Shown one piece after another: positions 1 to 64,000 of a DNA stretch of 64,000 nucleotides. The stretch spans positions 124,001 through 188,000 of the forward strand of contig NZ_JAQFIF010000001.1 in assembly GCF_029504395.1 (NCBI RefSeq), in the 5' to 3' direction. This DNA is from Arthrobacter sp. ES3-54. GTDB taxonomy: Bacteria; Actinomycetota; Actinomycetes; Actinomycetales; Micrococcaceae. The notes under the pieces were generated by a model. The model did not search any database, had not been told where the DNA came from, and worked only from the letters and a program-made list of their open reading frames with translations. The position numbers were made by a program, and so were the translations under genes. The number at the start of each line of letters is the position of its first letter. Within the stretch, counting starts at the first letter, position 1.

Positions 1-124
1 CCGCGACGCTGGCGCCTATGCCGACCCCAACACCAGCAAGGGTGCGACGCCGAAAAGAGCTGCTCTGGAACATGATGAGATCTCGATCGTTGACGGCTTC
101 TTCACGCCAAGGAGCATGATCCAG

Positions 125-752
125 TCATGCCGTCGCCGCCTGCCCTACCGTCCTGTCCGGCTCCCGCATCTGCCGCACACCGATGGTCCCCACGCTGGCG
201 CACACGCAGAGGCCCGAGGCGATCAGCAGCGGCGGGTACTCGAGGAAGGTCAAGATGCCGACGATGCCGATCGGCATCAACAGCGCGAGCCCGAAGTGGA
301 GGATACCCGCGCGGTGCAGTCCGACGCAGGTCACGACGAGTCCGATGACGAGGACCAGGAAGACCATGCCTGTCGGGATCGTGACTTCGGTGTTCGCCAG
401 CGCGTCGTCGATGTAGGTCTGCATCGTGTTCGTGTCCAGGTTCTTCTCCGAGCCGGCGATGTAGGTCATGAAGTCCTGGCCGTCGAACGCACCCCAGCCC
501 ACGAAGCCCATGGCCGAGAGCACGAGCCCCCAGAATGCCGCCTTGGGATGGCTGCGCCGCACCAGGCGGTTCAGCCCGATGACTGCCGGGATCAAGGTGA
601 CCCCTGCGAAAAAGAACAGCGTGTGCGCAACATAGAACTGCGTCATGTGGTCGTGCGCGGCGTCGTAGTACTCCGACCCGCTCGTGACCCGGATGCCATG
701 CGGAGGATGGATAAATCGTCGCGGCAAGAAGGACGAGCGGGCCGAGGATCAT
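125..752 (-). pseudogene. Integral membrane protein of unknown function, broken by a 1-bp frameshift near its start
   Basis: The minus strand from about 727 down to 125 encodes a protein with roughly five hydrophobic segments (e.g. FYVAHTLFFFAG, MVFLVLVIGLVV, FGLALLMPIGIV). The natural N-terminus is in another frame: ATG at 752 gives a membrane segment MILGPLVLLAATI, and the conserved-looking continuation HPPHGIRVTSGSEYYDA is in the shifted frame. Removing one base from the AAA run at 713-715 (plus strand) joins them as ...LLAATIIHPPHGI.... The span 125-752 is 628 nt, one more than a multiple of three, which fits a single inserted base. It may be a real lesion or a homopolymer sequencing error. 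I do not recognise the family. The second, third and last helices look intact. Confidence 0.6.
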
Positions 753-955
753 GAAGATGGCAAAGCCGACCCGCTAGGCGTGGGCATAACTAGCAACCGC
801 GGTGGCTGCGGGCTGAACTGCCGGGGGTGGGTCACTCACGAGAATCACCTACTTGTCAGGATGGGGATACCACGACCATATGCACCCCGGAACGCCGCGC
901 ACATCATCCCGCAAAAATGAAACCGACACGGGCTCGCGATGTAGTGTTCCCACAG

Positions 956-988
956 TCACACCTTCCATCGTGCCGATGGAAGGTGTGA
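956..988. repeat. Perfect inverted repeat, 15-bp arms and 3-nt loop
   Basis: TCACACCTTCCATCG (956-970), TGC, CGATGGAAGGTGTGA (974-988). It lies in the 351-bp gap (753-1103) between the MFS gene and the broken membrane gene, both on the minus strand. No T-run follows in either direction, so it could be a factor-dependent terminator for the MFS gene or an operator for the downstream gene. I see nothing else in that gap. Confidence 0.6.
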
Positions 989-1103
989 AGGCGAGAGCGA
1001 ACTGGGGAACGGCGGTGGTCAGTCGGACAAACTCACTGAAAATGGAACCCATGCGTTAGATGCGAACGTGGGCGGCGAAAAGCATGCGGGCAGGCAGCGA
1101 ACG

Positions 1104-2756
1104 CTATCGGGGCTCGCCGGGTTCGGCGGGCTGCGCAACGCGCGGGGACGGGTCCGGTGCGCCGACGGCCTTATCGGGGAGGCGTCCGGTGATGAACAGT
1201 GCAGCGATCGCAAGCAGCGCGGTCAGGGCCAGTGCGGCCCGGAGGGCTTCCAGTCGGGAGTCCGAGTTGACGGACATGATGGCATCGGCCGTCGCCTGGT
1301 CGACTCCGGCGTCGTCCAGCGCGCCTTGGAGCTGGGTGTCGGAAATGAAAGGGACCCCGCTGGCGAGCTGGACCGAGGCCTGCTGCTGCACGGAGCTTGG
1401 CACGGCGGGATTGTCCTGGATGCCGGCCATAAACGACGTGCTCAAGGTGGCGATGAGGACCGATCCGATCAGGGCGGTCCCCAGGGAGGCCCCTAGGTTG
1501 GTGGCCGTGTTCTGCAGCCCGCCGACCTCCGCGCTCTGAGAGTCCGGCACCGCGGAGACCGTGATGGCGCCCAGCTGCGAGGACAGCGCCCCGAGTCCGA
1601 AGCCCATCAACAGCATCGGAATGGCGACAATGCCTGCGTTCGCCCCGGGGTCCATTCCCGCGACCAGGATGAGGATACCGACGATCATCACCATAAGCCC
1701 CAGCCGGACGACACGGCGGGGGTTGGCACGCGGCCAGGCCTTGGGGACTCCGACAGCGGCCAGTATCAGCGACACGGACAGCGGAAAGATCCGGATCCCG
1801 GTCTCCAGCGCGCTCAGCTCCAACACCACCGACAGGAACAGCGGGATGGTAAAGAACACGCCGGCCTGCACGAGGAATTGAGCGAAGAATACGCTGAGCC
1901 CGCCGGTGAGACGCTGGTTCCGGAACAGCGCGGGATCGATGAGCGGTTCGCCGCCCACTGAGGCGAGGTGTGAGGTCCGCCGCATGAACAGATAGAGGAC
2001 AAGCAGCCCGCCGATCAGCAGCCACACAACGGGAGAGAGCCCCATGACGGTCGGCGCGCCGGGCTTGGGCTGCACCCACCCCCACTCAGCCGAACGCAGC
2101 ACACCGTACACAACCAGGCCCAGTCCCAGTATCGACAGTGCGGAACTCACCAGATCGAGCCGGACCTTGGCCGGTGGAACGTCTTCGACCTTGCGCAGGA
2201 CCAGCAGGATGGCCAGGACGATGACGACCTCGCCGAGGAAGACATACCGCCAGGATGCAAACGTGGTCACTGCGCCGCCGATGAGCGGGCCCGCCGCGAC
2301 TGCCATGGCGCCCGCGGCAGCCACCAGCCCGTAGGCTGCGGCGCGGCGCTCGGGCGGGAAGTTGGCCGCCACCAGCGAGACGATCGCGGGCATGATCAGT
2401 GCCGCGCCGATCCCCTCTAACAGGGACCAGCCCAGGAGCAGCACCCCAAGGTTGGGGGCCAGGGCCGTAGTGAGCGAACCGGCGGCATAGATGATCAGGC
2501 CGAGGGCGAACGCCCGGCGGCGGCCCATGATGGTACCCACCTTGCCGCCGGTGACCATCAGCGACGCCATGACGAGCGTGTACAGGGTAATGGCCGTTTG
2601 GATGCCGGTGATCGTCGTGCCCAGGTCCGCGGCCACCGTGGCCATCGAAACGTTCATCACCGAGCTGTCGAGAGTCATCAGGAACTGGCCTGATGCCAGC
2701 ACGGCCAGGACCAGGCCGGAGCCAGTCCGCGCCGTTGTCGTTGCCCCGGCACTCAT
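1104..2756 (-). CDS. MFS drug-efflux transporter, DHA2 (14-TM) type
   Basis: Predicted proton-driven efflux permease of the cytoplasmic membrane, 550 residues, the usual size for 14-TM DHA2 (EmrB/QacA-like) transporters. The N-terminal helix contains the family signature L(M)TLDSSVMNVSMATVAADLG (about residues 29-49). This is followed by GGKVGTIMGRRRAFALG, the loop 2-3 motif of MFS, and LLEGIGAALIMPAIVSLVA plus GPLIGGAVTTFASWRYVFL, matching antiporter motif C. An open frame continues upstream to 3119, but that part reads through the phzF remnant. The ATG at 2756 (MSAGATTTARTG) is where MFS similarity starts; no strong Shine-Dalgarno is seen. Substrate cannot be read from sequence. No regulator gene is adjacent, and its upstream neighbours are pseudogenes. 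Confidence 0.85.
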   Translation of the reverse strand: MSAGATTTARTGSGLVLAVLASGQFLMTLDSSVMNVSMATVAADLGTTITGIQTAITLYTLVMASLMVTGGKVGTIMGRRRAFALGLIIYAAGSLTTALAPNLGVLLLGWSLLEGIGAALIMPAIVSLVAANFPPERRAAAYGLVAAAGAMAVAAGPLIGGAVTTFASWRYVFLGEVVIVLAILLVLRKVEDVPPAKVRLDLVSSALSILGLGLVVYGVLRSAEWGWVQPKPGAPTVMGLSPVVWLLIGGLLVLYLFMRRTSHLASVGGEPLIDPALFRNQRLTGGLSVFFAQFLVQAGVFFTIPLFLSVVLELSALETGIRIFPLSVSLILAAVGVPKAWPRANPRRVVRLGLMVMIVGILILVAGMDPGANAGIVAIPMLLMGFGLGALSSQLGAITVSAVPDSQSAEVGGLQNTATNLGASLGTALIGSVLIATLSTSFMAGIQDNPAVPSSVQQQASVQLASGVPFISDTQLQGALDDAGVDQATADAIMSVNSDSRLEALRAALALTALLAIAALFITGRLPDKAVGAPDPSPRVAQPAEPGEPR

Positions 2757-2789
2757 GGTCCCTGCCCAAGCGCTGTGCCGCTGGACGTT

Positions 2790-3460
2790 GCGCGCATGAA
2801 CGACATGCTCCGCGCACCCGGATCCCCTGTCAAGGTAGCGCGTTGACCCAATAAAAACGCGGTAGGCGGAGGGGCCGGCTTTCGTGGCAGCGAGCCACTG
2901 CCCGACACTGGCGTTCATGCCGCGCAAACGGGGTCCTCGGCCACCCCCACTCCCGGCGCGAAGGTGCGCATCTCGAAGGCATGTTCTGAGCCTTCCGGGT
3001 GGCGGCCGATCGCTCCAACCATCGCCTCGGGGATAGCGGACAGATCGGGCTCCAGCGCGAGGACTTCCTCCGCGCTGGCAAGCTGCACGACCGCCCACCC
3101 TGGGCCATTGTCGACCCACTGGTGGGCCAGGACTTTGGAACGGCCGATGCCGAAAGCAGCCGCGATGTCCCCGACGTAGGACTCTTCAAGGGGACCGGTA
3201 CGGGTGGTCGGCGGGGCCGCGAAGGACAGTGCGCTGCCGTTCCGGCGCACCTCGACCAGCCCGGCTTTGCATTCCTGGATGATGCGCTGGTCCGATTGCG
3301 GGTGTCCGCCCTGTTCGAGCCAGGCGTGCGCTGAGCCAAGGGTCGGGTGTCCGGCGAATGGCAGTTCACCGCCGGGACTGAAGATGCGCAGCCGGTAGTC
3401 CGCCTCAGGGGGGAGGGCATCTGACGATTCAGGCGCGGGATACGGTGATGGTGACGTTGG
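2790..3460 (-). pseudogene. PhzF-family epimerase/isomerase remnant (5'-truncated and frameshifted)
   Basis: PhzF proteins have the diaminopimelate-epimerase fold and are usually about 270-290 residues. Here the recognisable part begins near 3435 with YRLRIFSPGGELPFAGHPTL, the conserved block of the first domain, and runs through FEMRTFAPGVGVAEDPV to a stop at 2915. The expected next block (NASVGQWLA) is present in another frame starting at about 2915, so there is a frameshift near 2920. Roughly the first 55 residues, including the part with the catalytic Glu, are missing: the sequence upstream of about 3440 belongs to the HNH remnant. The end is vague because similarity fades around 2790. 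Two independent lesions make this a dead gene. Confidence 0.75.
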
Positions 3461-4098
3461 GGCAGGAGGCCCCAGCGGATCTTCACCGCCACCCACTGGC
3501 CGATGTACGCGCAGCGGTTCTTCGGCGGCATCCACGCCTCCGGGCCACTGGCCTGCTTCGAGGAGTTGAGCGCGGACGTCTGGGCGCTCAGGGTACGGCT
3601 GTCGCCGAGGTCGTTGTAGAAGGCCACGCGCCGGGCCTGGGACCAGTACCTGGCCCCGGATCCCCAGGCCTCATGAACCGGAACCGTGTGGGCTATCTGC
3701 ACCGTCGACGCGGAGGTGTGAACGCGGTTGTCCCACGATGTCACCCAGCGTCCCGTACTGGCCGTGCAGCCGCGGCTGGTAAACGACACGGCGGTCTTGG
3801 ATTCCTGGACCAGTACTTCTTGACGCGTGTTCTGGTAATCCCCGTTGGTATCCCGCCAGACGCCGAAATAACGGTCCCGGTCATAGCCGGCATTGACCTC
3901 GGCCGCGACGATGAGTCCGCGCACGGCAGTGCGCAGCGGAGCCTTGTACACGGTGGCTGCTTCGGCTGGAACGGCAAGGCCGCTCAGCATCAGGCCTGCC
4001 GCGACCACCAATGCACCTGCCGCCCGCCGCAGCGGAAGCAACCGACTGGATTTCAGTGCCAGCCAGGTCCGCGCCGCAACCAAGGAACTGAGCCGCAA
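3460..4098 (-). pseudogene. Secreted HNH-nuclease-like protein (DUF1524/GmrSD-C type), 3'-truncated
   Basis: The start at 4098 gives a signal peptide (RRAAGALVVAAGLMLSGLAVPAEA, cleavage near residue 47). A DUF1524-like domain follows: GYDRDRYFGVWRDTNGD, TRQEVLVQES, a W-rich segment, VPVHEAWGSGARYW, FYNDLGDS and EAWMPPKNRCAYIGQWVAVKIRWGL. Similarity stops abruptly near residue 211 (about 3466), where the frame runs into the phzF remnant; intact homologues go on about 15-20 residues. The catalytic motif normally reads I-D-H-x-V-P-L-A-E-A-W. Here it is IAHTVPVHEAW, with the Asp before the His replaced by Ala, so the protein was probably inactive even before truncation. The junction with phzF near 3440-3468 looks like a deletion fusing two neighbours. 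Confidence 0.75.
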
Positions 4099-4158
4099 AA
4101 CGATCGTAATCGGGCGGGTCGCTGTCCTGTGGATGGACCCGCAGCACGGGTCACCTCA

Positions 4159-6054
4159 TCACGAGAACTCCTGGAGCCGCTCGACAACGATGATCCGCGC
4201 TGCTGCCTCGATCAGCGCGAGGTGGGAGAACGCCTGCGGGAAGTTGCCGAGGTGCCTGCCGGTGTCGACATCGAACTCCTCGGCGAAGAGCCCGAGCGGC
4301 GAGGCGACCCGCAACAGCTTCTCCATCAGGTCACGCGCCCGCTGCTCCTCGCCGATGATCGCCAGCGCGGACACGAGCCAGAACGAGCAGATCAGGAATG
4401 TGCCCTCCTTTCCGGACATGCCGTCGTCAGTCTCGCCGGTGCGGTAGCGCAGCACGAAGCCGTGCTCTGTCAGCTCGTCGGCGATGACGAGCACGCTGGC
4501 CCGGAGCCGCTTGTCATCTGGGGGCAGGAATCCGAAGATGGCGGCCAGCAAGGTGGAGGCGTCCAGCGCGTCCGTGTCGTAGTGCTGACGGAGCACACCC
4601 CGCTTGTCGACGCCGTGCTCGAGGATGTCGGCCTTGATCTCATCCGCGGTGTCCCGCCAAGTCGCGATGAGATCTGTGTCGCCGCGGATCCCGGCCAGCT
4701 TCGCGGCGCGATCCAACGCGACCCAGCCCATCAGCTTGGAGGACACGTAGTGCTGGGGCTTACCGCGGGCCTCCCAGATTCCCTGATCGGGTTCGCGCCA
4801 GACGGCGGTGGCGCATTCGGCTTGGGACTTGATGATGGGCCATAGCCGCAGTGGCAGCCGGTCACTGCGTCGGGTGTGTAACAGGATGGAGTCGAGCACG
4901 GCGCCGAACACGTCATTTTGGCGTTGGTCGAACGCTCCGTTGCCGATCCGGACCGGTCGGGCACCCGCGTAGCCGGACAGATCGTCGCGGGTGGACTCGG
5001 TCAGATCGCGCCGGCCGTCGATGCCGTACATGATCTGCAGCGCGCCGTCGGACTTCGGCTCGAGGTCGGCGACGAACTGGATGAACTCCTCGGCCTCCCA
5101 GTCGAGATTCAGGTAATGCAGCGCCTGCAAGGTGAAGGTGGTGTCGCGCATCCAGGTGAAGCGGTAGTCCCAGTTGCGCTCACCGCCAGGCGTCTCCGGC
5201 AGCGACGTGGTGAGCGCGGCGACAGTGGCCCCGGTCGGCATGTAGGTGAGGCCCTTGATGGCTAGCGCTGAGCGCTGGATCGGGTCGCGAAAGCGGTGGT
5301 CGGGCATTCGCGCCCGGCCCAACCAGGTGCGCCAGAACCGCGTGGTGGCATTGATGCGGCGGGTGGCGTCCAGGACGTCGCCCGGCGCATTCAGCCCCTC
5401 GGCCCACGACAGTGCGCAGTAGAACTCCTCACCGGCGGACAGGACGTGTCGGGCGCGGACCCGTTCGCCCTCGACGCCGAGGGCGAAATCGGTCTGCAGC
5501 CTGATTGTCTGGCCCGCACCGCTGGCATCGGCGATGTGTCGACTGCCGTCGACCAACGTCCATGCGGCTGGCGTCCGGCCGTAGTCGAACACCGGCTCGC
5601 AGACCAGCTCCATCTCGACGGTGCCGTCCAGGCAGCGGACGGTACGCACCAGCAGGTGATCGGCGTCGTCGTCGGCGGGCGGTCGGGTATGCGGGGTGAC
5701 CTCGTCCTCGCTCTCCCGCGGGCCCATGGTCAAGGCGTCGCGGACCTCAACCCAACCCGTCTGGGTCTTCCAGGTCGTGCAGAGGACGTTGGTCCCGGGC
5801 TCATACACCTGGGCTGTCGGGTGGTTGGTCCCGAACGGGCCGAGCCTGAAGTAGCCGGCTCCGCGATCGAGCAGGGTGCCGAACACGCTGGGTGAGTCGA
5901 AACGCGGGACGCAGAGCCAGCCGACGCCTCCGTCGGGCGCGATGAGGGCGCCCGTGTGGCAGTTCGATAGGAAGGCATAGTCCGCGATCGGCGGGAACGG
6001 GGAGGGCGCGGCAGCGCTCTGCTCGGTGGCCTGCCGCGGAGCGTTGGGACTCAT
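4159..6054 (-). CDS. Glycoside hydrolase family 15 protein, probably trehalase-type
   Basis: 631 residues, inverting glycosidase with an (alpha/alpha)6 barrel; the N-terminus [20 protein letters not shown] and overall length resemble mycobacterial GH15 trehalases, so alpha,alpha-trehalose is the favoured substrate, with glucoamylase-like activity as the alternative. GH15 marks visible are [16 protein letters not shown], the general-acid region [20 protein letters not shown] (Glu in WEARG) and the C-terminal [11 protein letters not shown] (second Glu). No signal peptide, so probably cytoplasmic. Its ATG at 6054 overlaps the TGA of zwf (ATGA), indicating translational coupling; an ATG at 6078 is an alternative. 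Glucose released here could, after phosphorylation, feed the upstream G6PDH. Confidence 0.85.
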
Positions 6055-7496
6055 GACGGCACCCAGGGCCGGTGCCAACCGACGTAGTCGGCGGTCAGTT
6101 CATCTGCAGCTGTCGGACCCCAAGACCCGGGCGTGTAGCTGTGCACCGGTGGCGGCGCATCCAGGAGTGGCTGCATGATCCGCCACGTCTCCTCGACCCC
6201 GTCCTGGCGGGTGAACCGCGTACTCTTCCCGACCATCGCCGCCTGGAGCAACACCTCATACGGAGTCGGCCCCTCGCCCCCTTCATCGGCGAACTCCATG
6301 TCGAGATCGATGGCGCCGGGGCCGGCCGTGTCCGCACGTAGAGCCTCGACCTTGAGCCTGACGCCGGTCGACGGATCAAGCTTGATGACGATCTGGTTGG
6401 GCTCTGGTCGGCGATCGGATCCGAAGTTGAAGCCGAGCCGGGGCGGTTGCTTGAACACCAGCCGAAGCTCGGTCTGAGTGACCGGAAGCTTCTTGCCGGT
6501 CCGAATGAAGAACGGCACACCCGACCAGCGCCAATTGTCGATGTCGAGCCGCAACGCGGCGTACGTCTCCGTCGTCGAATCCGCGGTCACGCCGTTGATG
6601 CTCCGGTAACCCTCGTACTGGCCGCGGACGTAGTGGACAGGATCGGCCTCGGAGACCGCGCGGAACAAAGCGACCTGCGAGTCCTTGATCGTTTGCGGAT
6701 CACCCCCAGACGGTGGTTCCATTGCGGCCGCGGACACGACCTGCATGAGGTGATTGACCACCACGTCGCGCAGCGCACCGACGGGATCGTAGAAGTGGCC
6801 ACGGTCCTCGACGCCGAAGTCCTCGGCCATCGTGATCTGCACGCATTCGACATAGTTCCGGTTCCAGATCGGCTCAAGCATCGTGTTGGCGAACCGCAGG
6901 TAAAGGATCTCCTCCAGGCCCATCTTCCCCAGGTAGTGGTCGATCCGGTACAACTGCGATTCGTCGAGGAACTGGTGCAACTCCTCGGCCAGGGCGCGAG
7001 CCGAGGCTCGGTCACTCCCGAACGGCTTCTCCACCACCACCCGCCCCGTCGCGGTCAGGCCGGCCCCGGCCAGGCCCTTGACGACTGTGCCGAACAGGAA
7101 GGGTGGGACTTCGAGGTAGAACACCGGGCTGTCGGCGCCCTTGATCGCCTCGGCGACCCGCCCATAGGTCGCTGCATCGCCGAAATCGCCCTGCACATAG
7201 GACAGCCGGGCCGCGAAACGGCCGAAGACGTCGGCGTCGATCACCTCCCCAGTGCCTTCGATCGAAACCCGGGCCCGTTCCACCAACTGGTCAACCGTCC
7301 AATCATCGACAGCCACCCCGACGATCGGGCACTGCAACAAACCCCGCCGCTCCAGCCGGTACAACGATCTGAACGTCATTACCCTGGCCAGGTCGCCGGT
7401 GATCCCGAACACCACGAACACATCGGCGGAACCCTGACCAGCGCTAGCCGGCTGGCCACGCCCAGCCGCGGTTCGGCTATTCATCGTTGCTGTCAT
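6051..7496 (-). CDS. zwf: Glucose-6-phosphate 1-dehydrogenase
   Basis: 481 residues; oxidises glucose 6-phosphate to 6-phosphogluconolactone with NAD(P)+, entry to the oxidative pentose phosphate route, cytoplasmic. The N-terminal dinucleotide motif reads [12 protein letters not shown] (about residue 30) rather than the commoner GATGDLAKRK. The active-site signature YRIDHYLGK is intact, as are EKPFGSD and [15 protein letters not shown] 7496 follows GGAG at good spacing; the ATG at 7484 and the longer frame to 7922 are less likely. First gene of a two-gene minus-strand unit with the GH15 gene, and divergent from the GMC-cydAB genes across 219 bp. The divergence from typical actinobacterial zwf-opcA context suggests an accessory second copy, which is inference. 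Confidence 0.88.
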
Positions 7497-7715
7497 GGCA
7501 TCTCCTCGACGTGATCGGCCCTCTACCGGCAAATGAATCTGCTCGTGGCCTCCGTGCGGCAGCTGACGCAGACCGGTTTCTATCAGAGCCAACCACCGCC
7601 TCCCGGTCCCCGTCACCACCCATTTTGGGTGATGACGCCGTCCACCCCGGGGGGCAGGCTCAATGTCTAGAGGCAGCATCGGTAGATCCGAGAACAGGCT
7701 CCAGGAGGATGCGGC

Positions 7716-9296
7716 GTGACAGACGGCCAGCACTATGACGTTGTCATCATCGGGACGGGAGCCGGGGGCGGGACGCTCGGCCACCGGCTTGCTACGAACG
7801 GGGCGAAGGTGCTCTGGCTGGAGCGAGGTCCGTTCCTGCCGCGTGAGCGCGACAACTGGCAGACCGAGGCGGTGTTCGTCCGCGGAAAGTACCTTGCGAA
7901 AGAGCTGGGGTACGACCGGCACGGCAGCGAGTTCCAGCCCGAGGTCAACTACTACGTCGGCGGGAACACCAAGTTCTACGGCGCGGCACTGTTCCGCCTC
8001 CGTCCGGAGGACTTTGGCGAGCTACGCCATCATGGCGGAATCTCACCGGCCTGGCCGATCTCCTACGACGACCTGGAGCCCTACTACACCCAAGCCGAAC
8101 ATCTCTACCTGGTGCACGGTCAGCACGGCGAGGACCCGAGCGAAGGCCATGCCAGCGCGCAGTACGCCCACCCTCCGGTATCCCACGAACCTCGCATCCA
8201 GCAGTTGAACGACGACCTGGAGAAGCTCGGGCTGCACCCCTTCCACCTCCCGATCGGCGTCAACCTCCAGGAGATCGAACCTGGACGGGCGGCACGGGCA
8301 AGTGCGTGCATCCGCTGCGACCGGGTCGATGGCTTCCCATGCCTGCTGAACGCAAAATCGGACTCGCAAGTCATCTGCGTGGATCCGGTGCTCTCCCAGG
8401 ACAACGTCACACTGGTCACCGGCGCCCAAGTGCAGCGCCTGGAAACCGACGCCTCAGGACACAGCGTCACCGGGGTCGTCACAACCTTGGACGACGGCAC
8501 CGAGACCAGATTCACCGGCGACATCGTGGTCGTCGCCTGCGGCGCGGTTAACTCCGCCGCCCTGCTGCTCAGATCTCGCCAAGACCGCCACCCCGACGGG
8601 CTGGCCAACAGCTCCGGAGTGGTCGGCCGGCACTACATGCGGCACAACAACATCGCGCTGATGACCGTTTCCCGGGAGCCCAACCCCACGCTGTTCCAGA
8701 AGACGCTGGCGATGAACGACTGGTATCTGGGGTCCGACGACTGGGACTATCCGCTCGGCGGTATCCAGATGCTCGGCAAGTCCGACGACGAGGAGCTCCG
8801 CGCGCAGTCGCCGCGATGGGCCGGCAAGATCTCTCCGGACCTGCCCTTCGAGGTGCTGGCGCACCACGCCGTCGACTTCTGGCTCTGCGGCGAAGACCTA
8901 CCGCAACCCGACAATCGCGTCACGCTCGACGCGGACGACGCCATCCACCTCAGCATAGATGAGAAGAACAACGTCGAAGGAGTAAAGCGGCTGCGCCACA
9001 AACTCGACGGCATGCTCGGCAAGCTGGGCATGCACGAGCACCATCTGCTGGACCGGAGCCTCTACCTGCACAAGAGCATGCCGATCGGCGCCACCGCGCA
9101 CCAAGCAGGCACCGTCCGTTTCGGCCGAGATCGCGCAACCAGCGCTCTCGACGTGAACTGCAAAGCCCACGACCTGGACAACCTCTACGTCGTCGACACC
9201 AGCTTCTTCCCCAGCATCGGCGCCGTGAACCCGTCCCTGACCGCAATCGCCAACGCCCTGCGGGTCGGCGACCACCTCACCGAACGCCTTGGCTAG
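7716..9296 (+). CDS. GMC-family FAD oxidoreductase (sugar/polyol dehydrogenase type)
   Basis: 526 residues. FAD-binding Rossmann motif [20 protein letters not shown] at residues 7-26, then the GMC signature around [18 protein letters not shown]. The C-terminal catalytic region has His in [17 protein letters not shown] and Asn in the [16 protein letters not shown] segment, so the active-site His/Asn pair is present. A cysteine cluster [12 protein letters not shown] (C-x2-C-x7-C, about residues 196-207) is reminiscent of Fe-S ligating cysteines of some FAD-dependent glucose dehydrogenases, but this is a guess. GTG start preceded by AGGAGG. It lies 48 bp upstream of cydA on the same strand, so electrons from its substrate might enter the quinone pool that cytochrome bd oxidises. 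The substrate is unknown. Confidence 0.85.
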
Positions 9297-9344
9297 TCCC
9301 CGGGTCGCCATGGCAGCTGTCAATCCCGCGGGAAGGGGTGCGAC

Positions 9345-10754
9345 ATGACGCTGTTCGCGGACGTCCTCATCCCCGTGATAGAGGTGAACCCGGTTCCGTG
9401 GGCTCGAGCACAGATGGCGTTCACGCTGGCCTTCCACATCATCTTGGTGCCACTCGGCGTGTCCTGGTCGGTGATGGCGCTGATCGCCAACTATCGAGGC
9501 ATCAGGCGGGCCGACGCTGACGCCATCCGGCTCGCGCAGCGCTGGTCGAAGTACATGGCGGTCACCTTCGCAGTCGGCGCCGTCACCGGAACGGTTCTCT
9601 CCTTCGAGTTCGGCCTGCTGTGGCCTCAGTTCATGGGTCACTGGGGCGAGGCGTTCGGCGTGCCTTTCGCGTTCGAGGGTCTCTTCTTCTTTCTCGAGGC
9701 CGTTTTCATCTCGATCTACATCTTCGGCTGGCGGCGGCTCAAGCCCTGGACCCACTTCTGGACCGGTGTCCCGATCGCCGTCGCCGGCATCTTCGGCAGC
9801 GTTTCGGTGGTGGCCGCCAACGCGTGGATGAACTCCCCCGAAGGGGTCACTCTGGACACCGCCGGGAACGTCGTGGCGGTGGACCCGCTCGGGGTGATCT
9901 TCAACGGGGCGATGCCGCTGATGGCGGCGCACATGGTGACTGCGGCCTACCTGGTCGGCGGCTTCCTGGTGGCCATGGTCTACGCGACGGCGATGCTGCG
10001 CGGGCGGCGGGACCATTATCACAGGCTCGGCTTTCTCATCGCCTTCACTGTGGCCGCCATCGCCGTCCCGGTGCAGATGGGGGTCGGTGACGGTCTAGCT
10101 CGCTGGGTCTATAGCAATCAGCCGGTCAAATTCGCCGCCATCGAGCTGGTGCCGACGACCAGCAGTGACGTGCCCGAGACGCTGCTCGGCCATCTCAACT
10201 CAGAAGGACAAGTGGTGGGCGGTGTCCCCATCCCCGGGCTCGCCTCGTGGTTGTCGGACCCCAGCACTGGCCGGGCGACCGTCGTGCAGGGGCTCGACGC
10301 TGTACCCGCCGACGAGCGGCCGACGAACCGCCAAGTGAACGTCGTCCATCTCGCTTGGGACATCATGGTCGGCGTCGGCACTGCCCTGTTCCTGCTCACG
10401 CTGTGGTACTTGGCATCGTGGATCTTCCGACGAGACATGCCTCGCAGCAAGTGGTTCCTGCGCTGCGCCGTCGCCGCCGGACCCCTCGCCGTCCTGACGA
10501 TGGAGGCGGGCTGGACCGTGAGCGAGGTCGGCCGTCAGCCGTGGATCGTCTACAACAAGATGCGGGTGGAGGACGCCGCGACCACCAACACCGGAGTCTG
10601 GATCACCTTCATCGCGGTCACGATCCTCTATATCGGGCTGGGCGTCACCACAATCCTCGTCTTGCGCGGGACGAGTCGTCGCTACCGTGGGGCACGCCGA
10701 TTCGAGGAGACAGACTCCCCGTACGGACCGCGCGAGCCGGTGAAAGAGACCTAG
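9345..10754 (+). CDS. cydA: Cytochrome bd-type quinol oxidase subunit I
   Basis: 469 residues, membrane quinol:O2 oxidoreductase that generates proton motive force without pumping. The conserved heme-ligand His is in LAFHIILVPLG (about residue 31). The acidic helix carries FEFGLLWPQFM and FEGLFFFLEAVF, and a further His is in MAAHMVTAAYLVG. The quinone-loop end GRQPWIVYNKMRVEDA is present. The Q-loop is short, as in the cyanide-insensitive (CIO-like) branch and unlike long-loop E. coli CydA. SD GGAAGGGG precedes ATG 9345. Followed after 9 bp by cydB. No cydDC (the assembly ABC transporter often in the same operon) follows, so it must be elsewhere if needed. Confidence 0.93.
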   Translation: MTLFADVLIPVIEVNPVPWARAQMAFTLAFHIILVPLGVSWSVMALIANYRGIRRADADAIRLAQRWSKYMAVTFAVGAVTGTVLSFEFGLLWPQFMGHWGEAFGVPFAFEGLFFFLEAVFISIYIFGWRRLKPWTHFWTGVPIAVAGIFGSVSVVAANAWMNSPEGVTLDTAGNVVAVDPLGVIFNGAMPLMAAHMVTAAYLVGGFLVAMVYATAMLRGRRDHYHRLGFLIAFTVAAIAVPVQMGVGDGLARWVYSNQPVKFAAIELVPTTSSDVPETLLGHLNSEGQVVGGVPIPGLASWLSDPSTGRATVVQGLDAVPADERPTNRQVNVVHLAWDIMVGVGTALFLLTLWYLASWIFRRDMPRSKWFLRCAVAAGPLAVLTMEAGWTVSEVGRQPWIVYNKMRVEDAATTNTGVWITFIAVTILYIGLGVTTILVLRGTSRRYRGARRFEETDSPYGPREPVKET

Positions 10755-10763
10755 GGGTCACCC

Positions 10764-11807
10764 ATGGATACCGCCGCAGCCCTGCTCTTGTTCGCTGCCA
10801 TCACCATCTACGCGATCTTCGGCGGCGCTGACTTCGGTGCCGGCTTCTGGGACCTGACCGCTGGTGGCGCGCAGCGTGGGGAGCGGCCGCGCGAGGTAAT
10901 CGACCACTCGATAGGGCCCGTGTGGGAAGCGAACCACGTGTGGCTGATCTTCAGCTTCGTCGTGCTCTGGACGTGTTTCTCCGAGGCCTACGCGTCGATC
11001 ACCTTGACCATGTTCGTGCCCCTCACCATGGCGGCCCTCGGCATCGTCCTGCGCGGTGCCAGCTTCGCCTTCCGGAAGGCGGTGTTTCGGCGGCGAGCCC
11101 GCCGCAGCTTCGGCGCCATCTTCGCCGTCTCCTCGGTGCTGGTGCCCTACTGCTTCGGCGCCATCGCGGGAGGCATCGCATCCGGCCAGGTTCCGGCCGG
11201 CGGTCGGGCGGGCGATCCGCTGCACAGCTGGGTCAACCCGACGTCGGTCGTCATGGGTCTGCTCGCCGTATCCGTGACGGCCTACGTCGCCGCGGTACTG
11301 CTCACCTGGGATGCCCATCGCCTTTCCGACGAGGCGATGGTCGGCTACTTCCGCGTCCGCGCCGTGGCGGCTGGGGCCGTGGCTGGAGCCGTCGCGCTGG
11401 TCGGTCTCTTCGTCGTACGCAGCGAAGCCAGCTACGTCTTCGGAGGACTCACCTCACGCGCCCTGCCGCTGGTGATCATCTCGGCGGTCGCCGGGCTCGG
11501 CGCGCTTTTCCTGCTCCGAGGCCGACCCCACCGCGGAGGGCGGCTGGCTGCGATCGCCGCGGCCGGCGCCCTCGTGCTGGCCTGGGGCGTGGCACAGTGG
11601 GACTACCTGCTGCCCGAAACGCTCACGGTCTCGGCGGCCGCTGCGCCGTCGGGCACGATCACGGCCGTGCTGGTCGCGGCCGGTCTCGCCGTGCTGTTGA
11701 TCGTGCCGGCCTTCATCTTGTTGTACGTGCTCGACCAGCGCGGACTGCTTCCCGAAGAAGGCGTCGACGACGAGCCCGACCGGGGCTCCGGGGTCGTCCG
11801 TGCCTGA
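10764..11807 (+). CDS. cydB: Cytochrome bd-type quinol oxidase subunit II
   Basis: 347 residues with about eight or nine membrane helices, the non-catalytic partner of CydA that stabilises the heme core. Family marks are the N-terminal FGGADFGAGFWDL, EANHVWLIF around residue 54, and FRKAVFRRRARRSFGAIFA. SD AGGGGT sits just before ATG 10764, only 9 bp after the cydA stop, so the two are co-transcribed. The C-terminal tail is acidic (EEGVDDEPDRG). Downstream there is no cydDC; the next gene is a carbonic anhydrase after 406 bp of non-coding DNA. Confidence 0.93.
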   Translation: MDTAAALLLFAAITIYAIFGGADFGAGFWDLTAGGAQRGERPREVIDHSIGPVWEANHVWLIFSFVVLWTCFSEAYASITLTMFVPLTMAALGIVLRGASFAFRKAVFRRRARRSFGAIFAVSSVLVPYCFGAIAGGIASGQVPAGGRAGDPLHSWVNPTSVVMGLLAVSVTAYVAAVLLTWDAHRLSDEAMVGYFRVRAVAAGAVAGAVALVGLFVVRSEASYVFGGLTSRALPLVIISAVAGLGALFLLRGRPHRGGRLAAIAAAGALVLAWGVAQWDYLLPETLTVSAAAAPSGTITAVLVAAGLAVLLIVPAFILLYVLDQRGLLPEEGVDDEPDRGSGVVRA

Positions 11808-12213
11808 CTTCGCTGACGAGGCGGCAAGCAAGCGAGCCGTTGACCTCCTTGACACGCCTCAGTCTCACGAACGATCGATTATTGAGACAGGCGGCGGCTC
11901 GCCCGGGGCCTCAGGAGTTCCCTGCACCACAAGGGCCGCCGCTGTCTCGAAATGCCGTCCAACAAAAGGCGGTCTCACAACAGCGAATTGTTCGGGATTG
12001 AAAGAATACGGGAGAGTTGCCGGCTGTGATCGGATACCCGAGTTCTCGTGCTTCCTCCCCCGGCGGTCAGAGGCCCATGGAAGCCCCTTCAAGGCGACTA
12101 GTCAAACAACCGTTGTTGACGCCCTCCGAATGACATCCCAGCGGGTTTTCAAGTCCGCTCTGCCGCCGGGAATCTCTCTGCGACCCCGAGGCGGGACGAG
12201 TAACGTGGCAGGG
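11808..12213. other. Non-coding gap between cydB and the carbonic anhydrase gene
   Basis: No credible gene on either strand. It contains a hairpin-forming pair GTCTCA ... TGAGAC around 11863-11887, poorer in GC than the flanks. The only regulatory signal I can support is a TAACGT hexamer at 12201-12206, 7 nt before the GTG at 12214. Confidence 0.5.
12201..12206 (+). promoter_or_regulatory. Candidate -10 hexamer (TAACGT) for a leaderless carbonic anhydrase mRNA
   Basis: TAACGT lies 7 nt upstream of GTG 12214 and there is no Shine-Dalgarno at that start. The arrangement TANNNT-N6/7-RTG recurs at several genes in this window and is typical of leaderless actinobacterial transcripts. No clear -35 is seen. 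Confidence 0.45.
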
Positions 12214-12828
12214 GTGACTACCACTTTCAGCCCCGCCCAAGCATGGCAGCGCCTGCTTGAAGGCAACGCCCGTTTCGTCTCCGGCGAGGCCTTGCACCCG
12301 AACCAGGGGGTCGAGCGGCGCAGCGAGCTGGTTGATACCCAGCACCCTTTCGCGGTCATCTTCGGCTGCGCAGACTCCCGGCTGGCCGCGGAGATCATCT
12401 TCGACCTCGGCCTGGGTGACGCCTTCGTGGTCCGGACCGCCGGGCACGTGCTCGACGACGCTGTGCTGGGATCGCTCGAGTACGCCGTCTCGGTCCTGGG
12501 CGTCCCGCTGATCGTCGTCCTGGGCCACGACAACTGCGGGGCAGTCACCGCCACGAAGGACGCTGTGAGAACCGGGGATATGCCGCCGCGCTTCATCCGG
12601 GACCTGGTCGAACGCATCACCCCGTCGGTGCTGGCCTCCCTGCGCGATGACAAGACCGAGGTCAACGACATGGTCATCGAGCACGCCCGGCAGACGGTGG
12701 ACCGGCTGCTGGAGAGCTCCCAGGTCATCGCCTCCGCTGTGAAGGATTCTTCCACCGCGGTGCTCGGCGTCGCGTATCGTCTCGAAGAAGGCCGCGCGCA
12801 GCTGGTCTCCGGATCCGGCCTGCTCTAA
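12214..12828 (+). CDS. Beta-class carbonic anhydrase
   Basis: 204 residues; interconverts CO2 and bicarbonate, cytoplasmic zinc enzyme. The zinc-ligand motifs are GCADSRLA (Cys, with the Asp-Arg dyad) and GHDNCGAV (His and Cys). FVVRTAGHVLDD and GSLEYAVSVLG follow the standard order. The frame is open upstream to 11800, but similarity starts at TTTFSPAQAWQRLLEGN. I therefore chose GTG 12214, supported by a TAACGT -10-like hexamer 7 nt before it; GTG 12205 is the alternative. It is the last gene of the redox block and may supply bicarbonate for carboxylations, but no operon link to cydAB is evident. Confidence 0.88.
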   Translation: MTTTFSPAQAWQRLLEGNARFVSGEALHPNQGVERRSELVDTQHPFAVIFGCADSRLAAEIIFDLGLGDAFVVRTAGHVLDDAVLGSLEYAVSVLGVPLIVVLGHDNCGAVTATKDAVRTGDMPPRFIRDLVERITPSVLASLRDDKTEVNDMVIEHARQTVDRLLESSQVIASAVKDSSTAVLGVAYRLEEGRAQLVSGSGLL

Positions 12829-12974
12829 CGGCGCATCCTCCCGGGGCGGCGCACCCTGGAACTGTGTCCCCCGGGGTCGGTGAAGCAACGAAGTCCCGGC
12901 TTTTCGGCGGAGGTCACCGCGGTCTCACGAACTATAGGTAATGGCACAACTTGCCCCAGGGCCCGGTTTTCCGC

Positions 12975-13026
12975 CTGTGGCTCGAAGCGATAAATGGCGG
13001 TCTATTCGCAGCGCTATTTGTCACCC
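12975..13026 (-). repeat. Copy C of a dispersed repeat (52-bp core)
   Basis: Read on the minus strand, it starts GGGTGACAAATAGCG and ends GCTTCGAGCCACAG. It aligns without gaps to the core of copy B (19964-20015) with about 42 of 52 identical bases, and to copy A (15629-15681). Outside the core, similarity to A and B is not visible. It lies in the 323-bp gap between the carbonic anhydrase and the next hypothetical gene. Confidence 0.6.
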
Positions 13027-13151
13027 TTCAGCCCAAAGGGGATCCTTTACCGGGCGCACGGGACTGCTGAGGCTTTGATTGGCACGTGACTAGGGCGTGC
13101 GTTGGACGATGCGGTACACCGTGCTCCTTTCTATCTCTGGACGGGAACCAC

Positions 13152-13727
13152 GTGGCGGAAGTGATTACGACCACTCCGTATGCCGTCCGTGAAGCACAAC
13201 AACGCCTGAACCCGATGCCGGATGCGACACTGCCCCACTGCGTATGGGTGATGATGCCGTACACGATCGTGGGAGGCGCCACCAAAGCCGTGCGCCACAA
13301 AATCGAGGCAGATGTCCTGCGGTGGACGGCGAAGCCCGGATGTAAGTATCACTGGTCATCGCGCGACGAACGGCAGTTGCGCCCGGGTGTCGATCCCGAC
13401 CCGATCCTCGGCCTTCGGGCTTACGACGATGGGGTCAAAGTGCTGTGCGTTCAACGCTGTCAGCATTCGGACGTTGAGTCTCATCAGATCGAGTGGTCTA
13501 TCGTGCACGAACCCTCACCTGATGATCCATGGGAGTTGATCCGGCAATCGCTGCACATCGTCGACAAGGAGCAGCATGGCGGAGCGCAGGCCCTGGCCAA
13601 GAAGTTGAACGGGTACCCGAACAAGCACTTGGTGATGTACCCGTTCGGTCCGCCAGGGAACCTGACAGCAGCGTTCAGCCGCTATGTGCCCCGTCGAATT
13701 CGTGCGACCTCATGCCGCCGCAATTGA
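13152..13727 (+). CDS. Hypothetical protein, about 191 residues
   Basis: I do not recognise a family. The reading frame has protein-like composition (no low-complexity Arg/Ala runs): LPHCVWVMMPYTIVGGATKAVRHKIEADVL, a W/Y-rich middle, HQIEWSIVHEPSPDDPWELIRQ, and KHLVMYPFGPPGN. No signal peptide or membrane helix. Starts at GTG 13152 or GTG 13086 are both possible; neither has a strong ribosome site. The last ~15 residues (PRRIRATSCRRN) look like out-of-frame sequence, so the 3' end may be broken by a frameshift. It sits between repeat copy C and small accessory genes, in a region of gene erosion. Confidence 0.4.
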   Translation: MAEVITTTPYAVREAQQRLNPMPDATLPHCVWVMMPYTIVGGATKAVRHKIEADVLRWTAKPGCKYHWSSRDERQLRPGVDPDPILGLRAYDDGVKVLCVQRCQHSDVESHQIEWSIVHEPSPDDPWELIRQSLHIVDKEQHGGAQALAKKLNGYPNKHLVMYPFGPPGNLTAAFSRYVPRRIRATSCRRN

Positions 13728-13897
13728 ACCCGCCACTGGCCGACATTCACGTTTGGCTCTTATACCGGTACGGGAACCGCGATGTCGTAGAGGGACTTCA
13801 CGTCTGCAGCGGCCACTGGGCGAAATTCGGGACGACGTTCCCAAAGCCGGACGACCCGTCTTCCCTACTCCGGCGCCTCCACTACCGGGATGCCTAG
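13712..13897 (+). CDS. Small hypothetical ORF, 61 residues, possibly the displaced 3' part of the previous gene
   Basis: ATG 13712 overlaps the end of the upstream hypothetical by 16 bp in a different frame. The peptide (DIHVWLLYRYGNRDVVEGLHV, FGTTFPKPDDPSSLLRRL) looks more protein-like than the last residues of the upstream frame. It may be the natural continuation after a frameshift, or a separate small gene. No recognisable domain. Confidence 0.3.
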   Translation: MPPQLNPPLADIHVWLLYRYGNRDVVEGLHVCSGHWAKFGTTFPKPDDPSSLLRRLHYRDA

Positions 13898-13991
13898 GCT
13901 CGCATCATCCCGCGCGACTGCCCGCTAGCTGGTCGGCCATCATGCACGAATAGGTATCCCCTTCCGGGACGACGGCCAGCCTGTGAGCGCT

Positions 13992-14294
13992 CTACCGAGG
14001 AGCAGAGTTCACGAGCTCGTAGTGTTCGACTAAAGGAAACGGCTCGTAGAACTTGTGCAGTATCTCCCGCCACTGCTGATACTTGGGGGATCCCCTGAAG
14101 CCAACGGTGTGGTCCTCCAAACTGTCCCACTGCACGAGAAGTAAGTACGTGTTGGGAGTTTCGATCGAGCGCGAGAGCGATAAAGAGGCAAAGCCGGGCA
14201 TTGACGCAATGATCAAACGAGCGCGATCGAATGCTGCCTCAAAGTCTTCTTCCTGGCCGGAAATGACGGGCAGCAGCGCGTGTTCGGTAATCAT
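13992..14294 (-). CDS. Antibiotic biosynthesis monooxygenase (ABM) domain protein
   Basis: 100 residues, a single ferredoxin-like ABM domain as found in small quinol monooxygenases and heme-degrading-like proteins. Typical features are the N-terminal strand ITEHALLPVISGQEEDFEAAF, the helix ARLIIASMPGFASLSLSRS, the strand YLLLVQWDSLEDHTVGFRGSPKYQQW and the C-terminal HYELV strand. The frame continues upstream, but MITEHALLPV at 14294 is the natural start. Stand-alone gene; substrate unknown. It converges on the hypothetical gene that ends at 13897. Confidence 0.8.
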   Translation of the reverse strand: MITEHALLPVISGQEEDFEAAFDRARLIIASMPGFASLSLSRSIETPNTYLLLVQWDSLEDHTVGFRGSPKYQQWREILHKFYEPFPLVEHYELVNSAPR

Positions 14295-14417
14295 GGGGCA
14301 AGTCTTGCAGATTCCCGTTGGGGGTTCCCCAAACGAGACCGGTTTATGGGCCGTCCGGGGTACCCGTTTACCGGGCATGCCGTTGTTCGCCGTGCAGGCG
14401 AACCGCATTATGTACAG

Positions 14418-14738
14418 ATGGCTCAGAACAGGACCGTTACTGGCAAGTCGCTTCTCTTCGCGCTCGGGCTCTCAGTCGTCCTTGGTGTGGCCATCGGCCT
14501 GATCCTCCTCGAGGCTCTGGTGCGGGCGATGGATCGGCGCGACGAGGTCTTCCAGGTGATTGACGATTCAGAGGACGTGGACGAAGCAATCCGTCGCGTG
14601 GGTCAACTGTTGGGCGGGGGAGCACTGGGCAGCCGGGTAGTCCTCGACCTGCAGGTCAGAAGATTCACCCGAGACCAGCGTCAAGCCATCGTTTCCCGTG
14701 CAGAAGAACTTAGATCAAGGTTGCCCGATGGGCGCTGA
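14418..14738 (+). CDS. Hypothetical single-TM protein
   Basis: 106 residues. A hydrophobic N-terminal helix (SLLFALGLSVVLGVAIGLILLEALV, about residues 11-35) is followed by a charged cytoplasmic or external domain, DRRDEVFQVIDDSEDVDEAIRRVGQLLGG, then RFTRDQRQAIVSRAEELRSRL. Not recognised. ATG 14418 was chosen because upstream in-frame sequence is not protein-like. Its 3' end overlaps by 24 bp the 3' end of the convergent frameshifted gene. Confidence 0.55.
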   Translation: MAQNRTVTGKSLLFALGLSVVLGVAIGLILLEALVRAMDRRDEVFQVIDDSEDVDEAIRRVGQLLGGGALGSRVVLDLQVRRFTRDQRQAIVSRAEELRSRLPDGR

Positions 14739-15348
14739 ACTGGTCGCGCGGTCAAGGAACCTGCCAGCCCGCCGGAAGTCTCGGACAAGGTACATCGCCC
14801 CAATCACCATGACAAGCACGCCAGCCGCCATGAACCCGGCTCCTCGTATGACTTGGGGAATGAATACAAGCGGGAGCACTGACATCCAGATGACCTGGGT
14901 GGCGAGACTCTTTCGCAGTTGCACAGCGGCGGCCTGCGAGACGACAAGATGCTCCGTGTCAAGCGGTGTCTTCCCGAGAACCTGGCGCCGGATGTCTTTT
15001 TCGCTCTTCGTCTTCCAGCGAAAGCAGCACGTCGATCCTGCCCGTCTCCGCCGCAGGCGCGATTTTCTTCGCGTTGTAAATGAAGCCCCCGATGGCGGCA
15101 CCCAGCACGGAAAGGAAGAATCCGAACACGAGAAAGGACGGCCAGCCCGCCGGTCCGCCTCCGAAGGCCAGCATCCCTCCGACGGTCCCCGCTGTGACAA
15201 GGATGATCACCCCGGCCGGGAAGTAAAGAGTGTAGTAGGTCTTCAGGGCACCGCCAAGGCCCTGATCTGCAGTGCCCTGCGCTCGTCGCGTGGCGGTGGC
15301 CCAGCGGTCGTCGGACCGGGGCATGAGATCGTCGATTCTGCTCATCAT
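14715..15348 (-). pseudogene. Four-helix membrane protein of unknown function, frameshifted in an A5 run
   Basis: ATG 15348, preceded by AGGGGGAAG, opens a frame with two membrane helices (LYFPAGVIILVTAGTVGGML, FLVFGFFLSVLGAAIGGFIY) that goes out of register after LLSLEDEERK and stops at 14959. The other frame continues sensibly as DIRRQVLGKTPLDTEHLVVS with two further helices (VIWMSVLPLVFIPQVI, GFMAAGVLVMVIGAMYLV) to 14715. Dropping one A from the run at 14997-15001 (TTTTT on the plus strand) joins them. The span is 634 nt, one over a multiple of three. It could be a live gene with a sequencing error. Family not recognised. Confidence 0.7.
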
Positions 15349-15610
15349 CCGCTTCCCCCTGAGCACGAGTAGTGATGCAAGGGCCCGGCTGTCCTCCGCC
15401 AATGGCGCTGAACCTGATGCTCAAATCCTGAACTATCTACACCCAGAAGCCGACAGCACGCTACTTGACGAAAGACATAGGGGCACCCCACTCAGCACCA
15501 GGCATCGTTTGCAGGCTTGAACGGGTTCAGCCGGGGCGAGGACCTCTCGGGCCTCTTCCGCGCCGGCGGACAGGGGCCGAAAAGGCCTGAGTTCTTCCGC
15601 CTGCTCAGCG

Positions 15611-15945
15611 TTCGGCTACGGGCAACAGAGGTGACATTTGGCCCCGCGAAAAACACCGCCATCTCTCGCTGCGAATCACAGCCAAAAACCGCTCTGCGAT
15701 TCACGCGGGCCGGGGTGCACGTGTGGACGGATTCCCCGAGTTCGAGGACCGGAACGCGAACCTTAGCGGGTCCTGACCCGGCCGGGCCCGCGCAAACATC
15801 GCCGAATCGAACCCCGCCCCAGGCGAGTGTTCCCGAGACGAACCCGGCATGTCGAGGTTCGCCACGCAAACGTCCCGTCGCGGGGTCCGTCGTGGTGAAC
15901 CAAAGGTTATTCGGTGACGTAACGTGGTGGAATTTAGATTTAATG
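15611..15945 (+). repeat. Copy A of a dispersed repeat (~335 bp), followed by a strong hairpin
   Basis: Aligns with copy B (19948-20230) over the whole length. It starts TCGGCTACGGGCAACAG (B: TCGGTTACGGGCCACAG), has the core GGTGACATTT (15630-15681), a GATTCCCC block at 15730, and a final block from AGGTTATTCGGTGACG (15904-15945) that matches B at about 31 of 42 positions. Copy A carries an extra ~48 bp at 15682-15729 with a partial duplication of the core (CTCTGCGATTCACG). No convincing ORF is conserved between copies. With the hairpin at 15974 it could be a transcribed non-coding RNA. It fills most of the 645-bp gap 15349-15993. Confidence 0.65.
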
Positions 15946-15973
15946 TATAGGTCCTGACTTCCTGAGACCTTTT

Positions 15974-16013
15974 GCGATAGCCGCTAAGAACACGTGTTCT
16001 TGGCGGCTATCGC
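15974..16013. terminator. Strong, nearly perfect 40-nt hairpin with T-runs on both sides
   Basis: GCGATAGCCGC...AAGAACACGTGTTCTT...GCGGCTATCGC with one mismatched pair, followed by TTTT (16014) and preceded by CTTTT (minus-strand AAAAG). It probably ends transcription of copy A, and its right arm overlaps the first codons of the NERD remnant frame. Confidence 0.7.
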
Positions 16014-16401
16014 TTTTGCGACCGCCCGCCATCTCACCCTTGGAATGAATGCGACAGTTGAAGTCACCGGCATTGTGGTCGTCGTTGCCCCGAAGAGCAT
16101 GACTGTCAGAGAGAGAACCTTCGACGTTGCTGTGGTCTCGGACCGGCAACTCCTGCGGTGGCTCGGCGACCGCCCGAACTTACTCACGTCCAGGCAGACA
16201 GCGGCGATTGTGGCTGCAGCCCTACGGCACGGAACGTGGCACCGGAGTCCGCCTGCCGTGGTGGACCCTGCATTCCTGCAAAACGAATTCGCCCGGCTGC
16301 GATCTCTCGTGGACAGCGCGCGACGTCGCCGCGCGGGATGGCTCCTTGCCCTTCTCATCGGGGCCCCGCTTGTCCTGGCCACCCTTTCTGCCTACTTCTG
16401 A
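15994..16401 (+). pseudogene. NERD-domain (nuclease-related) protein, 5'-truncated remnant
   Basis: The readable part, VEVTGIVVVVAPKSMTVRERTFDVAVVSDRQLLRWL...LTSRQTAAIVAAALRHGTWH, matches the C-terminal half of actinobacterial NERD proteins, which continue like this into one membrane helix (here GWLLALLIGAPLVLATLSAYF). The N-terminal half with the catalytic nuclease residues is absent: upstream lie only the hairpin and repeat copy A. ATG 16045 could still make 118 residues. The break point at about 15994-16040 coincides with the hairpin, suggesting the repeat unit inserted into or replaced the 5' part of the gene. Confidence 0.6.
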
Positions 16402-16424
16402 CGGCACAAAAAAATCCAACCCCC

Positions 16425-16436
16425 GGGAACGTTCCC
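16425..16436. repeat. 12-bp perfect palindrome GGGAACGTTCCC
   Basis: Lies between the NERD remnant and the aldo/keto reductase fragment, in the convergent intergenic gap. It could be an operator or relic; no adjacent functional promoter is apparent. Confidence 0.35.
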
Positions 16437-16524
16437 AAACCGTAGGCCGCGTCTTGTAACCAACGGTGAACAAGCGGACCAACCCAACACGTTCCGAGAC
16501 GCAGTTACGAGAATCGCCGGTTGC

Positions 16525-16644
16525 GAACGACCGGTCGAGGATTCCGAACACATCGTTCTCAGCTGTCTCGCTGCCGAAGCGCCTGGTGCCCAGGGCGAGG
16601 TTCGAGACACTGATGCCGGTGCCGGTGAGGGTGCGGTACTTCAT
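16525..16644 (-). pseudogene. Aldo/keto reductase N-terminal fragment
   Basis: ATG 16644 encodes MKYRTLTGTGISVSNLALG, the standard beginning of KvbB/YajO-type aldo/keto reductases, then FGSETAENDVFGILDRSFATG, after which similarity ends around residue 40. The rest of the barrel, including the catalytic Tyr-Asp-Lys-His tetrad, is missing. It lies immediately downstream of a complete AKR gene on the same strand but is not a duplicate of it: the N-termini differ. Confidence 0.7.
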
Positions 16645-16738
16645 AACTGGGCACTCCGTTCGCGGAGGGAAGAGTCAGGGAAGGTAAGGATGAGTACTTG
16701 TGCCGGCATCTACGCCGGTATGTGCGCTGGTTTTGGGC

Positions 16739-18506
<1,768 letters not shown>

Positions 18507-18686
18507 CGGTGGTTCTCCTTCAAATGGGGTGGTCGATTGTTGGGCAGGCGCCAGCCACGTGCGTCCATCGGAATTTGTTGTTGGGAGTTGCTTGAATTGG
18601 TCGGCCTGCCGGCGCCCCGCGTTCAGGGGCGCGGCCGGCGCCGATAGAGGGTGTCAGGCTTCTGCTAGTTCCTAGCGTCGCGTTGT

Positions 18687-19661
18687 TCAGTCATGCTCTG
18701 TCTTTCCTGGGTTAAGTGTTTTGGGCCGCGCGTGGGAGCGCAGTTCCGGGGCAGAAGATCCGCCGGTGGCTGTTTTCTCGGGAGGTGATGCCGCCCAGCT
18801 GGCGAGGAACGTCAGCGCGTTTTCGGACGCGGACCCCGGCTCGGCCGTGAAGGTGAACAGGGTTTGTCCCTCATCGCCGGGAAGGTGAAGAGTCTCGAAC
18901 TGCAGCGACAATTCCCCGACGACCGGATGGTGAAATCGTTTGGTTCCCGTGGTGTGGATCCGCACGTCATGGCCAGCCCACAATGCGGCGAACAGCCCGC
19001 TACGTGTAGTCAGCTCCCCAACCAGCTCGTTCAACGCCCTGTCATGGGGATTGCGCCCCGCTTCCGATCGCAGCATCGCCACCGTGCTGGCCGCGATCGC
19101 GCGCCAATCGGGGTAAAGGTCACCAGCGCCGGGATCGAGGAAGAGGTAGCGCGCCTGGTTCGGCAGCCGGCTCGGAGTCTCCGGACCAGCAGCTGCCGTG
19201 GACTCGAACACAGGCCCGTACAGCGCGCGGCCCAAGAGGTTGGCGGCCAGCACGTCCGAACGTCCGTTCTGCACCATTGCGACGGCTCCGGTCATCCCGT
19301 CCAGCAAACGCAGTACTCCGGGACGGACCCGCTGCTGCGGTGGTCGGCGCGCCGCGCGCCACGACGGCAAGTTGGCCGTCCGCGCCAGGTCCATCAGATG
19401 CGTCCGCTCTGCCTCATCCAGCTGAAGGGCGGAAGCCACAGCTTCGAGCACCGCGTCCGATACACCGCGCAGGCTGCCCCGTTCCAGCCGCGTGTAGTAG
19501 TCCGCGCTTACCCCGGCGAGCTGCGCCACTTCCTCACGGCGCAGGCCCGGCACACGGCGTAGCTCGCCATAGTTTGGGATGCCGGCCTGCTCCGGGCTGA
19601 TCTTCGCGCGTCGCGAGATCAGAAAGTCACGGATTTCTTCTTTTCTTTCCACGTCCACCAC
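18687..19661 (-). CDS. XRE-family regulator with MmyB-like ligand domain
   Basis: 324 residues. N-terminal helix-turn-helix: PNYGELRRVPGLRREEVAQLAGVSADYYTRLERG (residues ~25-60) followed by SDAVLEAVASALQL. The remainder is the MmyB/MltR-like PAS-fold domain, with LLDGMTGAVAMVQNGRSDVLAANLLGRALYGPVF, YLFLDPGAGDLYPDW and the C-terminal GELSLQFETLHLPGDEGQTLFTFTAEPGSASENAL. GTG 19661 (VVDVERKEEIRDF) is preferred; an ATG at 19709 is possible and would place the palindrome at 19689-19703 inside the gene. Likely regulates itself and the SDR/AKR genes, possibly in response to a fatty-acid-like or small hydrophobic ligand (inference). Confidence 0.88.
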   Translation of the reverse strand: MVDVERKEEIRDFLISRRAKISPEQAGIPNYGELRRVPGLRREEVAQLAGVSADYYTRLERGSLRGVSDAVLEAVASALQLDEAERTHLMDLARTANLPSWRAARRPPQQRVRPGVLRLLDGMTGAVAMVQNGRSDVLAANLLGRALYGPVFESTAAAGPETPSRLPNQARYLFLDPGAGDLYPDWRAIAASTVAMLRSEAGRNPHDRALNELVGELTTRSGLFAALWAGHDVRIHTTGTKRFHHPVVGELSLQFETLHLPGDEGQTLFTFTAEPGSASENALTFLASWAASPPEKTATGGSSAPELRSHARPKTLNPGKTEHD

Positions 19662-19688
19662 GCTACGCAGGCTGGGCGGGCGGTGGCA

Positions 19689-19703
19689 GTGTCTATCAGA
19701 CAC
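19689..19703. promoter_or_regulatory. Candidate operator GTGTCTATCAGACAC
   Basis: Perfect 6-bp arms with a 3-bp centre, 28 bp upstream of the regulator's GTG start. Its position fits autoregulation by the MmyB-like protein. No second copy was seen before the SDR gene. Confidence 0.45.
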
Positions 19704-19947
19704 CCCCACGTGAGGTGGATGCAGATGTGGACCCTCATAAACCGACCGTCCACAAGACCCTCGCCGCCGCCCACCTTAGGCGCGCTGCGTCTCATGAACC
19801 GCGTCCGCGAACGACGTAAAGGAAGCAGCGTTTCCGAAACCTCGTCGGGTCGACGGCGAAAATCACCCGGGACTGACTCGTTGCGAAGGCGATGGGTGCC
19901 CTTCGCGCAAACGAAGGATTCCAAGAACACACACGCCCGCTGACGGA

Positions 19948-20230
19948 TCGGTTACGGGCCACAGGGTGACATTTAGCGCGGCGAAAACACCGCCACTTAT
20001 CGATGCGAATCACAGATTCCCCAAGGTTCCAGAGCCGGAATGCGAACATGCGCCGCCGGGTCCTGGCACCGGCCAGGTCCACCCACGTATCGCCGCGATC
20101 GATCTCAGCCTCCGCCCCGGGTGCGTGTTCCTGAAACGGAGCCGGCGTGTCGACGTTCTCAACGCCAACGCCCCATCGCGATGAGTAGAGGTTTCTCTGT
20201 GACGGAACGCGGTCGAATTCCGTTTCAACG
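19948..20230 (+). repeat. Copy B of a dispersed repeat (~283 bp)
   Basis: Colinear with copy A at about two-thirds to three-quarters identity by eye. It has the core GGGTGACATTTAGCGCGG (19964-20015), then GATTCCCC, a GCCGGGTCCTGGCACCGGCC block, and the final AGGTTTCTCTGTGACGG block (20189-20230). Like copy A it is followed by a hairpin (20292-20315). It lies in the 913-bp gap between the regulator and the first peptide-binding protein. No conserved ORF. Confidence 0.65.
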
Positions 20231-20291
20231 TTTGACGTCCGCAGCTAGGCAGTGCGGTAATTCTGCCAAGTAATTATCGATTAACTGGAGG

Positions 20292-20315
20292 AGCCTCGAT
20301 TTTCGGATCGGGGCT
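20292..20315 (+). terminator. Hairpin followed by T-rich sequence downstream of copy B
   Basis: AGCCTCGAT / ATCGGGGCT (one G-T pair) with a 6-nt loop. The T-run is not immediate but TTCTTTTTGTCTTTTTG follows at 20330-20346. It is the counterpart of the hairpin after copy A. Between it and the SBP gene at 20575 I see no other feature apart from that gene's ribosome site. Confidence 0.45.
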
Positions 20316-20574
20316 GTTCCTGTGAGCGGTTCTTTTTGTCTTTTTGCTACGCAGCCGTCAGTGTTTTTGTGAAAAGCCGGCTTTGCGGACCGTGTCCAAT
20401 GTTGCAGCTCGGTAACGAACTTTACGGTGGGTCAACTTTGGTGGCTCCAGGTGGCCTTCGGGGTTTACGCTTCATGCCATGTGAGACGGGCCACACTGCC
20501 GCTGGGGGAGTGTGGACGTCTGTCTGGCGCTTCCGGCGCCGGTCACACCCACACCACAGAAACAAGGAGGCGGA

Positions 20575-22356
20575 ATGCGCTTGGGTCGTATTTCCAAAGC
20601 AGTGGGCGTGGCGGCAGCAGCTGCCATCGCCCTCAGCGCCTGCGCAGGCAACAGCGGCGGGACAACCCCGTCCACTGCGGCCGCAGCAAGCAAGCAAGGC
20701 GGATCGGCAACCGTAGTAGAGGTCAACGCGTTCAATACGTTCAACCCGAACACGGCCGATGGCAACACTGACATCAACTCGAAGATCAGTTATGCCACGC
20801 ACTCGGGCTTCTTCTACATCGACAACAAGCTCAACGTTGTCCGCAACGAGAAGTTCGGCAAGATGGAAAAGGTCTCCGACAATCCGCTGACGGTGAAGTA
20901 CACCATCAACGACGGCGTGAAGTGGTCAGACGGTACGCCCGTCACCGCGGCCGACCTAGTGCTGCAGTGGGCCGCTTTCTCCGGTTACTACAACGACGCT
21001 AATGCGGAGGCGAAAACCGGGACGTCCTACTTCTCCTACGCCGGTGACCCCACCGGTATTGCCCTCACCGACTTCCCGGAACTCGGTGACGACGGCCGCA
21101 GCATGACGCTGAAGTACTCCAAGCCGTTCGCTGACTGGGAAATCGCCATCGGCGGCCCCGGCATCGACATCCCGGCGCACGTCCTCGCGAAGAAGGCAGG
21201 CCTGGCGGACACCAAGGCGTTCATTGACCTCCTGAAGGGCATGCCCCGCGGCGACGCCAAGGCCCCCAAGCCGGCGAACGCCCAGCTCAAGGCCATGGCA
21301 GACCTGTGGAACACCGGCTTCGACACCAAGACCCTGCCGGCCGATCCGAGCCTCTACCTCTCCAACGGCCCGTTCATCGTCAAGAGCGTCAGCCAGGACC
21401 AGTCCCTGACCATGGTCCGGAACAAGGACTACAACTGGGGTCCGGAAGCCCAGCTGGACGAAATCACCGTTCGCTACATCGGTGAGGCACCCGCCCAGGT
21501 GCAGGCACTCAAGAACGGCGAGGCCGACATCATCGCCCCGCAGGCGTCCGCTGACACCGTGGAGCAGCTCAAGGCACTCGAAAGCCAGGGCGTAAAGGTC
21601 GACGTCGGCAACCAGCTCGCCTACGACCACATCGACCTGAACTACTCGGGCCCGTTTGCCGACAAGAACGTCCGCGAGGCGTTCATGAAGGCCGTCCCGC
21701 GTACGGACATCGTCGACAAGATCGTCAAGAAGCTTGATCCGAAGGCTGCACCGCTTGACTCGCAGCTCTTCGTTCCGGACCAGGCCCCGTACGCCGAGAC
21801 GGTCAAGAACAACGGTTCCTCCGCCTACCAGGGTGTGGACATTGAGGGTGCCAAGAAGCTCCTCAACGGCGCCACCCCCGAAGTTCGCATCATGTACAAC
21901 AAGGACAACCCCAACCGTGTTGACGCCTACTCCCTGATCAGCGAGTCCGCCACCAAGGCCGGCTTCAAGATCGTCGACGGCGGCCTCGGCAAGTCTGACT
22001 GGGGCAAGGCCCTCGGTGACGGCAGCTACGACGCCACCATCTTTGGCTGGAGCAACTCGGGTGTCGGCGTGTCCGGCGTTCCGCAGATCTTCAAGTCCGG
22101 CAACGACTCCAACTTCAACCAGTTCAGCAACCCTGAAGCCGACAAGCTGATGGATGAACTGATTGTCACCACCGACAAGAGCAAGCAGGACGGCCTCGTT
22201 GCGCAGATCGACAAGATGATCTGGGATTCGGCCTACGGCCTTCCGCTGTTCCAGTCGGTTGGCGTGGACGCGTACAGCGACCGCATCACCGGTGTGAAGT
22301 ACATGCCGAACCAGACCGGTGTTTGGTGGAACTTCTGGGAATGGGCACAGAAGTAG
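20575..22356 (+). CDS. ABC transporter substrate-binding lipoprotein, family 5 (peptide/nickel type)
   Basis: 593 residues. Lipoprotein signal MRLGRISKAVGVAAAAAIALSAC, lipobox LSAC with Cys23 as the modified residue. Family 5 SBP fold with the conserved SLTMVRNKDY strand and VREAFMKAVPRTDIV. It captures oligopeptides or similar solutes outside the membrane for the permeases that follow. AAGGAGG precedes ATG 20575, so the longer frame from 20512 is rejected. First gene of ABC system 1 (SBP, two permeases, double ATPase). A strong terminator directly after it probably sets a higher SBP than permease level, a common arrangement. Confidence 0.9.
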   Translation: MRLGRISKAVGVAAAAAIALSACAGNSGGTTPSTAAAASKQGGSATVVEVNAFNTFNPNTADGNTDINSKISYATHSGFFYIDNKLNVVRNEKFGKMEKVSDNPLTVKYTINDGVKWSDGTPVTAADLVLQWAAFSGYYNDANAEAKTGTSYFSYAGDPTGIALTDFPELGDDGRSMTLKYSKPFADWEIAIGGPGIDIPAHVLAKKAGLADTKAFIDLLKGMPRGDAKAPKPANAQLKAMADLWNTGFDTKTLPADPSLYLSNGPFIVKSVSQDQSLTMVRNKDYNWGPEAQLDEITVRYIGEAPAQVQALKNGEADIIAPQASADTVEQLKALESQGVKVDVGNQLAYDHIDLNYSGPFADKNVREAFMKAVPRTDIVDKIVKKLDPKAAPLDSQLFVPDQAPYAETVKNNGSSAYQGVDIEGAKKLLNGATPEVRIMYNKDNPNRVDAYSLISESATKAGFKIVDGGLGKSDWGKALGDGSYDATIFGWSNSGVGVSGVPQIFKSGNDSNFNQFSNPEADKLMDELIVTTDKSKQDGLVAQIDKMIWDSAYGLPLFQSVGVDAYSDRITGVKYMPNQTGVWWNFWEWAQK

Positions 22357-22382
22357 CCCGCGACCCTAAGTAACACTGCTGG

Positions 22383-22422
22383 AAAGGCGTCGGGACCACA
22401 GCTCTTCGGTCCCGACGCCTTT
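22383..22422 (+). terminator. Rho-independent terminator after SBP 1
   Basis: AAAGGCGTCGGGACC / GGTCCCGACGCCTTT, perfect 15-bp arms with a 10-nt loop, ending in TTTCT. It likely allows partial read-through into the permease genes. Confidence 0.85.
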
Positions 22423-22534
22423 CTGGCGATATCCTGGCGATGTCGTGGTCCCGCCGCCACATCGGCGGGAAACCGGCCAAACTCCGCGACCGGTCCGGGC
22501 AATCCCTGGGCCCGAATTCCGAGGTTCTATCCCA

Positions 22535-24076
22535 ATGGTGACCTACATCTTCCGGCGGCTTGTGACTGCCGCCCTCATCCTTCTCGGCGCGTCCTACTTC
22601 GTGTATCTCCTGACAGCGGCGTCCGGTGATCCCCTGGAGGAATTCCGCGCCAACCCCTCGGCGCAGAAGCAGCAGCTCATGGACGCGAGATCCGAGCTCC
22701 TGCAGCTGGACACCCCCGCCCCGTTGCGGTATTTCAAATGGTTCGGCGGCGCGGTCCAGTGTCTCGTGCCCTTCGCCAACACCTGCGACCTCGGGAAAAA
22801 CATCGCCGGCCAGCCCGTCACTGAGGCCCTCGGCCACGCGCTGGTCCAGACCCTGACCCTCGTCACCGCGGCAACGGTGCTCGCCATCCTGATCGGCATC
22901 ACCTTGGGCATCATCACCGCCCTGCGCCAGTACAGCACCCTGGATTACGGGGTCACCTTCATGGCCTTCCTGTTCTTTTCCCTGCCGATCTTCTGGGTCG
23001 CCGTCCTGCTCAAGGAATTCGGCGCCATCGGCTTCAACAACTTCCTGCGAAACCCCGATGTACCGCTGCCCGCAGCCCTCGGCATCGGCGTCGTCATCGG
23101 CGCAGTGACAGCCGTCGCGGCGGGCGGGCCCATGCGGCGCCGGCTGCTCGCCGGCGCCGTCGCCTTCGGTTTCGTCACCGCGGTGCTTGTCTACTTCTCC
23201 GCCACCGAATGGTTCAAGACCCCGGGCCTGGGTCCCGTGGTCATCGCCATCGCCGGTGCCGGCATCGCCTTTGCCGTGACCCTGCTTTCGGCCGGGCTGA
23301 AGAACCGCAAGGCACTGCAGTCCGCCCTCATCTCCGTCGGCGTCGGCGTCGTGCTGTACTTCCTCCTCCAGCCGCTGCTCAACGAGGCCACGTTCGTGAT
23401 GATCGTGCTGCTGGCGATCGCCTTCGTCTTGATCGGCGTGGGCATCGGCTATCTGGTGGGCGGCTATGACCGGGGGCAGTCCATGCGGGCGGCGGGAATC
23501 ACCTCGTTCCTGGTCGGCTTCCTGATCCTGCTGGACCGGTACATGCAGGCATGGCCCAGCTACTTCAACAACAGCCGCGTGCGCGGCCGGCCGATCGCCA
23601 CCATCGGTGCCAGCACGCCGAACATCCAGGGCGACTTCTGGGTCCTGGGCCTTGACACCTTTACCCACCTGATCCTGCCCACCCTGGCCCTGATCCTCAT
23701 TTCACTGGCCAGCTACACGCGGTTCACCCGGGCCTCGATGCTCGAAATCATGAACATGGACTACATCCGCACGGCCCGGGCCAAGGGCCTGAGCGAGCGG
23801 ACCGTCGTCATGCGCCACGCCTTCCGCAACGCCCTGATCCCGATCGCAACGATCGTGGCCTTCGACATCGGAGCACTGATCGGCGGTGCCGTCATCACCG
23901 AAACAGTCTTCTCGGTCCGTGGCATGGGCTTCCTCTTCCTGGACGGAATCGCGCACGTGGATCCCAACCCGGTCATGGGCGTCTTCATCTGCGTCGCCAT
24001 CACGGCCATGGTCTTCAACCTCATCGCGGACCTGGCCTACTCCGCACTGGATCCGCGCGTAAGGGTAAAAGCATGA
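22535..24076 (+). CDS. ABC transporter permease (DppB/OppB type) with a large membrane insertion
   Basis: 513 residues, whereas the DppB-type permease of the second system in this window has 309. N-terminal VTYIFRRLVTAALILLGASYFVYLL and the C-terminal half are standard: YTRFTRASMLEIMNMDYIRTARAKGL, with the EAA loop VVMRHAFRNALIPI and GGAVITETVFSVRGMG. Between about residues 172 and 350 (genome 23048-23585) there are about six extra hydrophobic segments not found in normal OppB. ATG 22535 chosen because the family start is VTYIFRRL. Stop overlaps the next permease start (ATGA at 24073). It forms the membrane channel with the next gene product. Confidence 0.88.
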   Translation: MVTYIFRRLVTAALILLGASYFVYLLTAASGDPLEEFRANPSAQKQQLMDARSELLQLDTPAPLRYFKWFGGAVQCLVPFANTCDLGKNIAGQPVTEALGHALVQTLTLVTAATVLAILIGITLGIITALRQYSTLDYGVTFMAFLFFSLPIFWVAVLLKEFGAIGFNNFLRNPDVPLPAALGIGVVIGAVTAVAAGGPMRRRLLAGAVAFGFVTAVLVYFSATEWFKTPGLGPVVIAIAGAGIAFAVTLLSAGLKNRKALQSALISVGVGVVLYFLLQPLLNEATFVMIVLLAIAFVLIGVGIGYLVGGYDRGQSMRAAGITSFLVGFLILLDRYMQAWPSYFNNSRVRGRPIATIGASTPNIQGDFWVLGLDTFTHLILPTLALILISLASYTRFTRASMLEIMNMDYIRTARAKGLSERTVVMRHAFRNALIPIATIVAFDIGALIGGAVITETVFSVRGMGFLFLDGIAHVDPNPVMGVFICVAITAMVFNLIADLAYSALDPRVRVKA

Positions 24077-25266
24077 GCCAGCCAAGCCAGCAGGAAGTCA
24101 TCATGGCCGAAGACGAAGCTTCGCGGATAGCAGCCGCCGCAGGCATTGAGCCGATCATCGAGGCCAAGGGCCTCAGCCAGGGCCAGATCGTCCGGAAACG
24201 CTTCCTCGGACACTCCGGCGCCATCATCGGCCTCGTGGTCTTCTCCCTCATCTTCATCGTGGCCTTCACCTCCGTGGGCTATCTGGGTATCCCGGGCTGG
24301 TGGAAGTACACCCACGAGCAAGTCTCCCCCCTGGTCAACGACGGCGCACCGACCTCCTCACTGTGGCCGCTGGCCTGGGGCGAACATCCCTTCGGCCAGG
24401 ACCGGATCGGCCGCGACCTCTTCGCCATGACCATGCGCGGCGCCCAGCAGTCCATCACCATCATGATCGTGATCGGCCTCATCGCCGGCCTGATCGGCGT
24501 CGTGGTCGGTGCCATCTCCGGCTACTTCCGCGGCTGGCCCGAGGCCATCCTGATGCGCCTGACCGACGTCATCATCATCATTCCCGCCCTGCTGCTGGCC
24601 GCCGTCATGGCCCAGCTTGCCGGCCGCCGGGACCAGGGAAGCTGGTTCGCTTCCTTCGCCAGCACCAATGGCGTCCTGGCCCTCGGAATCTTCCTGGGCC
24701 TGATCAGCTGGGTCGCCCTGGCCCGCCTGATGCGCGGGGAATTCCTGTCACTGCGCGAACGCGAGTTTGTCGATGCGGCCCGGATTTCCGGCGCCAGCAA
24801 TGCCAGGATCATCTTCAAGCACATCCTGCCCAACGCCGTCGGCGTGCTGATCGTGAACGTGACCCTGACAATGTCCGCAGCCATCCTCACGGAAACGGCG
24901 CTGAGCTACCTTGGCGTCGGCGTCAAGGCCCCGGACACGTCCCTGGGCCTGCTCATCTCGCAGAACCAGCAGGCCTTTGCCACGCGGCCCTGGCTCTTTT
25001 GGTTCCCGGGCATGTTCATCGTGCTCATCTGCCTCAGCATCAACTTCATCGGCGACGGCCTGCGGGACGCCTTTGACCCGCGGCAGAAGAAGTTCAATGC
25101 CAAGAAGGCGGCAGATCACCGCGGCCCCGTGGTGCAGGCAAGCGCTGTCACCGGTCTGGACGGCACCGAGCAAGAGGGATACCGGCAAGAGGGATTCCGG
25201 CAAGCAGGGTTCCGGCCCGAGGAGCCGGGGAACGACGGACCGGCCGACGGAACACGGGGCCAGTAA
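24073..25266 (+). CDS. ABC transporter permease (DppC/OppC type)
   Basis: 397 residues, about six membrane helices after a cytosolic N-terminus (about 60 residues). Typical OppC blocks: HPFGQDRIGRDLFAMTMRGAQQSI, EAA loop SLREREFVDAARISGASNARIIFKHILPNAVG, ETALSYLGVGVKAPDTSLG, and FIGDGLRDAFDPRQKK. The tail after residue 350 has short imperfect repeats (EGYRQEGFRQAGFRPEE). Translationally coupled to the preceding permease by ATGA. The ATPase gene of the system follows only after an oppositely oriented gene. Confidence 0.9.
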   Translation: MSQPSQQEVIMAEDEASRIAAAAGIEPIIEAKGLSQGQIVRKRFLGHSGAIIGLVVFSLIFIVAFTSVGYLGIPGWWKYTHEQVSPLVNDGAPTSSLWPLAWGEHPFGQDRIGRDLFAMTMRGAQQSITIMIVIGLIAGLIGVVVGAISGYFRGWPEAILMRLTDVIIIIPALLLAAVMAQLAGRRDQGSWFASFASTNGVLALGIFLGLISWVALARLMRGEFLSLREREFVDAARISGASNARIIFKHILPNAVGVLIVNVTLTMSAAILTETALSYLGVGVKAPDTSLGLLISQNQQAFATRPWLFWFPGMFIVLICLSINFIGDGLRDAFDPRQKKFNAKKAADHRGPVVQASAVTGLDGTEQEGYRQEGFRQAGFRPEEPGNDGPADGTRGQ

Positions 25267-25289
25267 TGCCGGCCCCGTGCAGGCACCGG

Positions 25290-25916
25290 CTAGCTGGCGG
25301 TAACAGCCAGGTAGCTGGCCGCCAGGAGCAGTACGACGGCGCCGATCGCCACCCAGCGGACAGTGACGGTAGCGGCGGTGCTGGAAGCCTCGCCGGCGGC
25401 GAGCTGGCCGCCTTCCACCAGCTCATGCCACCGCGCCCGCACCAGCATGGCGGCCTGGCCGGAGTCCGTGGTCTTCAGATCGCCCGGACGGACCGACTTG
25501 CCGGGGCCGTAGCTCGTTGCCGGCAGGCCGTGGAGGTCTTCCGGGCGGGCGTGGCGGCCGCCCCAGATGCCGGGAGCGGGCGCGGCCCAGGACGTATAGC
25601 TCTTCTCGGCGGTGACCAGCGTCAGTGCAAAGCGGGTATCGACGTGCACCAGCGCGGCCCACGGCACTTCAATCGAGCGGAACGGATTTTCCAGGGTGAC
25701 GCCGGCGTCGTGGACCACAACGGACGGCATCCAGAACAGTTGCCAGCCCATGAAGGCGATGAAGGCCAGCGGGGCGATGCCGCCCAGCGCTCCCGGGCCT
25801 GCCATGACGACCGTGGCCACGACACCGAACGCGGCCACCGCCCAGGACAGCCACGCGAACCATTTGTTGGTTCGTGCTTTGAAGACTTCAACTTTTCCGG
25901 CGTGCGCAGAGCCCAT
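25290..25916 (-). CDS. PH-domain-like membrane protein of unknown function
   Basis: 208 residues. Two N-terminal helices (WFAWLSWAVAAFGVVATVVMA, GIAPLAFIAFMGWQLFW), a soluble part SVVVHDAGVTLENPFRSIEVPWAALVHVDTRFALTLVT that reads as a bacterial PH-like domain, and a C-terminal helix VRWVAIGAVVLLLAASYLAV. A YTSWAAPAPG motif follows the PH part, as in other actinobacterial PH proteins. It is on the opposite strand inside ABC system 1, between permease and ATPase genes, so the ATPase must have its own promoter in the 78-bp divergent gap. Probably a separate transcription unit with no transport role. Confidence 0.7.
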   Translation of the reverse strand: MGSAHAGKVEVFKARTNKWFAWLSWAVAAFGVVATVVMAGPGALGGIAPLAFIAFMGWQLFWMPSVVVHDAGVTLENPFRSIEVPWAALVHVDTRFALTLVTAEKSYTSWAAPAPGIWGGRHARPEDLHGLPATSYGPGKSVRPGDLKTTDSGQAAMLVRARWHELVEGGQLAAGEASSTAATVTVRWVAIGAVVLLLAASYLAVTAS

Positions 25917-25994
25917 GCCCCCAATAATTCAGTATTCCGAGCCGCAGCACTAATCCCCGGTGCACCGGCGGCCCGGGCGGAAGGATAGCCCATC

Positions 25995-27821
25995 ATGACT
26001 GACTTCATCACCCTCGATCCGCCGGCGTCACCCGCCCCTGGCAAAGGCCAAACCGTCCTGGAGGTCCGGGATCTCAGCGTGGATTTCGGTGTGGACAAGA
26101 AATGGGTCCCCGCCGCGATCGGCCTGAACTACGAGGTCCGGGCCGGCGAAGTGCTCGCCATCGTGGGGGAGTCCGGGTCCGGAAAGAGCGCCAGTTCAAT
26201 GGCGCTGCTGGGCCTGCTGCCCAGTAACAGCCGCGTGAGCGGAAGTGTCAAGCTCGGCGGCCGTGAGCTGCTGGGAAGCAACGAGGCCAATATCCGCGCA
26301 GTGCGCGGCAAGGATGTCGCCGTGATCTTCCAGGAGCCGATGACGGCCTTGAACCCCGTGTACACCGTCGGGGCGCAGATCGTGGAAACTGTGCGTCTGC
26401 ACAATGAGGTATCCCCGGAAGAAGCCCGACTCCGCGCCCTGCGCATGCTGGATCTTGTCGAACTGCCCGACCCAGAGAAGGCCTTCCGGTCCTACCCCCA
26501 CCAGCTTTCCGGCGGCCAGCGCCAGCGTGCCATGATCGCCCAATCGCTCTCCTGCGACCCGAAGCTGCTCATTGCCGATGAGCCGACCACGGCCCTCGAC
26601 GTGACCGTCCAGGCCGAAATCCTGGACCTCATGCGCAACCTGCGGAACAAACTGGACAGTGCCATTGTGCTCATCACCCACGACATGGGGGTGGTGGCTG
26701 ACCTCGCCGACCGGATCGCCGTCATGCGTAAGGGCTTCATCGTCGAGACCGGGACGGCGGCGCAGATCTTCCACAACCCCCAACACGAGTACACCAAGGC
26801 GCTGCTGGCCGCGGTCCCGCACCTGGGCCAGGGTGGCGCGGATTCCGCGGCGGACGTGGACGTCACCGCCGCCCTCGCCGCCGCGACCCACGTCGAGATC
26901 CTCTCCATTCCGGAAGACGAGCTGATCCGGCGGGAGCGCGAGAATGCCGCCGCCCTGGCCGCGGCCGAGGCGGCCAAGCCGAAGGGCGAGCCGGTCCTGG
27001 AGCTCAGCGATGTCGCCATCGAGTACCCGAAGCAGGGCAGGGTGCCGGCCTTCCGCGCCGTAGAGGGGGCCAACCTGGTCATCTATCCCGGACAGGTGGT
27101 CGGCCTGGTCGGTGAGTCGGGTTCCGGCAAGACCACCATCGGCCGGGCCGCCGTAGGTCTGCTACCCGTGGCGGCCGGCACCATGCGCGTGGTCGGGCAG
27201 GACATTTCCGCCGCCAAGCAGAACGGCCGCCAGCTCCGCGAGATGCGCCGGCATGTGGGCATGGTGTTCCAGGATCCGTCGTCGTCCCTGAACCCCAGGC
27301 TGCCCATCGGGGAAAGCATCGGGGAGCCGATGTTCCTGGCACGGGCCGCGAAGGGCGCCGAACTGCAGCACCGGATCGAGGCGCTGCTGGACCAGGTCGA
27401 GCTGCCGCGGGACTACCGCAACCGGTACCCGCACGAACTCTCCGGCGGGCAGAAGCAGCGCGTGGGGATCGCGCGTGCCCTCTCGCTCAAGCCCAAGCTG
27501 ATGGTCGCCGACGAGCCCACTTCCGCCCTCGACGTCTCCGTCCAGGCCAAGGTGCTCGACCTCTTCCAGAACCTGCAGAAGGAACTGGGGTTCGCCTGCC
27601 TCTTCGTCACGCATGACCTCGCAGTGGTGGACGTGCTCGCTGACCGGATCTGCGTCATGCAGCGCGGCAGAATCGTGGAGCAGGGGACCCGGGACCAGAT
27701 CCTCCGCAACCCCCAGGAGCCCTACACCCAGCGGCTCCTGGCGGCCGTTCCGCTGCCGGATCCGGACAAGCAACGCGAGCGTCGCGAGCTGCGTGCGCAG
27801 CTGCTGTCCGGGGCCAGCTGA
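25995..27821 (+). CDS. ABC transporter double ATPase (DppD-DppF fusion)
   Basis: 608 residues, two nucleotide-binding domains in one chain. Domain 1: Walker A GESGSGKSASS (~residues 58-68), signature LSGGQRQRAMIAQ, Walker B LLIADEPTTALD. Domain 2: [40 protein letters not shown]. Each domain ends with the peptide-transporter tail (NPQHEYTKALLAAVP and NPQEPYTQRLLAAVP). The linker around residues 295-330 is Ala/Glu-rich. SD GGAAGGA before ATG 25995. It powers ABC system 1. The stop codon is the first part of a 22-bp repeat. Confidence 0.93.
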   Translation: MTDFITLDPPASPAPGKGQTVLEVRDLSVDFGVDKKWVPAAIGLNYEVRAGEVLAIVGESGSGKSASSMALLGLLPSNSRVSGSVKLGGRELLGSNEANIRAVRGKDVAVIFQEPMTALNPVYTVGAQIVETVRLHNEVSPEEARLRALRMLDLVELPDPEKAFRSYPHQLSGGQRQRAMIAQSLSCDPKLLIADEPTTALDVTVQAEILDLMRNLRNKLDSAIVLITHDMGVVADLADRIAVMRKGFIVETGTAAQIFHNPQHEYTKALLAAVPHLGQGGADSAADVDVTAALAAATHVEILSIPEDELIRRERENAAALAAAEAAKPKGEPVLELSDVAIEYPKQGRVPAFRAVEGANLVIYPGQVVGLVGESGSGKTTIGRAAVGLLPVAAGTMRVVGQDISAAKQNGRQLREMRRHVGMVFQDPSSSLNPRLPIGESIGEPMFLARAAKGAELQHRIEALLDQVELPRDYRNRYPHELSGGQKQRVGIARALSLKPKLMVADEPTSALDVSVQAKVLDLFQNLQKELGFACLFVTHDLAVVDVLADRICVMQRGRIVEQGTRDQILRNPQEPYTQRLLAAVPLPDPDKQRERRELRAQLLSGAS

Positions 27822-27884
27822 GGTGTGCCCCGGGGCGAACTGAGGTGTGCCCCGGGGCGAACTGAGGTGTGCCCCGGGGGCGAA
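27819..27884 (+). repeat. Three tandem 22-bp repeats beginning at the stop codon of the double ATPase gene
   Basis: The unit TGAGGTGTGCCCCGGGGCGA(AC) occurs at 27819, 27841 and 27863, the third with one extra G. The TGA of the first unit is the stop codon. Each unit contains the palindrome GCCCCGGGGC. It may act as a stem-forming 3' end. The rest of the 336-bp gap up to 28157 has AT-richer DNA presumably carrying the promoter of the next SBP, but I cannot pick a convincing -35/-10 pair. Confidence 0.75.
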
Positions 27885-28157
27885 AAACCGCCAGATTCCA
27901 GTTAAGCGCGGGTAACCCGGGTCACACGGCGGGCAAATAGTACCAGCCAGTAGCGTGTGACTTGAAATACACCGCGCTTGACGTTAACCGTCATGAGATT
28001 GTCGGATCACGGTTTGGCAACGGAGTTCCAACATTTGGACATTTAAGGGCTAGGCTACTTCCATATGTAGGCCACGTCACAGGGGATACCCCTGTGCCTG
28101 CTTACGGGGAAGCATAAGTTTTTCCCTCACGAACTCCCACAACTCATAGGAGGCGGA

Positions 28158-29798
28158 ATGCGTTTTTCGCGCACTTCCAAAGCACTGGGCATGGTGGCTA
28201 TCGCCGCCCTCGCCCTGACCGGATGCGGTGCCAGCGGCTCTGCAACCGGTAGCGGCAGTACCGGCGGAGACACCAGCAAGGTGATCCTCGCCGACGGCTC
28301 CGAACCCCAGCGTCCCCTTATGCCTGCCGACACCAACGAAGTTGGCGGCGGCAAGGTCATCGACATGATCTTCGCGGGCCTGGTCAGCTACGATCCCAGC
28401 GGCAAGCCGGTCAACGAGCTCGCCGAGTCCATCGAGGGCAAGGACGGCCAGCACTTCACCATCAAGATCAAGAAGGACCAGAAGTTTACGAACGGCGAGG
28501 CCATCACGGCCAAGTCCTTCGTCGACTCCTGGAACTTCGGCGCCGCAGCCAAGAACGCCCAGCTCAGCGGTGGTTTCTTCGAAAGCATCAAGGGCTACGA
28601 CGAAGCCAGCAAAGAAGGCTCCACCGTCGAGACCATGTCCGGCCTGAAGGTCGTTGACGACCAGACCTTCACCGTTGAACTGAAGCAGCCGGAATCTGAC
28701 TGGCCGCTTCGCCTCGGCTACACCGCATTTGTTCCGGTTCCCTCCGGCGCACTGAAGGACCCGAAGGGCTTCGGCGAGAAGCCGGTCGGCAACGGGCCGT
28801 ACAAGATGGCCGACGGCGGCTGGCAGCACAACGTGGAGATCCAGCTGGTCCCGAACCCGGATTACAACGGCCCGCGCAAGGCCAAGAACGCCGGCGTGAC
28901 CTTCAAGATCTTCCAGAACGACGACTCCGCTTACCAGTCTCTGCTGAGCAACGAGCTGGACATCCTCCAGACCATCCCCACCAGCGCTCTGAAGAACTTC
29001 AAGTCTGACCTCGGCGACCGCACCATCAACAAGCCGTACGCCGGCAACCAGACCATCGCCATCCCGGAATACCTCCCGGAATGGAGCGGCGAGGCCGGCA
29101 AGCTCCGCCGCCAGGCCATCTCCATGGCCATCAACCGCGAAGAGATCACCAAGGTGATCTTCAACGGCGCACGCCAGCCCGCCAAGGACTTCACGGCTCC
29201 GGTGCTTGACGGCTACAGCGACTCGATCGCCGGTTCCGACAACCTCAAGTTCGATGCCGCCAAGGCCAAGGAAGCCTGGACCAAGGCTGACGCGATCCAG
29301 AAGTGGGACGCCAACAAGACCTTCACCATTGCCTACAACGCCGACAAGGGCGGACACAAGGCGTGGGTTGAGGCAGTGGTAAACCAGCTCAAGAACACGC
29401 TCGGCATCAAGGTTGAAGGCAAGCCGTACGCCACCTTCAAGGAAGCCCGCAACGACGCCACCGCCAAGACCCTCACCGGCTCCATCCGTGCCGGCTGGCA
29501 GGCAGACTACCCGTCGCTGTACAACTTCCTCGGCCCGATCTACAAGACCGGCGCCGGCTCCAACGACGCCAACTACGCCAACCCGACGTTCGACAAGGCC
29601 GTCTCTGACGGCCTGAACGCCGCGTCGGTCAGCGACGGCAACAAGGCCATGAACAAGGCCCAGGAGATCCTCCTGACGGACCTGCCGGCCATCCCCTTGT
29701 GGTACCAGGTTGCCCAGGGCGGCTGGAGCGACAAGGTCACCAACGTTGACTACGGCTGGGACGGCGTCCCGCTGTACTACAACGTAACCGGTAAGTAA
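28158..29798 (+). CDS. ABC transporter substrate-binding lipoprotein, family 5 (peptide type)
   Basis: 546 residues. Lipoprotein signal MRFSRTSKALGMVAIAALALTGC with lipobox LTGC, Cys23. OppA/DppA-like fold: FAGLVSYDPSGKPVNELAES, FTNGEAITAKSFVDSW, KPVGNGPYKM, RRQAISMAINREEIT and the C-terminal LPAIPLWYQV. It resembles OppA-like binding proteins, so oligopeptides are the likely ligand. AGGAGG before ATG 28158; the leader of the gene (AGGAGGCGGAATGCG) is nearly the same as that of SBP 1. First gene of ABC system 2. Confidence 0.92.
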   Translation: MRFSRTSKALGMVAIAALALTGCGASGSATGSGSTGGDTSKVILADGSEPQRPLMPADTNEVGGGKVIDMIFAGLVSYDPSGKPVNELAESIEGKDGQHFTIKIKKDQKFTNGEAITAKSFVDSWNFGAAAKNAQLSGGFFESIKGYDEASKEGSTVETMSGLKVVDDQTFTVELKQPESDWPLRLGYTAFVPVPSGALKDPKGFGEKPVGNGPYKMADGGWQHNVEIQLVPNPDYNGPRKAKNAGVTFKIFQNDDSAYQSLLSNELDILQTIPTSALKNFKSDLGDRTINKPYAGNQTIAIPEYLPEWSGEAGKLRRQAISMAINREEITKVIFNGARQPAKDFTAPVLDGYSDSIAGSDNLKFDAAKAKEAWTKADAIQKWDANKTFTIAYNADKGGHKAWVEAVVNQLKNTLGIKVEGKPYATFKEARNDATAKTLTGSIRAGWQADYPSLYNFLGPIYKTGAGSNDANYANPTFDKAVSDGLNAASVSDGNKAMNKAQEILLTDLPAIPLWYQVAQGGWSDKVTNVDYGWDGVPLYYNVTGK

Positions 29799-29805
29799 CA
29801 ACAAA

Positions 29806-29846
29806 ACGACGGCGGGGGCCGCCCATACTGGGGCCTCCGCCGTCGT
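29806..29846 (+). terminator. Terminator-like hairpin after SBP 2
   Basis: ACGACGGCGGGGGCC / GGCCTCCGCCGTCGT (one mismatch) with an 11-nt loop, then CGTGTTTTCC. Same placement as the one after SBP 1. Confidence 0.8.
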
Positions 29847-29961
29847 CGTGTTTTCCCACCATTTATTTTCTTGATGCCCGGCTCTTCGGGCGAACTTTTC
29901 GCAGCCCTGCCGCCGTGACTGAACCGGCGCCGGCCTGCATCCATAGTGAAAAGGTTCTTTG

Positions 29962-30021
29962 ATGAACAACTCCGCCGCATCCCTGGACAGGATGCCTGCC
30001 AACGAGGGTGTGACTCGCTGA
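29962..30021 (+). CDS. Possible 19-residue leader peptide overlapping the permease start
   Basis: ATG 29962 to TGA 30019-30021 encodes MNNSAASLDRMPANEGVTR; its stop overlaps the permease start as TGATG. AAGG lies 8-9 nt upstream. Such overlap would couple translation. It may be chance, as no conservation can be tested here. The longer frame from 29946 is in another register. Confidence 0.35.
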   Translation: MNNSAASLDRMPANEGVTR

Positions 30022-30950
30022 TGTCGACATACATCCTCAAGCGTTTCCTGCAACTGATTCCCGTCTTTCTGGGCGCAACACTGCTGGTCTACTTCCTGGT
30101 CTTCAGCCTGCCCGGCGACCCCATCGTGGCACTGTTCGGCGACAAGCCGGTGAACGAGGCCGTGGCAGCCAAGCTGCGGGCGCAGTACCACCTGGACCAG
30201 CCGTTCTGGATGCAATACCTGCTTTACCTCAAGAGCATCTTCACGTTCGACCTCGGCCAGGACTTCTCCGGACGCCCCATCGCCGCCGTGCTCGGCGAGG
30301 TCTTCCCCGTCACGGCCCGGCTGGCCATCATGGCGCTGATCTTCGAGGCAGTTTTCGGCATCGTCTTCGGCCTCATCGCCGGCCTGCGCAAAGGCAAGTT
30401 CTTTGACGCCACGGTCCTGGTCGCGTCCCTGGTAGTGATCGGCATCCCGATCTTCGTCCTGGGCTTCCTGCTGCAGTTCACCATCGGCGTCCAGCTGGGC
30501 TGGGCCAAGCCGACCGTCAGCTCCGCCGCGACCGTCCAGGACCTCATCCTGCCGGCGATCGTGCTGGGACTGGGATCGTTCGCCTATGTCCTGCGCCTGA
30601 CCCGTACGTCCGTCATCGAAAACATGAACGCCGACTACGTCCGCACCGCCACCGCCAAGGGCCTCTCCCGGTTCCAGGTGGTCCGCGTCCACATCCTGCG
30701 CAACTCCCTGATTCCCGTCATTACCTTCCTGGGCGCCGACCTCGGTGCCCTGATGGGCGGCGCAATCGTCACGGAAGGAATCTTCAACGTTCCGGGCGTC
30801 GGCAACCGGCTCTACCGGGCCGTGCTGTCCGGCGAAGGGCCCACGGTGGTCTCGATCGTTACCGTCCTGGTGCTGATCTACTGCCTCTCCAACCTGCTCG
30901 TTGACCTGCTTTACGGCTGGCTTGACCCGAGGATCCGTTATGACTCCTGA
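30021..30950 (+). CDS. ABC transporter permease (OppB/DppB type)
   Basis: 309 residues, normal size. STYILKRFLQLIPVFLGATLLVYFL is the family N-terminus; SLPGDPI, YHLDQPFWMQYLLYLKSIFTFDLGQDFSGRPI and the EAA region NADYVRTATAKGLSRFQVVRVHILRNSLIPVITFLG are standard. Six helices. ATG 30021 overlaps the possible leader peptide. The 3' end overlaps the next permease by 11 bp. It is the transmembrane half of system 2. The upstream in-frame stretch from 29946 is not family-like. Confidence 0.92.
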   Translation: MSTYILKRFLQLIPVFLGATLLVYFLVFSLPGDPIVALFGDKPVNEAVAAKLRAQYHLDQPFWMQYLLYLKSIFTFDLGQDFSGRPIAAVLGEVFPVTARLAIMALIFEAVFGIVFGLIAGLRKGKFFDATVLVASLVVIGIPIFVLGFLLQFTIGVQLGWAKPTVSSAATVQDLILPAIVLGLGSFAYVLRLTRTSVIENMNADYVRTATAKGLSRFQVVRVHILRNSLIPVITFLGADLGALMGGAIVTEGIFNVPGVGNRLYRAVLSGEGPTVVSIVTVLVLIYCLSNLLVDLLYGWLDPRIRYDS

Positions 30951-31935
30951 TAACACCACCACCGCACGGCACGCCGATTCCCGCCGCCCGGCCCGCCGGA
31001 CCGAGCACTTCGTGGCCGATGTCTCCGAGACCCCGCTTCAGGTGACGGACCGGGTCAAGGACGAAGCCGCACCACTGAGCCTGTGGGGCGAGGCCTGGAA
31101 GAACCTGCGCAAGCAGCCGCTCTTCATCATCTCCGCACTCCTGATCCTTGTGGTCGTGGCGGTCTCCCTCTTCCCCGGGCTGTTCTCGCCGATCGACCCG
31201 ACCTCGGAGGCGTGCCAGCTGGCCAACTCCGACGCCGGCCCCGCCGCGGGCCACCCGCTGGGCTTCACCCAGCAGGGCTGCGACGTCTACGCCCGCGTCA
31301 TCTTCGGCACCCGCTCCTCGGTGACGGTTGGCCTTTTGACCACCATCGGAGTGCTGCTGATCGGTGGCATCATGGGTGCCGTGGCGGGCTACTACGGCGG
31401 CTGGATCGATTCCGTCCTGGCCCGCATCAATGACATCTTCTTCGCCCTGCCGCTGATCCTGGGCGCGATCGTGCTCATGCAGCTGCCGATGTTCCGGACG
31501 AACAAGACAGTCTGGACGCTGGTGCTCATCCTGATCGTCTTCGGCTGGCCCCAAATCGCGCGCATCACCCGTGGCGCCGTCATAGAGGTCCGCAACGCCG
31601 ACTTCGTCACGGCCGCCCGGTCACTCGGCGTCTCGAAGTTCGGCGCACTCATGCGCCACGTCCTGCCGAACTCGCTGGCCCCGATCATTGTCGTGGCCAC
31701 CATTTCCCTGGGCACGTTCATCGTGGCCGAATCCACACTGTCCTTCCTTGGCATCGGGCTGCCGCCCAGCGTCATGTCCTGGGGCAACGACATCCAGGCG
31801 GCGCAGGCCTCGCTTCGGTCCAACCCGATGCCGCTGCTCTACCCGGCAATCGCGCTGTCCATCACCGTCCTGAGCTTCATCATGCTGGGCGATGCCCTGC
31901 GTGATGCCCTCGATCCCAAAGCCCGCAAGCGATGA
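30940..31935 (+). CDS. ABC transporter permease (OppC/DppC type)
   Basis: 331 residues. Cytosolic N-terminus of about 65 residues, then KQPLFIISALLILVVVAVSLFPGLF and the usual OppC blocks: HPLGFTQQGCDVYARVIFGTRSSV, EAA loop VRNADFVTAARSLGVSKFGALMRHVLPNSLAPI, ESTLSFLGIGLPPSVMSWG and MLGDALRDALDPKARKR. ATG 30940 starts within the preceding gene. Pairs with the preceding permease. Confidence 0.93.
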   Translation: MTPDNTTTARHADSRRPARRTEHFVADVSETPLQVTDRVKDEAAPLSLWGEAWKNLRKQPLFIISALLILVVVAVSLFPGLFSPIDPTSEACQLANSDAGPAAGHPLGFTQQGCDVYARVIFGTRSSVTVGLLTTIGVLLIGGIMGAVAGYYGGWIDSVLARINDIFFALPLILGAIVLMQLPMFRTNKTVWTLVLILIVFGWPQIARITRGAVIEVRNADFVTAARSLGVSKFGALMRHVLPNSLAPIIVVATISLGTFIVAESTLSFLGIGLPPSVMSWGNDIQAAQASLRSNPMPLLYPAIALSITVLSFIMLGDALRDALDPKARKR

Positions 31936-31946
31936 AAGGGGACACC

Positions 31947-33668
31947 ATGAGCGCCTCTGTTGACTTCCAGGAAGCTGAGTACGCCACCGAGCGCCCGCTG
32001 CTTGAAATCAGGAACCTGGCCATCGGGTTCACCACCAGCAACGGCGAGGTCAACGCCGTCCGCAACGCCCACCTCACCGTCATGCCGGGCGAAACCGTGG
32101 CAATTGTGGGCGAGTCGGGCTCCGGTAAGTCCACCACCGCGCTGGCCGCAATCGGTCTGCTCCCGGGCAACGGGCGCGTCGCGGCAGGCCAGATCCTGTT
32201 TGATGGCGAGGACATCTCCAACGCCAGCGAAAAGCGGATGATTGAACTCCGGGGCAACAGCATCGGCATGGTCCCGCAGGACCCGATGTCCAACCTCAAC
32301 CCGGTGTGGAAGATCGGCGACCAGGTCCGCGAGACACTGAAGGCCAACGGCCTCCCGAGCGGCCCCGACGACGTCGCAAAGGTCCTGTCCCAGGCCGGGC
32401 TGCCCGACGCTGGCAGCCGCGCCAAGCAGTACCCCCACGAGTTCTCCGGCGGCATGCGCCAGCGCGCGCTGATCGCGATCGGGCTCGCCTGCCAGCCGCG
32501 GCTGCTGATCGCGGACGAGCCGACGTCGGCGCTCGACGTCACCGTGCAGCGCCAGATCCTCGATCACCTGGACAAGATGACCACGGAACTGGGCACCGCG
32601 GTGCTGCTGATCACGCACGACCTCGGCCTCGCCGCCGAGCGCGCCGACCAGGTAGTGGTCATGTACCGCGGCCAGGTCGTCGAGTCCGGGCCCTCACTGG
32701 AGCTGCTGCAGAACCCGCAGCACCCGTACACCCAGCGGCTGGTCGCCTCGGCGCCGTCGCTGGCGTCCCGGCGCATCCAGGCCGCCAAGGAACTGGGCGT
32801 GGAGACCGACGACATGCTCGCCCCGAGCGAGACCGGTGTGGTTGAGCCGTCCAAGACGGACGAGGTCCTGCAGATCCAGAACCTGCGGAAGGTCTTCAAG
32901 CTGCGCTCGGGCCTGGGCAAGTCCACGGATTTCACCGCCGTCGACGACGTCTCCTTCAGCGTCAAGCGGGGAACCACGACGGCGATCGTGGGGGAGTCGG
33001 GATCCGGCAAGTCCACGGTGGCGCAGATGGTACTGAACCTCTTGGCGCCGACCTCCGGCAAGATCATCTTCGACGGCGTGGACACCTCCACGCTAAACAG
33101 CAAGGATCTCTTCGCCTTCCGGCGCCGGGTACAGCCGATCTTCCAGGATCCGTACGGTTCGCTGGACCCGATGTACAACATCTTCAGGACCATCGAGGAG
33201 CCGCTGCGGACCCACAAGATCGGGGACAAGGCGAGCCGCGAGAAGAAGGTGCGGGAACTGCTGGATCAGGTGGCGCTGCCGCAGTCCACCATGCAGCGGT
33301 ACCCGAATGAGCTCTCCGGTGGCCAGCGCCAGCGCGTCGCGATCGCCCGCGCCCTGGCACTGGACCCCGAAGTGATCATCTGCGACGAGGCCGTCTCGGC
33401 ACTGGATGTGCTGGTGCAGGCGCAGGTGCTGAACCTGCTCGCCGAACTGCAGTCCCGGCTCGTCCTGACCTACCTGTTCATCACCCACGACCTCGCGGTG
33501 GTCCGGCAGATCGCGGACCACGTGTGCGTCATGGAGAAGGGCAAGCTGGTGGAGACGGGCTCAACGGACGACGTCTTCGAGTCACCGCAGCAGGACTACA
33601 CCCGGGCGCTGCTCAACGCCATCCCCGGCGCGGGCCTCATGCTGCCGCCGGAAGTGGAAGTAGCCTGA
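31947..33668 (+). CDS. ABC transporter double ATPase (OppD-OppF fusion)
   Basis: 573 residues with two ATPase domains: [39 protein letters not shown] in the first; [40 protein letters not shown] in the second. The second Walker B continues DEAVSALD instead of DEPTSALD, common in OppF-like domains. ATG 31947 follows AAAGGGG with good spacing; an upstream ATG 31932 overlaps the previous stop (ATGA) and is the alternative start. Energises ABC system 2. It is followed by a strong terminator closing the operon. Confidence 0.93.
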   Translation: MSASVDFQEAEYATERPLLEIRNLAIGFTTSNGEVNAVRNAHLTVMPGETVAIVGESGSGKSTTALAAIGLLPGNGRVAAGQILFDGEDISNASEKRMIELRGNSIGMVPQDPMSNLNPVWKIGDQVRETLKANGLPSGPDDVAKVLSQAGLPDAGSRAKQYPHEFSGGMRQRALIAIGLACQPRLLIADEPTSALDVTVQRQILDHLDKMTTELGTAVLLITHDLGLAAERADQVVVMYRGQVVESGPSLELLQNPQHPYTQRLVASAPSLASRRIQAAKELGVETDDMLAPSETGVVEPSKTDEVLQIQNLRKVFKLRSGLGKSTDFTAVDDVSFSVKRGTTTAIVGESGSGKSTVAQMVLNLLAPTSGKIIFDGVDTSTLNSKDLFAFRRRVQPIFQDPYGSLDPMYNIFRTIEEPLRTHKIGDKASREKKVRELLDQVALPQSTMQRYPNELSGGQRQRVAIARALALDPEVIICDEAVSALDVLVQAQVLNLLAELQSRLVLTYLFITHDLAVVRQIADHVCVMEKGKLVETGSTDDVFESPQQDYTRALLNAIPGAGLMLPPEVEVA

Positions 33669-33709
33669 GCGGCCGCTTTCCGTAGGGCTTGAACAAGTCC
33701 GCCGCTGGC

Positions 33710-33759
33710 AGCAAAGGAGCCGGTGTCCGCCCGTTGGGGCGGGCACCGGCTCCTTTGCT
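33710..33759. terminator. Convergent terminator
   Basis: AGCAAAGGAGCCGGTG / CACCGGCTCCTTTGCT, perfect 16-bp arms, loop rich in G/C; T-rich on the plus side (TTTGCTTTGG) and A-rich on the other. Serves ABC system 2 and probably the SGNH gene on the opposite strand. Confidence 0.85.
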
Positions 33760-33790
33760 TTGGCGCTAGGTGCGCCCGCCCTGCGGGGCG

Positions 33791-34723
33791 CTAGCGGGAC
33801 AAACCGGCGAGCATGTCCGGGTCTGCGTAGTCGAGCCCCAGTGACTCCAGCCGCTGGCCGAAAACGGCGCCCAGGACCGCGTGGCCCTGCCGGTTCAGGT
33901 GAACCCCGTCCGCCATTGAACCCGTGAGGTTGTACCGGGTGAGCCAGTCGCCCGCGCTGACAAACGTCAGCCCGTGCCGGTCCGCCACCTTGCCCAGGAG
34001 TGTGTCCACTTCGGAGCGGCGTCCACCACCGTAGTGGGCACCCCGCGCGAGCGTTCCGACCATGATCACCCGGGCCGCGGGATAGCGCTGCTGGATGCTG
34101 GCGATCAGCCGCTCGGCGTTGGCGACGATCTGCGCGTTCGAGGCCCCGCGCGCGGCGTCGTTCCCGCCGCCTTCGATCACCACGAGGGGAGGGGTGCCGT
34201 ACGGGAGTTTCCAGTCGCCGCGCTGGAGCGCGTCAATGTAGTTGCCGGTTTTGCCGTTCGACGCCACGTAACCGGTGCCGCCCCGGCCGCAGAAGAAGAC
34301 TTTGTACCCGGCGGCGGCCAGACCCTGCCTGGGCCAGCCAAAAGACGGTTCCGACTGTGAGTCGCCAATTAACACGGCGACGTTGCTGGTGTCCTTGACG
34401 ATGACCTCGTTGCGGCCGTTGGCAGGATTGCGGTAGATCGAGCCGCCCGGCAGATCGGCGGGGTCGATGGCGGACCCGATGCGCGTCTCCGCCGCGGACC
34501 CTGCAGCAACCGGCACGCCGGCCCCGTTGGCCGCTCCGGCCTGGCTGGCGGTCAGTGGCGCGCCCGCAGAACCCGCGTCAGAATATCCGCCGTCGGAAGA
34601 GTCCACATTGGAAGACCCTGCGTCGTTCGCAGATGAAAAAGAGGCCGTCCCGCAGCCGCCAAGAACTACGCCTACGGCGATCATCGTTGCGACAAAGCTG
34701 GACAGGGCCGAGGCGTTTCGCAT
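33791..34723 (-). CDS. SGNH/GDSL-type hydrolase, lipoprotein
   Basis: 310 residues. Lipoprotein signal with lipobox LGGC (Cys24), then a Ser/Gly/Ala-rich linker to residue ~85. The hydrolase domain shows block I VLIGDSQS (nucleophile Ser), the Gly block CGRGGTGY, block III VVIEGGGNDAARG (Asn) and block V MADGVHLNRQGH (Asp and His). All four catalytic or oxyanion residues are therefore present. Probably an extracellular, membrane-anchored esterase acting on acylated polysaccharide or lipid; substrate unknown. Monocistronic; divergent from typA with 282 bp between, a gap that holds both promoters. Confidence 0.88.
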   Translation of the reverse strand: MRNASALSSFVATMIAVGVVLGGCGTASFSSANDAGSSNVDSSDGGYSDAGSAGAPLTASQAGAANGAGVPVAAGSAAETRIGSAIDPADLPGGSIYRNPANGRNEVIVKDTSNVAVLIGDSQSEPSFGWPRQGLAAAGYKVFFCGRGGTGYVASNGKTGNYIDALQRGDWKLPYGTPPLVVIEGGGNDAARGASNAQIVANAERLIASIQQRYPAARVIMVGTLARGAHYGGGRRSEVDTLLGKVADRHGLTFVSAGDWLTRYNLTGSMADGVHLNRQGHAVLGAVFGQRLESLGLDYADPDMLAGLSR

Positions 34724-35005
34724 GTATGACTCCGGGCTTGCTTGCTGCTATCAGAGCAATGATGGTGCATGGGCGCCGGAAAATCCAGTGATTTTACTCA
34801 CAGGTAATAAACCACTTCCGTGCGCCCGTCCTGCTCCGGCGACGGTGCGGTGGCCGGCCGCCGGTTCGCATTTTAGGCCAATAAATGACCTAGCGTTTAG
34901 AATGGTAGAAGGTGCCCTGTGCCAAAGGGACTTATCCGTCGTGCGTTCCGGTTGGAAATGTCGCGATACAACAGCTGACTTCACCACTGAATCGAGCAAT
35001 AACGC

Positions 35006-36934
35006 ATGTCTGAAACCACCACCAACACCGCGGTAGCCACTGCATCGCGCAGTGACCTGCGCAACGTCGCGATTGTGGCCCACGTTGACCACGGCAAGAC
35101 CACGCTGGTCGACGCCATGCTCAAGCAGACCAACTCCTTTGCCGCGCACAACCACCTCGAAGACCGGGTCATGGACTCCGGTGACCTCGAGCGTGAAAAG
35201 GGCATCACCATCCTGGCCAAGAACACCACCGTGGCCTACAACGGACCGTCCTCCAAGGGCGAGACCATCACCATCAACGTCATCGACACCCCCGGCCACG
35301 CCGACTTCGGTGGCGAGGTCGAGCGCGGCCTGTCCATGGTCGACGGCGTCGTCCTCCTCGTCGATGCCTCTGAGGGCCCGCTGCCCCAGACCCGCTTCGT
35401 GCTGCGCAAGGCCCTCGCCGCGCACCTTCCGGTGATCCTCCTGGTCAACAAGACCGACCGCCCCGACGCGCGGATCGAAGAAGTCGTCCACGAGTCCATG
35501 GACCTGCTCCTGGGCCTGGCCTCCGACCTCGCCGACGAAGTTCCGGACCTCGACCTGGACAAGATCCTCAACGTTCCGGTTGTTTACGCCGCCGCCAAGG
35601 TTGGCCGCGCGTCCCTCGAGCAGCCGGCCGACGGTTCGGCTCCCGACAACGAGGACCTCGAGCCGCTCTTCCAGGCCATCATCGAGCACATCCCGGCACC
35701 GACCTACAACCCGAACGGTGTCCTGCAGGCCCACGTCACCAACCTCGACGCCTCCCCGTTCCTCGGCCGCCTCGCGCTGCTGCGTATCTACAACGGCACT
35801 CTGCGCAAGGGCCAGACCGTCGCCTGGGCACGTGCCAACGGCGAAATGAAGAGCGTCAAGATCACCGAACTGCTGGCCACCAAGGCCCTGGACCGCGTTC
35901 CCGCAGAGTCCGCCGGCCCCGGTGAGATTGTCGCCGTCGCCGGTATCGAGGAGATCACCATCGGTGAGACCCTGACCGATGTCGACAACCCGCAGCCGCT
36001 GCCGCTGATCACTGTTGACGATCCGGCCATCTCCATGACCATCGGTATCAACACCTCGCCGCTGGCCGGCCGGGTCAAGGGCGCCAAGGTCACGGCCCGC
36101 CAGGTCAAGGACCGCCTGGACAAGGAACTGATCGGTAACGTCTCCATCAAGGTGCTCCCGACCGAGCGCCCGGATGCCTGGGAAGTCCAGGGCCGTGGCG
36201 AGCTCGCGCTGGCCATCCTGGTTGAGCAGATGCGCCGCGAAGGCTTCGAACTGACCGTCGGCAAGCCGCAGGTTGTCACCAAGACCGTCGACGGCAAGGT
36301 CCACGAGCCGATGGAGCACATGACCATCGACGTGCCCGAAGAGTACCTGGGCGCCGTCACTCAGCTGATGGCCGCCCGCAAGGGCCGCATGACGAACATG
36401 GCGAACCACGGCACCGGCTGGTGCCGCATGGAGTTCATCGTTCCGGCCCGTGGCCTGATCGGGTTCCGCACCAAGTTCCTCACGGACACCCGCGGCGCCG
36501 GCATCGCAGCGTCCATCTCCGAGGGCTACGAGCCCTGGGCCGGCCCGATCGAGTACCGCACCAACGGTTCGATGATCGCCGACCGCGCCGGTGTTGTGAC
36601 CCCGTTCGCCATGATCAACCTGCAGGAACGCGGCTCCTTCTTCGTCAAGCCCACCTCCGAGGTCTACGAAGGCCAGATCGTCGGCGAGAACTCCCGCGCC
36701 GACGACATGGACGTCAACATCACCAAGGAAAAGAAGCTCACCAACATGCGTGCAGCCTCCTCGGACACCTTCGAGAACCTGACGCCCCCGCGCGACCTGA
36801 CCCTCGAAGAGTCCCTCGAATTCGCCCGCGAAGACGAGTGCGTCGAGGTTACGCCGGAGTCCATCCGCATCCGGAAGCTCATCCTGGACGTCAACCAGCG
36901 CGCCAAGTCCAACCGCGCCCGCGCCAAGGTCTGA
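35006..36934 (+). CDS. typA: Ribosome-binding GTPase TypA/BipA
   Basis: 642 residues, translation-factor GTPase involved in ribosome assembly and stress growth. G1 VAHVDHGKTTLVDAML (residues ~21-36), G3 DTPGHADFGGE, G4 NKTDR; domain V with RKGRMTNMANHGTGWCRMEFIVPARGLIGFRT, and the C-terminal domain NMRAASSDTFENLTPPRDLTLEESLEFAREDECVEVTP. Full length. No strong SD before ATG 35006 (GAGCAATAACGC). It is followed directly by a small membrane-protein gene whose start contains a terminator-like hairpin. Confidence 0.97.
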   Translation: MSETTTNTAVATASRSDLRNVAIVAHVDHGKTTLVDAMLKQTNSFAAHNHLEDRVMDSGDLEREKGITILAKNTTVAYNGPSSKGETITINVIDTPGHADFGGEVERGLSMVDGVVLLVDASEGPLPQTRFVLRKALAAHLPVILLVNKTDRPDARIEEVVHESMDLLLGLASDLADEVPDLDLDKILNVPVVYAAAKVGRASLEQPADGSAPDNEDLEPLFQAIIEHIPAPTYNPNGVLQAHVTNLDASPFLGRLALLRIYNGTLRKGQTVAWARANGEMKSVKITELLATKALDRVPAESAGPGEIVAVAGIEEITIGETLTDVDNPQPLPLITVDDPAISMTIGINTSPLAGRVKGAKVTARQVKDRLDKELIGNVSIKVLPTERPDAWEVQGRGELALAILVEQMRREGFELTVGKPQVVTKTVDGKVHEPMEHMTIDVPEEYLGAVTQLMAARKGRMTNMANHGTGWCRMEFIVPARGLIGFRTKFLTDTRGAGIAASISEGYEPWAGPIEYRTNGSMIADRAGVVTPFAMINLQERGSFFVKPTSEVYEGQIVGENSRADDMDVNITKEKKLTNMRAASSDTFENLTPPRDLTLEESLEFAREDECVEVTPESIRIRKLILDVNQRAKSNRARAKV

Positions 36935-36960
36935 TCCCGGCTCCGGGCTTCGGCTGAAAC

Positions 36961-37338
36961 GTGACTAAGAGAGCTGCCGGTACGGCAGGCGGTATTGCCG
37001 CCGCCGTGCCGGCAGCTCTTTTTGTTGCCCTCGCAGGCACGGCCCTGCATCGGCACGATCTTGTCCTGGGCGGTGTGGACGTCCCGTGGGGCGCTGTCGC
37101 GGCGCTCGTGCTGCTGGGCTCGGTCCAGCTCTGGCTCGGGGCGGCGTTCCGTTCAGTCGTCCCGACGGCGGTGTGCGGAGTCCTGTGTTACGCGCTGACC
37201 GGTTGGTGGTCCACCCTGGAAACAGGCAAGCGCCTGGTCATCGGCGACACCTCGGGCAATATCTGGGTCTTCGGCATCGCAGGCATCACCCTGGCCATGC
37301 TCGCCTGGTGCCGGCGGTACCGGCGGCCGCCCGGCTAG
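36961..37338 (+). CDS. Small four-helix membrane protein, unknown function
   Basis: 125 residues with helices at about 9-28, 43-62, 65-84 and 100-117 (GTAGGIAAAVPAALFVALAG, WGAVAALVLLGSVQLWLGAAF, VPTAVCGVLCYALTGWW, IWVFGIAGITLAMLAW). It resembles small actinobacterial membrane proteins that follow typA in related genomes, with a GDTSGNIWVFGIAGIT-like loop. GTG start, 26 bp after typA. Codons 4-20 coincide with a terminator-type hairpin, so expression may depend on read-through. Confidence 0.7.
   Translation: MTKRAAGTAGGIAAAVPAALFVALAGTALHRHDLVLGGVDVPWGAVAALVLLGSVQLWLGAAFRSVVPTAVCGVLCYALTGWWSTLETGKRLVIGDTSGNIWVFGIAGITLAMLAWCRRYRRPPG
36970..37019 (+). terminator. Terminator-like hairpin inside the first codons of the gene after typA
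   Basis: AGAGCTGCCGG (36970-36980) pairs with CCGGCAGCTCT (37009-37019), followed by TTTTTG. Inner sequence can form a second small stem (GGCGG/CCGCC). It looks like the typA terminator although it lies within the downstream reading frame. Confidence 0.65.
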
Positions 37339-37360
37339 GACCCGCCCGCCCCCACGCGGG

Positions 37361-37604
37361 GGACATGCTCATTTTTCGTTCGCTCGAGTGGGCACCATGG
37401 CATTATGTCCGCCGCAGGGCTGGTGCGCGGGACATGTCCAGTTCTCATGGTTGGGCCTGTTCGGCACTACCCCCTGGTCGCGGGACATGCTCATTGTTCG
37501 TTCGCTCGAGTGAGCACCATGGAATTGTGTCCGCCGCAGGGCCGGTGCGCGGGACATGTCCAGTCCTCGCCCCGGGCCTGCTGCGGCCCTGGCCGGCCAG
37601 AGCG
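37361..37604 (+). repeat. Two tandem 122-bp units carrying the palindrome GGACATGTCC
   Basis: Units start at 37361 and 37483, each with GGACATGCTCATT, TTCGTTCGCTCGAGTG, GCACCATGG, TGTCCGCCGCAGGGC and GGTGCGCGGGACATGTCCAGT. The exact palindrome GGACATGTCC is at 37430-37439 and 37552-37561. The second unit drifts after its palindrome. They occupy most of the 332-bp gap upstream of the AbiEi/DUF559 gene and end about 70 bp before its start. Confidence 0.85.
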
Positions 37605-37670
37605 GTTGGGTTGTCCACATAGCGCGGGATGCGACTATGCGGGCGCAGCCTGCGGCTCCACCATGGGTAG

Positions 37671-38480
37671 ATGGCCAACATCCTCGAGGTGCTCTCGCAT
37701 TACGACGGCGTCGCCCGCGCCAAATATATTGCCGCGGCGGGGGTCTCTGATTCTCAGCTCAAGTCGGCGATGGCCGCGGGATCGGTGTCCCGGGTAGCCC
37801 GCGGCGTCTATGCCTTGCCCGGTGCGGACGCGCAGCTGATCTCCATTCGCTCGCTTCCGGCGGAGCCGGCGTGCATCACCGCGGCCCACTTCAGCGGACT
37901 GTGGGTTCTCCAGACCCCAACCCAGCCGCATGTAGCCCTCACCCACAGCAGGCACTACCAGGGCTTCGTCTGCCACCGAGGCTCCGTGCCGCCGACGCTC
38001 CTGGACACGGTCATCCAATGCTTGCGCTGCTTGCCCGAACCAGACGGGCTAATCATCGCCGAATCAGCCGTGGTGCTGAAGGGACTCCCGCTGGGTTCGC
38101 TGCGTCAGCGGCTCGATGGCCGGAATGACTCCCGGGAGCGCCGGATCGTATCGGCGATCGTCCCACAGTCGCAGTCGGTCATTGAGTGCCTGGCCCGGTT
38201 CCTTCTGCGGCGGGCCGGCTTCCACGTTGAATCGCAGGTAAACGTTCCGGGCATGGGACACCTGGACCTGATGGTCGATGGCCGCCTCGGCATAGAGGCT
38301 GACGGGGCCGGGTTCCACATGGACAGGACGAGTTTCGAGGAAGACCGGCGGCGTTGGAACGTCACAACGCGCCGGGGAATCCCGACACTGATCGTGACCT
38401 ACCAGCTGCTGAGGGACCATCCTGAGGATTTCATCACCATGGTCCGGGAAGCGCTGAACAGGCTGTCTGCCGCCGCCTAG
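37671..38480 (+). CDS. AbiEi-like winged-helix / DUF559 (Vsr-like endonuclease) fusion protein
   Basis: 269 residues. Residues 1-52 (MANILEVLSHYDGVARAKYI...VSRVARGVYALPG) match the AbiEi-antitoxin-type winged-helix N-terminal domain, a DNA-binding module. Residues ~55-165 are a linker domain. Residues ~165-260 are a DUF559 domain of the Vsr/PD-(D/E)xK nuclease fold, with GHLDLMVDGRLGIEADGAGFH (Asp, then Glu-x-Asp), His in GFH, FEEDRRRWN and VTYQLLRDHPEDF. The acidic residues expected at a nuclease site are intact. The start ATG 37671 has no clear SD; CACCAT 6 nt upstream could be a -10. Flanked on both sides by palindromic repeat arrays; stand-alone, no obvious toxin partner. Function unproven. 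Confidence 0.8.
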   Translation: MANILEVLSHYDGVARAKYIAAAGVSDSQLKSAMAAGSVSRVARGVYALPGADAQLISIRSLPAEPACITAAHFSGLWVLQTPTQPHVALTHSRHYQGFVCHRGSVPPTLLDTVIQCLRCLPEPDGLIIAESAVVLKGLPLGSLRQRLDGRNDSRERRIVSAIVPQSQSVIECLARFLLRRAGFHVESQVNVPGMGHLDLMVDGRLGIEADGAGFHMDRTSFEEDRRRWNVTTRRGIPTLIVTYQLLRDHPEDFITMVREALNRLSAAA

Positions 38481-38533
38481 AGTCAGGCCCGAATTCCCAA
38501 ATTTCGTGCGTCCTTGCACCGCGCACTTGGGCA

Positions 38534-38639
38534 GTGATCCTGCTCTTCGCCCCCAGCACCGTGATCCTGCGCTTCGCCCCCTGCGCTGCGATCCCGCGCT
38601 TCCCGGTTGCACCGTGATCCCGCACTGCGCCCAGTCTCG
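38534..38639 (+). repeat. Four direct repeats of 26-27 bp
   Basis: Units start at 38534, 38561, 38588 and 38614; the consensus begins GTGATCCTGCGCTTCGCCCC. Copies drift towards the end (GTGATCCCGCACTGCGCCC). Located just after the AbiEi/DUF559 gene. Distinct in sequence from the palindromic arrays. Confidence 0.75.
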
Positions 38640-38642
38640 ACT

Positions 38643-38904
38643 GGACATGTCCATTCCTCCGTCGATTCACCACTGGACATGTCCCGCGCTGCCTGGCGCT
38701 GATGTGCATAACGGTGAAATGTCCATCGCCGGTAGCGAGGGGAGGGTATGTCCATTGGTCGCGGGGGTGGCGGGTGGGCATGTGCGCGGCTGGAAAGCGG
38801 GGGAGGGTATGTCCAGTGGACGCGGGGGTTGCGAGTGGGCATCTGCACGACTGGCAGCAAAGGGTGGGCATGTCCACTGGTGGCGTGCGGGGGAGGGCAT
38901 GTCC
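38643..38904 (+). repeat. GGACATGTCC palindromes and a periodic ~30-bp array
   Basis: Exact GGACATGTCC at 38643-38652 and 38675-38684. A degenerate form GGGYATGTCCAYTGG is then repeated six times with starts at 38744, 38776, 38805, 38837, 38866 and 38895, i.e. spacing 29-32 bp. Odd and even units pair into a ~61-bp higher-order repeat (the even units 2 and 4 are poorer). GC-rich, strand-asymmetric. It fills the space between the nuclease-like gene and the small protein gene at 38956. Confidence 0.8.
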
Positions 38905-38955
38905 ACTGGTCGCCCGCGCACACCCGCGACCACCGGGCACCCGGGCCCGCGTTGC

Positions 38956-39204
38956 TCAGGGGCCCTGCACGCGGCGGGCGCGGCGCGGCGGGGGCGGCGG
39001 GACTTCCTTGGCCGCTACTACGAGGGGGAGGGCGATGACGACGTCGGAGTGGCGGGTGCGGACGGTGCACACGCCGTCGGCGCGTTCCACGAGCTCGCCA
39101 AGGGCATCCGTCAGTCCTCCGTCGATCCTGTACCGGACCACAACACGCGTGCCGAGCGGGGCGCCGGAGAGGAACTGCTGGGGTAGAGGCAAGGGCGAGC
39201 TCAT
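38956..39204 (-). CDS. Conserved small protein, probably beta-barrel (SH3-like)
   Basis: 82 residues: PLPLPQQFLSGAPLGTRVVVRYRIDGGLTDALGELVERADGVCTVRTRHSDVVIALPLVVAAKEVPPPP. The alternation of strands suggests a small SH3-like barrel. A similar domain is known, to my recollection, at the N-terminus of GNAT acetyltransferase genes next to fdxA in Arthrobacter, but no acetyltransferase domain follows here, so this could be a stand-alone form or a truncated one (its 3' end abuts the repeat array). ATG 39204 chosen; the longer frame to 39432 would read through the ferredoxin promoter. Confidence 0.6.
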   Translation of the reverse strand: MSSPLPLPQQFLSGAPLGTRVVVRYRIDGGLTDALGELVERADGVCTVRTRHSDVVIALPLVVAAKEVPPPPPRRARRVQGP

Positions 39205-39355
39205 CTGATCATAGTAAGACGCGGAGCATGTATGACGTCCCGCTAGGTTCGCGGGAACAGGCTGGGAGATAATAGGCTCGGAAGTCAGCAGCCCGGCGCT
39301 CAGGCCGGGAAACCATCCGGCCGTTCGCCGGAACCAACGTGGAGAGGCCAGGGAC

Positions 39356-39682
39356 GTGACGTACGTAATCGCGCAGCCGTGTGTAGATGTTAAAGACAAG
39401 GCATGCATTGAGGAGTGCCCCGTCGATTGCATCTACGAGGGTGAGCGTTCCCTGTACATCCACCCCGACGAGTGCGTGGACTGCGGTGCCTGCGAGCCGG
39501 TCTGCCCCGTGGAGGCGATCTACTACGAGGACGACACCCCCGAAGAGTGGGCCGACTACTACAAGGCCAACGTCGAGTTCTTCGACGAACTCGGTTCCCC
39601 GGGCGGCGCGGCGAAGGTCGGGAACACCCACACCGACCACCCCATGATCGCCGCCCTGCCGCCGCAGAACCAAGACAACTAG
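39356..39682 (+). CDS. fdxA: 7Fe ferredoxin (3Fe-4S/4Fe-4S)
   Basis: 108 residues. N-terminal CVDVKDKACIEECPVDCIYEG and second motif CVDCGACEPVCPVEAIYYEDD carry the cysteines for one [3Fe-4S] and one [4Fe-4S] cluster, as in actinobacterial FdxA/FdxC. Soluble electron carrier for P450s or other oxidoreductases. GTG start with GAGAGG upstream. It is 12 bp ahead of dapC on the same strand, the conserved actinobacterial order fdxC-dapC. Confidence 0.95.
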   Translation: MTYVIAQPCVDVKDKACIEECPVDCIYEGERSLYIHPDECVDCGACEPVCPVEAIYYEDDTPEEWADYYKANVEFFDELGSPGGAAKVGNTHTDHPMIAALPPQNQDN

Positions 39683-39694
39683 GACGGCGCTACG

Positions 39695-40843
39695 GTGACA
39701 TCCGCGGTGCGCACCTTCGGCCTGAGCCTGCCCGACTACCCGTGGGAGGCCATGGCGCCGTATCTCGCCACGGCAGCCCGGCATGAGGCAGGAGCCGTCA
39801 ACCTTTCCATCGGAACCCCGGTGGACCCGACGCCGGCTCTCATCCAGGACGCGCTGCGCGCCGCCGCGAACGCCCCCGGCTATCCCACCGTCCACGGGAC
39901 GCCGGCCCTGCGGGAAGCCATCGCCGGCTGGTTTGCGCGCCGGCGCGGCGTGCCCGGGCTCGATCCGCGGGATGTGATGCCGACGGTGGGTTCCAAGGAA
40001 CTCGTCGCGTGGCTGCCGTTCCTGCTCGGCCTGAAACCGGGCGACGTCGTCGTCCGCCCCACGGTCGCGTACCCCACCTATGACATCGGTGCCACCCTGG
40101 CGGGTGCGGAGCAGATCGCCGCCGACGACCTCGACGAGCTCGACGCCGGCACCCGGGCCCGCGTGCGCCTGGTCTGGGTCAACTCACCAGCCAACCCCAC
40201 CGGCAGCGTCCGGGACATCGCATCGCTGCGGCGGATCGTCCGGCAAGCCCGCGAGCTCGGCGCCGTCGTCGCGTCCGACGAATGCTACGCCGAACTCGGC
40301 TGGGGGGAGTGGGACGTCCAGCGCGGCGGCGCTCCCGTCCCCAGCATCCTGGACCCAGAGGTCGCAGAGGGTTCCCACGAAGGCCTGCTTGCCGTTTACT
40401 CGCTGAGCAAACAGTCCAACGTGGCCGGGTACCGGGCCGCATTCGTCGCCGGCGACCCGGTGATGATGGCGAATCTGGTCAACAGCCGCAAGCACGCCGG
40501 AATGATTGTTCCCTATCCGGTCCAGGAAGCCATGCGGGTGGCCCTCGGCGACGACGCCCACGTCCGGGCCCAGAAAGACCTGTACAGGGGCCGGCGGGAA
40601 CGGATCGTGCCCGCGCTGGAGGCGTTCGGCCTGACAATCCATGAGTCCGGGGCTGGCCTATATCTGTGGGCCACCGCCGGCGAGGCGACGTGGAACACCG
40701 TGGGCCGGCTCGCGGACCGCGGGATCGTCGTCGGCCCAGGGGTATTCTACGGCGACGCCGGCAACGGGTTCATCCGGGTGGCGCTGACCGCCAGCGACGA
40801 GAGGATCGACGCAGCGGTATCGCGGCTGGCCCCGGAAGCGTAA
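39695..40843 (+). CDS. dapC: Succinyldiaminopimelate transaminase
   Basis: 382 residues, class I/II PLP aminotransferase converting N-succinyl-2-amino-6-ketopimelate to N-succinyl-LL-diaminopimelate in lysine/peptidoglycan synthesis. Seen: VNLSIGTPVDPTP, VWVNSPANPTGSVRDIASL, VVASDECYAELGWGEW and the PLP lysine in YSLSKQSNVAGYRAAF. GTG start, no strong SD, 12 bp after fdxA, so likely co-translated. The other succinylase-branch genes dapD and dapE are 4-6 kb downstream. Confidence 0.93.
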   Translation: MTSAVRTFGLSLPDYPWEAMAPYLATAARHEAGAVNLSIGTPVDPTPALIQDALRAAANAPGYPTVHGTPALREAIAGWFARRRGVPGLDPRDVMPTVGSKELVAWLPFLLGLKPGDVVVRPTVAYPTYDIGATLAGAEQIAADDLDELDAGTRARVRLVWVNSPANPTGSVRDIASLRRIVRQARELGAVVASDECYAELGWGEWDVQRGGAPVPSILDPEVAEGSHEGLLAVYSLSKQSNVAGYRAAFVAGDPVMMANLVNSRKHAGMIVPYPVQEAMRVALGDDAHVRAQKDLYRGRRERIVPALEAFGLTIHESGAGLYLWATAGEATWNTVGRLADRGIVVGPGVFYGDAGNGFIRVALTASDERIDAAVSRLAPEA

Positions 40844-40853
40844 CAATGCTGTG

Positions 40854-40876
40854 ACGCGTGCCACATGTGGCGCGTT
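40854..40876 (+). terminator. Weak terminator-like palindrome after dapC
   Basis: GCCACATGTGGC (40860-40871) with partly pairing flanks CGCG/CGCG and TTTT following. Could end fdxA-dapC transcripts. Confidence 0.4.
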
Positions 40877-41071
40877 TTCGGCGCTTTGGACGCCTCCCGG
40901 ATTAGTACCACCCGCGAAGTGAAGGTACTTTTTAACTGACGATCAATGGTGGCTTTCCACAAGAAGGCAGCGCAGCCTTTGGAAATCCTGTCCGCACAGG
41001 ATCCGCGGGCAGCTTCACCAGATGTTGGACCAGCTTTCGACAGAGGCCCCGATGCCTCATGAGGAGACTCC

Positions 41072-42355
41072 ATGACTGAAACCACCAGCGCAACCCTGCG
41101 CCATGCCGGCGGCGAACTCGAACTCCCGCGCATCAAGGTTGTAGAAGGAAACGAAGGCTACGACGTTTCCAAGCTGCTGAAGCAGACCGGCGCCGTCGCC
41201 TTCGACCCCGGTTTCATGAACACCGCAGCCACCACCTCGGCCATCACCTACATCGACGGTGACGCCGGTATCCTGCGCTACCGCGGCTACCCGATCGAGC
41301 AGCTGGCCCAGCACTCAAGCTTCCTGGAAGTCTCCTACCTGCTGATCTACGGCAACCTGCCGACCCCCACTGAGCTGGAAGCCTTCGACCAGAGGATCCG
41401 CCACCACACCCTGCTGCATGAGGAGCTCAAGGGCTTCTTCAGCGGCTTCCCCCGTGACGCCCACCCGATGCCGGTACTGTCCTCGGCCGTGTCCGCGCTT
41501 TCGACGTTCTACCAGGACTCTCTGGATCCGTTCAACGCCGAGCAGGTGGAAGTCTCCACCATCCGCCTCATGGCCAAGATGCCCGTCATCGCCGCCTACG
41601 CCCACAAGAAGTCGATCGGCCAGCCCATGCTGTACCCGGACAACTCGATGAACCTGGTGGAGAACTTCCTGCGCCTCAGCTTCGGCCTGCCGGCCGAGCA
41701 GTACGAGGTGGACCCGGTAATCGCCAAGGCCCTGGACCTGCTCCTGATCCTGCACGCTGACCACGAGCAGAACTGTTCCACCTCCACTGTCCGCCTGGTC
41801 GGCTCCTCGAACGCCAACCTGTTCGCGTCCGTCTCCGCCGGCATCAACGCCCTCTTCGGCCCCGCCCACGGCGGTGCCAACGAGGCCGTTCTGAAGATGC
41901 TGCGCCAGATCCAGGCCGACGGCATCAAGCCCGAGGACTACATGGAGAAGGTCAAGAACAAGGAAGACGGCGTCCGCCTCATGGGCTTCGGACACCGCGT
42001 CTACAAGAACTACGACCCGCGCGCCAAGATCATCAAGGCCACGGCCCACGAAGTCCTCAGCAAGCTCGGCGGAAATGACGAGCTCCTCGACATCGCCATG
42101 CGCCTTGAAGAGAAGGCCCTGGGCGACGACTACTTCATCCAGCGCAAGCTCTACCCGAACGTGGACTTCTACACCGGCCTGATCTACAAGGCCATGGGCT
42201 TCCCCGAAAAGATGTTCACGGTGCTGTTCGCCATCGGACGCCTGCCGGGCTGGATCGCCCAGTGGCGCGAGATGATCAGCGACCCCAACACCAAGATCGG
42301 CCGCCCGCGTCAGCTCTACGTCGGCGAACCGGAACGCAACTACCCGTCGCTGTAG
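41072..42355 (+). CDS. gltA: Citrate synthase
   Basis: 427 residues, type II hexameric-size enzyme condensing oxaloacetate and acetyl-CoA. Catalytic His regions LHADHEQNCSTSTVRLVGSS and GFGHRVYKNYDPRA are intact; catalytic Asp lies within the C-terminal FYTGLIYKAMGFP area. SD AGGAGA before ATG 41072. It has its own 228-bp upstream region and ends with a strong terminator, so it is probably monocistronic. Full length. Confidence 0.97.
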   Translation: MTETTSATLRHAGGELELPRIKVVEGNEGYDVSKLLKQTGAVAFDPGFMNTAATTSAITYIDGDAGILRYRGYPIEQLAQHSSFLEVSYLLIYGNLPTPTELEAFDQRIRHHTLLHEELKGFFSGFPRDAHPMPVLSSAVSALSTFYQDSLDPFNAEQVEVSTIRLMAKMPVIAAYAHKKSIGQPMLYPDNSMNLVENFLRLSFGLPAEQYEVDPVIAKALDLLLILHADHEQNCSTSTVRLVGSSNANLFASVSAGINALFGPAHGGANEAVLKMLRQIQADGIKPEDYMEKVKNKEDGVRLMGFGHRVYKNYDPRAKIIKATAHEVLSKLGGNDELLDIAMRLEEKALGDDYFIQRKLYPNVDFYTGLIYKAMGFPEKMFTVLFAIGRLPGWIAQWREMISDPNTKIGRPRQLYVGEPERNYPSL

Positions 42356-42392
42356 CCCGTCCGCCTGCCACGGCAGGCACGCGCCAGCAAGC

Positions 42393-42439
42393 ACGACGCC
42401 GGCCGCGCACCTCCCGCTGAGGTGCGCGGCCAGCGTCGT
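42393..42439 (+). terminator. Terminator after gltA
   Basis: ACGACGCCGGCCGCGCACCTC / GAGGTGCGCGGCCAGCGTCGT with one mismatch, 5-nt loop, followed by TCCC (no U-tract), so it may be a strong processing/termination hairpin. Confidence 0.7.
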
Positions 42440-42536
42440 TCCCAGGGCCGTCGGCGCCGCTGTGACCCGAGCCACGCCTCTGGAGGCACCGGTGTGCCCT
42501 GGGGCGGCGGCGGCACGGACGTGCTAAAAAAGACCA

Positions 42537-43289
42537 GTGCCTAAATTTGTCGACGCCGTAATCCGGCGCCAGGAAGTAGTTGACGCAGTCTTCAGGATCA
42601 TCGCTGCGGATGGTCTTGAGCGGGCCTCCCTGCGGGAGGTTGCAGACGAAGCGCAGCTGGCCGTCGGCTCGGTGCGGCACTATTTCGCCAGCAGTGACGA
42701 GCTCCTGACCCACGCCTTCGCCGTGGTGGTGGACCGGATCGTAGGCCGCGTCACCGCCGCGGACTCCCGACAGGGGGACCTGCCGCCAGGGTCGGCCGAG
42801 CACCACGTTGCCGTCATGGCACTGCTGGGGGAGTTTCTTCCGCTGGACGAGGAGCGTGCGGTCGACGCCTGCGTCTGGATGGCCTTCAAGAATGCCGCCC
42901 GGACAAAGCCGTTCCTGTCCGCCGAGGCCGACCGCAGCCACCGCGCGGTAGCCGCGGTAGTGGGCGGACTCATCCTGGGCCTGGCCGACGCGGCGGAGAG
43001 CCGCGGCGCCGGCACGCCCAACCCCAGCGGCACCGATGCCACCAGCGGCGCCGACCCCAGCGGCACGGAGTCCGACGACGACGGCGCCGATGGGTCGGTC
43101 GGTAACAACCAGCAGGTGCTCGTCACTGAGGCGGAGCTGCTGCTGGCAGTTCTGGACGGTCTGACGATGCACGCCCTCCTGCAACCCGAGTGGATGACGG
43201 CCTTGATGTGCAAGGACGTGCTCGAAGCCCATCTAGAGGGCCTGAACCGCCGGCTGGCGGCCGGGAAGCCAGCCATTAACGCGTCATAA
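42537..43289 (+). CDS. TetR/AcrR-family transcriptional regulator
   Basis: 250 residues. N-terminal HTH: RQEVVDAVFRIIAADGLERASLREVADEAQLAVGSVRHYFASSDELL (residues ~11-57). The ligand domain is split by an acidic Ser/Gly-rich insertion around residues 158-193 (GTPNPSGTDATSGADPSG...), which is unusual for the family. BetI-like C-terminal architecture with a tail LNRRLAAGKPAINAS. GTG start lacks an SD; TAAAAA 6 nt upstream may be a -10 (leaderless). Followed by a hypothetical gene that may be its target. Ligand unknown. Confidence 0.85.
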   Translation: MPKFVDAVIRRQEVVDAVFRIIAADGLERASLREVADEAQLAVGSVRHYFASSDELLTHAFAVVVDRIVGRVTAADSRQGDLPPGSAEHHVAVMALLGEFLPLDEERAVDACVWMAFKNAARTKPFLSAEADRSHRAVAAVVGGLILGLADAAESRGAGTPNPSGTDATSGADPSGTESDDDGADGSVGNNQQVLVTEAELLLAVLDGLTMHALLQPEWMTALMCKDVLEAHLEGLNRRLAAGKPAINAS

Positions 43290-43336
43290 CAACAGGAATA
43301 GACTGAGAAGGTACGGCATGCCAAGGAGGCAATTGG

Positions 43337-43948
43337 ATGCACCACACCGGCGGACCTGGCTGGCGGATCACGATGGACACTTCTGGTCCCATGCTCATCG
43401 CCCTCTATATTCGTGACGCTGCCGGTCTGGACACTGCGGGGCATCCGGCGCTGTGCCACGTGGCCCCGAAGATTCGTGCCGCGGACCACTCCCACCTGAC
43501 CGCCGAGGTTGGCGGCCCGGCTGCGCTCAAGACCGAATGGGAGGCCTGGTGGGAACAGCTGCTGAAGGCCCACCCGGAAATGTCCCCCGAGCTCGCCCCG
43601 CCGGGCTTCCGTGCGTTCGGCAATTCGCCGGCCCTCCGGCGCGTTCTGCAGGCCCACTTCGGGGCGGCCCTGACGTGGGCCCGGGAACGCCGGGGGGAAT
43701 ATCTGGCCCTCGAAGCGGAGCGCGAAGCCAACGGCAACAATGAGCTGCTGGCCGATATGGTGGAGGACCGCCTGCTTGATGTGGGACGCGCATCAAAGGA
43801 TTTCGGCCTGACGATCATCGAACTCCCGCTTGCGGAGCCGCGGGCCTGGTACCTCGAGCCGGACAAGATCATCATGAGCCACGAGCTGTTGTCCCAGCCG
43901 GAGCTGTTCCGCAGCTACGTGCAGCCGGTGGTCGACCTGCTGGTCTGA
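43337..43948 (+). CDS. Hypothetical protein conserved in actinobacteria
   Basis: 203 residues, soluble, no signal peptide. Visible: an acidic/aromatic N-terminal half (ALKTEWEAWWEQLLKAHPEMSPELAPPGFRAFG), a helical segment HFGAALTWARERRGEYLALEAE, and the C-terminal IIELPLAEPRAWYLEPDKIIMSHELLSQPELFRSYVQPVV. I do not recognise a domain. AGGAGG before ATG 43337 makes it a well-supported gene. Same strand and 47 bp after the TetR-type gene. The 115-bp gap to 44063 is built of short GC-rich near-repeats (CCGGCTGTCCGCCGG-like). Confidence 0.75.
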   Translation: MHHTGGPGWRITMDTSGPMLIALYIRDAAGLDTAGHPALCHVAPKIRAADHSHLTAEVGGPAALKTEWEAWWEQLLKAHPEMSPELAPPGFRAFGNSPALRRVLQAHFGAALTWARERRGEYLALEAEREANGNNELLADMVEDRLLDVGRASKDFGLTIIELPLAEPRAWYLEPDKIIMSHELLSQPELFRSYVQPVVDLLV

Positions 43949-44063
43949 ATCCGAGCGTTGTTGGCCGCCGGACGGCCGGCTGTCCGCCGGTCCGCTAGTC
44001 GCCTGGCGGCTGACCGCGCTGGCTGTCTGCCAGTCGCCCGGTTGGCAGTCCGCCCGCCGGCGG

Positions 44064-44921
44064 TCAGGTGGCGGGCGCGTCGGCGACGGTTACCCGGACT
44101 TGGCCGGCCGGGACTGAGGCCGGCTGCCAGCCGTCGCGGGACTGCCGGTTCCAGGCACGGCCGTCGACCTCCACGCTGGTGATGGCGAGCTCTTTGGCGT
44201 TGGCCACGGCCCACTGCCCCACAGCCCAGGCCTGCGTGCCTTCGGCATCCACGAGCAGCGTCCGGCCGCTGCTGGACGTCTGGACATTCCCGAGCGCCGC
44301 GGTCAGCTCCGCGGTGACCCTAGCAGGATCCCCGGCGGTGTCGGGGGACCGCAGCGAGCAATCCAGGCCTGCGGGCGTCTGGCCGCTCAGAGCGGAGGCG
44401 AACGCGCGGGCCATCAGCTCATGCTGGGCATAGGCCTCCGGGTACGCCGAACGCTGGACCTGCTGGGCGGCATCGGTGATCTCCAACGACTCGTACCCGG
44501 AGATCTCGACGAGCGCATCGTAGAAGGCATTGCTGGCGTGGTATGGGTCCATCACCTGGGCCGTGGTGCCCCAGCCCTGGGACGGCCGCTGCTGGAACAA
44601 TCCGCGTGAGTCGGGGCCGGCCTGGTCGCCATGGCCGATGTTGCGCAGTTTGGATTCCTGCATGGAGGTGGCCAGCGCGATGCTGGCGGCCCTGGCGGGA
44701 AGCCCGCGCCGGACCGCGACGGCGGTGATGAGGGAAGCGTTGGCCGCCTGGTCGGTGGCGAGGTCATCGCCTCCGCTGCCCGCGGCCGTGCAGCGTTCGG
44801 CGATCAAGGTTTCCGATCGCTGCAGGAACGCCACCGCGGTGTAAATCGCGCCCGCGACCATCGCCAGGGTCAGCAGAAGGACGATCCGGCGCCGCCAGCT
44901 CCCTCGTCGTGCCACGGACAT
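44064..44921 (-). CDS. Membrane-anchored lysozyme-fold (lytic-transglycosylase-like) protein
   Basis: 285 residues. One N-terminal helix (RRIVLLLTLAMVAGAIYTAVAFL) anchors an extracellular domain. The motif SIALATSMQESKLRNIGHGDQAGPDSRGLFQQRPSQGWGT is the actinobacterial lysozyme/transglycosylase-like signature, the Glu in MQES being the likely catalytic acid; DPYHASNAFYDAL and AQQVQRSAYPEAYAQHE continue it. The C-terminal ~100 residues are a separate region. Such proteins are often misannotated as heavy-metal transporters. Probable peptidoglycan remodelling. Monocistronic, minus strand. Confidence 0.75.
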   Translation of the reverse strand: MSVARRGSWRRRIVLLLTLAMVAGAIYTAVAFLQRSETLIAERCTAAGSGGDDLATDQAANASLITAVAVRRGLPARAASIALATSMQESKLRNIGHGDQAGPDSRGLFQQRPSQGWGTTAQVMDPYHASNAFYDALVEISGYESLEITDAAQQVQRSAYPEAYAQHELMARAFASALSGQTPAGLDCSLRSPDTAGDPARVTAELTAALGNVQTSSSGRTLLVDAEGTQAWAVGQWAVANAKELAITSVEVDGRAWNRQSRDGWQPASVPAGQVRVTVADAPAT

Positions 44922-45026
44922 ACTCCCTCAGGCCCTAGCGGGCTGCGTCATCGGCTGCTTCATCGTTGCGGGTCGGCCCCGCCGGTACGGTCTTCGCCGC
45001 CCGCCACACCGTACCAGCCCGTGCGT

Positions 45027-46037
45027 TCAGTTGGCGTGCAGGTCCGCGTTGAGCTCTACGGTTTGGCCCTTGCGGGGGAGCGCCTCGACGGCGCCGGTGG
45101 CGGAGTTGCGGCGGAAGAGCAGGTTCGGAACCCCGGAAAGCTCCACGGCCTTGACTATCCGGCTGGTGTCCTCGCCGTCGGCATCCCGCGGGCTGATGAC
45201 GCGGACGCGCGTGCCGGCGGTGACGTAGAGGCCCGCCTCCACCACTGAATCGTCGCCCAGGCTGATGCCGACGCCGGAGTTAGCGCCGAGGAGGACCCGC
45301 TCACCGAGGGCGATCTTTTCCTTGCCGCCGCCGGAGAGGGTTCCCATGATCGAGGCCCCGCCGCCGACGTCGGACCCGTCACCGGCGACGACGCCGGCCG
45401 AGATCCGGCCCTCGACCATGGAGGTACCCAAGGTTCCGGCATTGAAGTTCACGAAGCCCTCGTGCATGACCGTGGTGCCTTCGGCCAGGTGCGCACCCAG
45501 CCGGACGCGGTCGGCGTCGGCGATCCGGACGCCGGAGGGAACCACGTAGTCCACCATCCGGGGGAACTTGTCCACGCCGAAGACGGTGACAGCGCCGCGC
45601 TTGCGCAGGCGCGCCCGGGTTAGTTCGAAGTCCTCCACGGCGGCGGGGCCGAAGTTGGTCCACACCACGTTGGGGAGCTTGCCGAAGATGCCGTCAAGGT
45701 TGATGGTGTTGGGCTGGACGAGCCGGTGGGAGAGCAGGTGCAGGCGAAGGTAGGCGTCCGCCGTGTCCGCGGGTGCCTCGTCCAGGTTGATCTGGGCGAA
45801 GACAACCTGCTGCTCCGTGCCGCGGTCCGGGTCGGTGCCGCTGGCGGCGATGTCGATCAGCGACTGGTCCGCGTTCTCCACCCCACGCAGGTGCTCCGCC
45901 GCGACTCCGAGCGCCGGCGCCGGAAACCATACGTCCAGCACGGTGGCGTCACCGTTGCGGGTGGAGACGGTGGCCACCCCGTAGCCATAGGCGGAGCGGG
46001 CGTCGGTGGGCACAGCGGAAGCAGCAGTTTCAGTCAT
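45027..46037 (-). CDS. dapD: 2,3,4,5-tetrahydropyridine-2,6-dicarboxylate N-succinyltransferase
   Basis: 336 residues, actinobacterial type with left-handed beta-helix. Hexapeptide stretch: VRLGAHLAEGTTVMHEGFVNFNAGTLG, MVEGRISAGVVAGDGSDVGGGASIMGTLSGGG and LGANSGVGISLGDDSVVEAGLYVTAG. Succinyl-CoA-dependent step of the DAP pathway. ATG 46037 fits the alignment; no strong SD visible. It is divergent from dapE across 133 bp, as is usual in actinobacteria. Confidence 0.95.
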   Translation of the reverse strand: MTETAASAVPTDARSAYGYGVATVSTRNGDATVLDVWFPAPALGVAAEHLRGVENADQSLIDIAASGTDPDRGTEQQVVFAQINLDEAPADTADAYLRLHLLSHRLVQPNTINLDGIFGKLPNVVWTNFGPAAVEDFELTRARLRKRGAVTVFGVDKFPRMVDYVVPSGVRIADADRVRLGAHLAEGTTVMHEGFVNFNAGTLGTSMVEGRISAGVVAGDGSDVGGGASIMGTLSGGGKEKIALGERVLLGANSGVGISLGDDSVVEAGLYVTAGTRVRVISPRDADGEDTSRIVKAVELSGVPNLLFRRNSATGAVEALPRKGQTVELNADLHAN

Positions 46038-46158
46038 GGCCCAAGTCTAACGAGAGGGCCCGCGGGCGCTGAAACGTGAGACGCCCAAGTGACAGGAGAT
46101 GCTCGCCACCTACATGTCGGGCCGGCAGCTGCTGCGGCCCCAAGGGAAGACGAACAGA

Positions 46159-46164
46159 TAAAGT
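46159..46164 (+). promoter_or_regulatory. Candidate -10 hexamer (TAAAGT) for leaderless dapE mRNA
   Basis: TAAAGT, 6 nt before GTG 46171, no Shine-Dalgarno present. Good TANNNT match. Confidence 0.55.
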
Positions 46165-46170
46165 GGGACG

Positions 46171-47337
46171 GTGACTCCCACGAACCCGCGCACCACCGCC
46201 AGTGCAACTGCCAGCGTCCCCGCCCGTACGCCTGTCCATTTGGACCTCCGCCAGGACGTCGCTCTGCTCACGGCCGCCCTGATTGACATCAACAGCGTCT
46301 CCGGCAGCGAAAGGGCCCTGGCCGACGCCGTGGAACATGCCCTGCGCCTGCTGCCGCAGCTGGAACTGGTCCGCGACGGCGATTCGATCATCGCCCGCAC
46401 CAACCTCGGCCGCCCCGAGCGCGTCATCCTTGCCGGGCACCTGGACACCGTGCCGCTTCCCACCACCGATGGCTCGCTGGGCACGGTGCCGTCGTACTGG
46501 CCCTCCGGGGCCCCGGGGGAGGGCATCCTCTTCGGCCGCGGCGCCACCGACATGAAGAGCGGCGTCGCCGTGCAGCTGGCGCTGGCGGCCACCATGTTCG
46601 ACGCCGGGGCGGAGCCGAACAAGGACATCACGTTCGTCTTCTATGACCACGAGGAAGTCGAGGCCGTAAAGAGCGGCCTCGGCCGGCTGGTGCGCAATCA
46701 CGGGTCCCTGCTTGGCGGGGACTTCGCGATCCTGCTCGAGCCAACCGACGGGACGGTGGAGGGCGGCTGCAACGGCACCAGCCGCTTCGAGGTGACCACG
46801 AACGGCGAGGCCGCCCACTCGGCCCGGGCCTGGATGGGCAGCAACGCCATCCACGCCGCGGCCCCGATCCTGGCCCGGCTGGCGGCGTATGAACCGCAGA
46901 CCGTGACGGTTGACGGCCTGGACTACCGCGAAAGCCTCAACGCCGTGAAAATCCACGGCGGCACGGCCGGAAACGTCATTCCGGACAAGTGCGTCATAGA
47001 AATTAACTACCGCTTCGCCCCGGACAAAACCTCGGACGGGGCCGAAGCCGTCGTGCGCGAACTGCTGGCCGGATTCGACGTTGTGCGCACCGACAGCGCC
47101 GCCGGCGCGCGGCCGGGCCTCCACCACCCCGCCGCCGCGTCCTTCGTCGCCGCTGTGGGGGCGGAGCCGAAGCCCAAGTACGGCTGGACCGACGTCGCAC
47201 GGTTCAGTGAGCTCGGCATCCCGGCAGTGAACTTCGGACCCGGCGATGCGCTGCTGGCGCATAAGGACAACGAGCACGTCGAGGCGGACGCCGTCAGGGA
47301 ATGCCTGCGGGCGCTGCGGACGTGGCTCAGCGCCTAG
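46171..47337 (+). CDS. dapE: Succinyl-diaminopimelate desuccinylase
   Basis: 388 residues, M20-family di-zinc hydrolase releasing LL-diaminopimelate. Metal ligand and catalytic motifs: LAGHLDTVP (His, Asp), GRGATDMKSGVA (bridging Asp), FYDHEEVEA (catalytic Glu and ligand Glu), and NFGPGDALLAHKDNEHV (C-terminal His). GTG start lies 6 nt after TAAAGT, so a leaderless transcript is likely. Completes, with dapC and dapD, the succinylase route encoded in this window. Ends at a strong convergent terminator. Confidence 0.95.
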   Translation: MTPTNPRTTASATASVPARTPVHLDLRQDVALLTAALIDINSVSGSERALADAVEHALRLLPQLELVRDGDSIIARTNLGRPERVILAGHLDTVPLPTTDGSLGTVPSYWPSGAPGEGILFGRGATDMKSGVAVQLALAATMFDAGAEPNKDITFVFYDHEEVEAVKSGLGRLVRNHGSLLGGDFAILLEPTDGTVEGGCNGTSRFEVTTNGEAAHSARAWMGSNAIHAAAPILARLAAYEPQTVTVDGLDYRESLNAVKIHGGTAGNVIPDKCVIEINYRFAPDKTSDGAEAVVRELLAGFDVVRTDSAAGARPGLHHPAAASFVAAVGAEPKPKYGWTDVARFSELGIPAVNFGPGDALLAHKDNEHVEADAVRECLRALRTWLSA

Positions 47338-47356
47338 CAATTTACGCCCCGCAACG

Positions 47357-47399
47357 CACAAAGGGTCCGGAACCTCCGAGAGGTTCCGGACCCTTTGTG
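47357..47399. terminator. Bidirectional terminator between dapE and the glutamate transporter
   Basis: CACAAAGGGTCCGGAACC / GGTTCCGGACCCTTTGTG, perfect 18-bp arms and 7-nt loop. Confidence 0.88.
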
Positions 47400-47411
47400 G
47401 GTGGTGGGGCT

Positions 47412-48248
47412 TTACTTGGCCACCGGGATTCCGGCGACCGGCACGTGCGCCACGCCGCCGGCGGCCCGCTTGGAGCCGCGGCGTTCGAGCCAGATGGCCA
47501 GGCGGGAGACCGCCAGGTCGATCGCGATGTAGATGGCCGCGGCCACGAAGAACACCGGGAACAGGTACTGCGGGCCGAGGAAATCGGCCATGACCTGCAC
47601 GGCCCGGAGCAGCTCGCCGTAAGCGACGATGTAGCCGAGCGAGGTGTCCTTCAGCAGTACTACGAGCTGCGCGACCAGCGAGGGCAGCATGCGCCGGATG
47701 GCCTGCGGCAGCTCGACGGTCAGCCGGGACTGGAAACTGGTGAGGCCGATCGCCAGGCCGGCTTCACGCTGGCCCTTGGGCAGCGACTGGACGCCGGCGC
47801 GGATGATCTCGGCGAAAATCGCCGAGTTGTAAAGGACAAGGCCGGCGACCACGGCGACGAACGAGCTGGTGGCAAAGACGAGCAGCACGAACAGCATCAT
47901 GAGCACCACGGGCATGCCGCGCAGGAATTCCAGCACGATCCGGGTGGGCACCCTGACCCAGGCGTTGTCCGAGATGCGCATCAGGCACAAGAGCAGGCCC
48001 AGCGGGAAGGCGATCACCGCCGCCACCGCCGCGGCGGCGAGCGTGGCGCCGATGCCGGCGGCGATCAGGGCCCAGACCTCGGGCAGCTGGAAGACCGCCC
48101 AGCGTTTGGGGTCGAAGATTCCCTGCTGGGCGAGGGTCATGACTGCCAGGACGAGGAGGCCGCCGATCACGATCACGCCGATGATGGAGCCGATCAGCGA
48201 AACCCGGCGGGCTTTGGGGCCGGGGACGTCGTAGAGAACAGAGCTCAT
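47412..48248 (-). CDS. gluD: Glutamate ABC transporter permease
   Basis: 278 residues, HisM/GluD-type permease with about five helices and the EAA-like loop SLPKGQREAGLAIGLTSFQSRLTVELPQAIRRMLPSLV. Start ATG at 48248 overlaps the stop of gluC (ATGA). Last gene of the gluABCD-like operon (order on the minus strand: ATPase, SBP, permease, permease), and its longer N-terminus compared with GluC is normal for GluD. Substrate glutamate (possibly other polar amino acids). Confidence 0.9.
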   Translation of the reverse strand: MSSVLYDVPGPKARRVSLIGSIIGVIVIGGLLVLAVMTLAQQGIFDPKRWAVFQLPEVWALIAAGIGATLAAAAVAAVIAFPLGLLLCLMRISDNAWVRVPTRIVLEFLRGMPVVLMMLFVLLVFATSSFVAVVAGLVLYNSAIFAEIIRAGVQSLPKGQREAGLAIGLTSFQSRLTVELPQAIRRMLPSLVAQLVVLLKDTSLGYIVAYGELLRAVQVMADFLGPQYLFPVFFVAAAIYIAIDLAVSRLAIWLERRGSKRAAGGVAHVPVAGIPVAK

Positions 48249-48895
48249 CGCGCGATTGCCACCTTTCGTTCAACGACGCTGGCGAGGTAGCCCAGCGGGA
48301 TGGTTATCAGCAGGTAGAAGAATGCGACGCCGACCAGAACCCACATGACGGCGTCGCCGTTGGCGTTGGCCAGCTGCTTGCCCTGGCCGAAGAGTTCCAG
48401 CACATAGAACGCGCCGGCCACGGACGAGTTCTTGACCAAGGCGATCAGAATGTTGATCAACGGGGGGATCACGGTGCGCAGGGCCTGCGGCAGGATGATC
48501 AGGGTGAGCACCTGGCTGAACTTCATGCCGATGCTGCGGGCGGCCTCCGCCTGGCCCACCGGGACACTGTTGACGCCGGAGCGCACGGCCTCGGCGATGA
48601 AGGCCGAGGTGTAGGCGCTCAGGGCGATGATGGCGGCGACCTCGAACTGCTGGAACGTGACGCCGAGGCGGGGCAGAACCACCGCCGCGAAGAAGAACGC
48701 GATGGTCAGCGGGGTGTTCCGGACGATCTCGACGTACGTCATGCTGAAGCCGCGGAGCGCGGCGACGGGCGAGACGCGGGCGGCCGCCAGCACGGTGCCG
48801 AAGATCAAGGCGATAATCCCCGAGACCAAGGACAGGAAGAGGGTTCGGAGAAAACCGTCCCAATACTGGGGGAGGTTTTCAATGATGACGTCCAT
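48245..48895 (-). CDS. gluC: Glutamate ABC transporter permease
   Basis: 216 residues. MDVIIENLPQYWDGFLRTLFLSLVSG start, EIVRNTPLTIAFFFAAVVLPRLG, EAA region SVPVGQAEAARSIGMKFSQVLTLIILPQALRTVIPPLIN. SD AAGGA before ATG 48895; the upstream extension to 48988 is not family-like. Forms the channel with GluD. Confidence 0.9.
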   Translation of the reverse strand: MDVIIENLPQYWDGFLRTLFLSLVSGIIALIFGTVLAAARVSPVAALRGFSMTYVEIVRNTPLTIAFFFAAVVLPRLGVTFQQFEVAAIIALSAYTSAFIAEAVRSGVNSVPVGQAEAARSIGMKFSQVLTLIILPQALRTVIPPLINILIALVKNSSVAGAFYVLELFGQGKQLANANGDAVMWVLVGVAFFYLLITIPLGYLASVVERKVAIAR

Positions 48896-48994
48896 AAGTT
48901 CCTTCAGCTGCGTTGAGGGGATTCCAGGCGAAAGACGGGAGTGGCGGCCGCCGGGCTGCAGAAGATCCGCACGCCCGGCAACCGCCACAGCCGA

Positions 48995-49879
48995 CTAGTA
49001 GCGGTCGATCGTGGGAAGCGCGGGCGCGGTCTTGATGACCGTGCCGGCGGTGTCTTCCCAGGCCTTCTTGTAGGACCCGTCCTTGTCGAAGGCTTCCAGC
49101 TGGTCATTGATAAACGTGCGGAAGGCGGTGTCGCCCTTCTTCAGGCCGATGCCGTAGGGCTCCTTGGTGAAGGTCTCCTCCGACGCCAGCTTGAAGGCGT
49201 CCGGCTCCTTGGCCACGAAACCGGCCAGGATGACGTTGTCGGTGGTGATCGCTTCAACCTGCTTGTTCCGCAGCGGCTCAAGGCAGGCGGAGTAGGTCGC
49301 AGCCGGCACCAGGACAGCTCCGTACTTCTCGACGATCGTGGAGGCCGGCGTGGAACCGGTCACGGAGCAGACGTTCTTGCCCTTGACGTCCTCGGGCTTG
49401 GTGATGGTGTTGTTGTCCTTGTTCACCATGAGAGCCTGACCGGCCTCGTAGTACGGTCCGGCGAAGTCGACTTCGGCCTTGCGCTTGTCGTTGATCGTGT
49501 AGGTGGCGACGATCATGTCCACCTTGCCCTGCTTGATGAACTGCTCGCGGTTGGCGGAGACAGTTTCAACCCACTCGATCTTGTCGGCGGGGATGCCCAG
49601 CTTGGCGGCAACCAGCTTGCCGATTTCGACGTCGAAGCCGATCGGTTTGCCGTCCAGGCCCTTCTGGCCGAAGAGAGGCTGGTCGAACTTGGTGCCGATG
49701 GTGATCTTGCCCGCGGATGCAAGCTTTGCCATGGTGGAATCGGCGGCAAAGCTCGGCTTCTCGGCTACGGGCGGGTTGGTGGTCGTGGAGGAGCCGCCGC
49801 CACAGGCACTCAGGCTGAGCGCCAGTGCTGCGGAAGCGGCAACCAGAAGGGATTTCCTTCGGGTCAAAAATGCCTTCAT
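48995..49879 (-). CDS. gluB: Glutamate-binding lipoprotein of the ABC transporter
   Basis: 294 residues. Lipoprotein signal with LSACGGG lipobox (Cys at ~26), then an amino-acid-binding family 3 fold: ITIGTKFDQPLFGQKGLDGKPIGFDVEIGKLVAAKLG, VDMIVATYTINDKRKAEVDFAGPYY and GKNVCSVTGSTPASTI. The ligand-binding Arg/Asp region is in ATYTINDKRK...FAGPYY. GAAAGGA precedes ATG 49879. Delivers glutamate to GluCD. Confidence 0.93.
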   Translation of the reverse strand: MKAFLTRRKSLLVAASAALALSLSACGGGSSTTTNPPVAEKPSFAADSTMAKLASAGKITIGTKFDQPLFGQKGLDGKPIGFDVEIGKLVAAKLGIPADKIEWVETVSANREQFIKQGKVDMIVATYTINDKRKAEVDFAGPYYEAGQALMVNKDNNTITKPEDVKGKNVCSVTGSTPASTIVEKYGAVLVPAATYSACLEPLRNKQVEAITTDNVILAGFVAKEPDAFKLASEETFTKEPYGIGLKKGDTAFRTFINDQLEAFDKDGSYKKAWEDTAGTVIKTAPALPTIDRY

Positions 49880-49937
49880 GACATTCCTTTCATTGGGCGG
49901 CCGCCATCCGGCGGCCAGGGTGCGAAATCGTAGTCGG

Positions 49938-50693
49938 TCAGTGTGACAGCAGCTTGGACAGGAAATCCTTGGCCCGGCTGCTCTTGGGGTTGGTGAAGAA
50001 CTCCTCGGGGGTCGCGTCCTCGACGATCTGGCCGTCGGCCATGAACACGACGCGGTCCGCCGCCTTACGGGCGAAGCCCATCTCGTGGGTGACCACGATC
50101 ATGGTCATGCCTTCCTTGGCGAGCTGGACCATGACGTCCAGGACCTCGTTGATCATTTCCGGGTCGAGGGCCGAGGTGGGCTCATCGAAGAGCATCACCT
50201 TTGGCTTCATGGCCAGGGCGCGGGCGATGGCCACACGCTGCTGCTGGCCACCGGAGAGCTGGGCCGGAAGTTTGGGGGCCTGCTGCCCGACGCCGACGCG
50301 CTCCAGCAGCGCCATGGCGTCCTTGTCGGCCTCGCCCTTGGGGACGCCTTTGACCTTGATGGGGCCGAGGGTGATGTTTTCCAGGATGGTCTTGTGGGCG
50401 AACAGGTTGAAGGACTGGAAGACCATGCCGACGTCGGCGCGCAGTTTGGCCAGTTCCTTGCCCTCGGCGGGCAGTTCCACGCCATCGATCTTGATGTCGC
50501 CGTCGTCGATGGTCTCGAGGCGGTTGATGGCGCGGCAGAGCGTCGACTTGCCGGAACCCGAGGGGCCGATGACAACAACAACCTCACCCTTGCGGACGTT
50601 CAGGTTGATGTCCTTCAGGACGTGCAACTGGCCGTAATGCTTGTTCACGGCCTTCAGGGAGACGAGGGCATCGCCGGACACTTGAGTAGTCAT
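49938..50693 (-). CDS. gluA: Glutamate ABC transporter ATP-binding protein
   Basis: 251 residues, single ATPase: Walker [19 protein letters not shown]-loop [19 protein letters not shown], signature [15 protein letters not shown], Walker [17 protein letters not shown], and H-loop [15 protein letters not shown]. First gene of the gluABCD operon. No SD at ATG 50693; TAGATT stands 6 nt upstream on this strand, indicating a leaderless mRNA. Confidence 0.95.
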
Positions 50694-50699
50694 AGAAAG

Positions 50700-50705
50700 A
50701 ATCTA
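50700..50705 (-). promoter_or_regulatory. -10 hexamer (TAGATT) for leaderless gluABCD mRNA
   Basis: TAGATT on the minus strand, 6 nt from ATG 50693, the strongest -10 match in the set. No clear -35. Confidence 0.6.
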
Positions 50706-50884
50706 GCGAAGATTGACGCAATATGACCGCAATCACTCTGTTTAGTGCAGATCGTGATTCAAGAGATACCTGCACGTCAGGGTCCCTTGCGGGGCCGCCG
50801 CCGGCCTCCGGCCCCGGTCCCCGGCCGCCGCTTGCTGCCGCTCCCGCGTCGACGCGCCGACGCGGCGGCGGGCGAGTTCCGCGC

Positions 50885-50890
50885 TAGCCT
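50885..50890 (+). promoter_or_regulatory. Candidate -10 hexamer (TAGCCT) for a leaderless LOG-family mRNA
   Basis: TAGCCT, 6 nt before ATG 50897. Absence of an SD supports a leaderless start. Confidence 0.5.
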
Positions 50891-50896
50891 ATGGGC

Positions 50897-51790
50897 ATGA
50901 GTACCGATCCGCAGCACGGCCCCAAGCAAGACGCCGAACAGAACCCCGCCGAGAAGCCGGCCCGCGAGGCCCGCACCACTCCGGGGCCCAACGGGATCCG
51001 CCATAAGGGCCCGCTCGAGCTGCGCCGTAAGGCCGCCAAGGTCACCATGTCGGACCAGACCTTGCTGGACACCACGGGGCTGGGCCAGTTCGTCCACACC
51101 GACCCCTGGCGCGTCCTGCGGATCCAGAGCGAGTTCGTGGAAGGATTCGGCGCCCTGGCCGATCTCGGTCCGGCGGTCAGCGTCTTCGGCTCCGCCCGCA
51201 CCGTCCCGGGGAGCCCGAACTACGAACTCGGCGTCGAGGTTGGACGCCGGCTGGCCGAGGCCGGACTGGCCGTGATCACGGGTGGCGGCCCGGGGTCGAT
51301 GGAGGCCGCGAACAAGGGCGCCGTGCAGGGCAACGGCGTCTCCGTGGGGCTCGGGATCGAGCTGCCCTTCGAGCAGGGCATGAACCAGTGGGTGGACCTG
51401 GGCATTAACTTCCGGTACTTCTTCGCCCGCAAAACCATGTTCGTCAAGTACGCCCAGGGCTTCATCGTGCTCCCCGGCGGCCTCGGCACCCTGGATGAGC
51501 TCTTCGAGGCCATGGTCCTGGTCCAAACCCGCAAGGTCACCTCCTTCCCGATCGTGCTGGTGGGAACCGCCTTCTGGAGCCCCATGCTCGCGTGGGTCCG
51601 GGACACCCTCGTCGCGGAAGGAATGGTCTCGGCGGAAGACCTGGACCTCGTGCAAGTGGTGGATGACCCTGCGCTGGCCGTCGAGCTGGTCGTGGAGGGC
51701 GCCGCCCGCCACCGGAACCCGAACGGCGGCTCCACCAACGGAGGCGGCAACGCGAACACCAAGGAAAACGGCGCAGGAACGCGGGGCTGA
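50897..51790 (+). CDS. LOG-family (TIGR00730) Rossmann-fold protein
   Basis: 297 residues. Core: VSVFGSARTVPGSPNYE, ITGGGPGSMEAANKGAVQGNG, and PGGLGTLDELFEAM, the PGGxGTxxE motif of the family. These are nucleotide 5'-monophosphate phosphoribohydrolases (cytokinin-activating LOG-like); bacterial physiological substrate uncertain. A basic ~50-residue N-terminus and Asn/Gly-rich C-terminus (NPNGGSTNGGGNANTKENG) flank the core. ATG 50897 fits a leaderless promoter; ATG 50891 in-frame is an alternative. Followed by the DivIVA-like gene after 35 bp. Confidence 0.88.
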   Translation: MSTDPQHGPKQDAEQNPAEKPAREARTTPGPNGIRHKGPLELRRKAAKVTMSDQTLLDTTGLGQFVHTDPWRVLRIQSEFVEGFGALADLGPAVSVFGSARTVPGSPNYELGVEVGRRLAEAGLAVITGGGPGSMEAANKGAVQGNGVSVGLGIELPFEQGMNQWVDLGINFRYFFARKTMFVKYAQGFIVLPGGLGTLDELFEAMVLVQTRKVTSFPIVLVGTAFWSPMLAWVRDTLVAEGMVSAEDLDLVQVVDDPALAVELVVEGAARHRNPNGGSTNGGGNANTKENGAGTRG

Positions 51791-51825
51791 ACCGTCCGCC
51801 CGCCGGCGTCTGGCACGATGGTCTA

Positions 51826-52182
51826 GTGAGTCTCTTCCTGGTCTTCCTGGCGATTGTGCTGATCGGCGTCGCCGTCCTCCTGGGCACCGGCCTGGCGCCG
51901 AAAATCTTCCGCCGACACCGGGACGGCGGTGCAGGCGGTTCCTTTGACGACGGCTTCGACGAGCCGGTCGCCTCCCTGCCGCCGGTTCTGCTGCCCGAGC
52001 GCGCAGCCGCGGCCGACATCGACCGCCTACGCTTCGCCGTCGGACTCCGCGGCTACCGGATGGACCAGGTGGATCAGGTCCTGGATGACCTGCGGGACCA
52101 GATCATCGCCAAGGACCAGAAGATCGAGGCACTCGGGGAGGAACTGGAAGGCCTCCGTCCGCCTACCGAAGAACGTCCGTGA
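51826..52182 (+). CDS. Membrane-anchored DivIVA-domain-like protein
   Basis: 118 residues. N-terminal helix SLFLVFLAIVLIGVAVLLGTGL, then a disordered segment and the DivIVA-like motif DIDRLRFAVGLRGYRMDQVDQVLDDLRDQI with a coiled-coil tail (AKDQKIEALGEELEGL). Likely localises to curved/polar membrane; involvement in cell-wall or division organisation is inference. GTG start with a CACGAT -10-like hexamer 6 nt upstream. Its stop overlaps the start of the next gene (GTGA), so the two are coupled. Confidence 0.8.
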   Translation: MSLFLVFLAIVLIGVAVLLGTGLAPKIFRRHRDGGAGGSFDDGFDEPVASLPPVLLPERAAAADIDRLRFAVGLRGYRMDQVDQVLDDLRDQIIAKDQKIEALGEELEGLRPPTEERP

Positions 52183-53510
52183 GCCACGTGGAAGACCCCG
52201 AGACTGTCGCGGAGCCTGAGGCCCTGAAACCGCAGGGGTTGAACGCGGCTCTGTGGAGCCACATCGCAGCCGCAGGCGCCAGGATGGCACGGTGGCCGTG
52301 GTGGGTGCAGGTGGCTGGCCTGTACATCGCCGCCCGGCTGGTCAGCGCCTGTATCTTCATGGCTGCCGCCCTGCACCAGGGCGTGAATCCGTGGTTCCTC
52401 GCGAAGCCCGACTATTGGAACTTCATCAATATCTGGGACGCCCGCTGGTACGCCGAAGCCCTCCAGCAGGGGTATCCGGCGCTTCTGCCGACCGACGCTG
52501 CCGGCACTGTCCAAGAGAACACCTGGGCCTTCTACCCCCTGTTTCCCGTGCTGGGCCGTGTCGTTTCCGGGCTCACGGGCACAGGCCCGGCGTGGTCGCT
52601 GACGGCCATCGCGCTGGTCGCCGGGCTAGGGGCAGCCCTCGTGGCCTACAGGATCTTCCGGTACCGGACCACGCACCGCACGGCGCTCTGGGGGACAGTG
52701 TTCCTGGCGACCTTCCCGGTGGCGCCGGTGTTGCAGGTGCCCTACGCCGAGTCCCTCAACCTGCTGCTGCTGGGTGCCGCACTGCTGCTGGTCATGGAGC
52801 GCCGGTACCTGTGGGCCATGCCGGTCGTGGTCCTGATGTGTCTTTCCCGCCCCACCGGGGTTCCGTTTGCCGTGATGCTGGGGCTGTTGTTTCTCTACCG
52901 TTTCTGGCTGCGCGTCGCGGCGCCGGGCTTCACGACGCAGGGCCTCACAGCGCAGGCCCCCACAGCGCAGACCAGGGTCGGTGCTGCCGTCCCCAGCAAC
53001 GCGGAGCTCTGGTCCCTGGGCGGACTCACTGCCGTCAGCGGCATCGGTGCGTTGCTGTGGCCGGCCATCGCCTGGGCCGCCACCGGCGATCTGGGCGCCT
53101 ATACCAAGACCGAAACCGCATGGCGCGGCGATGACCTGGTGCCGTTCAAGCCGTGGTTCGACGCCGGTATCATGCTGTTCGGGCCGACGCTTGGCGTGCT
53201 GGCGCCCTTCGTGTTCGTTGCCGCATTCACCTTGTTGATGATGTCCCGCCCCGTCGTCGCCCTGGGCACTGAACTGAGGCTCTGGTGCTGCTGCTACATA
53301 GGGTACCTGCTGGTCTTCCTGCACCCGCAGACCAGCACGTTCAGGATGCTGTTGCCGCTGTTCCCGCTCGCCCTCAGCGCCGCGCTCCTCTCGCGTTCCC
53401 GCGCCTACCGAGGTGCCGTGGTGGTCATGTTCGTGCTGCTGCAGATTGTGTGGATTGTGTGGCTGTGGGCGTGGGCGCAGTTGCCGGGCGGAGGGGACTA
53501 CCCGCCGTGA
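52179..53510 (+). CDS. PIG-V-like membrane mannosyltransferase
   Basis: 443 residues, about ten hydrophobic helices, GT-C glycosyltransferase likeness. Diagnostic motif IWDARWYAEALQQGYP (about residues 87-102, Asp and Trp-rich), followed by NTWAFYPLFPVLGR, and CLSRPTGVPFAVMLG. Related actinobacterial proteins act as polyprenyl-phosphate-mannose-dependent mannosyltransferases or mannosylate lipoglycans/proteins; precise acceptor unknown. A loop at ~245-265 contains short repeats (TTQGLTAQAPTAQ), probably variable. Starts with GTG overlapping the DivIVA-like stop. Confidence 0.78.
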   Translation: MSHVEDPETVAEPEALKPQGLNAALWSHIAAAGARMARWPWWVQVAGLYIAARLVSACIFMAAALHQGVNPWFLAKPDYWNFINIWDARWYAEALQQGYPALLPTDAAGTVQENTWAFYPLFPVLGRVVSGLTGTGPAWSLTAIALVAGLGAALVAYRIFRYRTTHRTALWGTVFLATFPVAPVLQVPYAESLNLLLLGAALLLVMERRYLWAMPVVVLMCLSRPTGVPFAVMLGLLFLYRFWLRVAAPGFTTQGLTAQAPTAQTRVGAAVPSNAELWSLGGLTAVSGIGALLWPAIAWAATGDLGAYTKTETAWRGDDLVPFKPWFDAGIMLFGPTLGVLAPFVFVAAFTLLMMSRPVVALGTELRLWCCCYIGYLLVFLHPQTSTFRMLLPLFPLALSAALLSRSRAYRGAVVVMFVLLQIVWIVWLWAWAQLPGGGDYPP

Positions 53511-53764
53511 CGCACAGCACCATTTAGCGGTGCCGGCCCGGCATGGCGGGACGCGCTGGAAAGTCCAACGATTAGCTACGCGCGCATTGTTACGCGATAA
53601 TAGAGGATAAGCAAGGACAAGAAGCGCACAGAATTCGTAGCGATTTATTTGTGAGTTTGCCTGTCACGGCGGCCTCCTGGAGCGCTGCCGGACGGCTTGA
53701 TTGGCCAAGCGGACGCAGCCCAGCCGGGCTGGTATGTCAGGGACTAATGGAGGGGATATTCCTT

Positions 53765-53932
53765 ATGGCGGCAATGAAACCACGCACCGGCGACGGCCCA
53801 ATGGAAGTGACAAAAGAGGGACGTAGCCTGATCATGCGTGTTCCGCTCGAAGGCGGGGGGCGGCTCGTAGTCGAACTCAATGCCGCTGAGGCGACAAACC
53901 TCAAGGAATGCCTCGTCGGCGTCACCGAATAG
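53765..53932 (+). CDS. DUF3117 small protein
   Basis: 55 residues, MAAMKPRTGDGPMEVTKEGR start is diagnostic for the family, followed by SLIMRVPLEGGGRLVVELNAAEATNLKECL. Conserved in actinobacteria with unknown function, and located in the same place relative to the sigE cluster in mycobacteria. GGAGGGG before ATG 53765. The longer frame from 53651 is not supported. The 254-bp gap upstream has an AT-rich patch (53570-53660) without a clear promoter pair. Followed by a strong terminator. Confidence 0.93.
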   Translation: MAAMKPRTGDGPMEVTKEGRSLIMRVPLEGGGRLVVELNAAEATNLKECLVGVTE

Positions 53933-53950
53933 CGTCACGCCAAGAGCTTC

Positions 53951-53998
53951 GCAAAAGGGCGGGGTCCCGGCCACCAGGCCGCGGACCCCGCCCTTTGC
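53951..53998. terminator. Terminator after the DUF3117 gene
   Basis: GCAAAAGGGCGGGGTCC / GGACCCCGCCCTTTGC (one bulged A) with CGGCCACCAGGCCGC loop, then TGTTTGCGCTTT; the gene pair is convergent with the O-methyltransferase gene. Confidence 0.85.
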
Positions 53999-54085
53999 TG
54001 TTTGCGCTTTGACCACTGCTTCGTGGCGGCCAGCCTGTGGTTGTTATTTGTTGGCCGCGATTTCTTGACTGTTTGTTACCTGCTG

Positions 54086-54718
54086 CTACTTCTTGACGGC
54101 GATCAGCAGGCCGTCGCCGGTGGGCAGCATCGCGGAGGCGAGACGGTCGTCGTCGCGGATGGACTTGCCGATCTGGCGCAACACCACGGTGGTGGCTTCC
54201 CGGGCGGCCGGATTCGCGACCCTGTCCTTGTCGAGGGCATCGTTGACGATCAGGAGGCCGCCGGACTTCAGCAGCCGCACTGCCTGTTCCACGTAGCTGG
54301 GGTAGCTCGGTTTGTCGGCGTCGATGAACACGAGGTCATAGGCCCCGTCCGTAAGCCGGGGCAGGACATCGCCGGCCCGGCCGGAAATGGTGCGGGTGCG
54401 GTTGGCCGGGCTTCCGGCTTCCTGGAACGCTTCGCGGGCGGCCTTGAGGTGTTCGACGTCGACGTCGATGGTGGTCAGGACAGCCTGCGGGCCCAGCCCG
54501 CGCAGGATGCACACGCCGGACACTCCCGCGCCGGTGCCGATCTCCACCGCGGTCTGTGCCTTGGACGCTGCCGCCAGCACCGTCAGCACAGCGCCCACGC
54601 CGGGACCGATCGGGGTCACGCCAAGCTCGAAGGACCGTTCGCGCGCGTGCAACAGGACCTCATCCTCGGCAGGCAGATCTTCTGCGTAGGACCAGCTCGT
54701 GGACTTATCGGCGCTCAT
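54086..54718 (-). CDS. O-methyltransferase (class I SAM-dependent, family 3)
   Basis: 210 residues. SAM-binding motif VEIGTGAGVSGVCIL (about residues 58-72), motif III LVFIDADKPSYPSYV (metal-binding Asp) and LLIVNDALDKDRV. Similar to catechol O-methyltransferase-like enzymes next to sigE in mycobacteria (Rv1220c). ATG 54718 chosen over an upstream ATG at 54808 because MSADKSTSWSYAEDL is family-like. Divergent from sigE across 273 bp; that gap carries the sigE promoter region. Confidence 0.88.
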   Translation of the reverse strand: MSADKSTSWSYAEDLPAEDEVLLHARERSFELGVTPIGPGVGAVLTVLAAASKAQTAVEIGTGAGVSGVCILRGLGPQAVLTTIDVDVEHLKAAREAFQEAGSPANRTRTISGRAGDVLPRLTDGAYDLVFIDADKPSYPSYVEQAVRLLKSGGLLIVNDALDKDRVANPAAREATTVVLRQIGKSIRDDDRLASAMLPTGDGLLIAVKK

Positions 54719-54991
54719 GGGATATCGCTTTCTGGGCGGCAGGGGAGTGTTCCCTACAGCGTACTGTGTCCGGCGGGACGGGACACGGAGGCGCCAGCGC
54801 CGTGGCACGGGCAGGAAGGAACTCGTTCTGCCTTCGGCGGAAGACCGCGATGAATCAGGAAATTCCCAGCTTATTTTGAAATGATAGGTATCCGCTCATC
54901 CGCGTGGTGATCGGCGTCGAATGAAGTGTGCAGGAACCTGCGCGAGCAGGCACAATTCAGGCGTAGGTACCATCCACGAGGGGAGCGGACG

Positions 54992-55645
54992 ATGTCGATT
55001 CTGGCACCTGTCCCGGCAACTGAGGCAACTGATTCAACCGGCCAGTCACGGACCGCGGCGGAAGCCGAATGGGTCCGGCCGACTTGGGAGGAAGTGGTGA
55101 CGAACCACTCCGCCAAGGTCTATCGCCTTGCGTACCGGCTGACCGGAAACAAGTACGACGCCGAGGACCTCACCCAAGAGGTGTTTGTCCGGGTATTCCG
55201 TTCGCTGGAAAACTTCAAGCCGGGCACTCTGGACGGCTGGCTGCACCGGATTACGACCAACCTGTTCCTGGACCAGGCGCGGCGCAAGAGCAGGATCCGC
55301 TTTGACGCCTTGGCCGACGACGCCGAGTCGCGGCTGCCGGGCCGGGAGCCCGGCCCGGAGCAAAGCTTCGAATTCAACAACCTCGACGTCGACGTTCAGG
55401 CTGCGCTCGAGGAACTTCCGCCGGACTTCCGCGCCGCCGTCGTGCTGTGCGACCTCGAGGGGCTGTCCTACGACGAAGTCGCCGCCGCGCTGGACATCAA
55501 ACTTGGGACCGTCCGGTCCCGGATTCACCGCGGCCGGACCATGTTGCGTGAAAAGCTCGCGCACCGCGACCCGCGTCCGGCGCAGACGGCCAAGCAGCCC
55601 CTCAAGCCGCGGCTCAAGATGCCGCGCATCGCCGGCCTCCTCTGA
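54992..55645 (+). CDS. sigE: ECF sigma factor SigE
   Basis: 217 residues. Region 2: YRLAYRLTGNKYDAEDLTQEVFVRVFRSLENFKPGTLDGWLHRITTNLFLDQAR; region 4: LEELPPDFRAAVVLCDLEGLSYDEVAAALDIKLGTVRSRIHRGRTMLREKL. Surface/envelope-stress type, with the SigE group's basic C-terminal tail KPRLKMPRIAGLL. SD GAGGGGAG before ATG 54992. 8 bp upstream of the anti-sigma gene. I looked for an autoregulated ECF promoter: a GGAACC at 54933 exists but the spacing to a -10 is wrong. Confidence 0.95.
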   Translation: MSILAPVPATEATDSTGQSRTAAEAEWVRPTWEEVVTNHSAKVYRLAYRLTGNKYDAEDLTQEVFVRVFRSLENFKPGTLDGWLHRITTNLFLDQARRKSRIRFDALADDAESRLPGREPGPEQSFEFNNLDVDVQAALEELPPDFRAAVVLCDLEGLSYDEVAAALDIKLGTVRSRIHRGRTMLREKLAHRDPRPAQTAKQPLKPRLKMPRIAGLL

Positions 55646-55653
55646 ACCTGTCA

Positions 55654-56946
55654 ATGGGTCTGCTGAAACGTTTACTGGGAGGCTCTGGCTGCGGGTTCTG
55701 GAGCAGGACCGGCCGTGCCAAATTCGGTGCTTCCCGGAAGTGGGCCGTCGGCCGCCATGATCATGTGGAATCGTGTGCCGAATGCCGTGCCCGGCAACAG
55801 CGTGAGCGCCAGTACCTCGAGAAGCTCCGCGGCGCGGCCGTGCCCGAGGCCAGCGAGGACCTGACCGCACGGCTCCTGGCACGGACCGGGCAGCTGGCCG
55901 CGGAACGCGCGGCGGCAGAACGGACGAGCCCGGCAGAGCTGGAAGCCCCGGAACGGGCAGCCCCGGAGCCGGCGGACGCAGCCGATACGGCGGCGACGGA
56001 ACAGGCCGGCACTCATCGGTGGCTGCCAGGGCAGTTCCCCGCAGCCGACTCCCTGCCGGATCGGACAGCGACCGCCGGAACGGCAGCCGCTAATATTGCC
56101 GCGCATCCCCAGCGCCGCGGAGGCCCCCGCCTGCCAGTGCTGGCAGTCGGAGGGGCCGTCGCCGCCTTGGCCTTCATGACCGGAACCGCGTACGTCATGG
56201 GAGGCGACGACGCCGTTCCGGTCGACGGCGCAGGGGCCTCCGCCCTCGCACAACCGGACGCCGCCGGACCGCCCGCCAGCGGTGAACCGGTCGGCGCGGG
56301 TGAACTGTTCGACGCCGGCGGATCCGGCGGCCCCGGGGCAGAGGAAACGGGGCCCCGTGTTGCGTTCGGCCTGGGCGGTGAGCCCGACTTCACCCCCGCT
56401 GGGACGCTGAGCACCGGGCAGCTTGCCGCGTTCCGCTCGCAGGGATGGACATGTCCGGAGCTGCACGCCCTCGGATTCCATCTCATGTGGGCCCGCGCCG
56501 GCGTCATCGCCGGGGACGAGGTCCTGGAACTTCGCCTCACGGACGGCCAGCACTTCGCCACGGTCCTCGAGCAGCACGCTGCGGCCCGGGGCCCCGGTTC
56601 GGCCCCCACGCCCGCCGGGGCCGAAGTTTCACCCATTAACGTGCTGACCGGACACGCCGCCGTGGCGGACGGCTTCACCCGGGCCAAGGGGGGCACCCGG
56701 TCGGCCGCCCCCGAAACCGGAAATGGCACCCTCTGGGTCAACCCTGCCCCGCCCTACCGGGCCATCTACCAGACCTCCGCGGCCACGTACACGTACATTT
56801 CGGACCTGCCCGCCGAGCAGGCCGACGACGGCGCCGCCGCCCTCACCCGGGTCAGCGGCGGCGCCCCGGTGCAGGGCTCACGCAACGGAATTCCGGAGCG
56901 GATCGAGCGCGGACTGAGCCGAATCCTGGAGCACCTGGCCCCGTGA
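55654..56946 (+). CDS. Anti-sigma factor (RseA/ZAS type) with large external domain
   Basis: 430 residues. N-terminal zinc-anti-sigma motif HDHVESCAECRARQQRERQYLEKL (HxxxCxxC). A long Ala/Glu/Pro-rich linker follows, then one membrane helix LPVLAVGGAVAALAFMTGTAYVM at about 160-182. The ~245-residue exterior domain contains SQGWTCPELHALGFHLMWARAGVIAGDEVLELRLTDG and WVNPAPPYRAIYQTSAATYTYISDLPAE. Longer than mycobacterial RseA (154 residues, cytosolic). Presumed to hold SigE inactive and respond to envelope stress. 8 bp after sigE, so an operon. Confidence 0.8.
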   Translation: MGLLKRLLGGSGCGFWSRTGRAKFGASRKWAVGRHDHVESCAECRARQQRERQYLEKLRGAAVPEASEDLTARLLARTGQLAAERAAAERTSPAELEAPERAAPEPADAADTAATEQAGTHRWLPGQFPAADSLPDRTATAGTAAANIAAHPQRRGGPRLPVLAVGGAVAALAFMTGTAYVMGGDDAVPVDGAGASALAQPDAAGPPASGEPVGAGELFDAGGSGGPGAEETGPRVAFGLGGEPDFTPAGTLSTGQLAAFRSQGWTCPELHALGFHLMWARAGVIAGDEVLELRLTDGQHFATVLEQHAAARGPGSAPTPAGAEVSPINVLTGHAAVADGFTRAKGGTRSAAPETGNGTLWVNPAPPYRAIYQTSAATYTYISDLPAEQADDGAAALTRVSGGAPVQGSRNGIPERIERGLSRILEHLAP

Positions 56947-57027
56947 GGCAGGTTCGGGCCGGACATGGTCGGCATTCGGCCCTCGCGAAGTCGTCGCCAG
57001 CCCGAGCGAGAGGGTAATCTTCCTAAA

Positions 57028-57423
57028 GTGCTTGGAATCAATGGACCGGAGTTCTTACTTCTGCTGATCATCGGCCTTCTGGTGATTGGTCCCAGCAGGC
57101 TGCCCGAATACACCCAGAAACTTGCCAATATCGTCAAGGAAGTGCGCCGGATGGCGTCCGGCGCGCGGGAGCAGATCAAGGAAGAAGTCGGCATCGATAT
57201 CGATGATGTCGACTGGAAGAAGTACGATCCCCGCCAGTACGATCCCCGCCGCATCATCAAGGAAGCGCTCCTCGACGATGACACCAAGCCGGTGAGCACC
57301 GGGTCGCCCGCAGCTGTGTCCACGGCCGCGGCCGCCACTGCGGTCGCAGAGCACCGCCCGGCGCGGATGGTCGAGCGGTTGCCCGAGGGCGAGCCGGCAC
57401 CGTTCGACACAGAGGCGACCTAG
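57028..57423 (+). CDS. tatB: Twin-arginine translocase subunit TatB
   Basis: 131 residues. Short N-terminal helix with GINGPEFLLLLIIGLLVIGPSRLPEY and the amphipathic helix TQKLANIVKEVRRMASGAREQIKEEVG, as in TatB. The C-terminal part is soluble. GTG 57028 with GAGAGGG upstream (spacing long). In mycobacteria htrA lies between rseA and tatB; here it is absent and tatB follows the anti-sigma gene after 81 bp. Confidence 0.9.
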   Translation: MLGINGPEFLLLLIIGLLVIGPSRLPEYTQKLANIVKEVRRMASGAREQIKEEVGIDIDDVDWKKYDPRQYDPRRIIKEALLDDDTKPVSTGSPAAVSTAAAATAVAEHRPARMVERLPEGEPAPFDTEAT

Positions 57424-57518
57424 GACCTCCAGCAGCGCCTGGGCCACATACCTGGCCCCGGGCGGCAGCCGCCACCAGCGGGAGCTGTCATCACTGAGTC
57501 CCCGTGAGTGAGACCCCG

Positions 57519-58661
57519 TCAGCGGGGCTGCAGGCCCAGCGGCATACCCTTGAGCCCACGGGGAACCGACGCCAGCTTGCCGGCGATTCCCGCCAGGGCC
57601 ACGGCCGCAGGCGTCTCCGGACGGCCCAGCACCAGCGGCACCCCGGAATCCCCTCCCTCACGCAGCAGGACTTCGAGGGGGATCTGGCCCAGCAAGGGCA
57701 CATCCTCACCCACGGTGGCCGAGAGACGCTCGGCGAGCACGGCGCCGCCGCCGCTTCCGAACAGTTGCATCCGGCCGCCGTCGGGCATTTCAAGGTAGGA
57801 CATGTTTTCCACGACGCCGGCCACGGTCTGGCCCGTCTGGGTCGCGATCGCCCCGGCCCGCTCGGCAACATCCGCGGCGGCCGCCTGCGGGGTGGTCACG
57901 ACGAGGATTTGCGCCTTGGGCAGCAGCTGGGCTACGGAGATCGCGATGTCGCCCGTGCCCGGTGGCAGGTCCAGGAAAAGGGCATCGAGGTCGCCGAAGT
58001 AGACGTCCGTGAGGAATTGCTCCAGCGCCCGGTGCAGCATTGGTCCGCGCCAAGCCACGGGCTGGTTCCCGGTGACGAACATGCCGATGGAAATGACCTT
58101 GACCCCGTACGCCACCGGCGGCAGGATCATGTCGTCCACCCGCGTGGGGGCCTGTGTGATGCCCATCAGCCCCGGAACGGAGAAGCCGTACACATCCGCG
58201 TCCACGATCCCCACACGGAGGCCCTGGGCAGCCAGTGCGCACGCCAAATTGACCGTAACCGACGACTTGCCCACGCCGCCCTTGCCGCTCGCGACGGCGT
58301 ACACCCTGGTCAGCGAGTCCGGCGCGTTGAACGGGATGCCGCGCTGGCCGCCGGCGCCGCGCAATTGCTCCTTGAGGGCGTCGCGCTGCTCCTGCGTCAT
58401 GACTTTCAAGTCCACCTCGACGCCGGTGACCCCCGGGACGGCGGACAGGGCCGCCTCGGTGTCGGCTGTGATGGTGCCGCGCAACGGGCAGCCCGCGATG
58501 GTCAGCAGTACCACGATCCGCACTCGGCCGCCGTCGGCGATCTCCACGGACTCCACCATGCCGAGCTCGGTGATGGGGCGGCGGAGTTCAGGGTCGATGA
58601 CGGTGGCAAGTGCGCCGTGCACTGCCTGTTCCAGGGAAGTGCGGTCCATCGGGGTGCTCAT
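57519..58661 (-). CDS. mrp: Mrp/ApbC-type P-loop ATPase (Fe-S cluster carrier)
   Basis: 380 residues. N-terminal DUF59/MIP18-like domain (ITELGMVESVEIADGGRVRIVVLLT...) and MinD-like ATPase with VASGKGGVGKSSVTVNLA, VDADVYGFSVPGLMG, LDLPPGTGDIAISVAQ. The usual CxxC pair near the C-terminus is missing: where it would be is ENMSYLEMPDGGRMQLFG. So Fe-S binding must use other residues or the function differs. Third gene of the unit MgtE_N/CBS, DUF1003, mrp on the minus strand (gap 11 bp). Confidence 0.92.
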   Translation of the reverse strand: MSTPMDRTSLEQAVHGALATVIDPELRRPITELGMVESVEIADGGRVRIVVLLTIAGCPLRGTITADTEAALSAVPGVTGVEVDLKVMTQEQRDALKEQLRGAGGQRGIPFNAPDSLTRVYAVASGKGGVGKSSVTVNLACALAAQGLRVGIVDADVYGFSVPGLMGITQAPTRVDDMILPPVAYGVKVISIGMFVTGNQPVAWRGPMLHRALEQFLTDVYFGDLDALFLDLPPGTGDIAISVAQLLPKAQILVVTTPQAAAADVAERAGAIATQTGQTVAGVVENMSYLEMPDGGRMQLFGSGGGAVLAERLSATVGEDVPLLGQIPLEVLLREGGDSGVPLVLGRPETPAAVALAGIAGKLASVPRGLKGMPLGLQPR

Positions 58662-58672
58662 GCGGGCGATGC

Positions 58673-59461
58673 TCAGCTTTCGGGGATGGTGCGGTGTGCG
58701 GGCAGGCGGGTGGAGTCGGCAGCGGCCCCGGACTGGTTCGCCGCCGGATTCTCCGCAGCGTCTTCCCGCTTGCCCTCCTTCGCAGGGTCTTCCCGCTTGC
58801 TGCCGGACTTGACCCGCGGGATCTGCTGGGTCCGGGGGCTGCGCTGCTTGTCGCGCCGCTCCTTCAACTTCTCCTTGACCTTTTCCCGGGGGGTCTCGTG
58901 GACGCCAGCGGAAGGATCGTGCGTGCGCAGTTCCTCCTGGGCCTCCAGCATGTCCTCGAGCAGGCTGCGCAGCTCGGCGCGGACGTAGTCGCGGGTGGCG
59001 ACCTCGCGCAACGCGATGCGCAGGGACGCAAGTTCCCGGGTCAGGTATTCGGTGTCGGAGAGATTGCGCTCGGCCCGCTGGCGGTCCTGCTGGAGCGACA
59101 CCTTGTCCCGGTCGTCCTGGCGGTTTTGCGCGAGCAGCAGCAGTGGGGCTGCGTACGAGGCCTGCAGGGACAGCATGAGCGTCAGCAGCGTGAAGCCGAG
59201 TGCCCGTGAATCAAACTGCCATTCCTCCGGAGCCCACGTGTTCCAGCACAGCCAGAAGACGCAGAACACGGTCATGTAGAGCAGGAACTGGGGGGTGCCC
59301 ATGAAACGGGCGAAGCCTTCCGTGGCATGGCCGAAGGCGTCCGGGTCGGGACGGAAGTTGGGCAGGATGCGCTGCCGGCCGCTCAGTGGCGTGTCGAGGC
59401 CGCCGGAGGTCCTGCTGCCGGGCCGGACAGGGGCGTTCCGTGGTGCGGTGGGATCAGCCAA
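58673..59461 (-). CDS. DUF1003 membrane protein
   Basis: 262 residues. FGHATEGFARFMGTPQFLLYMTVFCVFWLCWNTW... then ALGFTLLTLMLSLQASYAAPLLLLAQNRQDDRDK is the DUF1003 two-helix core, followed by a helical coil (RAERNLSDTEYLTRELASLRIALREVATRDYVRAELRSLLEDM) and a charged Lys/Glu tail. TTG 59461 has GGAGG at 5-nt spacing and overlaps the upstream stop; the alternative start at 59473 (also TTG) has none. Function unknown. Syntenic with the mycobacterial Rv1231c-Rv1232c area. Confidence 0.85.
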   Translation of the reverse strand: MADPTAPRNAPVRPGSRTSGGLDTPLSGRQRILPNFRPDPDAFGHATEGFARFMGTPQFLLYMTVFCVFWLCWNTWAPEEWQFDSRALGFTLLTLMLSLQASYAAPLLLLAQNRQDDRDKVSLQQDRQRAERNLSDTEYLTRELASLRIALREVATRDYVRAELRSLLEDMLEAQEELRTHDPSAGVHETPREKVKEKLKERRDKQRSPRTQQIPRVKSGSKREDPAKEGKREDAAENPAANQSGAAADSTRLPAHRTIPES

Positions 59462-60737
59462 TGCGGCCTCCAAGCTTCCTTATCGGGGCGTCGTCGTCGT
59501 GGGCGCGCCAGTCGTCCGGCAACAGATGATCAAGCACGTCGTCAACAGTCACCGCCCCCACAAGCCGTCCGTCCTCGTTGACCACGGGCAGGGAGTTGAG
59601 GTTGTACGTTGCGAGCGTGCGGGCGACCTCGCTGATGTGGGCCTGGTCGGAGACCGGTTCCAGGTTCTTGTCCACCAGGTTGCCCAGCGGTTCCGGCGGC
59701 GGAAAGCGCAGGAGCTGCTGGATATGGACGACGCCGAGGAATCGTCCGGTCGGGGTCTCCAGGGGTGGCCGGGCGACGAAGATCGAGGACGCCAAAGCGG
59801 GGGAGAGTTCCTCCCGGCGGACGTGCGCGAGTGCCTCGGCGACGGTTGCTTCCGGGGGCAGGATCACCGGAACCGGCGTCATGAGCCCGCCGGCGGTGTC
59901 CTCGTCGTATTCGAGCAGGCGGCGGACGTCCTCGGCGCCTTCGGGTTCCATCAGCTGCAGGAGTTCCTCGGCCTGCGCGCTTGGGAGCTCGGCAAGGAGG
60001 TCGGCTGCGTCATCGGGGTCCATTTCCTCGAGGACGTCGGCGGCGCGGTTGACGTCCAGGGCGGAGAGGATCTCCACCTGGTCACCTTCCGGCATCTCCT
60101 GCAGGACGTCCGCGAGCCGCTCGTCCTGGAGTTCGCTGGCAACCTCGAAGCGGCGTTTGTCGCTCATTTCCTGGAGGGCTTCGGCGAAGTCGGCCGGCTT
60201 GAGGTCCTCGTGCGTGGCCACAAACTGGGTGGCGGCCTGCGGCTCGGTCTTGGCGCCCTGCCGGGCATCGGCCCAGTCGATGATCATGGTTTCGTTGCGG
60301 CGCAGCCGGCTCAGCGGCGAGAGCGAGTGGCCGCGGCGGACGAAGAGCTTGCTGACGAACCAGTCGCCGGAGCGGTGCTTGTCCATGGCGATGTCCTCGA
60401 TGGTCGCATCGCCGCTGCCGTCCGCGAGGGTGACCCGGCGGTCGAACATTTCTGCCACCACGAGGGTTTCGGCGCCGCGTTGTTCGAAGCGGCGCAGATT
60501 GACCAGCCCGGTGCAGATGACCTGGGTTTGGTCGATGGACGTAATCCGGGTCATCGGGACGAACACCCGCTTTTTGCCGGGGACCTCGACGACGATGCCC
60601 ACCACGTGCGGGGCGCCCCTGGTCCCGCGGGAGAGCACCACGACGTCGCGCAGCCGGCCCAGACGGTCGCCCAATGGGTCGAAGACGTCCAGTCCGAGGA
60701 GGCGCGCGACAAACACTCGCGAAAGATTCGTGCTCAC
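59454..60737 (-). CDS. MgtE N-domain / CBS pair protein without channel domain
   Basis: 427 residues, soluble. N-terminal PRC-barrel-like part (VFVARLLGLDVFDPLGDRLGRLRDVVVL), MgtE intracellular N-domain repeats (DFAEALQEMSDKRRFEVASELQDERLADVLQEMPEGDQVEILSALD... ADVLEEMDPDDAADLLAELPSAQAEELLQLMEP), then two CBS domains (LMTPVPVILPPEATVAEAL, LEPVSDQAHISEVARTLATYNLNSLPVV). No membrane segments, so it cannot be a Mg2+ channel itself; probably a Mg2+ or nucleotide sensor. First gene of the operon with DUF1003 and mrp; divergent from the stress protein gene. Confidence 0.88.
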   Translation of the reverse strand: MSTNLSRVFVARLLGLDVFDPLGDRLGRLRDVVVLSRGTRGAPHVVGIVVEVPGKKRVFVPMTRITSIDQTQVICTGLVNLRRFEQRGAETLVVAEMFDRRVTLADGSGDATIEDIAMDKHRSGDWFVSKLFVRRGHSLSPLSRLRRNETMIIDWADARQGAKTEPQAATQFVATHEDLKPADFAEALQEMSDKRRFEVASELQDERLADVLQEMPEGDQVEILSALDVNRAADVLEEMDPDDAADLLAELPSAQAEELLQLMEPEGAEDVRRLLEYDEDTAGGLMTPVPVILPPEATVAEALAHVRREELSPALASSIFVARPPLETPTGRFLGVVHIQQLLRFPPPEPLGNLVDKNLEPVSDQAHISEVARTLATYNLNSLPVVNEDGRLVGAVTVDDVLDHLLPDDWRAHDDDAPIRKLGGRIG

Positions 60738-60814
60738 CCCTACAGGCTACCGAGTCTGCTCTCTTTTAGCTGAATTTCCAGCCGCACACCAGCCGGATAG
60801 GTGAGAATGGGCTT

Positions 60815-61684
60815 ATGTCAAACATTTTTGGTCCCAGGGCCGGTGCCCCCAACGGTTCGGACGAGGCCCGCGCCGTCCCGAGGGGCGACGTCGTCGGTTC
60901 CTACAACTCCTACCTCGATGCCCAGAAGGCGGTGGACTATCTGGCTGACCAGCAGTTCCCCGTGCAGATGGTGTCGATCGTGGGCAACGAACTGAAGATG
61001 GTGGAGCGGGTGACCGGCAGGCTGACCTACCCCCGCGTCGCACTCTCCGGCGCCCTCAGCGGCATGTGGTTCGGCCTTTTCGTCGGCGTCATGCTGTCCT
61101 TCTTCTCCACCACCCCCGGCTATTTCTCGATTGTGACGTCCGTGCTGATGGGTGCCGCGTTTTTCATGCTGTTCGGCATCGTCACCTACGCCATGCAGCG
61201 CGGCAAGCGTGACTTCACGTCAACGAGCCAGGTGGTGGCGACCAACTATGACGTCGTGGTCTCCTTCGAGGCCGCCGGCGAAGCGCGGCGCATGCTGCAC
61301 CAGCTGCCCATGACGCCGCACGACGCGTCCGGTGCCGCGGCCGGCGGTTACGCGCAGCACGACTACCGTCATCAGGAACCCCAGCAGCCCGGGCAGCAGG
61401 GTCCTGCGCCACAGCGCCCCGCGGGCTGGAACGATCCGTACGGCCAGCGGACCCCGGAGACCGGCGGCGAGCCGGCCGGACAGTACCAGGGCGGTGCGCC
61501 CCAGCAGGAGGGCGCCGCAGGCCCTGCGCCGACGGCGCCGGCCACAGCGGAAGAGCCGGCCCGCCCGGCCGGCCGGGTCTCCGGGGTGACCTATCCGGAC
61601 CTCCCGGACGGCCGTCCGCAGTACGGCGTCAGGGTCACGGACACCGACAAGCCCGCGCCGGGCCAGGATGGCCAGCAGCACTGA
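60815..61684 (+). CDS. General stress protein 17M-like membrane protein
   Basis: 289 residues. N-terminal DVVGSYNSYLDAQKAVDYLADQQFPVQMVSIVGNELKMVERVTGRLTY is the YflT/GsP17M domain (PF11181 type) with two helices (MWFGLFVGVMLSFFS, VLMGAAFFMLFGIVTYAM), ending in YDVVVSFEAAGEARRML. The remainder (from ~170) is Pro/Gln/Gly-rich (QQPGQQGPAPQRPAGW) and low complexity. ATG 60815 has GAGAAT 6 nt upstream, compatible with a leaderless mRNA. Function unknown beyond stress association. Confidence 0.8.
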   Translation: MSNIFGPRAGAPNGSDEARAVPRGDVVGSYNSYLDAQKAVDYLADQQFPVQMVSIVGNELKMVERVTGRLTYPRVALSGALSGMWFGLFVGVMLSFFSTTPGYFSIVTSVLMGAAFFMLFGIVTYAMQRGKRDFTSTSQVVATNYDVVVSFEAAGEARRMLHQLPMTPHDASGAAAGGYAQHDYRHQEPQQPGQQGPAPQRPAGWNDPYGQRTPETGGEPAGQYQGGAPQQEGAAGPAPTAPATAEEPARPAGRVSGVTYPDLPDGRPQYGVRVTDTDKPAPGQDGQQH

Positions 61685-61711
61685 TTCCAGGCCGCAAAAC
61701 AGGCAGCAGAA

Positions 61712-61745
61712 AAGGGAGGGTTCCGGACATCCGGAACCCTCCCTT
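61712..61745. terminator. Convergent terminator (stress gene / pepP)
   Basis: AAGGGAGGGTTCCGG / CCGGAACCCTCCCTT, 15-bp arms, 4-nt loop, CCTGATC following. Confidence 0.85.
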
Positions 61746-61768
61746 CCCTGATCTATGCCTTTTCCGAG

Positions 61769-63352
61769 CTACGGCGTCTGGCCGTTGACCTCCAGGTAGA
61801 TGCCCGCCATCCAGGACTCGACGTCGTCCGCCTTGCGCGGCAGTGCAGCGCTGAGGTTGACCGGGCCGCCGGTCGTCATGAGGATGTCGTCCTCGATCCG
61901 GACGCCGATGCCGCGGTATTCCTCGGGGATGCCGATGTCCTCATTCTTGAAGTACAGGCCGGGCTCGATCGTGAACACCATTCCGGGCGTGAGCACGCCG
62001 TCGAGGTAGAGTTCCCGCTTCGCCTGGGCGCAGTCGTGGACGTCGAGGCCGAGGTGGTGGCTGGTGCCGTGCGGCATCCACCGGCGGTGCTGCTGGCCCT
62101 CGATGCTGACGGCTTCCTCCACGGAGACGGGCAGGAGGCCCCATTCGGCGAGCCGTTCCGCCAGCACGGTGGTGGCTGCGGTGTGGATGTCCCGGAACTT
62201 GGTGCCGGGCTGGGCCGCGGCAAAGCCGGCGTCGGCGGCGTCGAGCACTGCCTCGTAGACCTTGCGCTGGATCTCGGAGAACTTGCCGTTGGCCGGCAGC
62301 GTGCGGGTGACGTCGGCCGTGTACAGAGAGTCGGCCTCGACCCCGGCGTCCAGGAGCAGCAGTTCACCGGCGTTGATCTTGCCGGTGTTCCGGGTCCAGT
62401 GCAGCACGGTGGCGTTGTTGCCCGAGGCGGCAATGGTGTCGTAGCCGAGCTCGTTGCCTTCCTCGCGGGCCCGGGCGAAGAACGCCCCTTCCACCACGCG
62501 CTCGCCGCGGTGGTGGGTCAGCGCGCGGGGAAGTGCCTTCACGACCTCCGTGAAGCCTGCGACCGTGGCCGCGACGGCAGTCTTCATCTGTTCGATTTCC
62601 CACTCGTCCTTGAGGAGGCGCAGTTCCGAGAGGGCCTCGGTGAGCTTCTCGTCCAGGGCGTCGAGGACGCTCAGGTCAAGGTTGTCCGGATCCTTGGCCG
62701 TGTTGTAGCGGGCGGTGTCCACGAGGGCGTCAATGTTGTCGTCAACCTTGCGGACCAGCCTGATGGAGATTCCGCCGATCTCGGGCGCACCGACGTTCTT
62801 GGTGATGGCGAGTTCGAGTTCGGCGATGTCCGCCGTGGCCAGTCCGAGCTTGGCCTGGAATTCGGCCAGGGTTGGGCGTGCGCCGATCCAGAACTCCCCG
62901 GAGCGGGAATCGGCATAGAACTGCTCGGTGTCGCGGCCGGCCAGTGGGCGGAAGTACAGGGTGGCGCGGTGGTGGCCGCCGTCGTCGCCCGTGCCTTCCG
63001 GCACCGGTTCCAAGATCAGGACCGCATCTGGTTCGTGGTCCAGGCCGAGGCCGGTGAGGTGCGCGAAGGCCGAGTGCGGCCGGAAGCGGTAGTCGCAGTC
63101 ATTCGAGCGGACCTTCAGCGGACCGGCGGGGATGACCAGGCGTTCACCTTTGAACTGGCCTGAGATGGAGCGGCGCCGGGCTGCGGCGTGGCCGGCGACG
63201 GCGTCCCTTTCGGGGAGCTGTTGCGTGGCCGGCGCCCAGTTGCTGGCCATGAAGGCCTTGAAGGCGTCGGAGCTGGGCCGCTGTGAGCGGTTGTTGACGC
63301 GCTCTTCGAGGGGCTGGGAAGCGGAGACTAGGGTGTTATCTGCATCGTTCAC
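61769..63352 (-). CDS. pepP: Xaa-Pro aminopeptidase (M24B)
   Basis: 527 residues, di-manganese enzyme removing N-terminal residues before proline. N-terminal AMP_N domain (RRSISGQFKGERLVIPAGPLKVRSNDCDYRFRPHSAFAHLTG) and creatinase-like core. Metal ligands: DAGVEADSLYTADVTRTLP (two Asp), HGTSHHLGLDVHD (His), TIEPGLYF (Glu), GVRIEDDILMT (Glu). Cytoplasmic, no signal peptide. Divergent from the PHP gene across 124 bp. Confidence 0.95.
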   Translation of the reverse strand: MNDADNTLVSASQPLEERVNNRSQRPSSDAFKAFMASNWAPATQQLPERDAVAGHAAARRRSISGQFKGERLVIPAGPLKVRSNDCDYRFRPHSAFAHLTGLGLDHEPDAVLILEPVPEGTGDDGGHHRATLYFRPLAGRDTEQFYADSRSGEFWIGARPTLAEFQAKLGLATADIAELELAITKNVGAPEIGGISIRLVRKVDDNIDALVDTARYNTAKDPDNLDLSVLDALDEKLTEALSELRLLKDEWEIEQMKTAVAATVAGFTEVVKALPRALTHHRGERVVEGAFFARAREEGNELGYDTIAASGNNATVLHWTRNTGKINAGELLLLDAGVEADSLYTADVTRTLPANGKFSEIQRKVYEAVLDAADAGFAAAQPGTKFRDIHTAATTVLAERLAEWGLLPVSVEEAVSIEGQQHRRWMPHGTSHHLGLDVHDCAQAKRELYLDGVLTPGMVFTIEPGLYFKNEDIGIPEEYRGIGVRIEDDILMTTGGPVNLSAALPRKADDVESWMAGIYLEVNGQTP

Positions 63353-63464
63353 CGTCCCATAGTCTCACCAGCGCCGCGGCTTAGGCCAACGGCACGCTCG
63401 CGCTGTGGGGCAGCTGAAGGAGCCTTGGCGTGAAGGAGCCGGGGCTTTGGATCCGGCCATCTAC

Positions 63465-63470
63465 TAGGCT
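63465..63470 (+). promoter_or_regulatory. -10 hexamer (TAGGCT) for leaderless PHP gene mRNA
   Basis: TAGGCT then 6 nt then GTG 63477, same geometry as at 50885, 46159 and 50700. Confidence 0.55.
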
Positions 63471-63476
63471 GGTGAG

Positions 63477-64000
63477 GTGAGGATTGACCTGCATGCGCAC
63501 TCCAACGTTTCCGACGGCACCCAGGTGCCAGCCGACGTCATGGAGTCCGCCGCCGCTGCCGGCCTCGACGTCATCGCCCTGACCGACCACGATTCCACTG
63601 CCGGATGGGCGGAGGCCGCCGTCGCTGCCCGGAAAACCGGGGTGGCCCTCGTCCCGGGCATGGAGATCTCGTGCCGGACGGCGGAAGGCATTAGCGTCCA
63701 CCTGCTCAGCTACCTCCACGATCCCGCGCATCCGGGGCTGCTTGAGGAAATCACGAAATCAAAGGATGCCCGGCACACGAGGGCACAGCGGATGGTCACT
63801 CTGTTGTCCGAGGACTACCCGCTGACATGGGATGACGTGATCCACCACGTCGCGCCGGGCGCCACCTTGGGCCGCCCGCACATCGCCGACGCGCTCGTCG
63901 CCGCGGGTGTCGTGGAAGACCGGGCCGAGGCCTTCGGCTCCATCCTCACCGCAAGGTCGCGCTACTGGGTCCAGCACTATGCGCCGGAGCCGGCGCTCGC
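63477..64000 (+). CDS. PHP-domain phosphoesterase (3' end outside the window)
   Basis: First 174 residues. Metal-binding DLHAHSNVSDGTQVPADVM (HxH) near the N-terminus, then DVIALTDHDSTAGW, and VPGMEISCRTAEGISVHLLSYLHDPAHPGL; these are the YciV/TrpH-type PHP motifs (metal-dependent phosphoesterase, 5'-3' exoribonuclease or AMP phosphatase group). GTG start with TAGGCT -10-like hexamer 6 nt upstream. Open to the window end. Confidence 0.9.
   Translation, partial: MRIDLHAHSNVSDGTQVPADVMESAAAAGLDVIALTDHDSTAGWAEAAVAARKTGVALVPGMEISCRTAEGISVHLLSYLHDPAHPGLLEEITKSKDARHTRAQRMVTLLSEDYPLTWDDVIHHVAPGATLGRPHIADALVAAGVVEDRAEAFGSILTARSRYWVQHYAPEPAL

Follow-up and report, generated by a model that had tools for sequence, protein, structure and literature searches.

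A GMC-family flavoprotein gene adjoining cytochrome bd genes in Arthrobacter sp. ES3-54, a candidate sugar-to-quinol-to-oxygen chain

The DNA analyzed here (the window) is a stretch of 64,000 nucleotides from Arthrobacter sp. ES3-54. Between positions 4159 and 11807 it carries two divergent operons, zwf-GH15 on the minus strand and GMC-cydA-cydB on the plus strand (Table 1). The arrangement given in the preliminary description, in which a GMC gene lies directly before cydAB and faces zwf and GH15 on the opposite strand, was borne out by the open reading frames (ORFs) and profile scores, and all of the genes named there proved to be open frames. The GMC stop codon is followed by cydA after 48 bases and cydA by cydB after 9 bases, and the GH15 start codon overlaps the zwf stop codon. 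Position 7497, where the described region began, marks the border of the divergent gap and does not coincide with the start codon of GMC. A plasmid or mobile origin of the window was considered and set aside; among the genes downstream are ones for citrate synthase, a DapD-like protein, and a peptide ABC transporter.

Table 1. Features of the two divergent operons and the neighboring transporter gene (window coordinates).
Feature	Position	Strand	Remarks
MFS transporter	1104..3119	-	longest ORF, true start probably later; PF07690, 150.3 bits
GH15 glucosidase, trehalase-like N-terminal domain	4159..6054	-	PF00723, 232.4 bits; PF19291 (TREH_N), 51.7 bits
zwf, glucose-6-phosphate dehydrogenase	6051..7496	-	481 aa, likely start ATG at 7496
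Divergent intergenic region, common to both operons	7497..7715	.	
GMC-family flavoprotein, probable dehydrogenase	7716..9296	+	526 aa, GTG start
cydA, cytochrome bd oxidase subunit I	9345..10754	+	PF01654, 404 bits
cydB, cytochrome bd oxidase subunit II	10764..11807	+	PF02322, 191.3 bits

The longest ORF of zwf covers 6051–7922 (minus strand), and it was this longer ORF that scored 462.9 bits against TIGR00871 (cut-off, 400.6), placing the product in the Glucose-6-phosphate dehydrogenase (Zwf) family. Two further zwf copies in the genome share 41% and 35% identity with that of the window. The domain scores of GH15 likewise refer to its longest ORF (4159–6078, minus strand), with the ATG at 6054 as the likely start. 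GH15 fell below the cut-offs of the NCBIfam trehalase models, which are archaeal equivalogs (375.3 bits vs. 820), and a sequence search of the PDB at the default limit returned no match to it. An MFS homologue (family F12) adjoins zwf in four other loci (L115–L118), and the MFS transporter gene of the window is possibly a member of the module.

The divergent gap contains an imperfect inverted repeat at 7611–7637, which may serve as an operator. With up to 3 mismatches allowed, the host genome contains it once; it is retained with changes in Arthrobacter hankyongi and is present as one half in Nocardioides. Upstream of GMC in the other loci, one half-site with one mismatch occurs 73 bases from the gene in L050, and no wider pattern of the repeat was found beyond this locus. 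Of the 78 upstream regions taken from named loci, 26, mostly from Streptomyces, contain a short palindrome (ACCGG, gap of 4 bases), a count made without a shuffled control. A DevR-box-like pattern occurred in 1 of 135 upstream regions, and the main text of the OsdR paper (PMC5069765) does not contain the words GMC, cydA, glucosidase, gluconokinase, or cytochrome. Scanning for promoters gave no hit, and terminator-like sites were about as frequent as expected by chance.

The GMC protein belongs to the GMC oxidoreductase superfamily: both Pfam domains exceed their cut-offs (PF05199, GMC_oxred_C, 64.9 bits vs. 24.6; PF00732, GMC_oxred_N, 37.8 bits vs. 23), and the GxGxxG region is conserved. No N-terminal extension precedes the FAD-binding motif. 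His462 and Asn505, which would correspond to the catalytic His of the family and its His/Asn partner, are present in 70/72 and 69/72 aligned rows, respectively. Assignment as the mycofactocin dehydrogenase MftG was rejected, the score being 63.6 bits against the TIGR03970 cut-off of 387.45. The cysteine motif noted in the preliminary description is real (C198-x2-C201-x7-C209), and among the 72 rows of the alignment, which leaves out the majority of the Streptomyces loci together with eight loci that were short or duplicates, three, two, one, and no cysteines were retained in 61, 1, 3, and 7 rows, respectively. One of the three cysteines remains in Roseomonas (L156), where a bo operon lies alongside, and all three are often present in a sister clade that has no oxidase. 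An Fe-S center is plausible, but it does not track the link to the oxidase. Neither a small subunit nor a cytochrome subunit turned up for the GMC protein: a cytochrome c electron-transfer subunit gene is absent from the GMC block, and of the two profiles used for a small hitchhiker subunit, PF13618 had no match anywhere in the genome (controls matched in 2 of 14), while PF12318 gave no match in the controls themselves and so carries no information.

Judged by sequence as well as by predicted fold, the solved proteins closest to the GMC protein are subunits of 3Fe-4S glucose and fructose dehydrogenases; fructose dehydrogenase and FAD-GDH head the fold ranking, and pyranose oxidases come next. 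Since the Z scores of the latter reach 33.8, close behind the lowest value for fructose dehydrogenase (35.1), and since bd oxidases tolerate peroxide, we considered whether the protein is an O2-using, H2O2-making oxidase beside which the bd oxidase is protective, either by O2 consumption or by peroxide tolerance. This is very improbable, as the leading matches by sequence and fold are dehydrogenases of the 3Fe-4S kind, and no gene named catalase or peroxidase appears in 22 annotated plasmid regions, picked for diversity from 88 matching records rather than at random and read from PLSDB gene tables that are incomplete.

The oxidase of the window is an accessory, second bd oxidase of the genome. 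The nearest solved chain to CydA is 9r2g_A, annotated as "Cytochrome bd menaquinol oxidase subunit I" (385.8 bits), and CydA also matches the bd-type quinol oxidase 5doq_A (258.8 bits), both alignments spanning nearly the full length. The segments FHII, AAHM, DIMVG, KFAAIE, and GRQPW, whose residues presumably act as heme ligands or at the quinol site, are present and align with those of the solved bd chains. With CydA and CydB both assigned to their families and the ligand-bearing and quinol-site segments in place, the pair is a cytochrome bd oxidase.

The association of GMC with an oxidase recurs widely. In a sample of 296 genomes of the class, which was not chosen for linkage, 15 of the 18 GMC genes with at least 55% identity have a cydA no more than 10 kb away, and six of the seven family groups show the linkage; of the three unlinked genes, one is on a contig of just 3.6 kb. 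(Among the class-sample GMC genes at 42–48% identity, 11 of 18 were fetched with wide flanks, and matches at 30–38% were left out.) An oxidase was found in none of the 17 loci read for the sister clade. We therefore conclude that the linkage is not due to chance, and a chance neighborhood was dropped as an explanation on these rates. Free separation of the genes in other genomes, which the preliminary description would have counted against a dedicated chain, was seen in part: no oxidase was found in 7 of the 80 closest named loci (60 of them from Streptomyces) or within 9–10 kb of GMC in nine of the 15 clade members from outside the actinobacteria, whereas in 73 of the 80 an oxidase lies within 10 kb. 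In a further 14 clade loci, seven had no oxidase within about 9–10 kb, four of these seven being on short contigs.

The partner oxidases are of several kinds: divergent bd types, bo-type oxidases in Proteobacteria, or a heme-copper oxidase together with a bd oxidase in Nostocales. The high-affinity oxidase of the preliminary description is thus not a constant partner, some relatives having bo-type or other CuA-less heme-copper oxidases instead. On the GMC tree, at least eight changes of oxidase type are needed among the 37 rows that have an oxidase (16 if "none" is counted as a state); six of the eight are between the two actinobacterial bd types, and bd and heme-copper partners were exchanged in just two events. 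The tree has the 72 rows of the cysteine count; eight of them, with no oxidase and less than 7.5 kb on one side, were given no state, and a match to cox at the very edge of L038 was disregarded. For the proteobacterial partners, cytochrome o models rank first, below their equivalog cut-offs, for subunits I and II of L142 and L156 and for subunit II of L154, and the CuA motif is missing from 3/3 subunits II, in agreement with a bo-type quinol oxidase; the oxidase of Lichenicola (L155) was typed solely by its 82% identity to bo-type subunits I. Trichormus and Nostoc edaphicum have a CuA-less coxBAC plus cydAB beside GMC. In two Nostocales plasmid loci, the GMC gene sits between two oxidase operons, and the Nostocales CydA has 34% identity to the Pseudonocardia-type CydA. 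Because CuA is missing from all five heme-copper subunits II tested, whereas the host's own CtaC has it, the partner oxidases look to be of the quinol type.

The gene order around GMC is shuffled among relatives, and the exact five-gene block, whose conservation had been put forward as a check, is not kept. Partner genes were sought by tblastn (E ≤ 1e−8, at least 35% of the reference) with references drawn from the same loci, and families were built from GC3-filtered gene calls in 32 loci, a procedure that misses, merges, or mis-starts some genes. GH15 occurs in 63/80 of the closest named loci, a cyclase-family hydrolase in 71/80, gluconokinase in 38/80, aldose epimerase in 26/80, and an NDH2-like gene in 23/80; zwf (15/80) is the loosest member of the block. 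An SMP-30 gluconolactonase is found in 7/15 non-actinobacterial clade members. Genes for glucose handling (GH15, gluconokinase, gluconolactonase, aldose epimerase, and zwf) thus recur beside GMC. The NDH2-like gene, also present in 8/14 further clade loci, and a DoxX gene, present in 7/15 non-actinobacterial members, suggest an indirect route, in which electrons from GMC pass to quinone through a nearby-encoded NDH-2-like flavoprotein or DoxX-type membrane protein. The handover of electrons by MftG, an actinobacterial GMC enzyme, to the respiratory chain through an unidentified acceptor, as reported in PMC11778925, is a precedent for such coupling. However, neither gene was found in the window block and many linked loci have neither, and we judge this route to be quite unlikely.

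Other neighbors are of a stress type. A Na+/H+ exchanger, a ClC channel, and a DUF389 protein recur in Streptomyces loci, and PRC-barrel, HdeA/HdeB-like, and YetF-domain proteins lie nearby at proteobacterial loci. Together with the lack of a nearby oxidase in many clade members, these genes would fit a stress or redox island, clustered through co-induction (by osmotic, acid, desiccation, or low-O2 conditions) with no flow of electrons from GMC to the oxidase. Such an island leaves unexplained the unrelated quinol-type oxidases beside one GMC clade, and it does not account for the absence of CuA in the five heme-copper subunits II, the recurrent gluconolactonase and gluconokinase, or the sister clade that is free of oxidase in 17/17 loci. 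It is therefore an unlikely explanation, although not a negligible one.

The best reading of these sequences is that the GMC protein is a cytoplasmic FAD, and probably Fe-S, aldose dehydrogenase that would feed quinone beside its own quinol oxidase. We consider it reasonably probable that GMC-cydA-cydB constitute a short dedicated respiratory chain from sugar through quinol to O2. The proposal of such a chain in the preliminary description is favored by the quinol-type partners of unrelated families and the recurrent glucose-handling genes; in its disfavor, a fixed gene set is not kept and the Fe-S motif does not follow the oxidase link. Also weighing against the chain are the clade members with no nearby oxidase, the small number of exchanges between bd and heme-copper partners, a cysteine spacing unlike that of the B. 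cepacia enzyme, the stress-type neighbors, and the failure to find a subunit that would carry electrons to the membrane. In the proposed chain, GH15 would release glucose inside the cell, and the GMC flavoenzyme would oxidize it in the cytoplasm, the likeliest site being C1 and the product the lactone. FAD would hand its electrons on to menaquinone at the membrane, with an Fe-S cluster on Cys198/201/209 as the probable relay, and the menaquinol would be re-oxidized with O2 by the adjacent bd oxidase. As gluconate or 6-phosphogluconate, the product would then join the pentose phosphate pathway, by way of a gluconolactonase or gluconokinase in the relatives and, in the window, alongside zwf.

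If this is correct, stored glucan or trehalose could be burned straight to O2 independently of NAD(P)H. That GMC relatives in other bacterial groups often adjoin other oxidases of the quinol class points to a dedicated sugar-to-oxygen module. More tentatively, and with rather less confidence than in the chain itself, this may be a widespread, perhaps undescribed cytoplasmic module, in which quinone is reduced by a soluble Fe-S GMC dehydrogenase that works with neither membrane nor cytochrome subunits and that has, in three phyla, changed its quinol oxidase partner repeatedly. A soluble cytoplasmic GMC enzyme with its own oxidase would help under redox stress or in O2 scavenging, for example in Nostocales. 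Because the oxidase varies while the dehydrogenase clade beside it stays the same, the electron path becomes a precise prediction that can be put to the test, for which the organisms named above could be used. No description of a GMC-oxidase cluster was found among the open-access titles and abstract openings listed, subscription papers and preprints being outside the scope of that search.

The quinone-linked sugar dehydrogenases known so far are for the most part complexes of the periplasm or the membrane that include a cytochrome subunit. The alpha subunit of FAD-GDH from Burkholderia cepacia (6a2u) is the best PDB sequence match of the GMC protein (117.6 bits) and shares the GMC fold (490 residues aligned, Z 36.1), and its cysteines lie in the loop corresponding to that of the window protein. 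A glucose-type substrate, as for this enzyme, is suggested by the gene neighbors of the window GMC. The cysteine spacing differs: in PMC6719666, the B. cepacia residues are Cys212/218/222, that is, C-x5-C-x3-C, in contrast to x2 and x7 in the window, so that the window motif does not have the B. cepacia spacing. The window locus also differs in having an oxidase in the operon, in having no PF13618 match in the genome, and in its GMC–cydA gap, which is too short for another subunit gene. MftG and the window protein are both actinobacterial GMC enzymes, with different gene neighborhoods. Compared with the menaquinol oxidase of 9r2g_A and with 5doq_A, the window bd oxidase is encoded together with a dehydrogenase. 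The best structural matches of the GMC protein are the large subunit of Gluconobacter japonicus fructose dehydrogenase (9jqa, 8k6k, 8jej, and 7w2j), with Z scores from 42.9 (9jqa, 493 residues, rmsd 3.2) down to 35.1. Fructose dehydrogenase couples sugar oxidation to quinone; the G. japonicus enzyme, about 24% identical to the window GMC, is bound to the membrane via its partner subunits.

The two divergent operons recorded in the preliminary description, one of them GMC-cydA-cydB, were present in the window and flanked a gap of 219 bases. The order zwf, GMC, cydA, cydB was also found in Arthrobacter hankyongi (locus L064), the closest named match, in which the GMC protein was 98% identical and GH15 was present only as a fragment near a contig end. 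Two same-genus genomes in the class sample (G002 and G281) had no GMC match at E ≤ 1e−40 and one distant CydA match apiece. The 4.77-Mb host genome, of which the window is a part, encoded a second CydA on another contig, two further copies of zwf, and two gluconokinase-like genes elsewhere than the block. Because of these features, the zwf/GH15/GMC/cydAB block appears to be an accessory addition to a complete core.

Features of the GMC locus and its surroundings (window positions)
Feature	Position	Strand	Remark
ORF	2830-4098	-	overlaps next ORF in a different frame
ORF	2915-3535	-	
GH15	4159-6054	-	likely start overlaps zwf stop
zwf	6051-7496	-	minus-strand operon
Inverted repeat	7611-7637		imperfect; in divergent gap
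GMC	7716-9296	+	first gene of plus-strand operon
cydA	9345-10754	+	48 bases after GMC
cydB	10764-11807	+	9 bases after cydA
Carbonic anhydrase ORF (Pro_CA)	11800-12828	+	directly after cydB
Aldo/keto reductase	16739-17782	-	~7-9 kb from GMC, with SDR
SDR	17745-18506	-	

The inverted repeat occurs once in the genome within three mismatches, and half of it is kept in Nocardioides (L035). The Pro_CA domain begins near residue 185 of its ORF, which places the probable true start well beyond 11800 in the downstream direction. The two overlapping minus-strand ORFs, the longer with no Pfam family and the shorter, by eye, presumably PhzF-like, are possibly a frameshifted or merged gene pair. Further along, the window encodes a peptide ABC transporter and citrate synthase and has a DapD-like gene.

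GMC matches at E ≤ 1e−40 occurred in 43 of the 296 genomes of the class sample, and 18 GMC genes were at least 55% identical to that of the window. A comparison of GMC positions with those of cydA in the same genomes and in fetched neighbourhoods placed a cydA within 10 kb of 15 of these 18 genes, spread over six of seven family groups. The unlinked genes were a second copy in G101, one in G182 (nearest listed cydA approximately 31 kb away), and one on a 3.6-kb contig in G190. The wider phylum sample contained 11 matching genomes out of 396 at E ≤ 1e−60; among the six from other classes, a bd oxidase was near GMC in one (L149), no oxidase was found in L152, which had full flanks, and none was found in the remaining four, all on short contigs. 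Among the 80 closest named loci, which are not independent because 60 are from Streptomyces, an oxidase lay within 10 kb in 73; it was of the window type in 64 and of a divergent bd type, with a CydA 27–30% identical to that of the window, in 9. An oxidase was also nearby in 7 of 14 further clade loci. The link was looser from the oxidase side, in that several genomes (e.g., G053 and G068) encoded a CydA more than 50% identical to that of the window and had no GMC match.

Outside Actinomycetota, sampling was by choice and restricted to plasmids. The 22 annotated plasmid regions comprised 15 from Pseudomonadota or Cyanobacteriota in the inner GMC clade, one from Streptomyces, and six from the sister clade. 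An oxidase was nearby in six of the 15: a bo-type enzyme in the Paraburkholderia, Caballeronia, Lichenicola, and Roseomonas plasmids, and coxBAC with cydAB in those of Trichormus and Nostoc edaphicum. In the latter two plasmids (L159 and L163), GMC has cydAB on one side and the operon of a CuA-less heme-copper oxidase on the other, and feoB is close by. With an identity of only 34% to CydA of the Pseudonocardia type and 28% to that of the window, the Nostocales CydA is, by sequence, a further divergent bd. Cytochrome o models ranked first for the bo-type subunits scanned, with scores under the strict cut-offs. All five partner subunits II tested (that of Lichenicola being outside the set) lacked the CuA motif found in cytochrome c oxidases, yet the same expression found it in the host's own CtaC; the partners tested therefore look like quinol oxidases. 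A quinol-type oxidase (bd, bo-type, or CuA-less heme-copper), rather than the high-affinity oxidase previously proposed, appears to be the common feature. The 37 oxidase-bearing rows of the 72-row GMC tree required at least eight switches of oxidase type, six within the pair of actinobacterial bd types and two between bd and other partners; 16 changes were counted with "none" as a state, and 10 for presence or absence alone.

The neighbours of GMC at the 80 named loci included a cyclase-family hydrolase (71), GH15 (63), SDR (61), gluconokinase (38), aldose epimerase (26), and NDH2-like genes (23). Of the proposed five-gene grouping, zwf was the loosest member (15 of 80). A single stretch of a Streptomyces canus plasmid carried GH15, cyclase, 2-hydroxyacid dehydrogenase, gluconokinase, GMC, cydB, cydA, NAD(P)/FAD oxidoreductase, and SDR genes. 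SMP-30/gluconolactonase and GH15 or glucoamylase genes each occurred at 7 of the 15 non-actinobacterial loci (PF08450 and PF10091 were confirmed in one example each). Taken together, the recurring neighbours point to an aldose as the substrate, in the simplest case glucose oxidised at C1. In a Mesorhizobium sp. INR15 plasmid (L162), GMC adjoins pqqABCDE and a gene with the annotation PQQ-dependent glucose/quinate/shikimate dehydrogenase. The sister clade (17 rows, split support 100/99) had no oxidase found at any of its 17 loci, four of which had less than 5 kb on one side, and no GH15, glucoamylase, zwf, gluconokinase, gluconolactonase, cyclase, or epimerase gene; SDR matched at three. In several of the plasmid records L166–L169 and L160, sister-clade GMC genes accompany hisD-like, Gfo/Idh/MocA, or sugar ABC transporter genes, suggesting that they probably serve another sugar pathway.

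The window GMC is probably cytoplasmic, because its FAD-binding motif lies almost at the very start, without an evident signal peptide, and hydropathy does not rise above 1.75 in any 19-residue stretch. By sequence, its nearest solved relatives were B. cepacia FAD glucose dehydrogenase (FAD-GDH), at 117.6 bits, and fructose dehydrogenase of Gluconobacter, at up to 108.8 bits. In a comparison of the predicted structure (mean pLDDT 81, pTM 0.88) with solved ones, fructose dehydrogenase entries (Z 42.9 to 35.1) and FAD-GDH (36.1 and 35.7) ranked above pyranose oxidases (33.8 and below), which were only slightly under the lower fructose dehydrogenase entries. The 3Fe-4S ligands of FAD-GDH are described as the loop residues Cys212, Cys218, and Cys222 (PMC6719666); Cys198, Cys201, and Cys209 of the window protein align to the corresponding loop, but with different spacing. 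Of 72 aligned rows, 61, 1, 3, and 7 had three, two, one, and no cysteines at these positions, respectively, with at least five changes on the tree; 22 had a fourth, giving C-x2-C-x2-C-x4-C or a near form. A shared metal site would give such a nearly all-or-none pattern, which is not proof of Fe-S. Because Roseomonas has a complete bo operon beside a GMC keeping one of the three cysteines, the putative cluster, should it exist, does not account for the link between GMC and the oxidase.

Oxidase-free loci inside the clade (7 of the 80 named, 7 of the 14 further, and 9 of the 15 non-actinobacterial) count against a dedicated chain, and the stress-type genes that neighbour GMC loci allow the genes to be together through co-regulation. 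The dedicated sugar-to-quinol-to-O2 chain first proposed is strengthened by the oxidase linkage, the exchange of partners, and the recurrence of glucose genes. What is observed directly is the set of genes and how it recurs, and we infer every electron step: GH15 would release glucose from internal glucan or trehalose, GMC (FAD and a probable cluster) would oxidise it to the lactone, which would yield gluconate or 6-phosphogluconate, and the electrons would pass via menaquinone and CydAB to O2. No hitchhiker or cytochrome subunit like those of the 3Fe-4S dehydrogenase complexes was found in the block for the putatively soluble window GMC, which would nevertheless have to reach quinone. MftG, another GMC enzyme of actinobacteria, offers a precedent for supplying the respiratory chain and is described as doing so by an unidentified acceptor (PMC11778925). 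The GMC module would be a variant of the known quinone-linked sugar dehydrogenases, not a new class.
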